Of a stretch of 64,000 nucleotides of DNA, positions 1-64,000 are shown piece by piece (positions within the stretch are counted from its first letter, which is position 1; the number at the start of each line of letters is the position of its first letter). Made by a program: the position numbers and the translations under genes. The DNA comes from Monosiga brevicollis MX1 (taxonomy: Eukaryota; Opisthokonta; Choanoflagellata; Craspedida; Salpingoecidae): NCBI RefSeq assembly GCF_000002865.3, contig NW_001865042.1, positions 1,222,207 through 1,286,206 on the forward strand, written 5' to 3'. The notes below the pieces were generated by a model. It ran no database searches and was not told where the DNA came from. It saw only the letters and a list, made by a program, of their open reading frames with translations.

Positions 1-920
1 AGACAGAGGCAGGTGTCTTAAAATCAGTGGACAAGCAAGTTGAGCAGACATACCCGCTTGGCGTTGCGCGCACCCATGACGGGCAAGGACGAGGCCGATC
101 TGTGTTGTCACCCCAGCGGCATATTCCAATAGATGAGACGCGCGGCGTGCGCCACAGCTCTGCTGCATGACAGAAGTAACTACAGGCTACGCTTGGGTTT
201 CCGATTCGAGCTCGCCAAGCCAATGGATGCATGCATTGGCAGCAAGCTCCACCAGCTCCAGAGAAGAAAACCATCATCATGCATTCAAAAACCCAGGCCG
301 CACACCCATATTCACATACAAAGCCAACAAAGATTACATTCCAACACCCATGGACTTGGATAGGGTCGACCATTCAACTCACTTTGAGCGCCGCGCCGGC
401 ATCTTGATCGGCGCCTTTTTTTTTTCTTTTTTTTTTTCCTTCCTTCTCTATCGATCAAAAACTCTTTCAGCTCGAACCACGAAATGGAAACTGCTTGACA
501 GAAAAGCGGAAGCGAACGGTTTAGCTTCGAGTGTTTTTTGTAACGGTTCAATTGGCATTTGCTGACAACTTGTCTCTCTGCTGGTTTTTTGCAACGCGAT
601 TATCACACGTGATAAACTCTGCTCGTTTTGGCGGGAAAAAAGTTGAGACGCTTGAGCCATGATCAACGCTTGACAAGAAAGAATAAGCATGCATGATGAA
701 TTAATAATGGTCAACGGGCTGGCCAGTCGAAGCGAGAGCCACTGGTCAAAGCATGAAAGAGTGGATAGGAAAGCGACGAGTCGAGAACCCGCTCGGCGGG
801 ACCAGCCTCGACCTGGTTGCTTGTGACAACGATTGAGCACCTTTCCCCACGTTTGACATGACGATGGCATGCACCAGATCGACTTGAGGCTTGGCGCAAA
901 ACCCGAAGCGAATGTGGCAA
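1..920. other. Intergenic left edge; no supported gene
   Basis: No open frame here has recognisable protein content. There is a T-rich run near 411-440. On the minus strand, an ATG at 77-75 is followed after 24 bases by GTATGT, a good splice donor, so a first coding exon (MGARNAKR) of a gene running off the left edge is possible, but eight residues cannot support a call. The rest up to the stop of the next gene at 921 appears non-coding. Confidence 0.4.
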
Positions 921-3157
921 TCAGGGCGAAGTCTGCGCCAAAGGATTGGAAAAATCGGCTTGAAAATCGTCGGCCAAGGGATTGAAGTCACCTTCGGGCA
1001 AGGAGGGCTGACGCTTCGGACGCCCATGTTGTCGACGGGGTGCTGTCGAGTCAGATCCGTCCGCGCTGTCACTCTGATCACTGTCGCCGTCTGATGATGC
1101 TTGTGCTGATGATGAATGTGTGGATACCAACTCCGACTGAGCGGCCGATCCCTTGCCCGTGGGCCGTCGAGACAAAGAGGCCCGGTGCTGACTATGACGC
1201 CCCTCGGTTTCTGCATCTGAAGAGTCTGAGTCACCCACTTCACGCACACCATCACCAGCGCCGCGAGGCACGAGGTTGCGCCGCACATGCCCGGGCGCTA
1301 CGGCAGGAATGGCCGAGCGCCGTGGCTCACCACGGGGCTCGTCGGCATGTGCCTGACTTGTCTTGGCATAGCCGTTCTTGGCAGGGGCCCGCGATGCCTC
1401 TACTGGCGGATCCTGGGTAGAGGTGCGGGGGGCTTGGCTGGTGCGAGCCCGCGAGGCGCGGCGCTTGGGGCCGTTGCCAGGCGCGGGACGTGCCGATCGA
1501 CGCCCGGGCAAGACTGACGGGTCAGTGGTCGACTCGAAGGCGGCATCTTGGTCGTCCGCTTCCAGTGTCAACGCAAACGAACGGCGCGTTATCATGTCGT
1601 CCTGGACGGACACCAGGTCGCCTATCAACAGCACCCGTAACAATGAATGAGTGTAGGTTGTCTCATACTCGCACATGAAGTATTTTGCCGGGTGTTGGCA
1701 GTGCAAAGACGGCGGCGATATGGGATCACCTGAGGCCCAGTAGGGATTGCGCCAGCTTCGAAAGGAGCGATGAATGGGATCACGAGTGGGCAGCTTCTGA
1801 ACAAAGGCGGCGTTGGTCGTCACTCGACGTATCATGCGGGGCCTGTAGCACTCGCAACCAATGAGCTCATGTTCCTCGCGTGACGCAGGAAGACTCAGTC
1901 CGAGCAGTCCGAGGAGAAAAAAGTGGGTGAGCAAACACACCGAGGTTGAAATACCCGAACAAGGTTGCCCGCCAAGCACTGGTGTCGCAGCCATTCGCAC
2001 AAGGCATGAAGCATATCCCTACAAACGTTAACACCGACCATATGGGTGCGTGTTGGATTTCAATCGTCACAAACCACCTCTTTACAAGGTGGCGTCAACA
2101 GACGTTGGGCGGTGTGGACATACCGTTGGTCACCCGGCATCCTAAACACATCGTGATTGACCAAAACTTGCTTTAAGGAAACAGTTTTGATGTCGGCATC
2201 TACACGTGTGAGCCACGCACAATGCCTCATCTCATCAGACCGAATGGGATAGCATGGGTTGTGGTAATCAAGAAGAAAGGCCAGGGCTGGCAGATTTGAC
2301 TCACCACTGGTAATAGGCGCTGCGTAGAGCACACTAAGCGTGTGCCAGTCTTTAGCTGGCTCGCGATGCTGGGTACCATGGCAGGAGACGCAAAAGACCT
2401 GTTCCAGCGCAACTACAGGGGGTCCAAAAAAAAAACAAATCCAATAAATAAACAAAATAAAATTGGTGAACCTGAAGCACTTCCACCCATGCTGGTATTG
2501 GATCGTTCCTCGTATGACGTGGGAAATGCAAAGACATGAAGACGTACTTTCAGAGTTTAGATTTTCTGCGACGGCCTGGCGAGCGCAAATGTCAAGACGC
2601 TGTCCGGGCTCCGCGCGACGCTCAGGAAAACTGTAGGTATTATTTGTCTTGTTGTACTGCAGAGCCAAAGAAAAGAGTGCACTATCAAACCGAGTAGGTT
2701 CAGCTTCTGGCACACTCTCATATTTGATCACAGCAACAGCACTTGCCAGACTGGGCTGATCCAACCTGTATTACCAAACGTCCAAGTGTGTGTGTGAGTG
2801 TGAGCGATAGACAAGTCGGACATGAGGCCATTCCGTGGACGGAGACATTGCACTCCAGCTGTTCCAAGTTTGAAACAACAGAGGGCTCAAGTGCCAGTCG
2901 AGCAGCGCATGGTTCGGCCAGACAGCGATACACCAGCTGGCATGACTTCGCCCTTCGACATTTGGCCTGACATACATGCGAACGTGTTCATCGACGAGGT
3001 TGCCACAGCGCTCGCAAGTTGCGCGATCAAACACATTCTGCAAATCCGAGTAGACCACTGTTTTGGGGGCGGGCGGTTGTCCTTTATAATCACGCTCATA
3101 CTTGCCAGTCTTGAGCTCGGCCAGATCCACATAGGTCACCGTTGAGGGTCTAGCCAT
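921..3157 (-). CDS. Unrecognised multi-exon protein with CxxC pairs and an acidic Ser-rich tail
   Basis: I do not recognise this family. The start is the ATG at 3157 (MARPSTVTYVDLAELKTGKY). Exon 1 has a Cys pair (CERCGN) and splices at a GTATGT donor, in phase, to an exon starting LDQPSLASAVAVIKYE near 2777. A further exon near 2410 carries a second Cys pair (VFCVSCHGTQH). Later exons include VNHDVFRMPGDQRYVH (about 2110-2160), then VTTNAAFVQKLPTRDP (about 1740-1830), joined in phase to DLVSVQDDMITRRSFAL at about 1625. The last exon is an acidic Ser/Ala/Arg-rich tail with two NPLA motifs near the C-terminus and ends at 921. The two CxxC pairs could bind a metal. The exon between about 2200 and 2310 is unresolved. 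It is divergent from eIF3g, about 570 bases away. Confidence 0.6.
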
Positions 3158-3725
3158 GTTGCTCGACTCGGGTCAGAAATCAGCGCGAGTGCGGCTCAAA
3201 GAGCGGGCGAGGGGGCGGAGACAGCAGCGCCACCCGGAAATGATGACAATCATATATGGCAACAACTAGTGTTTGATCCATGTCTTTCTGCGAATCAATC
3301 TCAAAGCAGAAAACCCTAGCCTGCTTATTCAAAAAACTGCCACTGACGGTAAGAAAGCGTGATCGCCGTCACACATTTACACAGCACGGGTTTGTGATGC
3401 CCTGACCCGCGTGTCGTCTCTCTCTCTCTCTCTGCGCGCGCTCTCTCGCTCTTTTTTTCGCCTTGTTGCGTGCGTTCTGCCGATTGGTCTGGTTTGTGCG
3501 GGCGCTCTTCCGTGAGGCTGAGCCGTCTGGCCGGGTCGAAAGGGAGGTGTTGGTAAAGGGACGCAGGATTTCTTCTCAAAGGCATATGTATTGTCTGCAC
3601 AAGTGTAGCGATACTGTCATGTGCGCGCCACACTTGAGGCCTTTTTTTTTTTTTTTCCATGTCATTGACCGATCAGCTGAATTTGATTGCCCTGCCCTGC
3701 TTGCCCCACAGATTGCACCGCCACA
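3158..3725. promoter_or_regulatory. Divergent intergenic region between the unknown gene and eIF3g
   Basis: The two flanking genes start in opposite directions, so this stretch should hold both promoters and 5' leaders. It contains a short TC microsatellite at about 3413-3432 and a T run at about 3641-3656. A pyrimidine-rich tract ending CCACAG at about 3711, just before the eIF3g ATG, resembles a 3' splice site and could mark a 5'UTR intron or a trans-splice acceptor. I see no clear TATA box. Confidence 0.4.
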
Positions 3726-4571
3726 ATGCCAGCGAGCACTAGCACCGCTTGGAGCGAGGATGTGCAGGACTTGAACACCTCCACGGCCGAGTCCGTGACA
3801 AGCCCAGCCACTCAGGATCAGGATGTCCCGCCTTCGGAAACTGTCATGGTGGATGATAACACGAAGCGAGTGACTGAGTATCATCGAGATGAGGAAGGCC
3901 AGTTGGTAAAGAAGACGACCACTTACCGTGTCGAGTCGCGCACAACCAAGGCGTCCAAGGCCGTTATTGCGCGTCGCAAATGGACCAAGTTTGGTGCGGC
4001 CAAGGGCGCGGCTCCCGGTCCCGAGGCTGTGACTACCAGCGTCGGTGAGGAGGTGTACCTCATCCTCAAGACACACAAGCAAAAGGCTGAGCCCCAGGAC
4101 GCTGAGCCCGAGAAACCCACTGGTATCACGTCTGTTTCGTGCCGTAAGTGCGGTGGTAGCCATTTCACCCACAGCTGCCCCCACGCCAACCTCGACACCA
4201 AGCCCGTCGCGCCTCAGGTGGATCCAGAGAGCGAGGGTGGCGCCATGGGCGCCTACGTGGCCCCGAACAAGCGTGGTGGCCAATCACAGGAACAGGAGAA
4301 CTCGGTTCGCATTACCAACTTGCCCCCGGAGACACAGCACGAGGACTTGAAGGATTTGATCAGGGAAATGTGCAACCAGTTGCACATGGCCGGCATGCAG
4401 CGCATGTACTTGGCGCAGGAGACCGATGCCGTTACCGGCTTCAAGACAGCCAAGGGTTTTGCCTTTGTTACCTTCCATACCCGCAGCGACGCCGAGAAGG
4501 CCATCAAGCACCTTGATGGTCATCGTTACGGCCATGCCATTATTCACGCCGAGCTCTCCAAGCGCAACTAA
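3726..4571 (+). CDS. EIF3G: Eukaryotic translation initiation factor 3 subunit G
   Basis: This is a 281-residue, single-exon eIF3g. The ATG at 3726 follows GCCACA and precedes the acidic N-terminus (MPASTSTAWSEDVQDLN). A CCHC zinc knuckle, CRKCGGSHFTHSCP, sits at about residues 137-150. A conserved YVAPNKRG linker follows. The C-terminal RNA-recognition motif runs from VRITNLPPET to HAELSKRN, with the RNP1 octamer KGFAFVTF. eIF3g is part of the eIF3 complex and helps recruit mRNA to the 40S subunit and promote scanning. Length and domain order match animal and yeast eIF3g. Unlike most neighbours it has no intron. Confidence 0.95.
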   Translation: MPASTSTAWSEDVQDLNTSTAESVTSPATQDQDVPPSETVMVDDNTKRVTEYHRDEEGQLVKKTTTYRVESRTTKASKAVIARRKWTKFGAAKGAAPGPEAVTTSVGEEVYLILKTHKQKAEPQDAEPEKPTGITSVSCRKCGGSHFTHSCPHANLDTKPVAPQVDPESEGGAMGAYVAPNKRGGQSQEQENSVRITNLPPETQHEDLKDLIREMCNQLHMAGMQRMYLAQETDAVTGFKTAKGFAFVTFHTRSDAEKAIKHLDGHRYGHAIIHAELSKRN

Positions 4572-5229
4572 GCCAAGCTCTACGGATCCGCTGTGCTTGT
4601 GATAGCTTCCTTGGTGCCGTGCATCGCCAACGTTCTAAACCCTTTCCTTGAGCAAATGGCCTCGCTGTGGTTCACGCCGCTGACCATGCACTTGTGCTGG
4701 CGTTGACGGGACGCGTGCGCGTCGGGTGATGGAGGGGATTTGTGCTCGCGTGTCGTACATTGAAGCAAGCTGTTCAGGCCCTGAACCACTCTATATGCGC
4801 GTGGTTTGGTAACTGAGCGTTTGTTTCCGACTGTGGGTGGTTCTATGCCTTTGCATGTGACTATGGTGATGGCCCTCGAGTTAGTGTTTGTTGTCTCCGA
4901 TCTTACCTCTTCCCCCAATGTGCCTTGATTTGGGTTTTGTTGTTTGTATTGAGCGTGTACCTGCCGTGTCCATTTGTTGCTGTCCTCCTCGACCGCGCTC
5001 TCGTTTGTAACGAGCCACGCCGGTTACGTTTGGTCCAAGACGCTCTGTCTACTGTTTTGTCACACTTCTTTTTTTTTTTCCTTCTCCTTTCCCATCCAAC
5101 CCTCTCCTTTGACTCGCTTCCTTGCTTGCTCTTAAATTTGAAATCAAAAGTCACAACTTTCCAGCTTAGACTCGAGACGTTGGGACCCGTGCGTGATGGT
5201 CTACCGAATCCTATCATTTAAGCTCGGGT
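4572..5229. other. Convergent intergenic region
   Basis: This lies between the 3' ends of eIF3g and the B3GNTL1-like gene and should contain both 3'UTRs. It is T-rich on the plus strand, with a T run at about 5070-5081. An open frame at 4925-5221 has no domain-like content and I treat it as chance. Confidence 0.5.
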
Positions 5230-7179
5230 TCAGTTAAAGATGACGTAGTCGCGACCCTCCACCAAATCGACGGCCATATGCGCTAGCGTAGCCTCGAAGA
5301 CACCCTCCGTACGATCCAAGGCCAAACATGTGACAAAAGGTGGCACAAGCCCTTCGATCGGTAGGATGGGTATGCTGCGTAAAACATGTCGGGTTACGGG
5401 ATCGTGGTGCCGGTACTCCTTGCCAAGCTACATCAGACGGTCGGCAATAAAATTGGCTGTCAGCTCGGAACCATTTCTGAGACTTTTGCCATTGAGACAA
5501 AGTGATGCGATGGCTAGAGTGGAGCATCCCGAACCTTTTTGGCGTCCACATCATAAAACGCGCGAACCCGCGCTTGTAAGTGTGCAGGCAGGGCCTGGAA
5601 AAACTGACGACCATTCTACGTCAAAATCCGCAGCCCACTTCATCAGGTGACAAATACTCCGATGCAGACCGGGATCGGATACTTTGTGCAGGTGAGAGCC
5701 CATATCACAATACCTTGCCGGCACTCCATATACCAAAGCGATCAGGCCACTTTGTCAGGACCTGATCCACTAATAACGCTGTGCGCATCTCGCGCAGATA
5801 GGCACGAGACACTCGAAAGCTACCCGAGGCTTCGCGAAAGCGATACATCATCAGTACCTCGGGGCAGCGATAGAGAGCAACCTCAGAGGTAGGAAGAACA
5901 AGCTGCTCTGCTGTAGGCATTCCTGCAGATATACGGGCTTCAGCTGTCGTTGAGCGATCCCTTGGATCGGCATCAGTGTGACCCACCACCGAGAGGGCAG
6001 ATGTGCTGTGATCGAGGGGTCGGAAGGCTCGGCGGGCGATGGACCAAGCCTGAGCACCATCATGCCCGTGCTGATGAGCAAAGGCTGTGATGTGTGCATG
6101 TAGCAGCAGCAAATCCTCGGCCAACTCGGGGGAAAAGCCACCAGTGCTGGCAAAGACGCGGCGTGGCATGAACCAGGTTGGGGCGATCAGGGAGACATCT
6201 CGGAAGCGGTGGGTGACCAGTTCGCGCTGGGTCACGCCGTTGATCCAGTGTGTGTAGCGCGAAGTGGAGTCGGCTGGGACTCGCTCAACCCGACTACCAA
6301 TCATGGCGTTGGGAAAACGCAGACTCGCCGCAAGCTGCACGCGCACGCGCTCGGGCTTCATGACATCGTCTGAATCAAGAAAGCACAGGTGCGCCCCGAG
6401 ACTCTGCAGAGCTCCGATGATGACAGAGGGCATATGGGTTAGCCAAAGGTCCGCACAGGGCACACGTACGCATATGCACGCATTATGGCCCACATTCGCA
6501 GCTGGCCAATGGCAAAGACACGATTATCGGCACTATACCTGAGCAATGGCCTGGTTGCGGGCCGAGCCGATTCCTCGATTACAGCCTGCAGGCTCTCCGC
6601 GCTCACACGAACAAACCTATCAGATCAATGGAGTTGTACAAGGGCGACGAAAAGATGAACAAGGCAGAGTCCAGCACCACATTGCAACCATCCGCTGTCA
6701 ACTCTAGCCCAAGCGCTCGCCTCCATGCTCTTCTTCGCAAACGCGAGGGGACGTACATAACTGCGGGTTCTGGGGTCACGGCGCGCTTGGTCGCAGCACT
6801 GGTGGCAGGTGTAGGCTACCAAAACATCAGCTGACCCCATGTGATCACATAGCACTTGTTGCACAATTGCAGCGCTATCATCCGTCGATGCATCATTGAA
6901 GATGCAGATATCTAGGCCGTGAGCGCAAGGGTGGTGAGCACCAGCACCAGCCAGTTTCAACCCACCCCCAACGACGCACGCACCAATGGGCCGATACTCT
7001 TGAGCAAAAACCGATGCAAGAGCCTCATATACATATTCCTCGACATTATGCACGGGCACTATTACGCTCACCAACCCCCTTTCCCCCTCCACCTCCCGCA
7101 CCGCTGCTGCCGCCCCTGCCGCTGCCGCTGCTGCCGCTGCGGAAGCCGACATGCTGCTCAGAAACTGCATTGTCAGCAT
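5230..7179 (-). CDS. B3GNTL1: GT2 glycosyltransferase of the B3GNTL1 type
   Basis: The spliced product matches the family of UDP-GlcNAc:betaGal beta-1,3-N-acetylglucosaminyltransferase-like protein 1. After an Ala-rich start (ATG at 7179) comes the GT2 core VSVIVPVHNVEEYVYEAL. An intron follows and then IFNDASTDDSA. A short exon near 6545-6585 gives RGIGSARNQAIAQ, and the next exon opens SLGAHLCFLDSDDVM, whose DSDD is the metal/nucleotide-sugar DxD site. It continues RYTHWING and APTWFMPRRVF. The C-terminal exons (FGIWSAGK, then VRAFYDVDAKK, then RSIPILPIEGLVPPFVTCL) reproduce the C-terminal extension of the animal protein, ending VEGRDYVIFN at 5230. The donor before the RGIGSARN exon is weak and uncertain. 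I see no signal peptide or membrane segment. The acceptor is not known to me. Confidence 0.88.
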
Positions 7180-7345
7180 GTCATCATGTCAGCAATTCAC
7201 GGCATCTTCTGTTGGAAATGTCAGCATAAATTCCCTCTCTGGCTCTGCTTCTCTCTCTCTCTCGTTGAACAACACGTTTACATGCATTTTTCTTTTGGAG
7301 GTTTGGTATTTGGCAGGCGCGCGTCGGAGCTGACGGCGGCTTGTG

Positions 7346-9971
7346 ATGGCATCAGGCGTCATGGAAGGTGCGACAGCAGATGAGGAGCGAGGTCAGATGG
7401 ATCGGGTGTTGAATGTGGAGGCCGAGGACCCAGACGACGATCAAGTCGAGGAGCAGGCCGAGGACCAAGACGACGATCAAGTCGAGGAGCAGGCCGAGGA
7501 CCAAGACGACGATCAAGTCGAGGAGCAGGCCGAGGACCAAGACGACGATCAAGTCGAGGAGCAGGCCGAGGACCAAGACGACGATCAAGTCGAGGAGCAG
7601 GCCGAGGACCCAGACGACGATCAAGTCGAGGAGCAGGCCGAGGACCCAGACGACGATCAAGTCGAGGAGCAGGCCGAGGACCAAGACGACGATCAAGTCG
7701 AGGAGCAGACCTCTACTGATGATGATATACAACCCAATGCACCTCTAGGCCAACCTTCATCATCCGATGAAGCTGCAACTGCGGCAGATGCAGAGGCTGT
7801 ATCAGCTGCACCGAGTACAGCTGCACCTGCACAAGCCGAGCATATTGATGAGCCACAGGCTGAGCCCAGGCTGGTCACACCAGGTTCAGAGCCAGCGCTG
7901 AAGAGTTCTACCGGCAATGTTGCAAAGCAACCTGCCCGTGACAACATTCTGGACACTGAGCAGATTGGTAGCTCGAGCCAGCCTGACCCTGAGGCTGTGC
8001 GTGAAGTCTTTCTACCCACGCCCGGCAAGCCTTCGGGGGTGCAGCTCGTGGGCCCGCGCCTTCAGCGATTGGTGGACGAGGAAGAGCAAGGCAAAGAGGC
8101 TGAGGCTTCGGGTATCTTTGTATCGGGCCTCAAGCCCGACTCGACCCTCAGCAGCGAGCTGGGCGTCGGAGATCGCGTCCTGGCCATGATCATTGATGGC
8201 CGCCCCTTTGATACCCTGGACGCTACCTTGGAGGTACCCTTCACTTGGTTGCGCGTGCCAATCGCAGTCTGTGCCGCGATGTGCCCACTAATTGCATTTT
8301 GTTGATGCTGTCCCCTCCTTAGGACGTCATCAACCTCTTCCGTTTGGCCCAGCAGGAGGTCAAATTGCACGTACGCTTTGAGCCCAAGAGTAAGGACTGA
8401 ATCTCTCCAGCTCCGCACTCCCACCGCAACACTGACTGGGGCTGACACGCTGGATGCTTGACATTAACATAGACTATGAAGCCTTGCATGCATTTATGGC
8501 AGCCACTGCCGAGAATCAGGTTGAGCTGGCCTTTCCTTGGTGGCCTGCCACACCAGGTTGCACCAGAATATTCCACTCACTGTCTCGGTCTTTGTGTGTC
8601 TGCGCTACTTTGCTCAAATGACATACAGATCCAGCGACTGCCCAAGTCTGACCGGATGCGCCTAGTTGATCAAGGCACAAATACCACGACGGCTGGTATG
8701 AGGCCCGTACCGAACCCTACCCATTTCTCCCCACATCGATCCCAAAGCTTTGAACGAGCTCAATGGCAACTCTCAAAAATATTCGCCACCACTGCGCATG
8801 CCTTAGATATGATTGTACAACGATATGCAAACCAAGTTGTCATGGATCCGGACCACGAGCGTGAAAGCCTGCGAACCGCCCTTCTACACTGGCATAACCA
8901 GGAGTACGAGGTCTGTGTGCACCTGCGTGGGAAGGTGGGAGGGAAAGATGCTGGCTCAAGCCTCGCCGCCCCTTTGCACTCATCCCCATGTGCCATATTT
9001 GACCAACTGGATGCGTATATCCAGGCAGCTCGCGATGCCTGCCTTGACGCCATGAAGACTGTTTTATCGCCACGGATCGCAGAGCGGTGCGTCGAACGGG
9101 CTGTCCGACTGGGCGCGGCTTGCTGCCCTTGTTGTGAGGTTTTGCCTGTTGACCTGACTCACCTGCAATGTGCATACACACGCACGCAGGATGGCTACCA
9201 TGGCCCAGGAAAAAACTCCCGCTCAGGCCAAGGCATATCAAGAGCAGGTTCTACAAACTGAGCGAAAACGCAAAGATCCATATTGGTACCTCCTTGGGCT
9301 CACTTGGCTGCGCTTGCACCGCATTCGCCTCTGCCAAGAAGCGTTTGCTCGTGTTCTGCAAAAAGTAAGACCACGCGTTTCTGTAACATGCTCATTCACC
9401 CATCCATTTATTTGGTTTTGTTTTTTGTGCGTTGCTCTTGTTGCGACGGTGGCGGCGGCTTCTCAAAAAAAATGCTGTTTCGTGTCCACACCCGCTTAGC
9501 TGTTGCCATGGGCCTACGCTGATCGAACTATTATCCATCCTTACGATGCCCCCTTTCACTATGCCGTGGCCTCGATGCTTCGCGACCGGAAACAGGTCGG
9601 TTGACCTGGCTCTGTCGTTGATGGCGCGTCACATGGTCTCTCACTGCCTACCATGGTTTTTTGGTTTTTTTTGACTTCACTAGTACGACTTGGCCCTTCT
9701 GGCATATGAGGAGTGTGTGCAGTTGCAACCAGATAACGTACGGTCCTTACGCAGCTGTTGGCCTGATCAGCTCTCGCGCGTGCTTCCCTGCGTGGCCCTC
9801 ATCGTGCAATAATGTGCTGCTTAGACACGTTGGCACGATGAACATGCCCAGGTTCGACAGCTGGCCGCAGCAACTCGCCACTTGCAAGACCCGCATGCCA
9901 CAAAAGTGCAGCCCCAGTCGCCCGCCATTGTTCTCGAGCGCCGCCATATCAATAGCAAGCTACCGCAGTGA
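7346..9971 (+). CDS. Acidic-repeat, PDZ and TPR-like protein
   Basis: Eight exons join in phase: 7346-8233, 8322-8389, 8473-8519, 8629-8903, 9190-9364, 9500-9595, 9684-9737 and 9852-9971. The start is the ATG at 7346. Eight copies of a 12-residue unit (AEDQDDDQVEEQ) form a highly acidic N-terminus. A PDZ-like domain follows, beginning REVFLPTPGKPSGVQLVG, with the carboxylate loop replaced by a longer insertion, then SGIFVSGLKPDS, LGVGDRVLAMIIDG and INLFRLAQQEVKLHVRF. The last exons look like a TPR or helical repeat (YDLALLAYEECVQLQPDN). Such proteins usually act as scaffolds. The exon at 8629-8903 has no recognisable domain and is the weakest part, so two genes cannot be excluded. The gene is divergent from the glycosyltransferase, only 166 bases away. 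Confidence 0.68.
7421..7708 (+). repeat. 36-bp coding tandem repeat, 8 copies
   Basis: Eight nearly identical 36-base units encode AED(P/Q)DDDQVEEQ. The only visible variation is a Pro/Gln change at the fourth residue, coded CCA or CAA. Such uniformity suggests recent expansion or ongoing homogenisation, and copy number is likely variable between strains. Confidence 0.95.
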
Positions 9972-10199
9972 ACGTCCTTGTTTGATCGCGTGTGTGTGAG
10001 ACAGCCGTGCTGTATCGTCCAGAATAGAGCCAATTGAAACCATTGAATTGCGTTGCACCTTGTGACCTCTCTCTGCACCATACTGATGGTACCCCGCATC
10101 CCTCTCTCAAACATCAACCACCCGATCCTCCCTCCCATATTCAGTGCGTCCATGTCCATGTCAATTTCTGATTCTTTTTTTCTCCCTTTTTGTCTCTCT

Positions 10200-10249
10200 N
10201 NNNNNNNNNNNNNNNNNNNNNNNNNNNNNNNNNNNNNNNNNNNNNNNNN
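10200..10249. other. Assembly gap (50 N)
   Basis: Exactly fifty unknown bases lie at the left edge of the CT microsatellite. A round-number run of N in a simple repeat is typical of a placeholder, so the true length is unknown. Confidence 0.97.
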
Positions 10250-10537
<288 letters not shown>

Positions 10538-10585
10538 CAATTTTGAAGACGGCGGCAAGACGACGACTTGGGCGGCACCAGCGCG

Positions 10586-12807
10586 ATGGCAGAGGAGACG
10601 AGCTTGGACATGGGCGGTAGGTGCTATCGATGGAATGATGGGGAGGGTGGGATGACAAACTAGCTAGACTGTGTGCATGAGAATCACGGTACCAACCGGC
10701 GCGTGATGACGACAACAGGTTTTTACGAGGAGGACGAGCAGCAAGTGGCACCGCCACCGCCACCGGGCATGAATCGGCCCCAACAGGCCTACTCAGCTGC
10801 CCCCGCCGGTTTCTATGATCCCACTCAACAGCAGGGCCAGCAGCCCACTCAGGCACGTTCTCAAAACTGTGATGACCGCCGAACGCCAAAGGCTTGGGAC
10901 CTTGTTGATTAGCCTCGCTCCTTGATTTGCGTGTCGCGGCTGCGGGACTAACGCTGAATGTCGCTTTGACTCTTTACCTTGCACCTTACCACGTGCAGCC
11001 CATGAGCTATGGTATGGCTGTGCCTGCATCCTGCTTCCTGCCTGGCCCCTGCTTTTGACACGTCTGTTCTCGCCCGCTTGTGTCTCACGTGTTGCTGGTG
11101 CGCTGCCACTGAAAACAGCCAACGCCGCAGCCCCCCGCGGCGGTGCTTACATGGCTCCGCACCAACAATCTGGACAGAGCAACTACATGCAGCCTGGCTC
11201 GTATGCTCAGGCTGCAGCACCAGCGCCCCAGCCACAACCGGCTGGTCCAGGCAACAATGCAGCAGCTCCTTTTGGTGGTTTTGGCCAGTTTCCCGGTTGG
11301 TCCCTCTGTCATCAGCCTGTACTTCGCCCCCCACCCCCTGCCTCAGCTTGTATCGTGTTCTGGCACCAGCATTCGGTTGTTTCACACGTGCTTTTATTCA
11401 ACATCTCTAGGCGGCGATTTCATGACGGGTGCCGTCGGTCATATGGCTCAGCAACACTTTAGCACTGTCTCAAACCAAGTACGCTACACAACCGCGCCGC
11501 CTTTGCAATCACGTGCTCCTCCTCGTCCACCGCGCACACACGCACATAACAAAGAATCCATGTCACTGGAGCAACGATGTACCTTGTCTCACCATTGTCA
11601 ACGCATGCTGTGCCTCGAACTTAGATGGCCGGCTATGTTAACGTGGGCCAGCTCTCGTACTACTTTAAGGTTCGCACCTCCTGACCCTAACCCTGACTGA
11701 AGCCAACGCTGGTGCCCGAGAAAGCGCCGCTCACAAACATACCATCGTTGATCCTGCCCGATTGGAACTCGCTCGACTTAGGTGGACACAAGCTACGTCA
11801 CAAAAAAAGCGGGCCTCCTTCTCCTCCCATTCTTGCCGCGCGTAAGCTTTGTAGCCTCAACCACCGATCGCTCGACACAATGCTCGCTCTTGCTTCCCCA
11901 CTCACATAGAGATGCGTTGCTTGCCCGGCTGCATAGGACTGGGACCGAGTGGGCAAGGAGGGCAAGTATGCCACCGCACGTGAAGATGTCAACGCCCCTG
12001 ACCTCTATATTCCTTCAATGGCATTTGTGACCTATATGCTGGTCTTGGGCCTGGTCCTCGGTGCACAAGAGCGGTCCGTTGTTTGGCACGCCCCTGCACT
12101 CGCCCTCATGCTCAATCCTTCTTTCTTTTGCTGTTGATGGAATCGCTCGCCCACTCGCGCACCCACTCATCGCGCACCGCTTGTGTCACAAACAGCTTTA
12201 CACCAGAGGCGTTTGGCGTGGTAGCTAGCAGCACCTTTGGCTGGCTGCTCTTCGAACTCTTGCTGTATCGTGGTGCCTCGTATATCATGAGTCTCAGCGA
12301 TTTATCCAGCTACGAGCTTTTGGCTTACAGTAGCTACAAATATCTTCAGTAAGTGTTGCACACCTCACCCCAACATCAACTGAATTTCCGTCCACGCCTG
12401 ATCATTGAATTGCGCCACCCGTGCTTCTTGATCTCCCTGTAGCATTTGCCTGGCCATCGTATTCTATCTCCTGTTGCGCATTGACATTGTTCTCTATGGC
12501 ATGGCCAGCTACATGGCTGCGGCTGTCGCCTTTTTCACGGTTTGTTCACCTCTGTTGACACCTGCATGCATGTTTTCGCCCTTTCAAAGCCAATCTCATC
12601 ACTTTACCGATGGTGATTCTGTCGTTTTGGAAAATCGCGCCTCGGACTCTTGCTTCGCAGTTTCGGGCCTTGAGCAATATGCCGCTGCGGAGTAGCCAAT
12701 TGGCTCTTTTCTCCGTGGTGGTGGGAGTGGCACAAGGAATCTTCACCTTTTGGTTCATCCTGTCAGGTGTCTCGGGTTTCGGCAGCGTCGTGGAAGTTGA
12801 AGATTAA
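10586..12807 (+). CDS. YIF1: YIF1 family ER-Golgi transport membrane protein
   Basis: This is the Yip1-interacting factor YIF1, a multi-pass protein of ER-Golgi vesicles that works with YIP1-family proteins. The ATG at 10586 starts a very short exon ([10 protein letters not shown]). The cytosolic N-terminus is Pro/Gln/Gly-rich. The conserved core follows: VGQLSYYFK, then in phase [20 protein letters not shown], then [20 protein letters not shown]. Several membrane segments follow in separate exons: [39 protein letters not shown] and [20 protein letters not shown]. It ends at 12807 after a short acidic tail (VVEVED). About ten short exons are needed. The order and the LNAPDLYIP-type motif match animal YIF1A/B closely. 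Confidence 0.9.
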
Positions 12808-13119
12808 TCCTGCAGGAGCTTGTTTGCTCGCTATCCCCACCCCTTTTTTTCGGCCTTGTTATGTTTTCAATTCATCTCTTTCTCCTACAACACTTTCGAT
12901 GACGCACCAGGCTACTTCAGCACTGTGATTCTCTTTGTTCGTCTTGTTGGATTTTTCGATTCGTTGTCAAACTCAACTACATTGCTCATCACATTGTCTT
13001 ATTCAAGATCTCGATGAAGTCACGTCGTGTTTGCAAAGAAGTAAGGCCTGAACGGAGTCGCATCCACACGCTTCCTGTTATCTGCGCTTGAGTGACGAAT
13101 GCCCAAAAAAAAAGGGCTG
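12808..13119. other. Convergent intergenic region
   Basis: This 312-base spacer lies between the 3' ends of YIF1 and the EDEM-like gene. It is T-rich and no coding sequence is evident. Confidence 0.6.
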
Positions 13120-15575
13120 TCATTGGGCCAGGCCAGTGAGCCGGTTGATGGCATCCTGTGTCTCAGTGTGCACGGGCCAGACCCGCTGTTTCCAGCGCTT
13201 GCAGCTACCCCGGTGCATGACGTGCTTCTCTCCCTCAAGCCATCGTGGACTGGAGACGCCAATGTCAGGCTCAACTTTGGGCGCCTTGGCAGCCGCGAGC
13301 GAGCCAGCCACGTCCGTCGTCGGCGCCCGTGTGTGCTGACCAAATACATCACGAATGCCCTCAGCGTCCCGTAGTGCCCCAAGAATGGGCAGCAAATGAC
13401 CCTCTGTTGTGAACACGTGAGCGGTTGCATTGCCCTGGTGCAACGGATGCTCGTCATCAAAAAGCAAAAAAAGGTACTTCTGCCATCATGCCGGAGAAAC
13501 AGGCATGTAATCCGTGTCAAAAAAAAAAATAATCTACGATGCAAAACCAAAGCAACACTGTTTCTGCCAAGGGCGCTCAACCCCATTCGTACCAATGTCT
13601 CGCTCAAGAAGAAGCTTTCCATTCGATCCTCTTGGGACTTGTCTTCGACATTGTGAAGAGTCGCATAGCCACAAGGTGCACGTGCATGTCTCTCCAGATC
13701 TTGCATGAGTTCAGCACCGACGCGTTGATAATATCTAGCAGCCGATCTTGGTGAGCCCAGCTTTGGTGTGATGTCACGCGCCCAGATCAAGCGACAAAGC
13801 TCCACGCAAGAGCCAGACTCACTTGCTGCCGGTGGCACGGTACAACATATACGTTGACTCAAAGAGCTCTGGGCGCAAGGGATAGATGGGAAACTCTGCC
13901 GCCTACTTCCATTAGAAAACGGAAGAAGACGCTTAGATTGTGCTTCGTTGAAAAGAAAAAAAAACGCCTTTTTTCACCCTGTACCTTGAGACGGTAATTA
14001 AAGCGCTCGGGAAGCGCCTGATAGCGGCGCCAGATGGAGAGGTAGAATGCATGATCAACCGCAGCAGCTTCGACATCCCCGGCAAGAACCTGTGGGCCGA
14101 TTGAGCGATGCAGGGCAGACAAGGCGGCATTCATCAGCCATGTGGCACGTTGACAGCGTTGTCATGGTGTTGTAACTGGCGACAAAAAAGGATTTGAAAT
14201 TCATATGACCACCAACCACGTGTACACGAGAACAAACGCGTCATCATGTTTCCCAGAAACCAACCTTGAGCCCGGGCAGGTAGGCCTGGAGACTGTCGAT
14301 CCATGTATTCAAGACTTGACCCGAGTTCATGTCAATATTGGCGTAGATTGGCGTGTTGGCAATTTGGCTTCGCTGCAGCATGTTGGGGAAGGCAGTCTCA
14401 AAGAGCTCAAGCATTTCTCGATCGCCAAACATGGCAAACGCCTGCAGGCGCCAGTCACCAGGCATGAGCTCAGCTATTGCTAGAAGCGACCTGATCACCA
14501 GCACGTGACACCAACAACAACAACACACGACGATAGCCTGACACACCTTGAGAAGATACTCGAAAAAGCTATCCATGCCGGCGCCCAGGCCACTCATGAC
14601 GTTAATCCAACGGCCAGTATGAATATCCATGGTGTTTCCAAGAAGCCCGGTCTTCGGACTGCGCCGGCTCCAGATGGCACGCAAGGCACGTTTGGCCACG
14701 CCTGCGTACACTGGATCCCCTGTCAAAGCACTGCCAGCAGACGCCCACCACCAGTCGTAGACACCCTTGAGCATGGGCCGGTTCAGATATAAAATGATGC
14801 GCACGGGCGGGGTGGTGCAGCAGAGTGGTTTGACCTACCTCAAAACGCCAAATTCCAGTGACAGAGTGCCAACGGCAGCAGTGCAAGTGTCGTTGCGCCA
14901 AAAGGCTGCAGTTGGGACACCATGACGCAAGTTGACGCGGGGATAGGGCAGGCCTGTCGGCGTGGCGTCAAAAGCTGGTAGTAGGCGAACTGCAAGGTCC
15001 CGGGCCAACCAGAGCAGTTCATCCGTGTAGTCGAGCTTGTTGGGGCGATCAACGAGGCGCATGTGTGGAAGGATGGCGCCCGTTGCGATGAGATGGGCGG
15101 AAAGCAGGCCGCCCAACACACGAATGTTGGCCTCAAAGACCTGGACAGTCACGTCGCGGTCAAAGTTTACCGTATGGATGACCCATCGCACAGCTCGTTC
15201 AAACTCAGTCCAGTTGCCTAGGACGGCAAGAGTATCAAGAGCGTCGATCAGGCCCAGACTGTAGTCGCCGAGGACGTCGTTAATGTTGATGTTGGTGCGA
15301 TCACGATCGCTCCCACGTCCGGTGCAATGGATGGGATCAAGCTCATCCTGTGGGAAGGCATGGGTCATGTAATTATCGTAGGCATGCGTGAACATGCTTC
15401 TGACACCTTCACGAAACTCGCGGGGATCGAATTGGGCAGACCATGGGTCGCGCCGCATCCAGGGCATACGAGCGGGTAGATGGAGCGTGTCAGTGGGAAC
15501 ACAGACGAGTGCCAGCGCGAGCACGCTGCAGAGTACACCTGGGCCAAACACGTGCCCAAGTTGTAAGCCACGCAT
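13120..15575 (-). CDS. EDEM: ER degradation-enhancing alpha-mannosidase-like protein (GH47)
   Basis: This GH47 protein is closest in appearance to EDEM1. EDEMs trim mannose from misfolded glycoproteins in the ER to direct them to ERAD. The ATG at 15575 begins a hydrophobic leader (about residues 8-28), a signal peptide or signal anchor; the frame stays open further upstream but has no earlier ATG. Conserved blocks in order: [123 protein letters not shown], then [12 protein letters not shown] and FTTEGHLLP. These lie on about seven exons. After GH47 there is a C-terminal part of about 90 residues and no visible protease-associated domain. The HRD1 ligase of the same pathway lies about 37 kb away. 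Confidence 0.9.
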
Positions 15576-15803
15576 CCTGCTGGCGGGGTTGGGTTTCCGA
15601 GGACGCAACAGCGTTGACTATTTTTATTTTTTGATGTGACTTGAGCAAAGTGGACGGTGATAATTTGATCAGTGACTCCAGTTGTGTGGCTCGAACCACC
15701 GCGTTGGCCAGAATATCGGCGAGATTGAGAGGGCAAGCTGGTAAATTTGTAGGAGCACAAAGATTGGAGGCCAGCCTGGCCTTGACTTCAACGTGAAACG
15801 TGC

Positions 15804-16388
15804 CTACTGGCCGTGTTCCATTTCCACAAGCAGCTTGGTCTGCAGAGCTGCAAGCTGCGATGGGAGAGAAGATCAAGATTGGTCAAGGACCAGGATCAGG
15901 TCCAGGAACAGGATCAGGATGAGGCAGAGCTAACCGAGTTTGCAAGAGCTCTGGGGTTTGTAAGTCATGTGCTGTTAATACCATCTCTCAAAAACCTTGG
16001 CAATGTTTTTAGCAAGGCAATCCCAATAGCTCACCTGGTCAACTTGGTCGCGAGTCGTGTCCGTGTCAACGTCGACCTGAAGGTGCAGGACGGTCCCCAC
16101 ACGCACACCACGGGGCAAGCAGAGCGATGGCAGACGAGCCTCACAAAAGTCGTTTGTGTGCAAGACACAAGTGGCCCCGCCGTCGTGAAAGGCGGCGATG
16201 GTAAAGGTTGTACTGCGACTCGAATCAGGAACGGGCTTGGCGCCGGACCCGTCTCCGGATCCGGCCTGCTCGAGCTCGATATCCTGGTCCTTCTGAGCGA
16301 CCTCGGCGGAGGTATTCTCCAGCTGCTCAATGATAGCCTCTGCTGTCGCTTCGACCGCTGCCTTGGAATCTGCTAGCAGCTCGGCCAT
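15804..16388 (-). CDS. Small two-exon protein with a DUF3006-like core
   Basis: The ATG at 16388 opens a helical acidic N-terminus (MAELLADSKAAVEATAEAII). A compact core follows: FTIAAFHDGGATCVLHT, then EARLPSLCLPRGVRVGTVLH. A strong CAG|GTGAGC donor after TRDQVDQ joins in phase to a short last exon (LAALQTKLLVEMEHGQ) ending at 15804, about 134 residues in total. The core pattern, a strand pair then 'LP...LP.GV..G.VL.L.V' then a helix, resembles the small DUF3006 beta-barrel, but this is by eye only and I assign no function. The antisense open frame across 15813-16376 is treated as a shadow. The gene is followed by the EDEM gene on the same strand, 228 bases on. Confidence 0.55.
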
Positions 16389-16851
16389 CCCGCTGCGCCA
16401 ACTCCAAAGACGTGCTCAGACAAACAAATGGTGGCGACGAGGGCTCAAAGTCAGACGTCAGCTCTGCCCGCCATTCGCAAGCCACTTCCCCCCCCGAGTC
16501 CAAGTCCGACAGAGCCAAGACGAGGTAGCTGAAAAGATCCAACCCCTCCTTGGAGAGAAAGTCAAACAACCCTGCCCGCAAGCGAGAGCCGTTCCAAATG
16601 AACCAGAGGCCCCTCAGCGCGACACAGCGACACAGCGACACAGCGACACAGCGACACAGCGACACAGCGACACAGCGACACAGCGACACAGCGACACAGC
16701 GACACAGCGACACAGCGACACAGCGACACAGCGACACAGCGACACAGCGACACAGCGACACAGCGACACAGCGACACAGCGACACAGCGACAGGTACAGT
16801 GGGTCCACTGAGAAGCCCAGTCGCACAGAAACCAGTTTGGTAAAATCAAAA

Positions 16852-16887
<36 letters not shown>

Positions 16888-17387
16888 GTTGAGGTGGGAC
16901 GCGACACCAGTGAAGAGGGTTTCAAAAGTGGCAGCCCGCCCCAACAAAATTGTCATCATGTCAACACACACACAGAGATAGAGAGAGATCGAGAGACAAA
17001 GCCAGAGAGAGGGACAGAGCCAGAGATACAGAGAGACATAGCAACAATACAAATCTAGAGACACGGAGAGGAACAGAGACAGATGTAGAGAGAGAAAGAG
17101 AGAGAGACGCAAAGCTCAGAACGCCTTTTTATTGCAACCGCGCGCGCATTGGTGGAGCTGTGTGTGTGCGTGTGTGAGAGGTGAGCGAGGCAAGAGGTGG
17201 GGCGAGATGGATGCTGAGGCGGCAGGGGGGGGGGGAGGGATGAAGAGGCAGAGGGAGTAGAGGGAGGGGGTTTAATGGTTGGGTGGATGAGGTGCGGAGG
17301 GCTGTAGTAGTGCAAAGTTGACCTGGCTTGTCTTGTGTACGTGGTGTAGCTCGGATTTCACTGACACTACGGCTGAGAGCAAGCAGC
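16389..17387. other. Repeat-rich intergenic region
   Basis: This lies between two divergent genes. It holds the 8-bp minisatellite, an AG microsatellite (about 16857-16883) and a degenerate GA-rich stretch to about 17110, plus a G run at about 17226-17235. The long open frames here come from the repeats. A short pyrimidine-poor leader precedes the ATG at 17388. Confidence 0.6.
16620..16792. repeat. 8-bp minisatellite (CACAGCGA)n
   Basis: About 21 essentially perfect copies of an 8-base unit lie in tandem. Because 8 is not a multiple of 3, every frame on a strand reads through the same 8-residue cycle (DTATQRHS on plus, CRCVAVSL on minus), so long open frames appear on both strands without implying a protein. 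Confidence 0.95.
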
Positions 17388-20013
17388 ATGGCAGACGACG
17401 CAGAGACAGAGGTGGGCGCCAAGCTGGATCTTCAGCAGCTGGCGGCTGAGGATGGCGAGGTGGGCTTGGATCTCGCGCAGATTGCCGAGCAGCTGCGCGA
17501 AGGCGTTGAGATCAAGGACCGTCGCTATCACATGAAGTCCTACAAGTCCTGTTTTGTTGGCAGCGAGGCTGTCAAGTGTATGCTCGACAAGCAAATGGTC
17601 ATCAATGAGGAAGACGCCATTCAGTACGTTTCGATGAGGCTGCCCATTGGCACCCGCCCCACGATCCCGCCCGAACTGCCCCGCGGCGGCTCTTGTCCGC
17701 TCGCTTATCGATCATGCTGGGCCCTGCTTCTAGACTTGGCAACGTCTTGGTGGAGGCGGGCGTTTTTGCGCATGTTTTGAGAGACCATGGCTTCAAGAAC
17801 GAGTACCTCTTTTATCGATTCGCCGTCGATGAGGACCATGGCAAGGCCGCTCGCACCAGCGAAGGCAACCTCATGAGCTGGCGACACTTTATCACCACCC
17901 CCACGACCCAGAATGAATCGTCTGCTTCCCTGCGTCAGCCCCACCTCCGCCCAAGCAACGTTGACGGTGTCACTGCCACTCCGGCCTCCGCGCTTGCTCC
18001 GCTCGATGAACATAACATCGCACTTCTCGACAAGGTGCACCCTCCGCAGTGGTCAAACCCCAACGCCAAGCCTCTCTACGATCTAGTGGTGATTGGCGCG
18101 GGGGCTGGCGGTCTCGTCACCTCGGCCGCTGCCTCGGGCGTTGGCGCGAAAGTCGCCCTGATCGAAAAGCACCTCATGGGTACGTGTGCCCCTCACCGCT
18201 TTCGCTCACGCTCCTCTGGCATGCGCATATATACATGCGCATGCACACCTGTCAGCTGTGCGCCCGTTTCTCATCAAAGCCCGACCGTAGGTGGAGACTG
18301 CCTCAATGTGGGTTGTGTCCCGAGCAAGGCCCTGCTGAAGGCAGCCAAGACCGCGCACACTCTGCGCAAGGCCATTGATGATGAAGCAGAGCTGGGTGTT
18401 TCCTTGGAAGGTTCTGTCAAGGTCGACTTTGAAAAGGTGCGTCTTTCGCGCGCAGATCCCGCATCACCCGGGTGGTCTGCTCGTGTGTGCACTGTCATGG
18501 TACCCTCACCCGCTTGCTCGTGTGGCCTCATCAACGACTTTGATTTGGAAACTCAGGTTATGCTCCGGGTCCGTCGACTTCGTGCGGAGATTGCCGATGC
18601 GGACTCGGTGTCTCGCTTTGCCGACAAACTGGGTGTCGACGTCTTTCTGGGAGCAGGCCAGTTTGTGGATAGGAACACGGTTGTCGTCAACGGGCAGGAG
18701 CTGCGCTTCATCAAGTGTGTCATTGCCACGGGTGGCTCACCCGCGCTGCCAGACATTCCTGGCCTGCAAGCTGCCTATGCCAATCAAACACAGTCCCAGC
18801 CTGTGATCCTGACCAATGAGAACCTCTTCAACCGCACGGTGCTGCCCCCGCGCCTCGCTGTCATCGGCGCGGGCGCTATTGGTATGGAAATGGCACAAGC
18901 ATTTGAGCGGTAAGTCAGGCAACCTTGTTCGTTCGGTCTGCATGTGTAAGCGTTGTCTCTCCGCACACTTATGCGGGTGCGGTTTAACACGCTGCGGTAG
19001 CTTGGGTTCCAAAGTCACGGTCTTGGCTCGATCGGGGCGCATTCTCCCCAAGGAGGACCGTGACGTAGCTGATCTGATCCAAACCTGCCTGCACAAGGAG
19101 GGTATTGACTTTCAGCTGGACGTCGCCAAATACACGAATGTGGTGGCAACCGAGGACGTGGTCACCTTGAGCTTCAGCACCCATGGTGGTGTGCAGCAGC
19201 AGCTGGAGGTAGATGCCGTCCTTGTTGCTGCGGGCCGTCGCCCCAACGTCGGGTACGTTGCTTTGGTGGTCGGTGGTCTCTGCCCACCTTGTGCGTTGAG
19301 GGCTCGTGCGCTGCAGCCCATCAGCTCACGGGTGGGATGGAAATGTGGTGCCAAATGCGCGGGTACTTCTCTCTTGTAGGTCACTCAATTGTGAGGCCGC
19401 CGATGTCAAGTATGATGCTGTCAACGGCATCCAGGTCAACGACCGGTTGCAGAGCAGCAATGATGCAATTTTCGCCGTCGGTGATGTCTGTTCTCGCTAC
19501 CAGTTTACGCATGCCTCTGACTTTATGGCTCGCATGGTGGTCCGCAATACGCTCTTCTTTGGGGGTGACAAGTTCAGCAATCTCCTGATTCCGTGGAGTA
19601 CCTACACCAGCCCGGAGGTGGCTCACGTCGGAGCGTACGCCGAGGACCTCGATGCTCAGGAGGTTGCTTACGACGTCTACGAGAAACGACTCGACTCCAA
19701 TGATCGCTGTATCCTTGAGGGTGAAACTGAAGGCCTCATCCGCATCGTCTGCAAGCGGGGCTCGGATAAAATCATCGGGGCTACCATTGTTGGTCCCAAC
19801 GCTGGCGATATGATTAGTGAGATCACGCTGGCCATGCAAGCCGAGGTGGGCTTGGGTACGTTGGCCAGCGTGATCCATCCCTACCCAACCCGTGCTGATG
19901 CCATTCGTGCTCTTGGCGACCAATATAACCGCACGCGCCTGACGCCCATGGTACGTCGGCTGCTTCGCGGCGTGGTCCGCTTCCACCGCACTGGCCGCTC
20001 AGCGTCAAAGTAG
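17388..20013 (+). CDS. DEP domain fused to a MerA-like flavoprotein disulfide reductase
   Basis: The ATG at 17388 starts a short acidic lead and then a DEP domain (about residues 25-105: IAEQLREGVEIKDRRYHMKS, CFVGSEAVKCML, then after one intron LGNVLVEAGVFAHVLRDHGF). From about residue 170 there is a class I pyridine nucleotide-disulfide oxidoreductase. It shows the FAD-binding VVIGAGAGGLVTSAAASG, the redox-active GGDCLNVGCVPSKALLKA, the NAD(P)-binding LAVIGAGAIGMEMAQAFE, a second FAD motif (FAVGDVCSRYQFTHASDFMA), and a dimerisation domain with HPYPTRADAIRALG near the end. It resembles mercuric-reductase-like proteins but lacks the C-terminal Cys pair of true MerA and any N-terminal HMA domain. 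Its substrate is unknown. DEP domains commonly bind membranes or G-protein regulators, so membrane recruitment of a redox enzyme is inferred. About five introns, all GT-AG. Confidence 0.88.
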
Positions 20014-20418
20014 CCCCTTTTTCGCATGCACAGCGGTCGACCTGGGTTGTCGTGATAATTCATTCTTTCAAGTGGTGGGATTCCGTGCGGTAGCCCTGTC
20101 CTTGTGCACATAGCACACGACCCTTTCATTAAGCAACGACACTGGGCTGGTCATCGTATGGTCGTCTCCTTTAAAAAGACGTGGTTTTCCTCTTTACATG
20201 AATGGGAGTTGGCATGGCACATGGGCGCCACGCTTGAGTGGTATGAGTCGTCACTTGAGCAGGCTGGTGCACGCCAGCTCGACTAGTCAAGCGTGTAATG
20301 TGTGTCAAGTCGCGTTGTGTGCGCAGAATCACTGTCAATTTTAATTTCGGTCCAATTTTGCGTCTACATGAACATCAACATGCTTGGAGAGTTACTGCGT
20401 CAACATAGCACTTTCGAT
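20014..20418. other. Convergent intergenic region
   Basis: These are the 3' flanks of the flavoprotein and the ABC transporter. No gene is seen. Confidence 0.6.
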
Positions 20419-23400
20419 TTAGACACTTGTGTCAAACTTTGGCCCTCGATAGAGCAAGATGAGATATGCGATGAAGTGAAAGCCGACGGTCATGGCAATA
20501 AGGATCAGAATATTGTAGCCAAAATCAATATCTGCAACGTCATCTACGGCACGGCCAACGTCAGCAAGCACAAATGAGTCAGTAACACAAAATTGAGCAA
20601 ATCGGCAAAAATTCAACGAAAATTCAATAAAAATTAAACGAAAACTTGAACGAAAACATGCATGACAAAGTAAGGGGTCAACACTTACAAAATTCAAGAA
20701 CCTGGGAGCCCTCTGAAAAACATAGCTGGCCTGCCTCGGCGGCGCTGCCCGAGCACGAGGACGTGTCGAGAGAGCGATCCTCGTATTCTAGTTGCAGCAG
20801 TGCTGCAAAGCTGTACTTGATGTCTAGTGCAGCACACACAAAATGTTACGGACTGCGAGCAAAGCAGGGTGGTCGGTACTGGAGAGAAGCGCGCACAGGC
20901 GCGGAAGAGCAGACGTACAGGAGAGGTACCGCAACCACGAGATCCAGTTTGGAACTTGTTCAAAGTTGATGAAAAAGCCTGCATCATACCATACACAAGC
21001 GCGCGTCACAGGATCCCAGGCAAAAAAGCGGGGTAGACGTTTTGTTCAGGCCAAAGGGTCGCTGGGATGCCAGCAAGCCGACGTACCGCCAAAGAGGATG
21101 CTGGTCACCATGAAAATGGGTGCGATCGAGCCTGCAGGCATCGATGATGGAGGGTGAGAGGAGCAAAGTGCACACGTACTACCCCAACCGGGTCCCACAC
21201 CGACCGGGTACCCAAGGACATACCGGCTTCCTGGGCGGTGGATGACAGGGCCGAGACGATATAGGCAATGCCCGAGGCTGCTTCCGTGGCCAAGAAGAGC
21301 ACAAACAAAAAGCCAAAGAAGGCACCCGCGTCTGGTCGAAAATCAATCATAAAGTAGACCACAACGGAAAAGAGCAAGAGCGGGAGCAGAATGCGTGGTA
21401 TCTCCACAATGACTTTGGACCCAAAGTACGCGCCCACTTGATACGAGCGCGATGCTCGTTCCTTCTGAATGATTGCCTTCTCCAGCGGAACTGCACACAC
21501 AGTCAAGAGAGAGAAACGTGCAAACCCAGCGAGAGAGAGAAAGGACCACGACGGGAGAGAGTGAAAGTGAGCACACGCACATCCAAAGTATGCGTCAAGA
21601 GGACGACGTTCAGGCCGCATCCCGGCAATACCAGCAAGAAGACGGGGACAGATACAAGAAGGAGGACGTACAAACATAAATAATGCCAAAGGTACCACCG
21701 AAGCTCTGGTTGATCAGCGCCTGTAAGTGCACGCGGGGTGGTGGGGGCAAGTCAGCGTCAGCAAGCAGCGCCAGTCTTTGGGTGGGGACAGTGACCGAAG
21801 ACATACAAAGAACAGGGCACCGGCCACAGTCTGCACGGAGCGTCCGCCATCGCCGCCACCCTCCATGAACCAGATAATGCCAAGCAAGATGGCAAAGAAG
21901 ATAGTCTAAAAAGCAGAAGAGGCAACAAAACACACACACACGCAAGTAGTCAACCCAACAAGAGCTCCAGGCTGGAAGCACTCGGTCAGTTGCACTCGGC
22001 CAGCTGCAAAGCAAGCCGAGCCTCTAATACCCTGCATACCTGGACCATCTTGGCCATGTTAACTTGATTTTCGCGCATTGCGATTCTTGCTGCGCGACGA
22101 AGCAGCAACCCAAACTGCGTACACCCTATGCACGAGGGATGCCGGTATGAGGCCTGCTTGAAGACACAACGCGCTGTCGCGCTCCAAGCCAATCGACCTA
22201 CAGCTGACGGCATAGCCGCTACGGGTGGGCTTGCTCGAGACGCCCAGCTCCGCGTCTGAGGCTGATGCTGGATGATGCTGCGCCAGTCCCACACTTGCGT
22301 CGTGTTGCCCCGAAGATTGTTGATTGTGTGGCAATGACTACCGGAGGCATGAAACGGTGAGGTGGTGATGGTGGCGTCAGGAACCCTGGGCGTGTGGGAA
22401 CGCACTCGCTGGTGTTTGCGAAAGGCATCGGCCAAATACGCAATGCGCTTAGATGTGCGACTTTCCAGCTCTGCGCTGCGCGCATCCAACGAGATCAAGT
22501 CTAGGAACCAATCGGCCGGATTATAGCTCTTGGGTGACCTACGCGTGTGAGTTTGAAGTGAATGTTGTTTAGGTGAGTGCAACCACACAAGCTCCACACG
22601 CCGTGCCGCTCGAGTCCACGTACGGATATCCAAGCCGATCAAAGTAGGGTACGGCCTCTTTGGCCGAACCCATGTACAACATGTTGCCCTCGCTTAAAAG
22701 CATGAGCTGGTCCACACGTGCAACGCGGATGAGTCAAACACAAAACAACCAATGTGCCTGCCATCCCAACCACGCACAAAAGAAAAGCATCGACAAAGAC
22801 AAGTCTGATGTGGGGCAAGGTGCGCTTTTCTTGGCTCACCTGATCAAGCATGTTGTAGATTTCAGAGCGGGGCTGAACGATGTCAAAGCGTCGAGGTGAT
22901 TCTTGAGTGAGAAAACAGCAACAAGACAAAACATGCAGCAGATGGAAGCAATAAACAGGGACTGACCTGGTGAATGGTAGCAATGACAGTGCGACCGGCT
23001 TTGGCCAAGGTCAGAAGACTGTCCATGACGTTCTGCACGAAGTAGGATGGCGATGAAGATGATGTCAGTTGAATCGCTAGGCAGCAGGCGGCGCACCTCC
23101 CCCACCGGCTCTCGAGAAGAATTAAGAAAAGAATTCAACCATCTTAACAAGGACTGCAATATTCACGCACCTGTGCGTTGAAGGAATCAAGGCCTGTCGT
23201 CGGCTATTGGTACAGCAAGCAAGTAGTAGCGAGAGATGAATGACGGTGCAGTGACAGATATGCTGGAACACCCGGCCCGTTTGACTGTCCCAGCCTTCTC
23301 TGAGTGCCATGTGTAGGCCAGTAGCAAAGTTGCAAAGCAAGGAGCTACTGACCTCATCACAAAACACGAGGGTCGGGTTGGTCACCAACTCAGTTCTATC

Positions 23401-24932
23401 AAGCAGGGCGTAGTTCAAATTTCAGGGAAGTGAACCTGGCAGACCCACAGCACAATGCCAAGCACGACTCAGGCGGGGCAGGGTAGACATTCGCTTACCC
23501 AATGTTGACACGCTTCTTTTCTCCGCCGGAGACGCCACGTCGGGTCTCGCTGCCAATGATGGTGTTTTCGGCTTTTTTCAAACCCAGTTCGCGAATGACC
23601 TGTGGTGCCGAGGAAAGCCTCACATTAAAGGCCTGCTCCGTAGCATGACTGACGGGTGCGCGGAGATTAAAGGTTCGGAGCAGGAACCAACCATGTCCAC
23701 ACGTTCTTTCTTGTCTTCACGACTCATCTTGCCTGGCAATCGCAGATTGGCCGAGAGCATGATGGTCTCGCGGACTGTGAGCTCTATCTCCAGTGTCCAG
23801 TGGAGAAAGGTGAAATGACTAGGTGAGAAGGTGCTTGAAGCGTTTACCGGTGTTAAACAGCAAGGGAAGCGAGACGGACCAGCGAAGAAAACGTCCTCCT
23901 GCAAGACATAGGCTGAAATCCGACGAAACTCGCTGACATCGCGTTTATGCCCATTGACAAGCACCTCGCCTGATGTGTCGCCCTTGCCACGAGCATCCAA
24001 ACGGCCTGCCAGAATCTGTAGCAAAGCAACAAGATACCTCGTCAAACCACGAGTCCAGAGTCTTGGTTGGCAGTCCACTCGTGGGGCCCACCAGCGATCG
24101 ACCACCTACGTTCAAGAGCGTGGTTTTACCGGCCCCGGAGGAGCCAATAATGCTGAGGAGACTGGCCGGCTCTACTTGACCAGAGAGTCCCTTGATGATC
24201 TGGCGTGACTCGTCAGGGCCCTTGTGTTTCTTGGTAACCACGTCAAAGCGAATGTCCTTGAAAGTTAGTGTGAGAGGTTTGACGCGACGGGTTTCGTTGA
24301 AAACGCTTTCCTGACGATCAGCGCGGTGTAGCTTGACAACATCTGGATCCAAAGGATCTAGGCTGCACACGGGTTGAGGTCCGAACAAGCAAGTGAGTGC
24401 GACCTCATGGTGACTTTTTTTTTGAACAAGCATTGAGTTTTCAACGCAAAGGGTGGCATGTCATCACGCACTAGAGATCACCGTCGCGAGGATCTATGTC
24501 CTTTTTGCCCGATGCAAGAGCAGAGCTGGATCCAGCGGGATGAGAAGAATGGGACGATCTTGGAGCTGAGGACTGGTTGTTATTGTTTGGCGTCTCTTGA
24601 ACCAGCTGGCCTCGTTCAAGGGAGCGGCCTTGAAAGAAGCGGTCGCGGCGCTCGCGCTTGAGCTCATCTCCCTTGGGATCGTTGGCACGAGTGATGGAAA
24701 CATGACCCGGCTTGGGGGTGCCGGGGCTGTTGAGGGGTTGGTCCTGGTTTACACCAAAGACTCGCGAGTTGAGGCGATCGAGGTCCACCACGTATGGATT
24801 GCCACTGATTGAGCTGCGACCTGGGCCCGATGTCCGCTGCATGTCTTGGTGGCTGGTGGATAGCCCGGTGGGCCGACCGGGGCGGCTCAGGCCAGCCCGG
24901 GCGGGTGGGCCGCGGCCAGCACCCTCATCCAT
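20419..24932 (-). CDS. ABCG (White/Brown) half transporter
   Basis: This is a reverse-orientation ABC half transporter (ATPase first, membrane domain second), an ABCG layout that works as a dimer to export lipids or other hydrophobic molecules. The ATG at 24932 starts a polar Ser/Pro/Arg-rich cytosolic exon. After an intron comes [12 protein letters not shown] and Walker [13 protein letters not shown]. The Q-loop region is [11 protein letters not shown]. Then come [16 protein letters not shown], the signature [12 protein letters not shown], Walker B PTLVFCDE and the H-loop TVIATIHQ. The linker has [15 protein letters not shown] and [12 protein letters not shown]. The membrane domain has [81 protein letters not shown] and a last segment [20 protein letters not shown]. 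It ends at 20419. Many short introns; some junctions in the linker are approximate. Confidence 0.9.
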
Positions 24933-26581
24933 GCTGTCGGTTGCAAGTCTTCAAAGGCACCGGTCGGAGGGCGCAATGTATGGATGTGCACTTGGGCAGA
25001 GACGGACACCAGCAGATGTGGTGGTGGAGCGTGTCTCAAGAGCGAAAATGGCAGTCCCGCAGGCTGGCCCTCGTACATGTGGGGAGTGAATAGGGCAAGC
25101 GGTGCCTTGGCAGGCTGCTCATCGAATCTGGGTCCGGCGTTGGTAATGCCCGAGGTGGCCAGGGGGAGGGGAGGGGCACGAGAGCAGTGGTGTCGCATTC
25201 TGGGTTGCAGCCCACGAAGGGGGACCTGCAACTCACTCGCGTTCACGTTCATGAGTGTGTGATTTGGTCGGCTCCTGTGGTGACCCTCCTCCCGTTTGGA
25301 GCTTTTGGTGGTTTGGGCAAAATTTTGTTGTGAGACATGTCGGGTCCACTGAGTCTGGAAAGCAGGACAATTTGGTCTTCCAAAGCCTTGAAACCGCACG
25401 CAGCCATCTTTCAAGTGACCTTGGCAAGGATCAACACAGTGAGCAAAGAAGGGTCAGGGCAGCTGCCGACCTGCCTTCTCATCATCACATGTGACGAGTG
25501 CATGAATCTCTGACTACGAGATGATGTTTGTCGATGCTTCAGCATCAATCCCCATCATCACGATCGTGGTCAAACGCCTTCCTGGTCACGGTCTACGTCA
25601 GGATGGTGAAGAAACACGCGTGCACATTGTGCAAACCCAGAAACCTCATTGTTGTCCTTCTTCTTGCCCGTGTCCTTGCACCCTTTGGGCAAATGGCAGG
25701 GACAGTCCACAAGGGCTCCAAAACTCTTATTTTCTTTTGTTCGCAAAAGAGAGAGAGGGAGAGGAGAGAAAAATGAATTGGTTTGAAAGCGAGAGAGACC
25801 TTTGCAACCCTCATCACACAACACACACACACACACACACACAGTGTAAAACGGCTGACATGATGACAATTCAGTGCGTGCTGCGATCAGTTGGACAGTC
25901 TCTGCAACAAGTCAGTACATGATGGTGTTGAAAACGTATAAAAGTCGATGTAAAGGGACTCTTAGTGGGCAAGAGCGATGTGTACCAGATCGTAGCATCG
26001 GCGGGACCGGGGAGACCAGTGCACTTGCTGGGCGACAGCTGGACGGGTTGTATCGGGGCTGTAGACGGGTGGTCGCCGGACGGCCGTTTACTTGCCTGTG
26101 ATGTTGTTGAGCTTGTACCGTTACCATGCGGATTCCCTGGTCCCCAGCGCAGCTGTTGTACGGTGGCTCTTGCCAACCCTTGCTCGATGTCCCCTCGTCA
26201 GCTTCAGAGAAAGGTACAAAGGCAGGGACGCAGCGGAAAGGATCTGCATGGCTTGGCCCACAGTTCGTGGTGAGGGGCTCAGCGCTTGCCGGGGCTACAA
26301 TAGCGTGGTGGCCGCTTGGACACCTGGTTCCGCAGCATATTGGCGCCAAGAGGGCCAAGGCATGTTGGCAGTTTCGCAACTGGCGCCATCTCGTTTTCCT
26401 GGCGGCGCGCTCGCTCTCCGATACCGATCTGTGGTTCATCAGGGTTTGCTACACTAGTCAAGCTGGTGTCAGACTCGTATTTGTGTTGCGATTGGACCTC
26501 CCGCGTTTGTTGGGGGGATCCAGCAAATGAGGGTGAGGGAGGTAGGCATTCAACTGGCGCCTCTGCGTGATATCCCCCAAC
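24933..26581. other. Long divergent intergenic region, no confident gene
   Basis: This spacer of about 1.65 kb separates two divergent genes and is long for this locus. It has a short GA stretch (about 25749-25770) and a CA microsatellite (about 25824-25842). A minus-strand open frame across 26279-26914 is Pro/Ser/Gln-rich but overlaps the signal-peptide exon of the next gene. Other frames have no domain content. It may simply be two large promoters. Confidence 0.4.
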
Positions 26582-29500
26582 ATGGGGCGGACCTGGCTGC
26601 GTCTCGGCTCTGCGCTGGTCTTGGTGTGCCTGTTGCACGTTCATGCCGCTGAGGCTGATGATTGCCAGACCATAGTTCAGCAGGATCATCTTCGCGCCGC
26701 TTCGTTCGACACACAAGCAAACGGATGGGTCACGACCGCAACGTGGGGCGATGAGCTGGCCAACGCAACCTTTGATGCAGCTTTGCCAGTCCAGTTGTTC
26801 CCAGATGCTGCTGTCTTTGACAACATCACTCGTCAGATTGACTTGCGCTACACCGCCACAGCTAGCTGGCAGCTGGTCTACATGGGCCCCAGCCCCGAGG
26901 TTCTGGCTCACCACTCACCCCTGGTCGTGGGCATCCGTGCACAAGTGGCTAATTCTGCTACTTGGTACCAGCTGGATCAAGTCACGCTGACATCTGGCAC
27001 AGCCCTGGCCCGCCGTTTAATCGTGTCTCTCGACGCCTTTTGCGGCCATCACCTCCAATTAGGCCTCTTTGTTGCGAGCGGGCAGTGGCCTGTCGGCTGG
27101 GCCATGCCTTTAGTGGGCTCAAGATTCGACCTTCAGACGTGTCCTCGTGGCCCGCAGCCGTCCACAGAGGCTCCAGGGGCTGCCGATGCCAACTGTTCGA
27201 AACTTGACTACGTGCGTGCCATATTTGAGGAGGCTGACTTGGCCGCAGAAACTGGCTCGTTGTCCTTCGACGGTCCTTGGCACGAATTGGACCGATGGCC
27301 TCAAAGCGCCCGCGATGGCTTTGTGACCATGGGTGCTGGCACGCTCCAACTTCAAAGCTCTACAGGCACGGTTGGGGTAGCTCGCTCTTTTGATCTCACC
27401 CAAGTGCCGCAAGCTACGCTCGTTCTATGCTACGCTTGGGGCAACATCTCGACTCTGGACTCGCACATTGGTGTAGACTTGCAGCTACGCTCGGCAGATG
27501 CACCCCTTGAGACGTGGAGTCGCCTTTTGCCACCACCACTGGATGCTACCCGGGCTTGCATCAACATCGACCTTGCTGCTTTGACGGGAACTCGCGTGAC
27601 CATTCACATAGCTCTGGTTGGAGCCCCAGATGCGGTTGCCTCGACTGTACACTTTGCTATTCACGACGTTATCGTCTTGGCATCATCTTGTTATGACCAA
27701 GCCACTTTGCTCGCTCTCTTTGGCTACACTCCTGAAGAAGAACAAGAGGTCCCGCGTGAAGCAACGACTGAGGAGCCGGAAACAACTCCTCCAGCCGTGG
27801 AGACAACAACCACGGCATGTACAAATCAGACTTGCCGCTGCAAGCCCGATGCTTATGAGCATGGTCGACTGAGCGCGGCAGGTTGTTATCGCTGCACTTG
27901 TTTGCCACTTCCATTCTCCAGCACACTTTCCGATGCAACAACCACTTTCAGTACGAGTACTTTCCTGCCTTCAAGCTCCGCGAACACGAGCACTACGAGC
28001 GCAACCACGTCCTCAACAGCGACAAGTACCGCATCGCTCTCGAGCACCACCTCCAGAAGCATGGCCACTTCCACTCGTAGCTCGAGCTCCAGTGCCAGGT
28101 CGACCACGACGGTTATGTCCACCACAACGGGGACTGTCTCGGATGTGACGAGCGCTGGGGCTTCCTCAACTGGGGCACGTAGTTCAAATGCGCCCTCAAC
28201 AAGCTCAGCGCGCGGCAGCGACACGCCCATACCCAGTACAACTTCTTCAGCAGAAACGACGTTTGCCCCCGAACCAACTCTCCTACCAACTCCTATGCCA
28301 TCGACGCTGTTCCCGACCTCAAGATCCAGCTCACACAGCATCTCTACCACTACGTCTACAGCTTTGTCCACATCCACGTCAACGTCCACGTTGACCTCTA
28401 CCTCGACCTCTACCTCGACCTCTACCTTGACCTCTACCTCGACCTCTAGCTCTAGCTCTACGTCTACGTCTACCTCAACCACGACCTCCACCTCCACCTC
28501 CACCTCCACCTCTACCTCCACCTCCACCTCCACCTCCACCTCTACCTCTACCTCCACCTCTACCTCCACCTCTACCTCCACCTCGACCTCCACCTCGACC
28601 TCGACCTCGACCTCGACCTCGACCTCGACCTCGACCTCGACCTCGACCTCGACCTCGACCTCGACCTCGACCTCGACCTCGACCTCGACCTCGACCTCGA
28701 CCTCGACCTCGACCTCGACCTCGACCTCGACCTCGACCTCGACCTCGACCTCCAATTTTACTTCAAACCCGCATCCTGCTAGTGCCACCAGCTCCTCAAG
28801 TTCAACTTCTAAACAAACATGGACAGAGGCTCCGGTCAAGTGTTCGTTCAACGTGGTCGAGGATGAGTTTGATGGCTCAAGTCTCAGCCATACTCCTGTT
28901 CTTGAGTCCGACGACGCAGGGAACGTCCTTTCACCTTGGGTGGCCACCACGCGCAATGGCGCTGTCTTCTCGGCGACGACCGCCTGGCTTGCACAAGGTT
29001 CGCTGTGGCTGCAGCCAACACCTCACATTCAGCCTATTGTTTCGCGCCAAATAGATCTTCGCAGAGCCTCGCAGGCCTCCGTGAAGCTCTACTATCGTGT
29101 CTTGGGCATGGGCTCGGCAGTTGTGGAACCAGTCGCCATCCAAGCTCGCACCGTCGGAGCAAGTGACTGGCAACAACTACATGTTCTGGCTTCCGATCTC
29201 TCCTTTGCTGGCAGGGCGCAAACTGCTCGCATCGGGCTGGCGCCGTTTGTGGGCAAAGTGATGGAGTGGCGCTTCACCACAACCTTTGTACCAGCCAGCC
29301 CGGCTCTTGTGCTGCGCATAGACAATTTGCAGCTAGTGATGACCACTTGCGTGTGGCCTGCCCCTGACATCCCTTCGACCGCCTCCTTCACTCCGTCCTC
29401 GACGCACGACAAGACAGCCTCACTTGCACCATCCTCTTCGACCTCGATCCGCCACACTCACACCGCAACGGATAGTGTCAGGACCACTCGAAGCATTGAA

Positions 29501-29905
29501 GATCTTGGTAGGACTGACACGCCTGCCCTGTTGACCACGAGGCGCCCCATCGCGGTATCGTCCACGGCAGGGACGGCGGCACCATCCACTGCTGCTCTGT
29601 TTTCGACGCCAAAAGCTGATGAAGCTGTGGGTATCTCAGCAGCCGTCGACGACGGCGAGCAGGCCACGGGCGCCTCAGTCCGTGCTCACGAGGGCTTGAT
29701 GGCAGGAATGGTAGCTGTGATTGCGTTGGTCTGCGGAACTCTTGTGGCTATCGTGGCTATAGTCCGACGGCGGCGGCGGCGGCGTGAGCACGCAGCACAA
29801 GGCCACAGTCAAATTGATGTGGACAGCCTAGAGTTTGATGAAGATCCTTGGATCCAGGCAAGCCAAGCAAGCCATCCTCAAGCTGAGCTTGAGCCAATGC
29901 CATGA
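26582..29905 (+). CDS. Mucin-like single-pass membrane protein with reelin-like modules
   Basis: This is a single-exon protein of 1107 residues. The ATG at 26582 starts a clear signal peptide (LGSALVLVCLLHVHA). The ectodomain carries at least three related modules resembling reelin subrepeats. Their shared line appears as ITRQIDLRYTATASWQLVYM, VARSFDLTQVPQATLVLCY and VSRQIDLRRASQASVKLYYR. A short Cys-rich segment (CTNQTCRCKPDAYEHG, CYRCTCLP) precedes a Ser/Thr-rich stalk of about 280 residues that includes a (Thr-Ser)n tract, a probable O-glycosylated stalk. A single membrane segment, MVAVIALVCGTLVAIVAIV, lies near residue 1050, followed by an Arg cluster and a short acidic tail. It is probably a cell-surface adhesion or matrix protein. 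The reelin assignment is by eye. Confidence 0.8.
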   Translation: MGRTWLRLGSALVLVCLLHVHAAEADDCQTIVQQDHLRAASFDTQANGWVTTATWGDELANATFDAALPVQLFPDAAVFDNITRQIDLRYTATASWQLVYMGPSPEVLAHHSPLVVGIRAQVANSATWYQLDQVTLTSGTALARRLIVSLDAFCGHHLQLGLFVASGQWPVGWAMPLVGSRFDLQTCPRGPQPSTEAPGAADANCSKLDYVRAIFEEADLAAETGSLSFDGPWHELDRWPQSARDGFVTMGAGTLQLQSSTGTVGVARSFDLTQVPQATLVLCYAWGNISTLDSHIGVDLQLRSADAPLETWSRLLPPPLDATRACINIDLAALTGTRVTIHIALVGAPDAVASTVHFAIHDVIVLASSCYDQATLLALFGYTPEEEQEVPREATTEEPETTPPAVETTTTACTNQTCRCKPDAYEHGRLSAAGCYRCTCLPLPFSSTLSDATTTFSTSTFLPSSSANTSTTSATTSSTATSTASLSSTTSRSMATSTRSSSSSARSTTTVMSTTTGTVSDVTSAGASSTGARSSNAPSTSSARGSDTPIPSTTSSAETTFAPEPTLLPTPMPSTLFPTSRSSSHSISTTTSTALSTSTSTSTLTSTSTSTSTSTLTSTSTSSSSSTSTSTSTTTSTSTSTSTSTSTSTSTSTSTSTSTSTSTSTSTSTSTSTSTSTSTSTSTSTSTSTSTSTSTSTSTSTSTSTSTSTSTSTSTSTSTSTSTSNFTSNPHPASATSSSSSTSKQTWTEAPVKCSFNVVEDEFDGSSLSHTPVLESDDAGNVLSPWVATTRNGAVFSATTAWLAQGSLWLQPTPHIQPIVSRQIDLRRASQASVKLYYRVLGMGSAVVEPVAIQARTVGASDWQQLHVLASDLSFAGRAQTARIGLAPFVGKVMEWRFTTTFVPASPALVLRIDNLQLVMTTCVWPAPDIPSTASFTPSSTHDKTASLAPSSSTSIRHTHTATDSVRTTRSIEDLGRTDTPALLTTRRPIAVSSTAGTAAPSTAALFSTPKADEAVGISAAVDDGEQATGASVRAHEGLMAGMVAVIALVCGTLVAIVAIVRRRRRRREHAAQGHSQIDVDSLEFDEDPWIQASQASHPQAELEPMP
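28360..28755 (+). repeat. Hexanucleotide coding repeat (Thr-Ser stalk)
   Basis: A tandem hexamer, first ACCTCT/ACCTCC and then pure ACCTCG, encodes alternating Thr and Ser. The 3' part (about 28577-28755) is nearly perfect and therefore the youngest or most homogenised. The opposite strand reads as alternating Glu-Val and is open over more than 350 codons, which is a composition effect. Confidence 0.93.
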
Positions 29906-30240
29906 AGCTCAGCCCAGACTGACTTCAGGTGACCTGGGTATATGGTTGTTGTACATGGTTTTTTTTATCCCCGTGTCTTACTTGACTATGACAGGCCATC
30001 CAGTATTTTTTTTCAGGTTGTTGTTGTTGTTGTTGTTGCTGTTGATGCTTTCAAAGACCTTGATCCAGGGCTGATTTTGCGTTGTTTGGCATCGTGCGTT
30101 TAATTGAGTGTTACAAATGAGATGATTCCGAGTCCGGCGGTCAGCAAAAACGCAGAGAACATACACGTGGGAGCAAATGATTGGTCTCGCAGGGAGAGAT
30201 AATAAGATAATGGAGAATGTTTTACCAGTGGTTAGGAATG
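29906..30240. other. Convergent intergenic region
   Basis: These are the 3' flanks of the mucin-like gene and the sulfotransferase. It contains a TTG microsatellite at about 30017-30048 and short T runs. No gene is seen. Confidence 0.6.
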
Positions 30241-31314
30241 TTATGTCTTGCGACAAGCGTAGTCGACGCGATAGACATGCTGGATACGTTGAATAGTGGC
30301 ATTGGTGAGATCGCTCGGTCGGATCGTAAAGTGGGCTACGGTATTGGTATCGACCGTGCCTCCATTGTGCCGTGAGCGGGTCGAATCCTGATTTTGTTGC
30401 AGGTATGTTGAGTTGGCGCGATCGCGAGAGTGCGTCAGACCAGGCCACGGGCAAGTGGTGTTGGACGCCTGGGCAAAGCGAGTCCATTGATGCCAAAGCG
30501 CTTGGAGTACGGCCTCATCCTGAATGTCAGTGATGTAGGTCAAGAATGGCACCGGGGCAGGCGCAATGTTAGGAGAGCGTGTGGGGAACATGAAGGCATT
30601 CATGGGAGCCAGATGCGAGTTCCAGCGCGTCAGCAGCCGCGCCGTCGGTCGAGATTGTAGAATGTGCTGCACCGTCTCGTCTTTGGTGTGATTGGCCGCA
30701 AACGCTATCATCGAGGCCGGCATGTGCCCTAAACATGAAAAAACCAGGATGACGTCGGTACATAAGTTTATTTATGGGTGGCCGGCGGGATGGAGGAGAG
30801 GGTCTGGCAAAAGGAGGCACCCAGAGTGCGGGACAAAGTCTTGAACGTGCTCACCGCGACGCAACACCTCGGCCAGTCCGGAAAGAAAGCGGCCCACAGC
30901 ACTGGGGCGCTCAAGAGCCACGAGCTCACTTGTGGGGAGGCCGTTCAGGGCGCGCAGGCGGCGGAAGATTCGGTATTCACCCCCGGGTTGGCAGGCACAG
31001 GCTGTCCTGACAAGCTGGTTGACGGAGGTCCCGCCGGCCTTGAAGACGTGAACATGACCAAAGTTCCGCTCAGCTGCGTGGGGGAAAATACAAGCAACAA
31101 TCTCATGGTTGTTGGCCGGAAGCTGAGGTAGGCTGTCCGGAGGGTAAAGTTTGCCTGAGGTGTACTGCTGATGGAGGCACTCCTGCCAAGCTGTCAAGCG
31201 GTGTCGGGCGCGCTGCAGCGCCGGCTCAGTGCCAGTCGCCCACAAGCAGTTAATCTGCACGCTGACGACCAGCAGCAAGAGCGCTGATGCATGTGACCGT
31301 GGTTGTCGCTGCAT
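30241..31314 (-). CDS. Sulfotransferase, Golgi type II membrane protein
   Basis: Two exons. The ATG at 31314 starts a short basic tail and a signal anchor (ALLLLVVSVQINCLWA), typical of Golgi sulfotransferases. The 5'-phosphosulfate-binding motif is FGHVHVFKAGGTSVNQLVR. The 3'-phosphate motif is RPSAVGRFLSGLAEVLRRG, where RxxxRFLSG is the usual form. A GTGAGC donor after this joins in phase to an exon starting HMPASMIAFAANHTKD near 30730. The C-terminal exon ends at 30241 (IQHVYRVDYACRKT). Enzymes of this type move sulfate from PAPS to glycans or proteins in the Golgi; the acceptor cannot be read from the sequence. It is divergent from STING, about 360 bases away. Confidence 0.82.
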
Positions 31315-31671
31315 CGTGCAGCCCACTGCTCAGTCCCACCAATGCATTGGGCTGGACAGCTCTGGTCATGGACGAGCCTCGTCCAGCGAGCCAGAGGAAT
31401 GAATGCGGGAGGGAGAGAGAGAGAGAGAGAGGGAGAGAGAGCAATCATCGCCTCGAGTCATCCCTGCATGCATGCATATATCATCCCATCAATTCGAATA
31501 GTTCACTGACTTCGTCAACTTCGTCAACCGCATAGAACGAACGGAACGAGAAACGATGCGTGCACATCCAAATGTACACATGTAATCCGAATGTACATCG
31601 GATGTGCATGTACATCCGGATGTAACTGCCACATCAAAATCTTGTTTGTTCATTACATTTTTTTGTACGCC
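31315..31671. promoter_or_regulatory. Divergent promoter region between sulfotransferase and STING
   Basis: It contains a GA microsatellite (about 31409-31440), a CATG-rich stretch (ATGCATGCATGCATAT-like, about 31466-31480) and, nearest STING, a cluster of ACATC/GATGT words at 31561-31624. This should hold the STING promoter and 5'UTR. Confidence 0.5.
31611..31624. promoter_or_regulatory. Perfect 14-bp palindrome upstream of STING
   Basis: TACATCCGGATGTA is its own reverse complement and ends 47 bases before the ATG at 31672. Related half-sites (ACATCGGATGT, ACATCC) occur just upstream from 31564 on. A dimeric regulator site is inferred; no factor is known to me. Confidence 0.4.
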
Positions 31672-32688
31672 ATGATGGTTAATCTCTCTGATCTTTCACA
31701 TCTCTCTCAGCGCGGCTGGGCCCAGGTCTTTGTGACGCTGGCTGCCGCTGCCATTTCAATCTTCTATTTCTCCTTTTCTCCCTTTGAAGTTGCGGCGGGA
31801 ATTTGTGCTAGCATTGCTGCTGCGGGCGCCGTCCCGCTGCTCTTTGACGCGGTGCACTACTTGATTGCCTTCTGCATCTCAGCGCCGGATGCGCGCCCTC
31901 CGTTGCGGACAGTTTGGACAAAAACGCGGCTCCAGCGCTGGAGTGGGTTGTCGATCCTCACCTTCATCGTCTTGGCGTGCGGCTTGTACTTTGCGAGCCC
32001 CAGCCCTATGAGTGCGAGCAATCTTTTTGCAGTTTTCGCGCTATCCCTTTGCAATTCGGTCTTTTCCGCCATGGTCGCGCCGCGATGTGGGCGCCTGGAG
32101 GTGGTTGATTTGGCCACCCATCCGAATACTGTGCTTTTTAGGGACTTCGGCGCAGCGTCAGCGATGTCATATTGGCATGGCTACCTTCAGCATATTGCCG
32201 GCGACCGTGCCGCTCTCGAAGAACGGTTTCGGGATTCAGATGTGGGCGGCATGCGAGTTCCCCGCAAGCTTTACATTCTGGTTCCGCAGGACTGCGAGGT
32301 CAATGCCTCAGACAACAAGTATGAGGGCCTCAAAGCCACCGAGCACTACATCTCGCCCAAACCCATCACCATAGGCGGGGTGGTTGATCGTGAAATGGGT
32401 AAGCACACCCTCTACACCCCCTCGGAGAGTGCCGAGACTGCGAGTGTGGCGTTTGCCATGGAGCTGGCGAGCCCTCTCAACACGATGAAGAATGCGCTGA
32501 AGGACGCGGCGGAAGGCTTATTGGAGCTGCAGAGTGAGGCCTTTTACCTCACCCTCAGAGGCATTCTGAAGCAGGAGGGCGTTCTTGATCAGGGCAATGA
32601 TGAAGGTATGATCAAACTAGTGTGGGGCAAGAACCGCTCTGAGGTGCTGAAGAAAATGAGAGCGGAGGACCAGTATGCGATGCCATAA
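31672..32688 (+). CDS. STING: STING cyclic-dinucleotide receptor
   Basis: This is a 338-residue, intronless STING homologue. In animals STING is an ER membrane dimer that binds cyclic dinucleotides made by cGAS. The sequence has four membrane segments (about residues 17-36, 39-69, 93-108 and 117-136) and then a cytosolic ligand-binding domain (about 155-338). By-eye alignment to human STING: SYWHGYL (166-172) matches SYYIGYL, so the ligand-stacking Tyr167 is Tyr171; KLYILVPQDC (199-208) matches RLYILLPLDC; MELASPLNTM (263-272) matches LEYATPLQTL, with Thr263 as Ser267; an Arg at 240 may match Arg238. The protein ends soon after this domain, so the C-terminal tail that recruits TBK1 in vertebrates is absent. 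The start is the ATGATG at 31672/31675; an in-frame ATG at 31591 would add 27 residues with no STING-like content. It is convergent with the cGAS-like gene. Confidence 0.95.
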   Translation: MMVNLSDLSHLSQRGWAQVFVTLAAAAISIFYFSFSPFEVAAGICASIAAAGAVPLLFDAVHYLIAFCISAPDARPPLRTVWTKTRLQRWSGLSILTFIVLACGLYFASPSPMSASNLFAVFALSLCNSVFSAMVAPRCGRLEVVDLATHPNTVLFRDFGAASAMSYWHGYLQHIAGDRAALEERFRDSDVGGMRVPRKLYILVPQDCEVNASDNKYEGLKATEHYISPKPITIGGVVDREMGKHTLYTPSESAETASVAFAMELASPLNTMKNALKDAAEGLLELQSEAFYLTLRGILKQEGVLDQGNDEGMIKLVWGKNRSEVLKKMRAEDQYAMP

Positions 32689-32956
32689 ATGCCATTTGGC
32701 ACCTGTTTTGTTGTACGGGGTTTGGTAGGGGAGGAGGCAAGCAGGGATGTACCCGCGAAAGGAAGACTCAAAAAACAGGAAAGGTAGGAAAAGCAAACAG
32801 GGGAAGTCAGCTACATAGCCCACTGGGAAAGAAATTGATTCGTCAGTCGAGATTCTCCAACATTTTGCATCAAAATAAATTGAAGTACATGAACATGACA
32901 TCGTACATGTTGGGAAACTAAACATTCAACGTGTTCCTTGATCTGAAGGAGCATCT
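32689..32956. other. 268-base spacer between STING and cGAS-like gene
   Basis: This is the short tail-to-tail spacer that must contain both 3' ends. It is A/T-rich, with an AATAAA-like word in the plus strand near 32874-32879 (AATAAA), a possible STING polyadenylation signal. Confidence 0.5.
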
Positions 32957-33910
32957 TTAACTGAAGGGGAGGCTCAGAACAACACGCTGTACGGCTTCGA
33001 GCCCGGCCTTTGCAATATTGAAGTCGGACTGTTTAAAATTGCAAAGAAGGTTGATGTTTGGGGCAAAGAAGTGGGGCAGGCTCCTAGAGCCCACCTTTTT
33101 GATCATGAAATCAAGAAGTTCCTTCGTCTTCTCTCGTACCTCTGCCCCGCCAGCGAGGCCGCCTTCTGGGCCAAAGTTGCTGCCCTTCAACTCAAAGAAC
33201 GCCAGCCAGGCCATCTTAAGGTGGTAGCTCTTCAGCTTCGTGCTGCACAGCTTGCGCTTCTCAAAGGCTATGTACTTGACGATGCGGAGGCAAAGTTTAC
33301 TCGAAGGATTGCGTTGGCCTCTGATATACTCCTTCTCCAACATCGATAAAGAGAGGCGCCAGCCCCATCTCCCGTCGTTGCGCGTCTTGGGAATGGCATA
33401 GATCTTCTTCTGCCAGTCCGGGATGATTGAGAGGGGCCCTGGCTCGCACGCACCGTCAACAACAACAGGAACCGCAGGTACAAGGTCTGCAGTCGTGGTG
33501 CCAGGCACGCCACCCACATTGAGGCGCAGGAGCGAGCCCGGACCATTGGCTCGGATAGCGTGCCCTTTGCGCCCCAGGTTCCTGTTGAAATTGTTGCGGT
33601 ACGCCTCAGCACGTTCGCTGACGTCAGCGAGAAAGGCGTCAATAGGGGGGGGCCAATGCACGACGAAGCCCTTGCGTCGGAGCATGTCGCGGTCCCAGTC
33701 TTTCGTCGCCGCCATGACGTCAAACTCGTTAGCGCTCTTGACCTTGAGCCCTTCGTAGGCGCTGCCGGTGTAGAGCATCTCGTATTCGCCACGGAAAAGG
33801 GATGAAACGGCTCTGTCAAAGGCCTCGCGCGCCTCCCTTTTCCCATCCCTGGGGACCTGGACCTCACGCAACAGGTCCGTGTAGGTTTGCGGGCTTGATG
33901 CTGCCATCAT
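32957..33910 (-). CDS. cGAS: cGAS-like nucleotidyltransferase (Mab-21/CD-NTase fold)
   Basis: This is a 317-residue, intronless enzyme. Animal cGAS and cGLR enzymes make cyclic dinucleotides after sensing nucleic acid. The catalytic helix and acids read LYTGSAYEGLKV (GS at 49-50) and NEFDVM (Glu62, Asp64). The third acid is Asp142 in TTADLVPAV. The Mab-21 C-lobe follows: WGWRLSLSMLEKEYI (human WRLSFSHIEKEIL), LCLRIVKYI, LKSYHLKMAWLAFFE (human SSYHVKTAFFHV) and LPHFFAPNINLL (human NYFIPEFNLF). There is no Cys/His insertion between the IEKE helix and the Lys/Tyr helix, so the zinc-ribbon thumb that binds DNA in vertebrate cGAS is missing, and there is no long basic N-terminus. The start is a double ATG (33910/33907); upstream the frame is open but lacks ATG. 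The trigger and product are unknown. Confidence 0.92.
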   Translation of the reverse strand: MMAASSPQTYTDLLREVQVPRDGKREAREAFDRAVSSLFRGEYEMLYTGSAYEGLKVKSANEFDVMAATKDWDRDMLRRKGFVVHWPPPIDAFLADVSERAEAYRNNFNRNLGRKGHAIRANGPGSLLRLNVGGVPGTTTADLVPAVPVVVDGACEPGPLSIIPDWQKKIYAIPKTRNDGRWGWRLSLSMLEKEYIRGQRNPSSKLCLRIVKYIAFEKRKLCSTKLKSYHLKMAWLAFFELKGSNFGPEGGLAGGAEVREKTKELLDFMIKKVGSRSLPHFFAPNINLLCNFKQSDFNIAKAGLEAVQRVVLSLPFS

Positions 33911-35370
33911 GACAGTGGCGTGGCGGAAAAAAAAAAAAAACAGGACTGGATCGTTGAAGAACACGTAAACCGTGTGCGGAGCATCGGTTTTTAGCGTTCA
34001 AGAAGTCCCCCTGCATCGTGTGCTTGTTCATTTCCAAAAAGTCCCCTAGAAAAAGTCCCCAGAAACATGGTTGCTGGTTTGCAAACCGGACAATGCTGAC
34101 AATTTTGCGCGCCGGGAGGCCAGAAAATTGGCGCGCCGGCCTCGATCTGGGCAATGGCAGCGCCAGATCCGGGCGATAAACAGGGATGGGCGAGCTGAGC
34201 ATGCATGAATAGGTAACTGACATACCCTGCATGGCTCCAGTCTAAAAAAAACCAGTGTTTCTATGGCACATCGAGCACCTATGCACTCCTCTGCACCTTG
34301 CTTTGTTTTCGGCTGGCAAATGGCAGCCAGATCTGCCATAACTGCCGATGGCAGCTCACATCAACCCTAAATTTTGCTGTATCCATATTGTGCGTACTAT
34401 ATGGCTTTAGGAAAACCTTGGTTTGGCCAAATCGGCCCAGTATAACCGCCTGGGCACTCCTGTGCGTGAGCTGCACCTCTGTTTACCCTTGCGCTGACGG
34501 GGACCCGAGCAGTTTGCAATGAAAATGGCGGCGCAGCTGGCTGGTTTTAGGCTCATTCAAAAGGCAGCGCATGTGAAATGTATATGGCTCAGTATTGTGG
34601 CATAAAGCCGTCATCTTGATACCTTTTGGGCCGCCAACTTTTGACTGAAAAGTGTTTTGGACCTCTTAAAAAATGGCAGCCACAACACGGCTTATACAAA
34701 CGGCAGCCAAACTAAACATGGCTCATTCGATGCGCCATGCTGTAAAGAGCTAGTACAAGCTGCAGATTTTGAATACTGCGCTCTCAACACCTGTTACATC
34801 TGCCATACTGGGACCATAGCATTTTTTCCTCATTGACCTTTACAAATGGCAGCGCCACACATACTTCTCGGCACTTGACGGCCTTGAAATTGATGTCATT
34901 GGAAACGGCAGTCCTGAATTGTTCTTTAAACTTGGTTTTATTCCCTCCTGCTTCACTATGTTCCTGGTTAGCACTGCCTGTTTTGCTGGCTACAAAACAG
35001 ATTTCCCGACCTGTTCCGGCTTGATCTGAGCCCGGCTGTGGTCCGAATGGCATTTTTCCGACCACAAACCAAGTCCTCAAGACCTCTTTTGCTTCTTTTC
35101 AATCCCAACCAACTAGTATGTTGCCTTGCACCCTTGCGGCTCACGTTCCAAAGGCACCTGGTGCCTGGTCCCTCGTTCCGCACATCTCTCAAACCACCAC
35201 CAATACGCACCAACACAAACACCCCACATTCTTGTGCGGTTGTACCTGCCGCCGAGTTGTTGCTGGTCGTCAACACAAGATTTTCGTTTGTTTTTCGTTT
35301 TTTTTTTTAACATGGCATATACCGTCTCACTTGCGTTGATGGTGCCTGCTTGACACCTCTAGCCAGCACC
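33911..35370. other. 1.46-kb region upstream of the cGAS-like gene; no gene seen
   Basis: It lies between divergent genes. An A run (about 33929-33942) sits just upstream of the cGAS-like ATG. Three AAGTCCCC words occur at 34012-34061. GCGCGCC words at about 34107-34140 form a near-direct repeat, and GATCTGG/CCAGATC (34144-34169) form an inverted repeat with a 12-base loop. From about 34150 to 34920 short GGCAGC words, often as AATGGCAGC, recur about nine times. It is less GC-rich than the flanking genes and has no domain-bearing frame. Confidence 0.5.
34144..34169. repeat. Inverted repeat with 7-bp arms
   Basis: GATCTGG at 34144-34150 pairs with CCAGATC at 34163-34169 around a 12-base loop that contains one of the GGCAGC words. 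It could be a chance hairpin. Confidence 0.4.
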
Positions 35371-35985
35371 ATGACTGTCACTGACCAGATCAAAGAGGCT
35401 ATCACCAAGCTCTGCCCCCCCAACTCTCGCAAGGGTGTCAGCCGTGCTGCCATCAAGCAGTACCTAGGCGATGGCGTCCCTGCTTACCGCATCAACCAGA
35501 GCCTGAAGCACCTTGTCGAGACCGAGCGCGTGGTGCAGACCCGTGACTCCTTCCGCATCCCCGCCGTACGTTGATGGCGCTGCAGTTTTTTTGCCCGAAT
35601 CCCCACATGAGATGGGGACACCGTCTCGACTTGGCAACGAAAATGTCCATCACCCGCCTGACATGAATATTTTGCCTCTGACTCTGCTGGTGCCCCTTTT
35701 GAGTAGAAGGTCAAGGCTGAGGAGAAGGCCGCTGCCAAGAAGAAGGAGACTGCTGCCAAGAAGGCCGCTACCAAGAAGACCACCACTGCTAAGAAGACCA
35801 CCAAGAAGGCGGCCACCACCAAGAAGCCCACCACCACCAAGAAGGCCACGACCACCAAGAAGGCCACGACCACCAAGAAGGCCTCCACCAAGAAACCCAC
35901 GACCACCAAGAAGACCGCCAGCACCAAGAAGACCACCACCAAGAAGCCCTCCGCGAAGAAGACCAAGGCCGCGGCGAGCGCTTAA
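35371..35985 (+). CDS. H1: Linker histone H1
   Basis: Two exons, 35371-35565 and 35707-35985, give 157 residues. Exon 1 is the winged-helix globular domain (TDQIKEAITKLCPPNSRKGV, AAIKQYLGDG, YRINQSLKHLVETERVVQ, SFRIPA). Exon 2 is a Lys/Ala/Thr-rich tail with many TTTKKA/TTKK motifs and no acidic stretch after its first few residues, as in H1 tails that bind linker DNA. The intron (GTACGT donor, TAG acceptor) falls exactly at the globular/tail border in phase 0. The ATG follows CCAGCACC. Short length is usual for protist H1. Confidence 0.93.
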
Positions 35986-36700
35986 GCGTCTTGTCCACGC
36001 TTCTTCATTTTGTTGTGTCTTCATTTCTTTTTGACTACTTGTTGAGTTCCAGTGTTGGATAGCTCGCGCCCTCGAGTCGAACCACCTGTCTGCGTGTTTG
36101 TGTTTGTAGTGGAACCCTCTTTTTGTATTTTTCTTTTTTTGTGAACTCGGGCAGGCCGGGAATGTCGCACGCAGCCATTGCCCGTGTCGTTCTCTGTATT
36201 ACTCTTCTGTTGTTTTGCGTGCGTGCTAGTGTGGATGAAACTTTTTGAGCAGTGCTTTTGAGGCTCCTGTTGAGCGCGCCTATGTGACCAGGCGTTGGCA
36301 CGTTGCTTGGTACACACCCATGTCGCTCTTTATTTCAAGGCGATGAACAAGATATTGATGCTGTCGCGGCGAGGCCGCCATGTCCAGCAATCGACAAAAA
36401 AAATGGTCACCCGTTATGTCTTTGAATGATGTATCTGATTCATGGTGAGGCAAAGTAAAGGGAAACCAGTCAGACTCTTGCTCGATTTGAATTGACGCGT
36501 AAATCGAATTACAAAGGCAAGCCAGCAGTGTAGCACTCGTGTGGACAACCGCATGATGAAACGTGACAACGCGACTGGTGTAAAGCTATTATGCACAAAG
36601 TTTGTTGCTAAAATGATACACACTCGAAAGCGTCACTCTGCCCAATCGACAGGGCTCCTGCAAAGACTTAGCCGTTAAAGAAACGACCTAGTAAAGCAAA
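35986..36700. other. Convergent intergenic region
   Basis: These are the 3' flanks of H1 and the giant coiled-coil gene, about 715 bases. T-rich near 36120-36140. No gene is supported. Confidence 0.6.
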
Positions 36701-39700
36701 CTACATGAAGCGGCCCAGAACGCGTCGAGCCGTGAGCTGCCAAGACAATCTCGAATGCGACTTTTCTGCTCACCCAAACCTCGCTCAGCACGCGCAAAGA
36801 TGAGACTGCATACCCCGCTTTGCTGCGAACGGACGATCTCGCGTTCTTCCTCGTCCAGTTTGAGCAAGTCAGCCACCAACTCGGCTGTTTCCTGCATAAA
36901 CAGTTTCCCATGTTGTGAGTCAAGGCCGCCAAATCACTCTGTACGCGCATGCAAGAAGCTAAATCAGTTTGAGGCGCACCGCTGGTCGAATTCCGGACAG
37001 ATGCTTTAACATGGCATCACGCAGCACCAGGTGATTCTCTTCACTAATCTGTTGCTCCTGGCGCAGCCTGTTCAGCTCTGTCTCCAGAGCATCTAGCTCA
37101 TGTTGCAGTCGCTTCTTGTCGGCTGTCATCTTCATGCACAGCTCGAGGAGGGAATGTGCTTCCTCTGAGTCCGGCTCGGGATGCAAGGCCCGCAAAGCCG
37201 AGGCGAGCGCCGAGTCGGACACCAAGTCGGTTGTGTCGGCAGGCACCGACGATTCAGGAATATCGTTCGAGTTGACAACCGGTTCGGACTGGTTCCTTCC
37301 AGTGTCCTCTGCTGGCTGGTCCAAGCGAGCCAACTTGTGCTCCAACTCCTGGATGACCTCCTCATACTCTTGAATGGTTGCATCTGAAGCTTCTTGATCT
37401 CGCAACAATTGTTCGAGTTCATCTTGAACCTGTCGCAGCTCCTCACGCACATCGCTGAGTTCTTGGCGTGTGCCGGTCAGTTCCTCTTCGAGCAATGCGA
37501 TCCGCGCATCTGCCTCTTTGGTTGTCTGAAGCGGTGGCTCAGCGACAGCGACAGTTGCAGCGGCATTCGAGGCCTGGCTCAACTGCTCTTCAAAAACGTC
37601 CCGCTCGTGCCGCGCCGTTTTCAAGTCAGCTTCGAGGTCAGCAACCCGTGTTGCGGCCGCCCTGTTAGCATCTGCTATCGCCTGAGCTGATGCAGCCTCT
37701 TGATCTTGAAGGCGACTGATGGTGGCAGTCAGCTCATTCTGCACAGTTGCATGCTCATCCTGTAGCGAGGAGTTTTGCTGTCGCTGCTCTTCAAGCTGCT
37801 GCTCGACGGCTTGAAGCTGAGTTTGTGCCTCCAACAAGGCCTTCCGAGTACGCTCCATTTCTTGTGCATGCTTAGTGGTACTTTCTTGACTCGTCGCACG
37901 CTCTGCAGTCAGCTCTTCCAGTTCTTGCAGCAGTTCATCCCGTTCCTGCTCCACGGCCTCAAGCTCGGCCGACAACGCATCCAGGCGCTGCCGCGACTCG
38001 CCAGCAACGTCCGTTTCGTGCTGTGCATGTTGCTTCAGTGCTTGTATTGCTTCATCCCGCTCCCGCTTGAGGGTTGTCAGCTCGGCTCGCAAAGCATGAA
38101 GGTTCTTTTCGGCGGCTTTTGCAGTCACTTGCGCCGCCGCAAGCTGCTCGTTACTCTGAGACAACTCCAACGCCAGTTCCTCGCGCTCTTCATTCGAGGC
38201 ATCCAGCTCGTCCTCGACACCTGCTAATCGGGCCTGCAACGTGTTCAATTTGGTTGCAAGCTGAGCTCTTTCAGCCTCCATTGATGCCAAATTAGCCTGG
38301 GCTTCGGCGTCGACGTGTGCTTGTGCCTCAACCTGAGCGGCGGTGCGCTGTGTTTCCTCTTCATCATGAGCTCGGAGCTTGGCTCGTGCCGTCTTCAATT
38401 CAGCGGCAAAGCCCTGTGCTTTACTTTTCAGCTTTTCGTAGTTGCTGCGCAAAGCCTCATGTTGCTCCTGGAGCTCGTTGAAGCGAGCTCGTGTAGCGTC
38501 GAGCAGTTCTTCATCCTTGGCCTCGACCAGAGCTTGCTGCTGCTGTTCAGACTCATACGCTTCGATCTTGGATTGGCATGCATGGATTTCAGTTTCCTGT
38601 TGCTTGACCTTCAAGCCCACGTGCTGTAGCTCTTCCTCTAATGCAGCCACATGTGTTTGGGCTTCTTCTGCTCGAGCCTCACTAGCTTGCCTTGATAGTT
38701 CCTCCTTGAGTAGTAGCGCTTGCGCAGTCTCAGCGGCTTGCTGAGCTGCTTCCACTTGAGACTGAGCCTGCTGTTCCCGATCAGATAGGTGGTCAAGTTC
38801 CTCTGTGAGCGTGGCCACTTGAGCTTCAAGTTGCTTGGCATCGAGCTGACTGGCTTCACTTGCAGCCCGTGCCGAGTCAAGTTCCTCTGTGAGCGTGGCC
38901 ACTTGAGCCTCGAGTTGCTTGGCATCGAGCTGACTGGCTTCACTTGCAGCCCGTGCCGAGTCAAGCTCTGCGCGAAGAGAAGTCAGGTCTAACTCGAGCT
39001 CCTCCACTTTCGCACGCTGCTCCTGGTCACGAGCTGCATATTGCTGCGTCATCGTGTCAAGCTTGACTTGAGCAGCACTCGCGCGTTCCGCTGCAGCTTG
39101 GTGGGACTCTTGCGCAGCCTCGAGCTGTTGCTGAAGCTCATTCACACTTGACTTATTCTCGACTAGTTCAGGATCAGCTGACTGCTGCATTGCGCGCAAA
39201 GTGATTAACTCCTCTTCCAACGCTTGTCGCGCCCGCATGGCCTTGGCATCATCATCTTGTCGCCGAGCCTCCTGAGCGTCCAGCTCGCGAAGGCGTACGC
39301 GTGCTGCCTTGAGCTCGGAAGCAAAGCTTTGTGCTTTACTCTTTAGCTTGGCATAGTTGACTTGAAGTTGCTCGTGCTCTGCACTCAGCTCCGTGTTTCT
39401 GGCAGTTAAGTCTTCAGAGTTGGTTGCCGGGGCTTTGACTTCTGCCAATTGTTGGCGCAGTGCGGTCAAGTCAAATGAAGCTTGCTCAACCTGCTCCTGA
39501 AGGTCTTTGCACCTGGAGCGCTCATCTTCCAAATCGGCTTGTGTGCGGTCTACTTCGGCCTGGTACGCTTGGCTTTCACGTGCTCGCATTTCGAGCAAAG
39601 CCATATAATGCCCGAGATGACCGTTTCGAGCCGCAACCTCATCTTGTAGACGCTGGCAGTTCTCGAGAAGGTGTGCCTTTTCAGCGCGCAGTACCTCAAG

Positions 39701-42700
39701 TAACGGATCCGCGTCAGCTTGCTCTGTTGCCGATGCCGATGACGAGGTGCGGTGAGCCGTCACCTCGTCATGCAATCGCAAGCAGGCTTCTCGAACAGAG
39801 CGATGAGAACAGCGCAAAGAGGCCATCTGGGCGTGTGCAGTTGTTTGGGCGTGGGCCAAATCGGCAAGGGCCGAGGCTGCAATCTTAACACTTGTCTTGC
39901 TGACCGGATTGGCCAAAGCGGTGCTTCTGGTCGCGTGTAAGCCAGTCAGATAAGCAACGAATTCGTCTTGATCGATCTGACCGTCTTGATCGGGGTCCAT
40001 CTTCTGGAAAAGCTCTTGCCATCCACTTTGATCCACCCCAAATGCGGCACGCAGCTCCTGGTGCTCCTTCAACATCTTTTTGACCTAGGCCAAGTCCAGA
40101 ATCGAAACAGGGTGAGTAGAAAGCAGACGTAATTTGACACGCAAAGGCAAGAGCCAAGCTAGCGCAAACTTGTAAAACCTTGAAATTTCGACTCTGCGAT
40201 CAATCTCACCTCATTGTGACTGAGTTGCCCATCAGCATTGACATCAGCAGCGTTGAACAGCGACCGCGCTTGCTCCACCAACTAAATCGCATTTGCGGTC
40301 TCAGGTGAGCACACGGATGATAATTGTTACACGTTGCACGACAATTGGGCTTACCGAGGAAATATCAAGAGACGCATCGTTCTCATAAGCTTGCGAGGTT
40401 GTCACAGCCGAGTCAAGGTTTTGAGAATCAAGTCGTACAAGTAGCTGATCTCGCTCATTTTCAAGGGCTGCGACACGTGCCTCCCAGGCACTGACTGCAC
40501 GATCATGGTCCCGGGCATTGGTCCTCGCAGCCTTGAGCTCCGTTGCAAACGCTTGTGCCTTATGTTTAAGCTTGTCAAACTTGGCTTGCAAAACGCTGAG
40601 TTCAGAATTTGTTGACTTGGGCGATTCTCCAGACTGCGTCGACGTCTCAAGAACGCGAAACTGCTCAGCTTCCTTCTGTAATTGCGCGATTTGGGCCCGC
40701 GCCTCTTCCAGCTCGGGCTGAGACGAAGCGCCTGATCCTCCTTGGCTTCGTTCTGCAGCTGCTTGATCTGCTCCTGAGCCTCCTTGGCCTCGCTCTGCAG
40801 CTGCTCGATCTGGGCCCGCGCCTCTTCCAGCTCGGCCTGAAAAGAAGCGCCTTCCTCCTTGGCCTCGTTCTGCAGCTGTTCGAGCCTCTCGTTCTCCTGC
40901 GCCTGCCCTTCGCCTCGTTCTGCAGCTGCTCGATCTGCTCCTGAGCCTCCTTGGCCTCGCTCTGCAGCTGCTCGATCTGGGCCCGCGCCTCTTCCAGCTC
41001 GGCCTGAGACGAAGCGCCTTCCTCCTTCGCCTCGTTCTGCAGCTGTTTGATCTGCTCCTGAGCCTCCTTGGCCTCGCTCTGCAGCTGCTCGATCTGCTCC
41101 TGAGCCTCCTTGGCCTCGCTCTGCAGCTGCTCGATCTGGGCCCGCGCCTCTTCCAGCTCGGCCTGAAAAGAAGCTCCTTCCTCCTTCGCCTCGTTCTGCA
41201 GCTGTTCGATCTGGGCCCGCGCCCCCTTCGCCTCGTTCTGCAGCTGCTCGATCTGCTCCTGAGCCCCCTTCGCCTCGTTCTGCAGCTGCTCGATCTGCTC
41301 CTGAGCCTCCTTGGCCTCGCTCTGCAGCTGCTCGATCTGGGCCCGCGCCTCTTCCAGCTCGGCCTGAGACGAAGCGCCTTCCTCCTTCGCCTCGTTCTGC
41401 AGCTGTTTGATCTGCTCCTGAGCCCCCTTCGCCTCGTTCTGCAGCTGCTCGATCTGCTCCTGAGCCTCCTTGGCCTCGCTCTGCAGCTGCTCGATCTGGG
41501 CCCGCGCCTCTTCCAGCTCGGCCTGAGACGAAGCGCCTTCCTCCTTCGCCTCGTTCTGCAGCTGTTTGATCTGCTCCTGAGCCTCCTTGGCCTCGCTCTG
41601 CAGCTGCTCGATCTGCTCCTGAGCCTCCTTGGCCTCGCTCTGCAGCTGCTCGATCTGGGCCCGCGCCTCTTCCAGCTCGGCCTGAAAAGAAGCTCCTTCC
41701 TCCTTCGCCTCGTTCTGCAGCTGTTCGATCTGGGCCCGCGCCCCCTTCGCCTCGTTCTGCAGCTGCTCGATCTGCTCCTGAGCCCCCTTCGCCTCGTTCT
41801 GCAGCTGCTCGATCTGCTCCTGAGCCTCCTTGGCCTCGCTCTGCAGCTGCTCGATCTGGGCCCGCGCCTCTTCCAGCTCGGCCTGAGACGAAGCGCCTTC
41901 CTCCTTCGCCTCGTTCTGCAGCTGTTTGATCTGCTCCTGAGCCCCCTTCGCCTCGTTCTGCAGCTGCTCGATCTGCTCCTGAGCCTCCTTGGCCTCGCTC
42001 TGCAGCTGCTCGATCTGGGCCCGCGCCTCTTCCAGCTCGGCCTGAGACGAAGCGCCTTCCTCCTTGGCTTCGTTCTGCAGCTGTTCGATCTGCTCCTTCG
42101 CCTCCTTCGCCTCGTTCTGCAGCTGCTCGATCTGCTCCTGAGCCTCCTTGGCCTCGCTCTGCAGCTGCTCGATCTGGGCCCGCACCTCTTCCAGCTCGGC
42201 CTGAGAAGAAGCGCCTTCCTCCTTTGCAGCTGTTCGATCTGGGCCCGCGCCGCTTCCAGCTCGGCCTGAGAAGAAGCGCCTTCCTCCTTCGCCTCGCTCT
42301 GCAGCTGCTCGATCTGCTCCTGAGCCCCCTTGGCCTCGCTCTGCAGCTGCTCGATCTGCTCCTGAGCCTCCTTGGCCTCGCTCTGCAGCTGCTCGATCTG
42401 GGCCCGCGCCTCTTCCAGCTCGGCCTGAGACGAAGCCCCTTCCTCCTTCGCCTCGTTCTGCAGCTGCTCGATCTGCTCCTGAGCCTCCTTGGCCTCGTTC
42501 TGCAGCTGTTTGATCTGCTCCTGAGCCTCCTTGGCCTCGCTCTGCAGCTGCTCGATCTGCTCCTGAGCCTCCTTGGCCTCGCTCTGCAGCTGTTCGATCT
42601 GGGCCCGCGCCTCTTCCAGCTCGGCCTGAGAAGAAGCGCCTTCCTCCTTCGCCTCGTTCTGCAGCTGTTCAATCTGCTCCTGGGCGTTGCTTAGATCGGC

Positions 42701-44624
42701 GCGTAGCTCGGCACTCTGGCCTTCAGCCTCTTTCTGTGCTTCGCGAGCGACTGCCAGTTCTTCTTCCTTGATTGCCAATGCATGAGCAACTTCGCCATCT
42801 ATGCAGCACACCAAACAAAACACAAGTGACTGACACAGCGTCTCTACCTAAGGGGCCTCGGGTGTGTGGGGCGTACCGTCCTGTTGAACCTCTTCAAGCT
42901 GCGACCGCAAGCTGATGATCGTAATGTCCATTTCTTTGAGGCGGGTGCAGAGATCATCCTCTCGCGCGCTAGCGGTCGACAAAACTGTGGGTTAATATTT
43001 CAAATGCCATGATGCTCGAGCTTATTCGATGCTGTACATACTTGCTGGCTTCCAGTTGAGCTTTCAAACTGTCATGGGTGGCTTCTTGTGTCTGTGCATC
43101 GCGCAGACTCTGATTCTCATCTCGAAACTCGTGCAGCTCAGCCATAAGTTCTTCAACACGCGCTTCCAAGGCTTTCGCATTGCTCTCAGTCACTGCGCGT
43201 TCTTCGGCTGATTCTGCATGCAGGGAATGCAAACTTGATTGGAGCTCGCGAATCGTAAGGTCACGGCCCTCCAATTCCGCTTCGAGTTGTTTAACCTGAG
43301 CTCGTAATTGGTCAAGTTCCTGGCTCAGATCATCGTTTTTGGCGTTTTTGCCCCCCTTGCCCTTCTTCAACTCTTGGTTCTCATCCTTGTACTTGCGAAC
43401 GAGCTGCTTCAGTTTGCCATTGGTTGTTTGACCCTCTTGCAACGCCATCTCCTTTTGTCCAAGGTCATCTTGTAGTTCAGCCAGCTGCTGCATACATGTT
43501 TCAAGCTGCCGTTCGCGCTCCTGTAGGACTTCGCTCTGATCCTGGGCCGGCTGGCGTGCGGCGACAAAGGCGAGTTCATGTCAGCAAACAAATGTTCGAG
43601 ACTGCTGAAATAGCAAACTAGACAGTTTGCTTGAGCAGTTTGTTGTACCTGCGTTTGTAAGCCGAGGGCCTCTACTTGGGATCGCAAAACTTGCATCATC
43701 TCGTCCTTGTCAGCTAGTTGATTTTCGTAGGTTTGTGTCAAGGAGCGGATTGTCTCTTGATCGATGCGGCGAGCTGCGCGCCGGGACATGGCAGCATACG
43801 ATGAGAAAAAAAAAAAAACGGGTTCAACAACAGGCCATCCAAGCTGGCGCGAGCTGCTCAGCAGTTCCGACCTTCTTTGAGCTCTTCCAATTCGCGCTTG
43901 ATGGTCTGCGTGCAAGGACACGTGGCGCATTTAAGCAAATTTGTCACGGTTGGCAGCTAGATGGTTGTGGAACAGAACAATTTATTTTTACCTTGATGCT
44001 GTCATTTTGGCCGGTATCAGTCTGCTGAACCTTTTTTTTGAGGCTGGCAAACATGCCACTCTTAGCCTGAGTGCAAGTGACACGTGCGTCAGCGCCAATT
44101 TTGTAAGCAGGTCATTTTCACAGGTGAGTGGTGCGCGCTGGATCGCGTCAAAGTGGATGGCCAAGAATGGTCCGGCCCAGGAGCAAAGCGAAGAAAGCAA
44201 AAGCGTGGGGTGGCACAAACGTACGGTCTGTTGTTTTTTTTTGGTATGAGTGCGACGTAGTTTTTCAAAGGCCGTTTTAAACTCGCGGTAATCAATGTTA
44301 CCATTGCCATCGTCATCGAGCTCCTTGAGAACGAGTTTGAGCTGTGGTGCGGGCAGAGGGTGGCCCAGGCGCTCCAAAGCTGCAGCAAAGGATTTGCCAT
44401 TGATGGTTCCATTGCCGTCATCCAGTTCGCGAAAAAGATCAAGCACGCGCAGCTGGTCATTTTTCATAACCTACAGGGGCCAAGTGAGCAGCGATTGATG
44501 GGACGCACATCGGGCTGGGGGTCGAGCAACGATCAAGGCAGCTGGCGAGAGAGTATGCACAAACCCCATTCATGGACTCGATCCACTCGCTCACGACCTC
44601 ATCGCTCCCTGGAGCGTCGGCCAT
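36701..44624 (-). CDS. Giant EF-hand and coiled-coil protein, golgin-like
   Basis: The ATG at 44624 begins MADAPGSDEVVSEWIESMNG. The next exon is an EF-hand pair (FRELDDGNGTINGKSF and KELDDDGNGNIDYREF). Several small exons lead into coiled coil and the repeat array in the exon at about 42800-40357. A second EF-hand pair follows: one hand on a small exon near 40211-40287 (ADVNADGQLSHNE) and one opening the next large exon (KMDPDQDGQIDQDEF, about 40090). About 1000 residues of heptad coiled coil follow. Two short terminal exons give ETAELVADLLKLDEEEREIV and LTARRVLGRFM, stop at 36701. The LRDAMLKHLSG...LLKLDEEE end resembles the GRIP/GRAB end of golgins, hence a Golgi tether is my best guess. 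Total about 2200 residues. I inferred one gene from in-phase junctions and EF-hand continuity; a split near 40.3 kb is possible. Confidence 0.72.
40735..42670 (-). repeat. Coding tandem repeat array of the giant gene, with 519-bp higher-order period
   Basis: Basic units encode QIEQLQSEAKEAQE (14 residues) and QLQNEAKEEGASSQAELEEA-type blocks. A longer unit of about 519 bases repeats at least twice (matching landmark at 41161 and 41680). All three minus-strand frames are free of stops over most of the array. The coiled-coil frame changes at about 42224 (10 bases fewer than the consensus), about 40905 (8 more) and about 40735 (2 more); these sum to zero, so the frame returns. Confidence 0.9.
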
Positions 44625-45511
44625 GATGCCAGTTCAAGACAATTTGCGAGCAAGAGCTTCACGCTTGTCCGAACACGTGAATTGACCATGTGCACACGGC
44701 CACAAAATCGGCCAAGTCAGCAGTGATTAAAGATTGATTCTGGTACGTTAATCCAGCAAATCAGTTCAGCCAATCCAGCCAGCTCCCAGCCATGAAAGAG
44801 AGGCTCTACATTCAATCAAAGCACCTCCGGCCACTGGCCCAGAGAGACAGGGAGAGACAGGCAGGGAGTGGGAGACAGGGCGGGAGAGGGAGAGAGGGTC
44901 AAAACCCCCGTGCGTCAATGTGTGTGTGTGAACGAAAACGAGAGAGCGCCAGAGTCGAAAAAGAGAGAGAGAGAGAGAGAAGTGCGATATGGCGCGGTAT
45001 TTTCTGACATTATCCATACTATGACATTTATCACACTATGCATCAAAGTAAGTGTGATATGTAACACAGTTACCTTTGTAAGGGGTGGGGGGGGGGGTAT
45101 TTGAACGTTGATTTTGAATTTCGTGTTATTTTGTTGATGTTGGTGGCTTTTTGCGGCAAAGGCGCTGAGTGAGCTCTCTCTGCACTGGGGCGGTTGCTTC
45201 TGGGTGGCGGCCGGGCGGTGGTGCTGGCGGGCACGGTGACTCTTTGGGGAACAAGTGGTTGAAGGTGTTGTTGATGTTGTAGCGAGGTAGAACCTTGGTG
45301 ACGTTCAAGTCAATTTGCAGTGTGCTTGTTATCCGCGAGCATTGGCTTGGCGATCAAGACGAGGTTCAGCCTGTCGTGGTGGTGGCAGGGCCGTTCGCCC
45401 CACTATTGGGCGGTACCCAATGTGGGTGAGAGGGAGAGCTGCTTAGTTCAAGGGGTTCCTTTTTTCTTCTGTGGCGTGGTGCGGCGCGAGCCTGGCTAGG
45501 CTTCAGCAATC
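44625..45511. other. Divergent intergenic region
   Basis: This is the spacer between the giant gene and the ankyrin gene. It has GA-rich DNA (about 44840-44980), a G run at about 45080-45097 and a GGTGG-rich tract near 45185-45240. No gene is supported. Confidence 0.55.
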
Positions 45512-46883
45512 ATGGTATGCACCCATCTCGTTGTATACGCGAGGTCACCTGCGGTGACTGCAAACGAGCACAGCGCCTGCAGGGGCTGCTCGGTTGACAA
45601 GGCGTCTCTGCATCTTGCTTCTGTTTGCAGGCTGCAGCGGCTGAGAATGTGACCACGCCCCTGCACAAGGCCGCCCTCAAGGGCTTGGTGCCGGCAGCCA
45701 AAATCATGTGTGAGCGTGGCGCGGCGATAGACGCCGAAGATGAGGTAGGCTTGATTGGGTTGCATTCGTGTCGCCCCACGACCTGCTCCACACCAATCAC
45801 ATCATGATCATCGCGCACGCGGGCGGGCGTGTGTGCGGGCGTGCTTGTCTGTGAGTCTCGGGTCCGCACTCAGCAGCTGGTTTGTTTATCTGCTTGGGCA
45901 GGCGGGTTACACTGCTTTGCATATTGCCGCCTTTCAAGGATACGAGGCCTTTGTGCGATTGCTATTGGATTTCGGGGCTGACGTCGACTATCAAGACGAG
46001 GTATCAATGGCCTAGCTGCTACCTGGCCACCTGCACTTGCCCTTCTCTAGGCAAAGGTGTGGCATCTAGCTCATGCACATTGCATTTATTTCGTAGTTGG
46101 GCGAGGGGTATACGCCCTTGCAGCTTGCGGCACAAGAGGGGCACACCGCATGCTTGAAGCTGTTGTTGGAGCGCGGTGCCGACGTTAACATTCAAAATGA
46201 GGTTTGTTTGATTTGCATTCGGCTTCTTTTGGTTCTGTCCTACACGTGGCTTGCTTTCTATGGTAGCCCTGCCTGATGGCACCTCAATCTTGTTGCTCTT
46301 TTTACCCTGGAAAGACCGGGGACTCAGCCCTCCATCTAGCTGTGCGCAATGAGCACCCCGAGATCGCTTCCTTGCTTCTTCAGCACGGGGCCAATCCTTC
46401 TCTGGCCGACGACGTGAGAATTTGATTTTGGTCGCGCCTGGCAAATAGAAAGCAGGCAATAGAAAGGATAGGCGGACTTTGCCTCGTATGATTGCCTCTT
46501 GACACTTGTTATTTTCCCACGTGCGTTGACCGGCAATGCAGGAAGGCAACACACCTGTGATGGAAGCTCGGGGTACACCCCTGCAAGGACTGCTAAGTGA
46601 TACGCAAGATGCATCGGCACGTCGCCAAATACCAGCATCACCATCAGCCGTCACACCGACCAAGGATGATGATGTGGAGACGCTCAAGGCAAAGCTGCAT
46701 CGTAGTCGGCAAATCTCTGAAATTGCTCAACGTGAGGTGCTGGCTTTGCGTAAACGCGCTCAAGCGGCCGAGTCTGCGCTAATGAAGAGTCAAGCTCAAG
46801 TAGACCAGCTTCGTCGCCAACTTAAACTGGTGATGCGTGAGAGTTCTAGCAGCGGAGCGCCCTCCCCGAACAAAACTTCTTGA
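45512..46883 (+). CDS. Ankyrin-repeat protein with C-terminal coiled coil
   Basis: Six coding exons: 45512-45514, 45631-45744, 45902-46000, 46097-46201, 46315-46413 and 46542-46883, all joined in phase 0, 253 residues. The first coding exon is just the ATG, followed directly by GTATGC. Each of the next four exons is one ankyrin repeat (TPLHKAALKGLVPAAKIM, TALHIAAFQGYEAFVRLLL, TPLQLAAQEGHTACLKLLLE, SALHLAVRNEHPEIASLLL) and each ends at an Asp/Glu or Asp/Asp pair. The last exon is Ser/Thr-rich and then a coiled coil (VETLKAKLHRSRQISEIAQR). Ankyrin repeats bind proteins, so this is probably an adaptor; partners are unknown. It lies between two EF-hand coiled-coil paralogues. Confidence 0.87.
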
Positions 46884-47210
46884 AGCGAACTGCGCTGCCG
46901 CTGCGACGATGCCCCGAAAACTTAAAAAAACAGCAACTAATGAAAATACAAAAATTCAACACAGCCGATTGTGCGCTCTTGCATGAATTGGGCTGGGATG
47001 TTCATTGTACTGTGCTAATCGAAGCTATTAATGTCTCCTTCCTCTTTTGCCCTGTCGTGGGTGGTGTCAAATGGTCAGTGTTTTTGCAGCGAGAACCTGG
47101 GATTCTATTCGTGTCGATTGGAGTTGGGACACCGCGCAGCAGTGCCCGAGTCATCCTCATGGCTCCAGCATAAACTAACAGGGGGAAAGATCAACGACTG
47201 GCTATCAAAT
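46884..47210. other. Convergent intergenic region
   Basis: These are the 3' flanks of the ankyrin and second EF-hand genes. No gene is seen. Confidence 0.55.
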
Positions 47211-48851
47211 CTACAGAATGGTACACGAGCCCTCTGGAAAGGCACTGAGCCCACCCAACATGAGCAGCGCACGATCTCGTTCATACTGCAAATACTTGAG
47301 AAGGGAAAAAGGCTGGGTAGCCGCCACCAGAGGCAGGTCAGCTGTGGCGGGCGAGCCAACAGGGCATGACGCAGCCATGGGTGCTGCGACCATCAACGGC
47401 CCGGGTCCAGCTGCTGAGTCTTCTAAACACTTGTGACTGCGAAGTTGTGCGCACTCGGCTTGCGCCTGGCTGGCGCGTTGGGCCTGGGCATCACGATCCT
47501 CTTGAGTAGCGCGCAGAGCTTGCTCAAGCTCGAGTACTCGCGACTGCAGAGTAGCGCTCTCACGTTTGAGAGCCTGGCATTCACAGTTCATGTCGTCCAG
47601 TTGCTGGCGCAATTTTGTCTGAGGGATACGCAATAAGCCCGGCAAGACCCGTGAATCACAAGGACAAGCGCACGGCGATAGAGCTCTTAAGTTGTGACAA
47701 GTCAACGTACCACTAGACTGGGCATGGTTTCCGGCTCTTCGCTGATATCCGACGCCTCCTCGCTAAAACAGACGGGGCTACAGAATCGATACACTCATCA
47801 GGTATCGTCCACGGCCACAGCTGTGTTCATCATCCATTGAACAGGGTCACACACCTGCTGCACTCTTTGGCAAGGCGAGCAGCACGCTCACGAGCAAGGT
47901 CTGACGATCGGCGCCAATGTGAAATGAGATCGCGCCAAGCCCGAGCACGCCCAAGTCCCATCAGTGGCAACGTACCAGACTCCAGCTCGCGAATGCGCGC
48001 CAACAAACCCTGCAATCACCCCATGGCAATGGCACTGGGTGTGAGTCAGGGACAAGATGTGGGGCACAGTCTGCAGGTCTGCTCAAGTGGGGCAGCTGAG
48101 GTTAGTCACGTCGACTCACGGCAGTTGACTCGGAGAGTGCAGGGGATGGGGGAGGCTCAAGAGCATCATCCAGTGGAGGCGAGCGGCTGGCGGAGCGCGT
48201 GGAGTGGAGAACACGGCGCGGCTGGCATGCGCAAGCAAGGTGGTGGGTGTGAGGGGCTCGTTGTACGAACAACTCGTACAAGACTTTGAATGACGCAGCG
48301 CGGATAACCACTGCTGCGATGCCATGCCATGATGCTTACAATGGGTTGGGTCACGTGAACTCGACGCAAGGCGTCAAAGATGCGCTTGAACTCGGCATAT
48401 TCAATCTCGCCGTTGCTGTTGTAGTCCAAGGTCTCGATAATGACGCGCAGGTGCTCGGGTTGCACTTGATGACCGAGGCGCATGAGGGCACTGTCAAAGT
48501 CTTTGCAGCGGATCTTGTCGTGGCCATTATCAAGTTCGCGAAAGAGGTCCAGCAGGCGGAGGTTGTGGTCCATTTGATACTGATCAGTGACACGGTGGTC
48601 ATTTGGGTGAGCGGCTGGGCTTCAACGCACAAAAGACTGGGAGGTCAGTCACGATGCCGTCACAAACTCACCTCATACATGTGACGGACCCAATCGCCCA
48701 GGATTTGCTCACGGTCGACGACCGTGGCCGTGGAGGCTGAGACCATGGTGCGTGATCGGGATCTCGATGCGGATGAGAGGCGGCCTTTGGGAAGCCAGGA
48801 GGCAGCCAAGGCAGCAGCGGCAGCAGGCGTTGAAGCGGAGGAGTAGCACAT
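47211..48851 (-). CDS. EF-hand and coiled-coil protein, paralogue of the giant gene's N-terminus
   Basis: The ATG at 48851 opens a Ser/Ala-rich segment; a second ATG at 48746 (MVSASTATVVDREQILGDWV) is an equally good start. The next exon holds an EF-hand pair, LFRELDNGHDKIRCKDF and ETLDYNSNGEIEYAEF. It aligns without gaps to the giant gene's first pair (LDLFRELD...RLGH...EYxEFK). Some calcium-binding positions in the first loop differ from consensus, so binding there may be weak. Later exons give LLARIRELESG and RAWRDLISHWRRSSDLA (about 47860-48000) and a coiled coil (TKLRQQLDDMNCECQALKRE, ALRATQEDRDAQAQRAS). The end is less charged and stops at 47211. Exons between 48100 and 48330 are unresolved. 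It is shorter than its paralogue and lacks the repeat array. Confidence 0.7.
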
Positions 48852-49718
48852 GCAGCTGGCAAAGCAAACTGGAAGGAGAGCTCGTGTGGTAAAATGTCGT
48901 TGAAAGGTGCGCGCTTTGCCCGGGTCGTTGTTCAGCAGTCATTCCGGCAGTGGCGTTGATCCGATGCAACTCAAGGTGCTATGCTCGTGTGGGATCGTGA
49001 AGGGCATCATGCAAGGTCACCCAAAGCACCAGTGGTTTGGTGCTTTGGAATCACAAGCGAGTTGGATATCCCGTCCCCATCATCACATCACACACGAGGC
49101 AATGTGTGTGTGTGTGTGGGGGGGCGATGCAAGCGCCAGCCCTCTGCTGACAAGTTGCCAGGCACGAACGCGGGGGTTGCTGTTTGAGGGTGTGAGGGAA
49201 GGCCAGTCAAGCTGCCATTCATGGGTTTGTGGCAACACTGCACAACTGAGGAGATCAAACGCGTACGGGCAGGTCGTGGCTGCCATCACAGCACCGGCTT
49301 TGAGCTGCCATTTGGACCAGATCCAGCCGAGCGGTCGCCCCATCGTCCTCTCTGCTCGTGTCACCTTAGCTACGTATGTGGGTTTTAGCAGGCGTAACCC
49401 GTCAGCCGCTTGCGTCGGTGTCACCCCCTTTCGCGCCCTTGATGTAAGATGATGTTGTGATGCAAATTTGTCAGATATTATTCAAAGTGAACAAAAGTGT
49501 GATAATGATGGTACGACGTCTTTTGGCGGGTTACCAAATTTGGACTCGAAATGGATTAAATTTTTTTTTTCGGTGTTGTTGTCAAGTTTCGCGCACACTG
49601 ACTCGCACCGACGCGAGGGGCCTGATTTTGTGATTCAAAGGGGTTGTTTGCGGCGGTTGGTGCCGGCTCATTGTACGGCTGAGGTGGCTTTTGTTTTTCC
49701 TTTTTGCATCCGTCGAGC
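48852..49718. other. Divergent intergenic region
   Basis: This is the spacer between the second EF-hand gene and LRRC40. It contains a short TG/G-rich run near 49104-49124 and a T run at about 49560-49570. An open frame across 48907-49452 has no domain features. Confidence 0.5.
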
Positions 49719-50919
49719 ATGGAGGCGCTGCTCAAGCAAGCGCGGGCATCCGGTCAGTTGAATCTGGCCAATCGACAGCTGGAGGCCGTGCCGGATCAGG
49801 TGTGGCGCATCAACCTTGACGCTCCAGCGCAGGCGGGTGCCGTGTCCTTTGACAGTGAGGATCGATGGTGGGAGCAAGTCGGCTTGGCTCGCCTTATTCT
49901 GAGCTGTAATCAACTCACTACGCTCCCGGAGCAGCTCGAGCTCCTTCCCGACCTCACGCTGCTTGACGCGCATGACAACAAAATCACTGTCATCTCCGAG
50001 CGGCTCGGCCAGCTCGCACAGCTCAAGGCTTTGAACTTGGGCCAGAATTGCCTTGAGAACCTGCCGCAATCCCTCTATCATTTGCCGGCGCTCCAAAGTT
50101 TGAAGCTGGACAACAATGCCCTCCGTAGCCTCGCCCCCGCACTCAGACAGCTGAGCGAGCTGCGTGAACTGGTGCGAATGCCATTCCTCTTGCCCAACAT
50201 ACTTGCTGTCGCATGCCATGTGCCACCACATCCTGCTCTTCCCTCGGCCTGGTTGGCCTCCATGTCTTGCTTTGCTCAAACCTAGCTGATGGGGTGCTTG
50301 TAGGACGCGAGTCACAACCGCCTGGTTGAGCTCCCCGAGAGCCTGTGCGACTTGCCGCATCTAGCTCGACTTCGCCTGGGCCACAATCAGCTGGAGAGCC
50401 TACCGGCCCCTTTCGGTCAGCTTGAGGCTCTTCAAGAGCTGGATATCGTGCATAATCGCTTGACTAGCTTGCCTACCAAACTGGGTAGCTTGAGCCACAT
50501 TACCCGTCTCGATGTGCGCTACAACGCCCTGCAACGCCTGCCGAGCCTGGCCAGTATGACCCAACTCAAGGAACTGCTAGTTGGATACAATCAAATTCAC
50601 ACACTCGGTGATTTGGGTGCCCTTCTACCCGCTGGTCTCGTCCTTTTGGATGTTCGGGACAACAAGATTGCCGATATCCCGGCCACGATTGCTGCTCTTC
50701 GGCAGCTCGAGCGCCTCGAGTTGTCCAATAATGACATTAGCTCGCTGCCCCCAGAGCTAGGTCTTGTGCGTTCCATCAAGGCCATCTCTTTGGATGGTAA
50801 CCCGCTACGCTCGCTGCGGCGTGATATTGTACGCCGAGGCACTCTTGCCATCCTTGAACACCTCCGGTTCGTACTCAATGCCAACGAGAGACAGCACACA
50901 CACACACGCATGTTGGGAA

Positions 50920-50968
<49 letters not shown>

Positions 50969-51989
50969 CTCGTTGAATCTTCACTCTTATCTCATCATGT
51001 GCCACGCTGGGAACTTTGATTTGGCGTTCCTTGATGCAGGTCGCGCTTACCAGAAACTGCCGAGGTGGAGCCCGAAGCACAGCAATATGCGGAACAGGTT
51101 GCACAGCGCGAGCGTCAGACTGACTTGGCACAAACCGGAGCCCTTAATCTCTCCAATCAGGGACTCGATCACGTACCCAGTGACATCTTTCAGGAAGCCG
51201 TTGAACAAGGCACGTGCTTGCTGCATTCTTGGACGAGCCTCAGCTTCCTTTGCGGTTCTATTTATCGAGTCTGTGCGAGAGACTAGGAGGACAAGCTAGA
51301 CACGATGCTGGGTCAACAGCTCTCCCCTGACAGGACCATGGTGTGGTATTTTAGGTGTGGCTCGATTGAGTCTGCAGAAGAACAAGCTGCTTCATCTTCC
51401 AGCGCAAGTCGACCAGCTCAGCAGCACATTGACGCACCTTGATCTTGGGTTCAATCGTCTCAGCACGCTCTCCAGCGCCATCGGGCTTTTGCCTCGACTT
51501 GTGTCGCTCGAGCTTGAAGGCAATGCCCTCACCTCGTTGCCAGAAGAGTTGGCCCTCTTGAGTGAGCTTCAAGATCTGGGTTTGGGTCACAATCGCTTTA
51601 CAGCTCTGCCCGATGTGGTGCGCCACCTGCGTGCTCTTCAGAACCTCATGCTCAACGACAATCAAGTGTCCACCGTCGATCCAGACGTCTTGTTGGCCTG
51701 TCCCATGTTGCGTTGTGTTGATCTGCACAACAATGCCATCCAGCAAGTCCCTCCTCGCTTGGGGCTGCTCAACCTTCACACGCTCAAACTCGAAGGTACG
51801 CCACTCAGTGTTGCGCAGCAGCAGGCACGTGTTTCTTTGTCCTCCCCCTACAACTCTTTCGTCGCTTGACTTGTGCGGTTGTCGGACTGCACCACCGCAG
51901 GCAATCTGTTTCGCATGCCCCGTCAGACCATTCTTGACAAGGGCACTGGCGCCGTCCTCGAGTATCTCAAGAGTCGCATCACTGCATAA
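49719..51989 (+). CDS. LRRC40: Leucine-rich repeat protein, LRRC40
   Basis: The N-terminus aligns with animal LRRC40: LLKQARASGQLNLANRQLEA, VPDQVWRINLD, RWWEQVGLARLILSCNQL. About 20 LRRs follow on several exons: LDAHDNKITVIS, LDASHNRLVELPESL, LDVRDNKIADIPATI, LELSNNDISSLPPEL, then an insert (TGALNLSNQGLDHVPSDIFQ), LDLGFNRLSTL, MLNDNQVSTVDPDVL and LDLHNNAIQQVPPRLG. The last exon ends DKGTGAVLEYLKSRITA, the LRRC40 C-terminal signature. It stops at 51989. The protein is cytosolic and conserved, with poorly known function. One intron holds a T run of about 45 bases near 50922-50966. Confidence 0.92.
50922..50966. repeat. Poly-T tract in LRRC40 intron
   Basis: An uninterrupted T run of about 45 bases lies within an intron, after a CA stretch. 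It may act as a pyrimidine tract, but its acceptor lies about 70 bases further on. Confidence 0.85.
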
Positions 51990-52189
51990 AGCCAGGCACA
52001 CCAATGTTTGAGTGTCTTTGAGAAAGAAATCGACCGACAACAGTACGAACCACACTTGCAACTATTCATGTCAATTCAATCATGAGCTGGACGCCAGGTT
52101 CAGCAGAGTCCTCGGATCCCCTCGCCAGCAGTCACGAGTCAAAGCAAACATCACAGGCACGCAACTAATGCTTGGGTCACTCCCACTTA

Positions 52190-55100
52190 TTATTCATCAA
52201 CACCGTCATCCTGAGGACGGCGATTGCCGGACAGCATGCGAATCCGACGCTGTCGAATCTCTCGCAGTTCGTCGGCTGGGGGTGTCATGGGGGTGCTTGG
52301 CTCACTGTCGGCGTCAGGCAGAGAGGGCGCACTTTGCGCGCTGAGCACCGATGAGGCTTGCAATGAGGCGCTGGACGCTGGCGCTGGTGCAGAGGCTGGC
52401 TCGGTCTCCTCGGTAGCCACAGCAGCTGTATCGTCTGCTGCATCGTCGTTCACACGGGCATTCATGTCTGGAGACATGGCTTCAGGTCGGGTCATACTCG
52501 AGGCAGGCACGTATTGCGGCGTCCTAAGTGTTGGAATTCAAGGGGCAAGGCCGTTGGCATCAACAAACAGGACGATTGACCCTGGCAGAAAGCGCGTGAG
52601 CGAGAAGAGTACCCTGATACTCACGGTGGAAAAACACCCTCTATCTGTGAGAAGCGAGCCACGAGCCTATCCACGTCCCGGCGCAGGCGACGCAAATACT
52701 TGATGCGGAGCTCCACCTACTCATAGGACCGCAGACCATGCCCACAGCATCAAAATAAGGTTGTCCGACACCAACCCACAGCAACAGCATCACGGGAGCA
52801 CAAAGAGGAAAAGGAAAATGGAGAACAAGGCGAATGTACGCATCGGCCTCTGCAGAGGCATGCTCAAGAAAACATTAAAAGGAAAAAAAAGCAAAAAAAA
52901 AAAAAAAAAAGCCTTTGACAGCGAGCCACCCCTCTTTTCCTGAGCAAAAGAGTAACTGGATGGGCAAGATGTACCCAAATCAAGCACGGTAAATACCACA
53001 CCTGTTCTCGCTCAGCACCTTCAAGTGCCCGCAGATCATCCTCGGAAAGAGTGGCAAGATGATCTTCCTCCTCTTCTGCTTCTGAGGTCGACGGATGTTG
53101 AAAGTGAAATGGCACAAAACCCGGCGGCACTGCGGGACCAGCGCGCAAATTGTCAAGTGAGTCTTATGAGTCAGCAAGCCAACTCGAGCACCAAAATGTG
53201 TGACTAAACATCGTTGGGAACCTACGTGGCATTGGTGGTGCCATAAATGGCAACGGCATGCCTAGAACACACATGTTTCGATGAAGATGAATGAGGTCGC
53301 ATTTAAGACACGCATTGCGTGGCTGAGAACGTCCAATCGGCCCAAACGTACCAAACGGGGGTGGCGGCGGCATGCCATGCAACCAATCTGGCGGAGCATG
53401 CCCCGATGCCGGCCCCTCGGCAGCATCTTGCCCTGGGGCAGATGAGGGGGTCATGGGTGGGGGGAAAACAAAGGGAGGTGGGTGGGGAAAGGCCGGGCCA
53501 GGGGCGCCCGGCTGGGGCATGGGCGGGGCACCCGTTGCAGGCGCCTGGGCTGGGGCGTGCGGTGGGCCCGGGGGATATTCACGATTGGCATTGTTATTAT
53601 TGACAGGCGCGGCTGGGGGATTGCGACGGGCAGCAGCAGCTTGTTGCTGCTGTTGTGCTGTTCCAGGCAACAAAGAGCAGCCATAAGCTTCGGGGTTGTG
53701 TTGCATGTGCTGCAACCGGTGAGTTGCATGCGAAGCAAGTGCCGTACCAGCGTCTAAAGCCAAGATGTCGGCCCGACAAGTCGGGCAGGACTGGTTTTGT
53801 TGCAACCAAGAGCGCAGGCAATTGAGATGAAAGATGTGGCCACAAGGTAGCCTGCCGAGCACAACGTACGTACGGTCACAGTGAGAGGGCACAAGCAACG
53901 ATCGTTGCGAGCGCCGGGCCCACGGCAAAATCGTGGGAGTGCAGGTGCAAACAGGATGGCCGACGGGTGCTGGATCAACTATGACACATACTTTTTACCA
54001 ACGTCCATATCTTCGCGGCAGATTGTGCAAAGGTTATCACTCGCCAATTCTTCCGGCGTCGCATTGGGGTAGCTATGGCCACCGAAATGGTTCACATATT
54101 CAGTCCAATGAGCACCCAACCATCGAGAAAAAAGAAAGAATGAATGAAAGAAAGAATGAAAGAAAGAAAGAAAAGGGCGCACCGAGCTTCGAGGTTGGCG
54201 GTAGCCCGTCGCGCTCGAATGAGATCGTGGCAACGCTTCAAGAAAGATCTAGGTCCACAAGAGCGTGAGCAGCCGAGGGTTGATTGTGAAGCTCCTGAAG
54301 CAGCCAGGCGCATGGCAAAACGAGGTACCAATTTAAAATACAATGGACGCACCGGAAGGTCATGAAAACATCACGGATAATATGCAAGGGCAATGCGTAA
54401 AAGTTGACCAGCATGATGAAAAACAAGACATAGGTGATTAGCTTGACCAGATCTGCAGGGGCCAATGGGGAGCGGGGCGAATCAGCGCAGAAACAAACGC
54501 GCAGGGTGAGATGACAACTCATTCATTAACAAGCAAAATAGGTCAAAAGGCGCGAGGCTGCACATACCCGTGAGAAGGTCGAGGTAGGCCATGTAGATGG
54601 GCCGTGCCTCCCAGGGCTCGTCGTGCTGTAGGTCGATCACAAAGAGGATGTACTTGCAAAAGGTCGTCAAGATTGTGACAAGTTGGATCAGGTACTAGGG
54701 GACAAGGCAGGCAAGTGGCATCATTGAGTTGATGCACCACAATTTGGCGGACACTGGCCGATCGCGGTGCTCACTTCAAAGCCAAAGAGCAACTGCATGG
54801 AGAGGCCGTAGTTGACGACCGAGTAAAAGGCGTAGTAGACAAAGGCCGCGTCAGCGGCCGTCAAAAAGATCGTGACGCTGATCATGCGAGTGTGGAACAT
54901 CCAAGTCAAGCGCGGGGTTTGTTGCATCTAACCAGTTTTCAGACCAAAATGCCAGCGTTTCACGGCCAGAGTGAAGAGGTCGTGCTGGCGAAGACGCGCC
55001 ACACAGCAGGAGCGCGAATGTCGCAAGGTGGTGGGCGACAGGAAGACAAAAAAACCACTCTGAGAAAATCCCAGGGCAAGGTCGACACTGCCAGCAGCGA

Positions 55101-55691
55101 CACGTACAAATTCCACACGATACTGCGTCAGCCAGTGAAACGTCTTGAAGGTGAGGAGGAGGACAAAGAGCGAGACGAAGCGAATGTTGAATTCATCTCG
55201 GAAGATGGTCATGGCGAGTAGAATCTCCGTGAAGGTAAACCAGCCGCGCTCATACAGCCGCTATGGCCCGGGAGAGGGGAGCAGAGCAGGGAATGAGCAG
55301 CCGTGGGCGAGCAGGCAGGAAAAACTCGGATCATCTTGCACTGCATAAAAGCTGGCTCACCTCCACTTCGATGGGGCGCAGTGCTCCAAAGAACATGTAC
55401 TGGAAAGCTCGCACAACCGCAAGGACAAGCAGGACCATGAAGGCATAGATGGTCTAAGGGGCCAGCAGGATGCCGGGGCCAGAGAGTGCAAGCGGATCAT
55501 GGTGAAAACTGAGGCAGCAGCTTGAAGAGAGTTGAAAGTGGCCATGGTCTTCGACATACCAGCATGCTCAAGTTTGAGTTGTACAGCGCCACCATAGCAG
55601 GATAGTAGTGCTTGTGCTCCAAAAAGCTAAAATATACAGCACCGGCCGCTGCGCCACCCGCCAGGGCGAGATAGGGTAACACACGGACCAT
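52190..55691 (-). CDS. SYVN1: HRD1/synoviolin ERAD E3 ubiquitin ligase
   Basis: HRD1 is the multi-pass ER ligase that retro-translocates and ubiquitinates misfolded proteins. The ATG at 55691 starts the first membrane segment (YLALAGGAAAGAVYFSFLEH) and HYYPAMVALYNSNLSMLV. Following exons match HRD1: FMVLLVLAVVRAFQYMFFGA, FTEILLAMTIFRDEFNIRFV, LLLTFKTFHWLTQYRVEFV, MFHTRMISVTIFLTAADAAF, FYALPLHIIRDVFMTFR. Then come YPNATPEELASDNLCTICRE and the RING-H2 finger LPCGHIFHLNCLRSWLQQNQ with SCPTCRADIL. The C-terminus is Pro/Gly/Ala-rich and ends with a conserved-looking ELREIRQRRIRMLSG helix at 52190. Around 10 exons. Length and order fit the family. Confidence 0.93.
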
Positions 55692-57045
55692 GATTCACGT
55701 GCTGAAAGTCTCGGCTCGCCGCCACCCAAGATGCTTCCCGAGGCGCTGAACAACGAGCAGCAATGCCAGGCACCACCAAGGCAAACGGCCCCTGACACAG
55801 GTCAATGCACAGTATGCTTCCCGCTTGACGCGCCGTGCAGCAGCCAAGCACTCTGCCTGTACTGCCGCGATGGCCAGCGGCAGCGGGGCCTCCAAATGCA
55901 GTGAACCAACACACACACACACACACAGCGTTCAAAACAAACGAGAAACACGATAACGAAAATGAAGAAACCCAGTGACGTGTCGAGAAAGACACAGAGA
56001 GAGAGTGAGAAACAGAGAGAGAGAGAAAGAGACAGGGACAACGAGAGAAAGAGACAACGAGAGAAAGAGAGAGAGAGAAAGGAAAAGGAGTTGGGAGGAG
56101 AGTTGGGAGAAGGGGGTTTGTTTCCGGTTCGAGGGTTGAGAGAGGTTTGAGACACGCTACATGCGGATATGCATCCAGATACATGGATATGCCTGTGGCC
56201 GAAGCTTGGGAAGAGGAAGAGACAGAAGCGGTATCTCGGGTTGCAAAGCTGGAGTGGTTCATCCCGATCATGGAACAAGCCCTCGAGAAAGGGGTTATTT
56301 AATTTGTACGGTTTGAAGAGTCAAACAACAGCAAAGCCAGTCTTGGCGACTTGCCAGGCAAGGAGAAGAAGAAGGAGATGTCGAGAAGGAGGAAGAGGAA
56401 TGCTCAGTGGGTAGTCGTATGGTGGCCAGTTCAGCTAAAGCGCTTGGAAAAATTGCGACCGGAGACGCGCAGCGTCCGATGCCAAAGATGCTAGCTGATC
56501 GATCTCGAACTAGTCCAGGCGGAGAAGTAGCTTCAAGAAAGTCGTTTAGATTTATCAAAACAATCGGTAGTGCGAGTCGGCCGTCAGACGGACAGCTCAG
56601 AGATGTCGCTCTCCATACGCTCAAGCTGAGAGGCGCTGTTGTTGGCATTGAACCTGGATGGGAGCGAGAAGGATGATCCAAAGGGTCCAAAAAAACCAAA
56701 TGAGAGGGCAAACCTTGCAAAACACACTCATCAAGAAATCACAGTAAGAGCACACACACGCGAGCCAGCGATACAAAGAGGGTGCGAGCACACACACGTG
56801 AGCCAGCGATACAAAGAGGGTACGGAGAGGCCTGCAGAAAAAAAAAAAAGGATTTGGAAGCATGCAGCGAGGCACGGAAATAGTGTAACGCACCCCATGC
56901 CGCGGGCTTGTAGATGCACAGCGTAACTTGCTCGCTGCTTAGCCAACATGACGCCAACGTCGCGGGGCACTTGATTGCCTGCATTTCGGATCCAGACGTG
57001 CGTATAAGCGCAGCGCATGAAGCTATGACAACTACATTCAATGCC
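55692..57045. other. Intergenic region, possible small exon
   Basis: This lies between the HRD1 start and the kinase stop. It has CA (55910-55926) and GA-rich (about 55985-56090) microsatellites and two CACACACG-containing GCGAGCCAGCGATACAAAG repeats near 56757-56820. A plus-strand frame ending at 56676 (with EEECSVGSRMVASSAKALGK and SRKSFRFIKTIGSASRP) looks slightly protein-like but has no clear start or domain, so I do not call a gene. Confidence 0.4.
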
Positions 57046-60000
57046 TCAGATGTCCTTTCTCCTTCCGGTTCGATCCCCAAACAAACCTTGTGCCAGCTTT
57101 TCGTTTGCTTGTCGGAGCTCGCGAAGGATGGTAGCAAACGTCGGCCGTTGATTTGGTTCGAATTTCCAGCAACTAGTAAATCAGTCAAAGGTGAGTGCTG
57201 GTTGTCATTGCTGGGGCCACGACATGAGTGCGCTAGAGTGAAGGAATCTTGGAGTGACCTGACATACAGATTGCAAAGTGTCAGAAGAACAGAAGCACAT
57301 GTCAAGGGTAACTTTAGCCGTCGATGACCCGTGACTGCCGTCACCACTTCTCGGGCTGACAGCCCCAGCCACGGTAGCTCTCCCTAGGCAAAGCGAACAC
57401 ATTGGCGGCTGTTTGAGCAAGGGTGACCTGAATGCGCGCCTTCATCTGATCCCGCCTTGATCATTTGGGTGTCACTTACTCCCGAGGCCAATTCATACAC
57501 CAGGACACCAAAGGCATAGACGTCAGAGGCGGAGGAGAACGTATTGGTTTGCAGAGTTTCGGGTGCCATCCAGCGTACGGGCAGCCGGCGCTGCTTGCTT
57601 AAGGTACTACGACACACCAAGCACTTAAGTTGCCTGACCATGGTTCATACTCACTCATGGCAGGCTCTCAAGCGCCTGACTTGATAGATCGTGTGTCAGG
57701 GCACTCTCTATTCCGGTATGTACGTATTGCAAGCGAGACATACTGGTAGGTCTCGCTGGAGCGCAAGCGTGCGTGGCCCATATCGGCAATCTTGATGGTA
57801 TTACCCGAGCCAAGCAAGACGTTGCGGCAAGCCAGGTCGCGGTGGACAAAGCCCATTGCAGAAAGATAGTTCATGCCATCAGCAATCTGCATAGTCCAAA
57901 AGACGTGTTCTGGAGCACGCACTTCAATGTCGTCAGCACGACAGCGGCGTATGACACAGTGTAAGTCGCCATACTGCATCATCTCTGTCGCATGCAACAG
58001 GGGGGCGTGCTGCAGAACCACACCCAAGAGCCTATCGAGCACACACGCAAGCACCAGGCATGACTGTGAGACGAACTAAGAGCCGCTTGGTAGGAGGCAA
58101 GATCGCCTGGCTAGAACCCGATCTCAAGACACATTTTTACCGGAGCACGTTGGGGTGATGAAAATGGGACAGCACAAAAGCCTCATGCAAGAACTCGGCG
58201 CGCTCCTCCTGTACATCAACCCATCCCGCGTTGTGATGAGATGTTCAAGAGCGCCAATCCAAGGGGTAAAGGGCGGTTCATCTGCGTATGCACGTGTGCA
58301 GAACATGGCCTTCATACCTCGGTGGCATCTTTGCGTACGCTCTTAAGGGCCACATCCGTGGGTGGTCGCCCGCGAAGAATGGCCCTAAAAACGTCTCCAA
58401 ACTGGCCCTCACCAATTTTAAAGCTGATGCAATGCAGAGAGCGGTGCGCATAAGAAGAGGCAAAAAAAGGAGGGCAGGGGGAGAAAGTCAATGATTTGGT
58501 GAGACCAAGATCAAGGCAAAAGTCAAAGCAAGATGGACAACAAGGCCAGGCCGTGGACATTGTCGCGATCGCACCGGTGGGTCAGCTCTTGCGGCTTGAG
58601 CTCAAACGCCCGCAGATGACGTCGAATTTTTTCAGCAGCGGCGTCATGAAGGTTGGTAGGTATCGACCATGAAGCACGAGTCCCGCGTAGTGAGGGTGTG
58701 TTGGACCCCACCGCAATGGTCTCATCATCAACCAGCTCGTAGGGTTCATTTAGGGGGTCACACTCGGCCTGTTCTTTGCCATGCCCAGTGTTCAGGTCCA
58801 AGATGCGACAGCTGCCATGTCCCATGTCGTCAGGCTCCTCGAGGTCGTGCATCATGCTGGCTACATTGCTGTGGTCTGCAGTGCTCGGAGAAACATTGTT
58901 TGCATGGGGTCTCCATTGACCAGCAGGCAAAGCGTCAACGGGTTGGTAATAGATATGACCGTCCTCCTCGGACAGCTGCAGGTGGCTGTCCAGCACCAGC
59001 AGATCATCCAACTACGGGCAGTCGGGCAGCCGCAGCAGCAAGGGCCCGGGCAACCGCACATTGTTGCGTAAGCAAATTCATGCTTGGCAAAAGCAAACGT
59101 GACAGGCAAGAGGCATCAAGCCATGCCATGGGAACGCACCTGATGTAAAATCATGGTGATTGACGGCCGTGCAAGGCTGTCCCCTTGAAGACACATGTCG
59201 ATGAGGTCTTTCAGGGCCGCGGGGTATTCCTATGGGGGGGAAACCCGGGGACCTTTTGTGAAGCCCAAGACGAGCCGTGCGAGTGGGCACTGATGCAACT
59301 CATAAATGAATAAAATCAAGCAAAAAGACGTGTGACGGCTTACGTGTTGATTGTCGAACCAAAGTGAGCGCGCTAGGATGGCACGAATATAGTCCGCAGT
59401 GGTGGCAGAGCTGGCAGGGGGCAGGCCGGTCAAAACGTAGGTGGCCGTAGCGGCCCAGGAAAAGGCGTGACCTCGCTTCACAACGGCCGAACCGCCGATG
59501 CATTTGAAGGGCCAGGCGGCAGATATGATTTCTCGAGGGTCGGCGAACCATTCTGGGGCCAAGTATCGCGGATTGGCCCAAGCATGCAGTGTTTTTAACA
59601 AATTCAAGCGATCATCCAAGAGCTCATCGGCCGTCACAAGCTCGTTGATGGTTTTACTCTGCTGCAGCTGCGTGAGTGAGAGGCAATGCTCCAAGCCTGT
59701 GAGGATGGGGCCAAAGCGCTCACTCATGGCAATAGTGGCTGGCTGCACCAGGGGAAGGCCGCAGCAGGAGAGTTCGAGATAGTGAAGGCCTGAAGCTATG
59801 CCTTGGAGAATGGCCACGCGTTGACCCATGCGCATGCGCTTGGCGACGGGCGTTTTGATAAAGGTCACCAACGGCGTTGTGGCGGGATCGTGCAGCGTAA
59901 AAAAGAGAGTGGGCCCTGTTTCCTTGTCGATGATGGGCGTTTGCGCGCCATCCTCGAAGCGAATGCCTCGACGGTCCCATTTGAGAAGCTGCTGCACGTG

Positions 60001-61150
60001 TCGATGACCTTGTCTCTGAAGGGCGCGAGCCACAGCCAGCATGTGGGTGGCCTCCTTTGTAGGCTGGGTGGCAATCACGCTGACGGCCCGAATATCACCA
60101 AACGCCCCGAAAGATCCTTTCCAGGCCTGTCGCGTCTTCGTCTTCCAGATGAAGCCCTCCATCTCAAAGGATGCCAGAGGCAGTTGTCCGAACACTCCCG
60201 GTTCCTAGTTCGAGCCGGGGCAGCAGGGGAAACGTTGAGAGATGAAGTGACGGGCCATGGAGCCTACCGCGGCGCGTGCTTGGGCAAGAGACGAACAACC
60301 AGAGCGCATGGATATGATGCGGTGGCCCGAAGGAACGTACTGTTCGACGACGGCTACCTTGAGTTGGAACCATGGTGCCACGTCGCGAAGAGAGGCGCTA
60401 CAAGACAGAGCAACGGAGAGAACCACCGGTATTGAGAAAGCCAGAGGCAAAGGTTGGTCCCCGGGATGCCTTTACATTTGAAGCGGTGCAAGCCAATGGA
60501 ACGCACCCGCTCATGTTGTCCCGGCGGAGCAGCGGCGGGCAGGCGGCGAGTCAAAGCTCGGCGTGAGCAGCAAAAAAAATAAAAGACGCAGAGAGTGATC
60601 ACGAGGCCGCCAATGACGGTGAAGAGGATAGTGTAGAAGAGTACGTTGTCAGAAAGGGATGGGTTTGCGTCGGCCGTGCCGTTGACGTCCAGGGTGGTCA
60701 GCTCGGGAGTTGATGTCATCGTGGGGAGGGTGGCATCTTGAGCTATCACTTGATGGGGCCCGATCACGACCAGCAATGCCACCCCAGGTCTAGCAATAGC
60801 ATTGAGGGCGTGGGTAGCTGGAGGGTGCGCAAAAACGAGCATGAGGTGGAGTATGTGTGTTGAGTGCGGGGAGGGTCAGGAGGGGCGGGGTCAGGAGGGG
60901 CTTGGCAGCGCACCTCGCACGGTGCGGCAACCAGAACCTGGACAATCGTGCTGGGCCATAGGGAGGGGCACAGGGGTCCCAATTGTCACAAGGAAAAGGT
61001 TCTGCTCAAGGGCTTAAAGCCCGAGGCGCCATGGCCAATACCAAGGGGACCTGCACAGCCCTAAGTTGAGGCCCCGAGCCAACCAAGTCGAGTGTCGCGT
61101 TGGTGTCAGGGGCGTCCGGTTCGTCAGCAGAGCAGCTATAGCTCCCGAAC
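57046..61150 (-). CDS. Receptor-like tandem pseudokinase and tyrosine kinase
   Basis: A membrane segment ([20 protein letters not shown], about 60590-60650) is followed by a basic stretch. A degenerate kinase domain lies on exons at about 60195-59345 and 59230-59130. It has a kinase-like C-lobe ([35 protein letters not shown]) but no HRD or DFG. An acidic linker exon follows (about 59040-58560). Then comes a tyrosine kinase: [98 protein letters not shown] and [19 protein letters not shown], stop at 57046. DFG is replaced by DMG. The Lys, HRD Asp and PVRW tyrosine-kinase signature remain, so activity is expected. Upstream exons ([12 protein letters not shown], about 60910-61000; [20 protein letters not shown], about 61060-61140) look extracellular. 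The 5' end is unresolved, and the junction near 60400-60480 is uncertain. Confidence 0.8.
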
Positions 61151-61371
61151 ATACATACCTAATGCAACCTGACCAGAATGTTGGCCCACACCCGTCGTAT
61201 ACACGCGTCAAACACGGCACCAATCAAGCGCCACCCCAGTGAAAAAACAAGTCAATCAGGCAGGGACCGAGCCACGGGGACAGCGGCACAGGGCAGAGAG
61301 AGGGAGAGAGAGAGAGAGGAGGGGGCACAAGAACAGGTGCTTCTTCTTAACCACAACAAAAATTTCTGTGT

Positions 61372-61406
<35 letters not shown>

Positions 61407-61841
61407 TCGAAAATCAAGTGATTTGATTCGAACGTCAAAAATGAAAAAAAGTGAGTGTGAAAGAGATTTGGTGCGTGTACAGGTGCAGCGCTCGGGAGAA
61501 AGGAGAGGTGTTTTGATGAGGGAGGGTGTTTTGATGAGGAGGATGGCTTGCTCGTGTGGCAGGCTAGTCACTTGGCTCCTTAAAAAGACGACACGGCGGT
61601 GTTTGCACATGACTAGAATCGATTTGTCTGTTGTAGACTTTTGGGCAAAAAGAACGCTACAGGAATACAAAAATGGGGGTCAACACCTGGGTCAATCGAC
61701 CAGCCGGCCGTCAGTACAACGGTGGTGAACCAGGGGTGGGGCGCCATGTCCCTTCCAAGGAAAAGCAAATGAGGCAAGGTGATGTAGGAAGGATTGGGCT
61801 GTGCGTGTAGGGCACCTTCACGCGGCAAGGGGTGGCACGAC
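61151..61841. other. Repeat-rich intergenic region
   Basis: It contains a GA tract (about 61294-61320), a TG microsatellite (about 61367-61403) and a repeated TGTTTTGATGAGG-type segment at about 61508-61540. It may contain the true 5' exons of the kinase gene. Otherwise nothing is seen. Confidence 0.45.
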
Positions 61842-63131
61842 TAATTGGTGGCGATCATGCCAGCTGCAATTTCCTGAGGCTGCGGGCCATTCAGAAAAGA
61901 CGATCAAGGGTATGAGGACAACGGGCAGCCAAGGGAGTACGGGTGTTGGATAAGACGGGTGAGCAAAAGTGCGTACCGCGCCAATCTGCATAAATTCGAG
62001 CCAATCTGCTTGCGACGAGGGAATAAGTCCCATGCCCGAACACTTCCATGCCCCCAACGCCACGTACACCAAAGTCACGGCGGTATACGCCAGTTTGTGC
62101 ACCAAAAAATTGTCCTCGGCCGAGTCCTCAAAACGTTTAAACTCTGCACGGTCCAGCCAGCAGCATTGTCAGGTTGGGAGCCAGGCAAACCACCGCACTC
62201 AAAAGCACGATCCATGGTTCGACAAACGCCATTGGACAAAAACGGGCAGCAAGTCTGAACACAATGCGAACCGTTGTTAATGCTGAACAGGGAGCGGATG
62301 GGGTTGTACATGAGGTAGCCCAGAAAGCCAAATGTCCAAATGGTGATGGAAGAACCCATCATGTACATCATAAACAACGTCATGGGTAATTGATAGACCT
62401 GCTTCTCGACCACCTTCCAAGCCAGCTATACGATAGGTCCACAACATCCGCACGCCCAGCCGCGCAAGTGTTGACATTAGAGTGCTAAAACCAGTTGGGC
62501 TGGCAAGGGGCGGGACACGGGGGCACAAACCTTGTGCTTGAGTGCATGGCGCTGTGCGGCGCTCTCACCCGCACCGTCAGCATCCTGACTCCGCCAAAGA
62601 AACAAGCATTCGAGCGGTTGTGAGTATGATTCACACGCACGTCACCGTCCAAAGCGACTCAGCGAAAGGCAGGTCCTATTCAAATCTTTTTTCCCCGTGC
62701 GACCAGATCCTCTCCCAAGTTTGGAGGCACAACTGGACTTTGCCTCGCCAGTGCCTCAGCAAGGTATGCACGATACCTCCGACGACACGAGCCACGTGCA
62801 TAGAGACGACATACCTTGGCAATGGGACCCGCAGGCAGACCGACTGGTTGCAGCTTGTCGTCCGTCAACCTGTCACGAGTCGAGCCAAAGTGAGGTGAGG
62901 TGGCACTCATATTTTCCATCATATTGCAGGTGCCCAGGAGGTCCCGACGTGGCGCCTTGTCCCCAATATCTGGTCTTTTCCCCAATGCCACCCGCGCTGC
63001 CATATCACACAGATCACAGACACGGATACAGAGAGAGAGAGAGAGACAGAGGGAGACACACACACACACAGACAACGCGTAACGTACGCGACGGTGGCGA
63101 TTGAGGCGTAATCCAGCTGCCAGCGCTCCAT
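61842..63131 (-). CDS. EMC4: ER membrane protein complex subunit 4
   Basis: EMC4 is part of the ER membrane complex that inserts tail-anchored and multi-pass proteins. The ATG at 63131 starts a short exon (MERWQLDYASIATVA) that joins in phase to LTDDKLQPVGLPAGPIAK. A charged exon (AGESAAQRHALKHK) follows. The family core is VVEKQVYQLPMTLFMMYMMG (human [27 protein letters not shown]), then NPIRSLFSIN. A later exon gives KLAYTAVTLVYVALGAWKCS and GMGLIPSSQADWLEF (human SMGLLPTHASDWLAF). The last exon is EIAAGMIATN, stop at 61842. Predicted membrane segments and size, about 170-180 residues, fit the family. Confidence 0.9.
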
Positions 63132-63887
63132 CGTGCCCGTCTTCAGCTATCTATAGAAAAATACGCTTAAAATAGCCGATGGGTAGGTGAAACACGTCAA
63201 GTGAACGTGTTTGTGTATCTGACGTTGACGACGAGTTGAGCGACGCCTCAAAGTTGAAATTCTCTTGCTCTCTCTCTCTCTCATATATCACCCGCGCTCG
63301 ACTCGCTCACCGCGACCGACCCCCTCCCTGGACGACTTGGCCGCCCTGATTAACTTGACCGACGGTTCGGCCCGGTTGGATCGTATCTTGGACTGAGCTG
63401 ATTCCGTCCGAGCAAGCTGGTGACGGGCAGTCAACGGTGCATTCTGTAGGTTCTTCTCGCCTTTGTTGCTGCACTTGACAGCGGATCGCTCTGGTTGCTA
63501 TATCAGCTGCCTTTGTGTCAAACCGTGAGCGTGTGGGACCTCGGCGCGCTTGCTGGTCATTTCTCACTGCCTGTGCTGGCTTGGCTCATTCAACTTTACC
63601 ATTGACAACATTGCCTGCCCCTCGCTTGGCTTGCGCCTTGTCTTTGGTCACGTAGATGGTCGGTGCAGTCATGACGGCGTGAGCCGGGACAATACACGAG
63701 CTCTGCGGTCCTGTCGTTGAAAATTTGACCGATTGAGCGCTCAAATCGTTCTTGCAGACGGCATACGCCGCTTCAACATCTCAGGCGTTCTCGGGCCTAC
63801 CCATACCCTTTTCGGTCCGAGTTGACATTTGGCATTAGCTTTTGGTGACAGTGTTGCCCCGCCAGCAACCGGGGTGCACCCTGTACC
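63132..63887. promoter_or_regulatory. Divergent intergenic region between EMC4 and the last gene
   Basis: It contains a TC microsatellite (about 63266-63282). No gene is supported; a Gln/Arg-rich minus-strand frame at 63307-63567 has no domain content. Confidence 0.45.
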
Positions 63888-64000
63888 ATGGCCTCGCCCA
63901 ATTTGTCACAGAAAGCCAATGATCTACCCGCCTTGAGCAATGACGGGGACAACGAAGCGGCTGCCCGCCACCTCCAGTCTCGCCTTTTGGAGGCTCAGCC
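63888..64000 (+). CDS. First exon of an unknown gene, cut by the window edge
   Basis: The ATG at 63888 in the favourable context TACCATGG starts an uninterrupted frame to the end of the window (MASPNLSQKANDLPALSNDG, then DNEAAARHLQSRLLEAQ). The start is polar and then helical. Only 37 residues are visible, so no family can be named. Confidence 0.45.
   Translation, partial: MASPNLSQKANDLPALSNDGDNEAAARHLQSRLLEAQ

Follow-up and report, generated by a model that had tools for sequence, protein, structure and literature searches.

A convergent STING and cGAS-like receptor gene pair in Monosiga brevicollis and the question of how its linkage arose

The choanoflagellate Monosiga brevicollis, a protist whose STING gene has been knocked out in earlier work, carries the genes for STING and a cGAS-like receptor (cGLR) side by side, and this locus is one of the few natural settings in which ideas on the beginnings of animal cGAS-STING immunity can be tested. 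What the genes are, that they are linked and what the enzyme makes has already been published; at issue is whether the linkage was inherited from a bacterial operon or assembled later. To this debate we add the convergent layout of the genes on opposite strands, their single open frames and their host-like codon use.

Very probably, the two neighboring convergent genes, each a single open frame, encode a cGLR-STING immune pathway of M. brevicollis. In this pathway, the cGLR joins GTP and ATP into 2'3'-cGAMP, the reaction shown in vitro by Li et al. (PMC12424679), and 2'3'-cGAMP triggers a STING-dependent transcriptional and autophagic response, with STING residing in the perinuclear endoplasmic reticulum (ER). 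Both the STING-dependent transcriptional and autophagic response of M. brevicollis to 2'3'-cGAMP and the perinuclear ER location of its STING were described by Woznica et al. in 2021 (PMC8592570).

A tail-to-tail gene pair

The window (the whole stretch of 64,000 nucleotides analyzed here) corresponds to positions 1,222,207 to 1,286,206 of contig C53 in an assembly of 57 contigs and 39.5 Mb. Within it, the STING gene (MbSTING; 31672-32688, plus strand) is a frame of 338 amino acids (aa), and the cGLR gene (Mb-cGLR1, MONBRDRAFT_36418; 32957-33910, minus strand) is a frame of 317 aa, each of them uninterrupted. The stop codons face each other, tail to tail, across a measured gap of 268 bp (32689-32956), exactly as the preliminary description had given the coordinates, strands and spacing. 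The adjacency that it claimed also holds in the assembly, where the pair lies approximately 1.25 Mb inside a 1.6-Mb contig. The length of this contig is 1,613,056 bases in the protein search and 1,606,087 bases in the genome, which perhaps reflects two assembly versions, and the pair lies on one contig in both. In 200 base shuffles of positions 31001-34500, the longest stop-free frame did not exceed 228 aa (mean, 146 aa); thus, STING and cGLR are not chance frames. Between positions 32500 and 33000, the only AATAAA or ATTAAA site on either strand is an AATAAA at 32874 (plus strand; approximately 80 bp away from the stop codon of the cGLR gene), with neither motif on the minus strand, and the 3' ends of the two transcripts may therefore be close to each other or overlap.

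The pair is real, was correctly read in the preliminary description, and is already known. That description had reported the linkage in a choanoflagellate with its publication status unchecked; a literature search by gene names found a single paper, by Li et al. (bioRxiv, September 2025; PMC12424679), which describes the pair in M. brevicollis and places MONBRDRAFT_36418, renamed Mb-cGLR1, "immediately downstream of MbSTING." In the main text of the earlier STING study (PMC8592570), none of the terms adjacent, syntenic, neighboring or operon appears. The pair in the window is almost certainly the MbSTING/Mb-cGLR1 locus of Li et al., with the same families, order, opposite strands, immediate neighborhood and numbering of the catalytic residues (E62, D64 and D142). 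The published account differs in two respects: its legend puts the genes 178 bp apart, compared with 268 bp from stop to stop here (perhaps a matter of gene-model ends), and its text words the arrangement as "antisense head-to-tail," whereas the DNA is tail to tail. The same paper terms the layout operon-like, and describes the genes as "independently regulated" and their expression levels as different. The convergent layout is a point for the origin debate because the term operon-like goes beyond what the DNA holds.

Domain architecture and genomic distribution of STING and cGLR

STING consists of a four-helix membrane part followed by a ligand-binding domain, and both parts exceeded the cut-offs of their Pfam models: STING_TM (PF23417; residues 43-152, positions 31798-32127, plus strand; 77.9 bits, cut-off 28.1, E 9.6e-22) and the cyclic-dinucleotide-binding STING_LBD (PF15009; residues 158-325, positions 32143-32646, plus strand; 127.7 bits, cut-off 27, E 4.3e-37). 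Four hydrophobic segments were found (residues 17-35, 40-58, 91-109 and 118-136). Twelve solved structures matched the protein at E <= 0.01, the best being 9q1f, an Endolysin-STING fusion (E 7.6e-08) that we take to be the T4 lysozyme-SmSTING fusion solved by Li et al.; it shares the stem GAASA-S-W-GYL with M. brevicollis STING. No other Pfam family scored better, and the earlier identification as a STING with four membrane segments is borne out.

The ligand contacts, a set taken from human STING, comprise a stem Ser and Tyr, a lid Arg, and a Glu, Thr/Ser and Thr of a later helix. In structure alignments, S166, Y171, E264, S267 (Thr there) and T271 match STING chain 9wh7, and R240 falls on an Arg in two of the three alignments shown (9q1f and 6wt6), that of 9wh7 being shifted by one at this place; the Tyr two places past the lid Arg corresponds to Met242. 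With the set chosen from human STING, the ligand contacts are conserved. Direct binding of 2'3'-cGAMP has been shown for S. macrocollata STING. The M. brevicollis protein ends 13 aa past the STING_LBD match, and a vertebrate-type C-terminal tail is absent, which is no bar to STING membership since the tail is described as having evolved in vertebrates (PMC8592570).

The cGLR matches the Mab-21_C helical lobe (PF20266; residues 205-298, positions 33017-33298, minus strand; 30.1 bits, cut-off 24.1, E 5.6e-07), and PF03281, the nucleotidyltransferase (NTase) part of Mab-21, found nothing on it at E <= 1; PF03281 was split in a later Pfam release. A phmmer search against solved structures returned 40 matches at E <= 0.1 (35 cGAS, one SRY-cGAS fusion, two cGAS-like receptor 1 and two "Uncharacterized protein"), with weak similarity (best E 1.7e-05) made up of short fragments that cover the GS...NEFD motif and the C-terminal lobe. 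In mouse cGAS, a Cys-rich insert forms the zinc thumb. In the structure-match alignments, the M. brevicollis protein has no counterpart of this insert of the cGAS chains, which is why we file it as a cGLR and not as a vertebrate cGAS; the absence of the insert agrees with published work in which DNA elicited no response. A single-sequence structure prediction gave a mean pLDDT of 33.5 and was unusable. The catalytic motif G[S/G], [E/D]h[E/D] X50-90 [E/D] is present as G49-S50, E62, D64 and D142; the codons of E62-F63-D64 occupy positions 33719-33727 and that of the third metal ligand, D142, positions 33485-33487 (both minus strand; residue numbering as in the Fig. 1 legend of PMC12424679). Li et al. 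give E62, D64 and D142 as the catalytic residues of Mb-cGLR1, which in their account yields 2'3'-cGAMP in vitro with no need for DNA or RNA. The proposed identity as a cGAS/Mab-21 nucleotidyltransferase is supported, with Mab-21_C over its cut-off, the catalytic motif present, cGAS chains weakly matched and no other Pfam family scoring better.

Both genes were the only ones of their kind recovered when the genome was searched in six frames with STING and Mab-21 profiles. STING_LBD had one match at E <= 0.1, in the STING gene of the pair; STING_TM had one match over its cut-off, also there, and a second on contig C54 that was below the cut-off (E 0.02). Mab-21_C had one match at E <= 1, in the paired cGLR, and the cGLR protein searched against the genome found only itself. 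PF03281 matched nothing in the genome and left the paired cGLR and the controls likewise unmatched, so that further distant NTases may exist elsewhere in the genome. PF20300, the model for bacterial-type STING, also had no match in the genome, nor in the controls, PF15009 being the matching model. For STING and cGLR, PADLOC models gave no match at E <= 1 and NCBIfam gave nothing near a cut-off, and Rfam gave nothing in the 64,000-nucleotide window at gathering scores. Wide homologue searches at E <= 0.001 each returned only the window's own protein, out of 4102 candidates in the case of STING and 2680 in that of cGLR. In viral contigs, 18 pattern stretches for STING and 1 for cGLR were found, of which none was confirmed, by a single-protein scan that reaches close relatives only.

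Origin of the linkage

Li et al. report a second linked pair, SmSTING and Sm-cGLR1, in the choanoflagellate Salpingoeca macrocollata (PMC12424679), with 29% identity to the M. brevicollis pair in the ligand domains and 32% in the cGLRs. Because linkage is reported in two such diverged species, it is most likely old and would have been inherited within part of the choanoflagellates. Vertebrate cGAS and STING share with the M. brevicollis pair the fold families, the product, and the four-helix membrane part joined to a ligand domain, but their genes are unlinked, and the zinc thumb of cGAS and the C-terminal tail of STING are found in neither M. brevicollis protein. Bacterial CBASS operons with a STING effector likewise place a CD-NTase beside a STING-domain receptor. 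However, the genes of the S. faecium system form an operon with 4 bp between them (legend of PMC12424679), and in the bacterial system of PMC9402430, CdnE makes c-di-GMP, whereas M. brevicollis has opposite strands, a Mab-21-type enzyme and 2'3'-cGAMP. The closely packed, one-strand arrangement of CD-NTase and effector that defines a CBASS operon is not found at this locus. A bacterial operon was rejected on the ground of strand, and a co-transcribed operon is not supported either, the genes lying on opposite strands; since they converge, what they have is adjacency only.

The preliminary description had offered joint transfer, a co-regulated module or chance as readings of the linkage. These three readings are still in play, except that simple chance is opposed by the second species (PMC12424679). 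Adjacency by pure chance, with neither shared history nor selection, draws on the fact that eukaryotic genes shuffle; the genome has about 9,200 genes, from which the chance that one given pair is adjacent is approximately 2 in 10,000 (approximately 0.5 in 10,000 for a convergent pair). This small figure and the repeat reported in S. macrocollata make such an origin very improbable. Li et al. favor the view that the pair is what remains of a single bacterial CBASS operon, comprising CD-NTase and STING, which was acquired intact before animals and choanoflagellates arose or close to that time. Adjacency in two choanoflagellates whose sequences differ strongly, together with the bacteria-like features that the paper describes for SmSTING, argues for this origin, and the unbroken frames agree with it, the intron argument being only suggestive. 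Against it stand the opposite strands and the 268-bp gap in place of a same-strand operon, the trees of Culbertson and Levin (PMC10732462), which nest cGLRs in bacterial clade D, and their statements that the histories of CD-NTases and STING are "substantially different" and that the membrane-STING layout is convergent. The use of CdnE and c-di-GMP by the bacterial STING system of PMC9402430 and the lack of PADLOC matches to either protein at E <= 1 point the same way. The published histories of cGLRs and bacterial STING cast doubt on the transfer of a complete CBASS operon, which we regard as possible but rather less than an even prospect.

Codon use bears on this origin only as far as a recent transfer is concerned. 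ORFs with a minimum length of 250 aa were drawn from 22 stretches totaling 267,057 bases; after the removal of overlapping and low-complexity ORFs, 29 were kept, and setting aside the 3 under test left a reference set of 26. The GC3 of STING was 0.66 (rank 18 of 26) and that of cGLR was 0.70 (rank 23 of 26), and their codon likelihoods ranked 13 and 20 of 26, respectively. The codon use of both genes is ordinary for the genome and counts against recent transfer alone, in a test that is weak because the reference set may include exons or chance frames.

The remaining reading, to which we come close to giving an even chance, is that the two genes had separate sources, became neighbors later, and have since stayed together in one choanoflagellate lineage through selection or inertia. 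The phylogenetic arguments of PMC10732462 (cGLRs in clade D and a differing STING history), the convergent orientation, and the report that some choanoflagellates have STING and no detectable cGLR (PMC12424679) speak for a later joining; the additional event that it requires and the report of linkage in two species that have diverged weigh against it. With low certainty, we rate later assembly slightly above operon inheritance. A more specific version of later assembly, which we consider unlikely as a whole, holds that the locus is not a CBASS fossil: a cGLR derived from clade D would have been brought next to a STING with a different origin in the choanoflagellate lineage, selection would have kept the two tail to tail, and the proximity or overlap of their 3' ends might let the transcription of one gene damp that of the other.

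A second CD-NTase and the surroundings of the pair

The genome contains one SMODS match (C48:1055355-1055831), which lies inside an intact 332-aa frame (C48:1055319-1056314) encoding an eSMODS-type CD-NTase that is unlinked to STING; the eSMODS superfamily was described in PMC10732462. This protein matches PADLOC cyclase models (best E 5.1e-44) and bacterial CD-NTase structures, and scores 116.9 bits with NCBIfam CBASS_cyclase_b, below the cut-off of 200. At E <= 1e-8, it has two relatives among 3318 candidates (P0003 and P0004). Where these read D-V-D or D-I-D and then F-D-V-V-P, the M. brevicollis protein reads N-V-E and I-N-V-V-P, so that its metal-binding triad is N/E/N as opposed to D/D/D. 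These substitutions suggest that the eSMODS-type enzyme is probably catalytically inactive, which would make the STING-linked cGLR the better candidate source of the cell's own cyclic dinucleotide. In the main text of PMC10732462, none of the terms active site, inactive or pseudoenzyme appears. The GC3 of the eSMODS-type gene (0.765) is higher than that of all 26 reference ORFs. At C10:57630-57797, a partial match to OAS1_C (26.3 bits, cut-off 19.9, E 1.1e-4) perhaps represents a third CD-NTase family in the genome.

Eight chosen frames of the window were scanned against Pfam. Half of them had no match over the cut-off, including two just left of STING; these two minus-strand frames (30241-31326) are perhaps exons of one gene divergent from STING, with starts approximately 350 bp apart. 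The other four matched a GH47 glycosidase exon, a pyridine nucleotide-disulphide oxidoreductase exon, an EF-hand coiled-coil protein and a RING protein, and there was no immune partner among them. Farther to the right, a long, internally repetitive, coiled-coil-like stretch on the minus strand (40301-42823) is open in several frames. By eye, a candidate linker histone H1 gene with a lysine-rich tail and one intron (35371-35985, plus strand) lies head to head with the cGLR gene.
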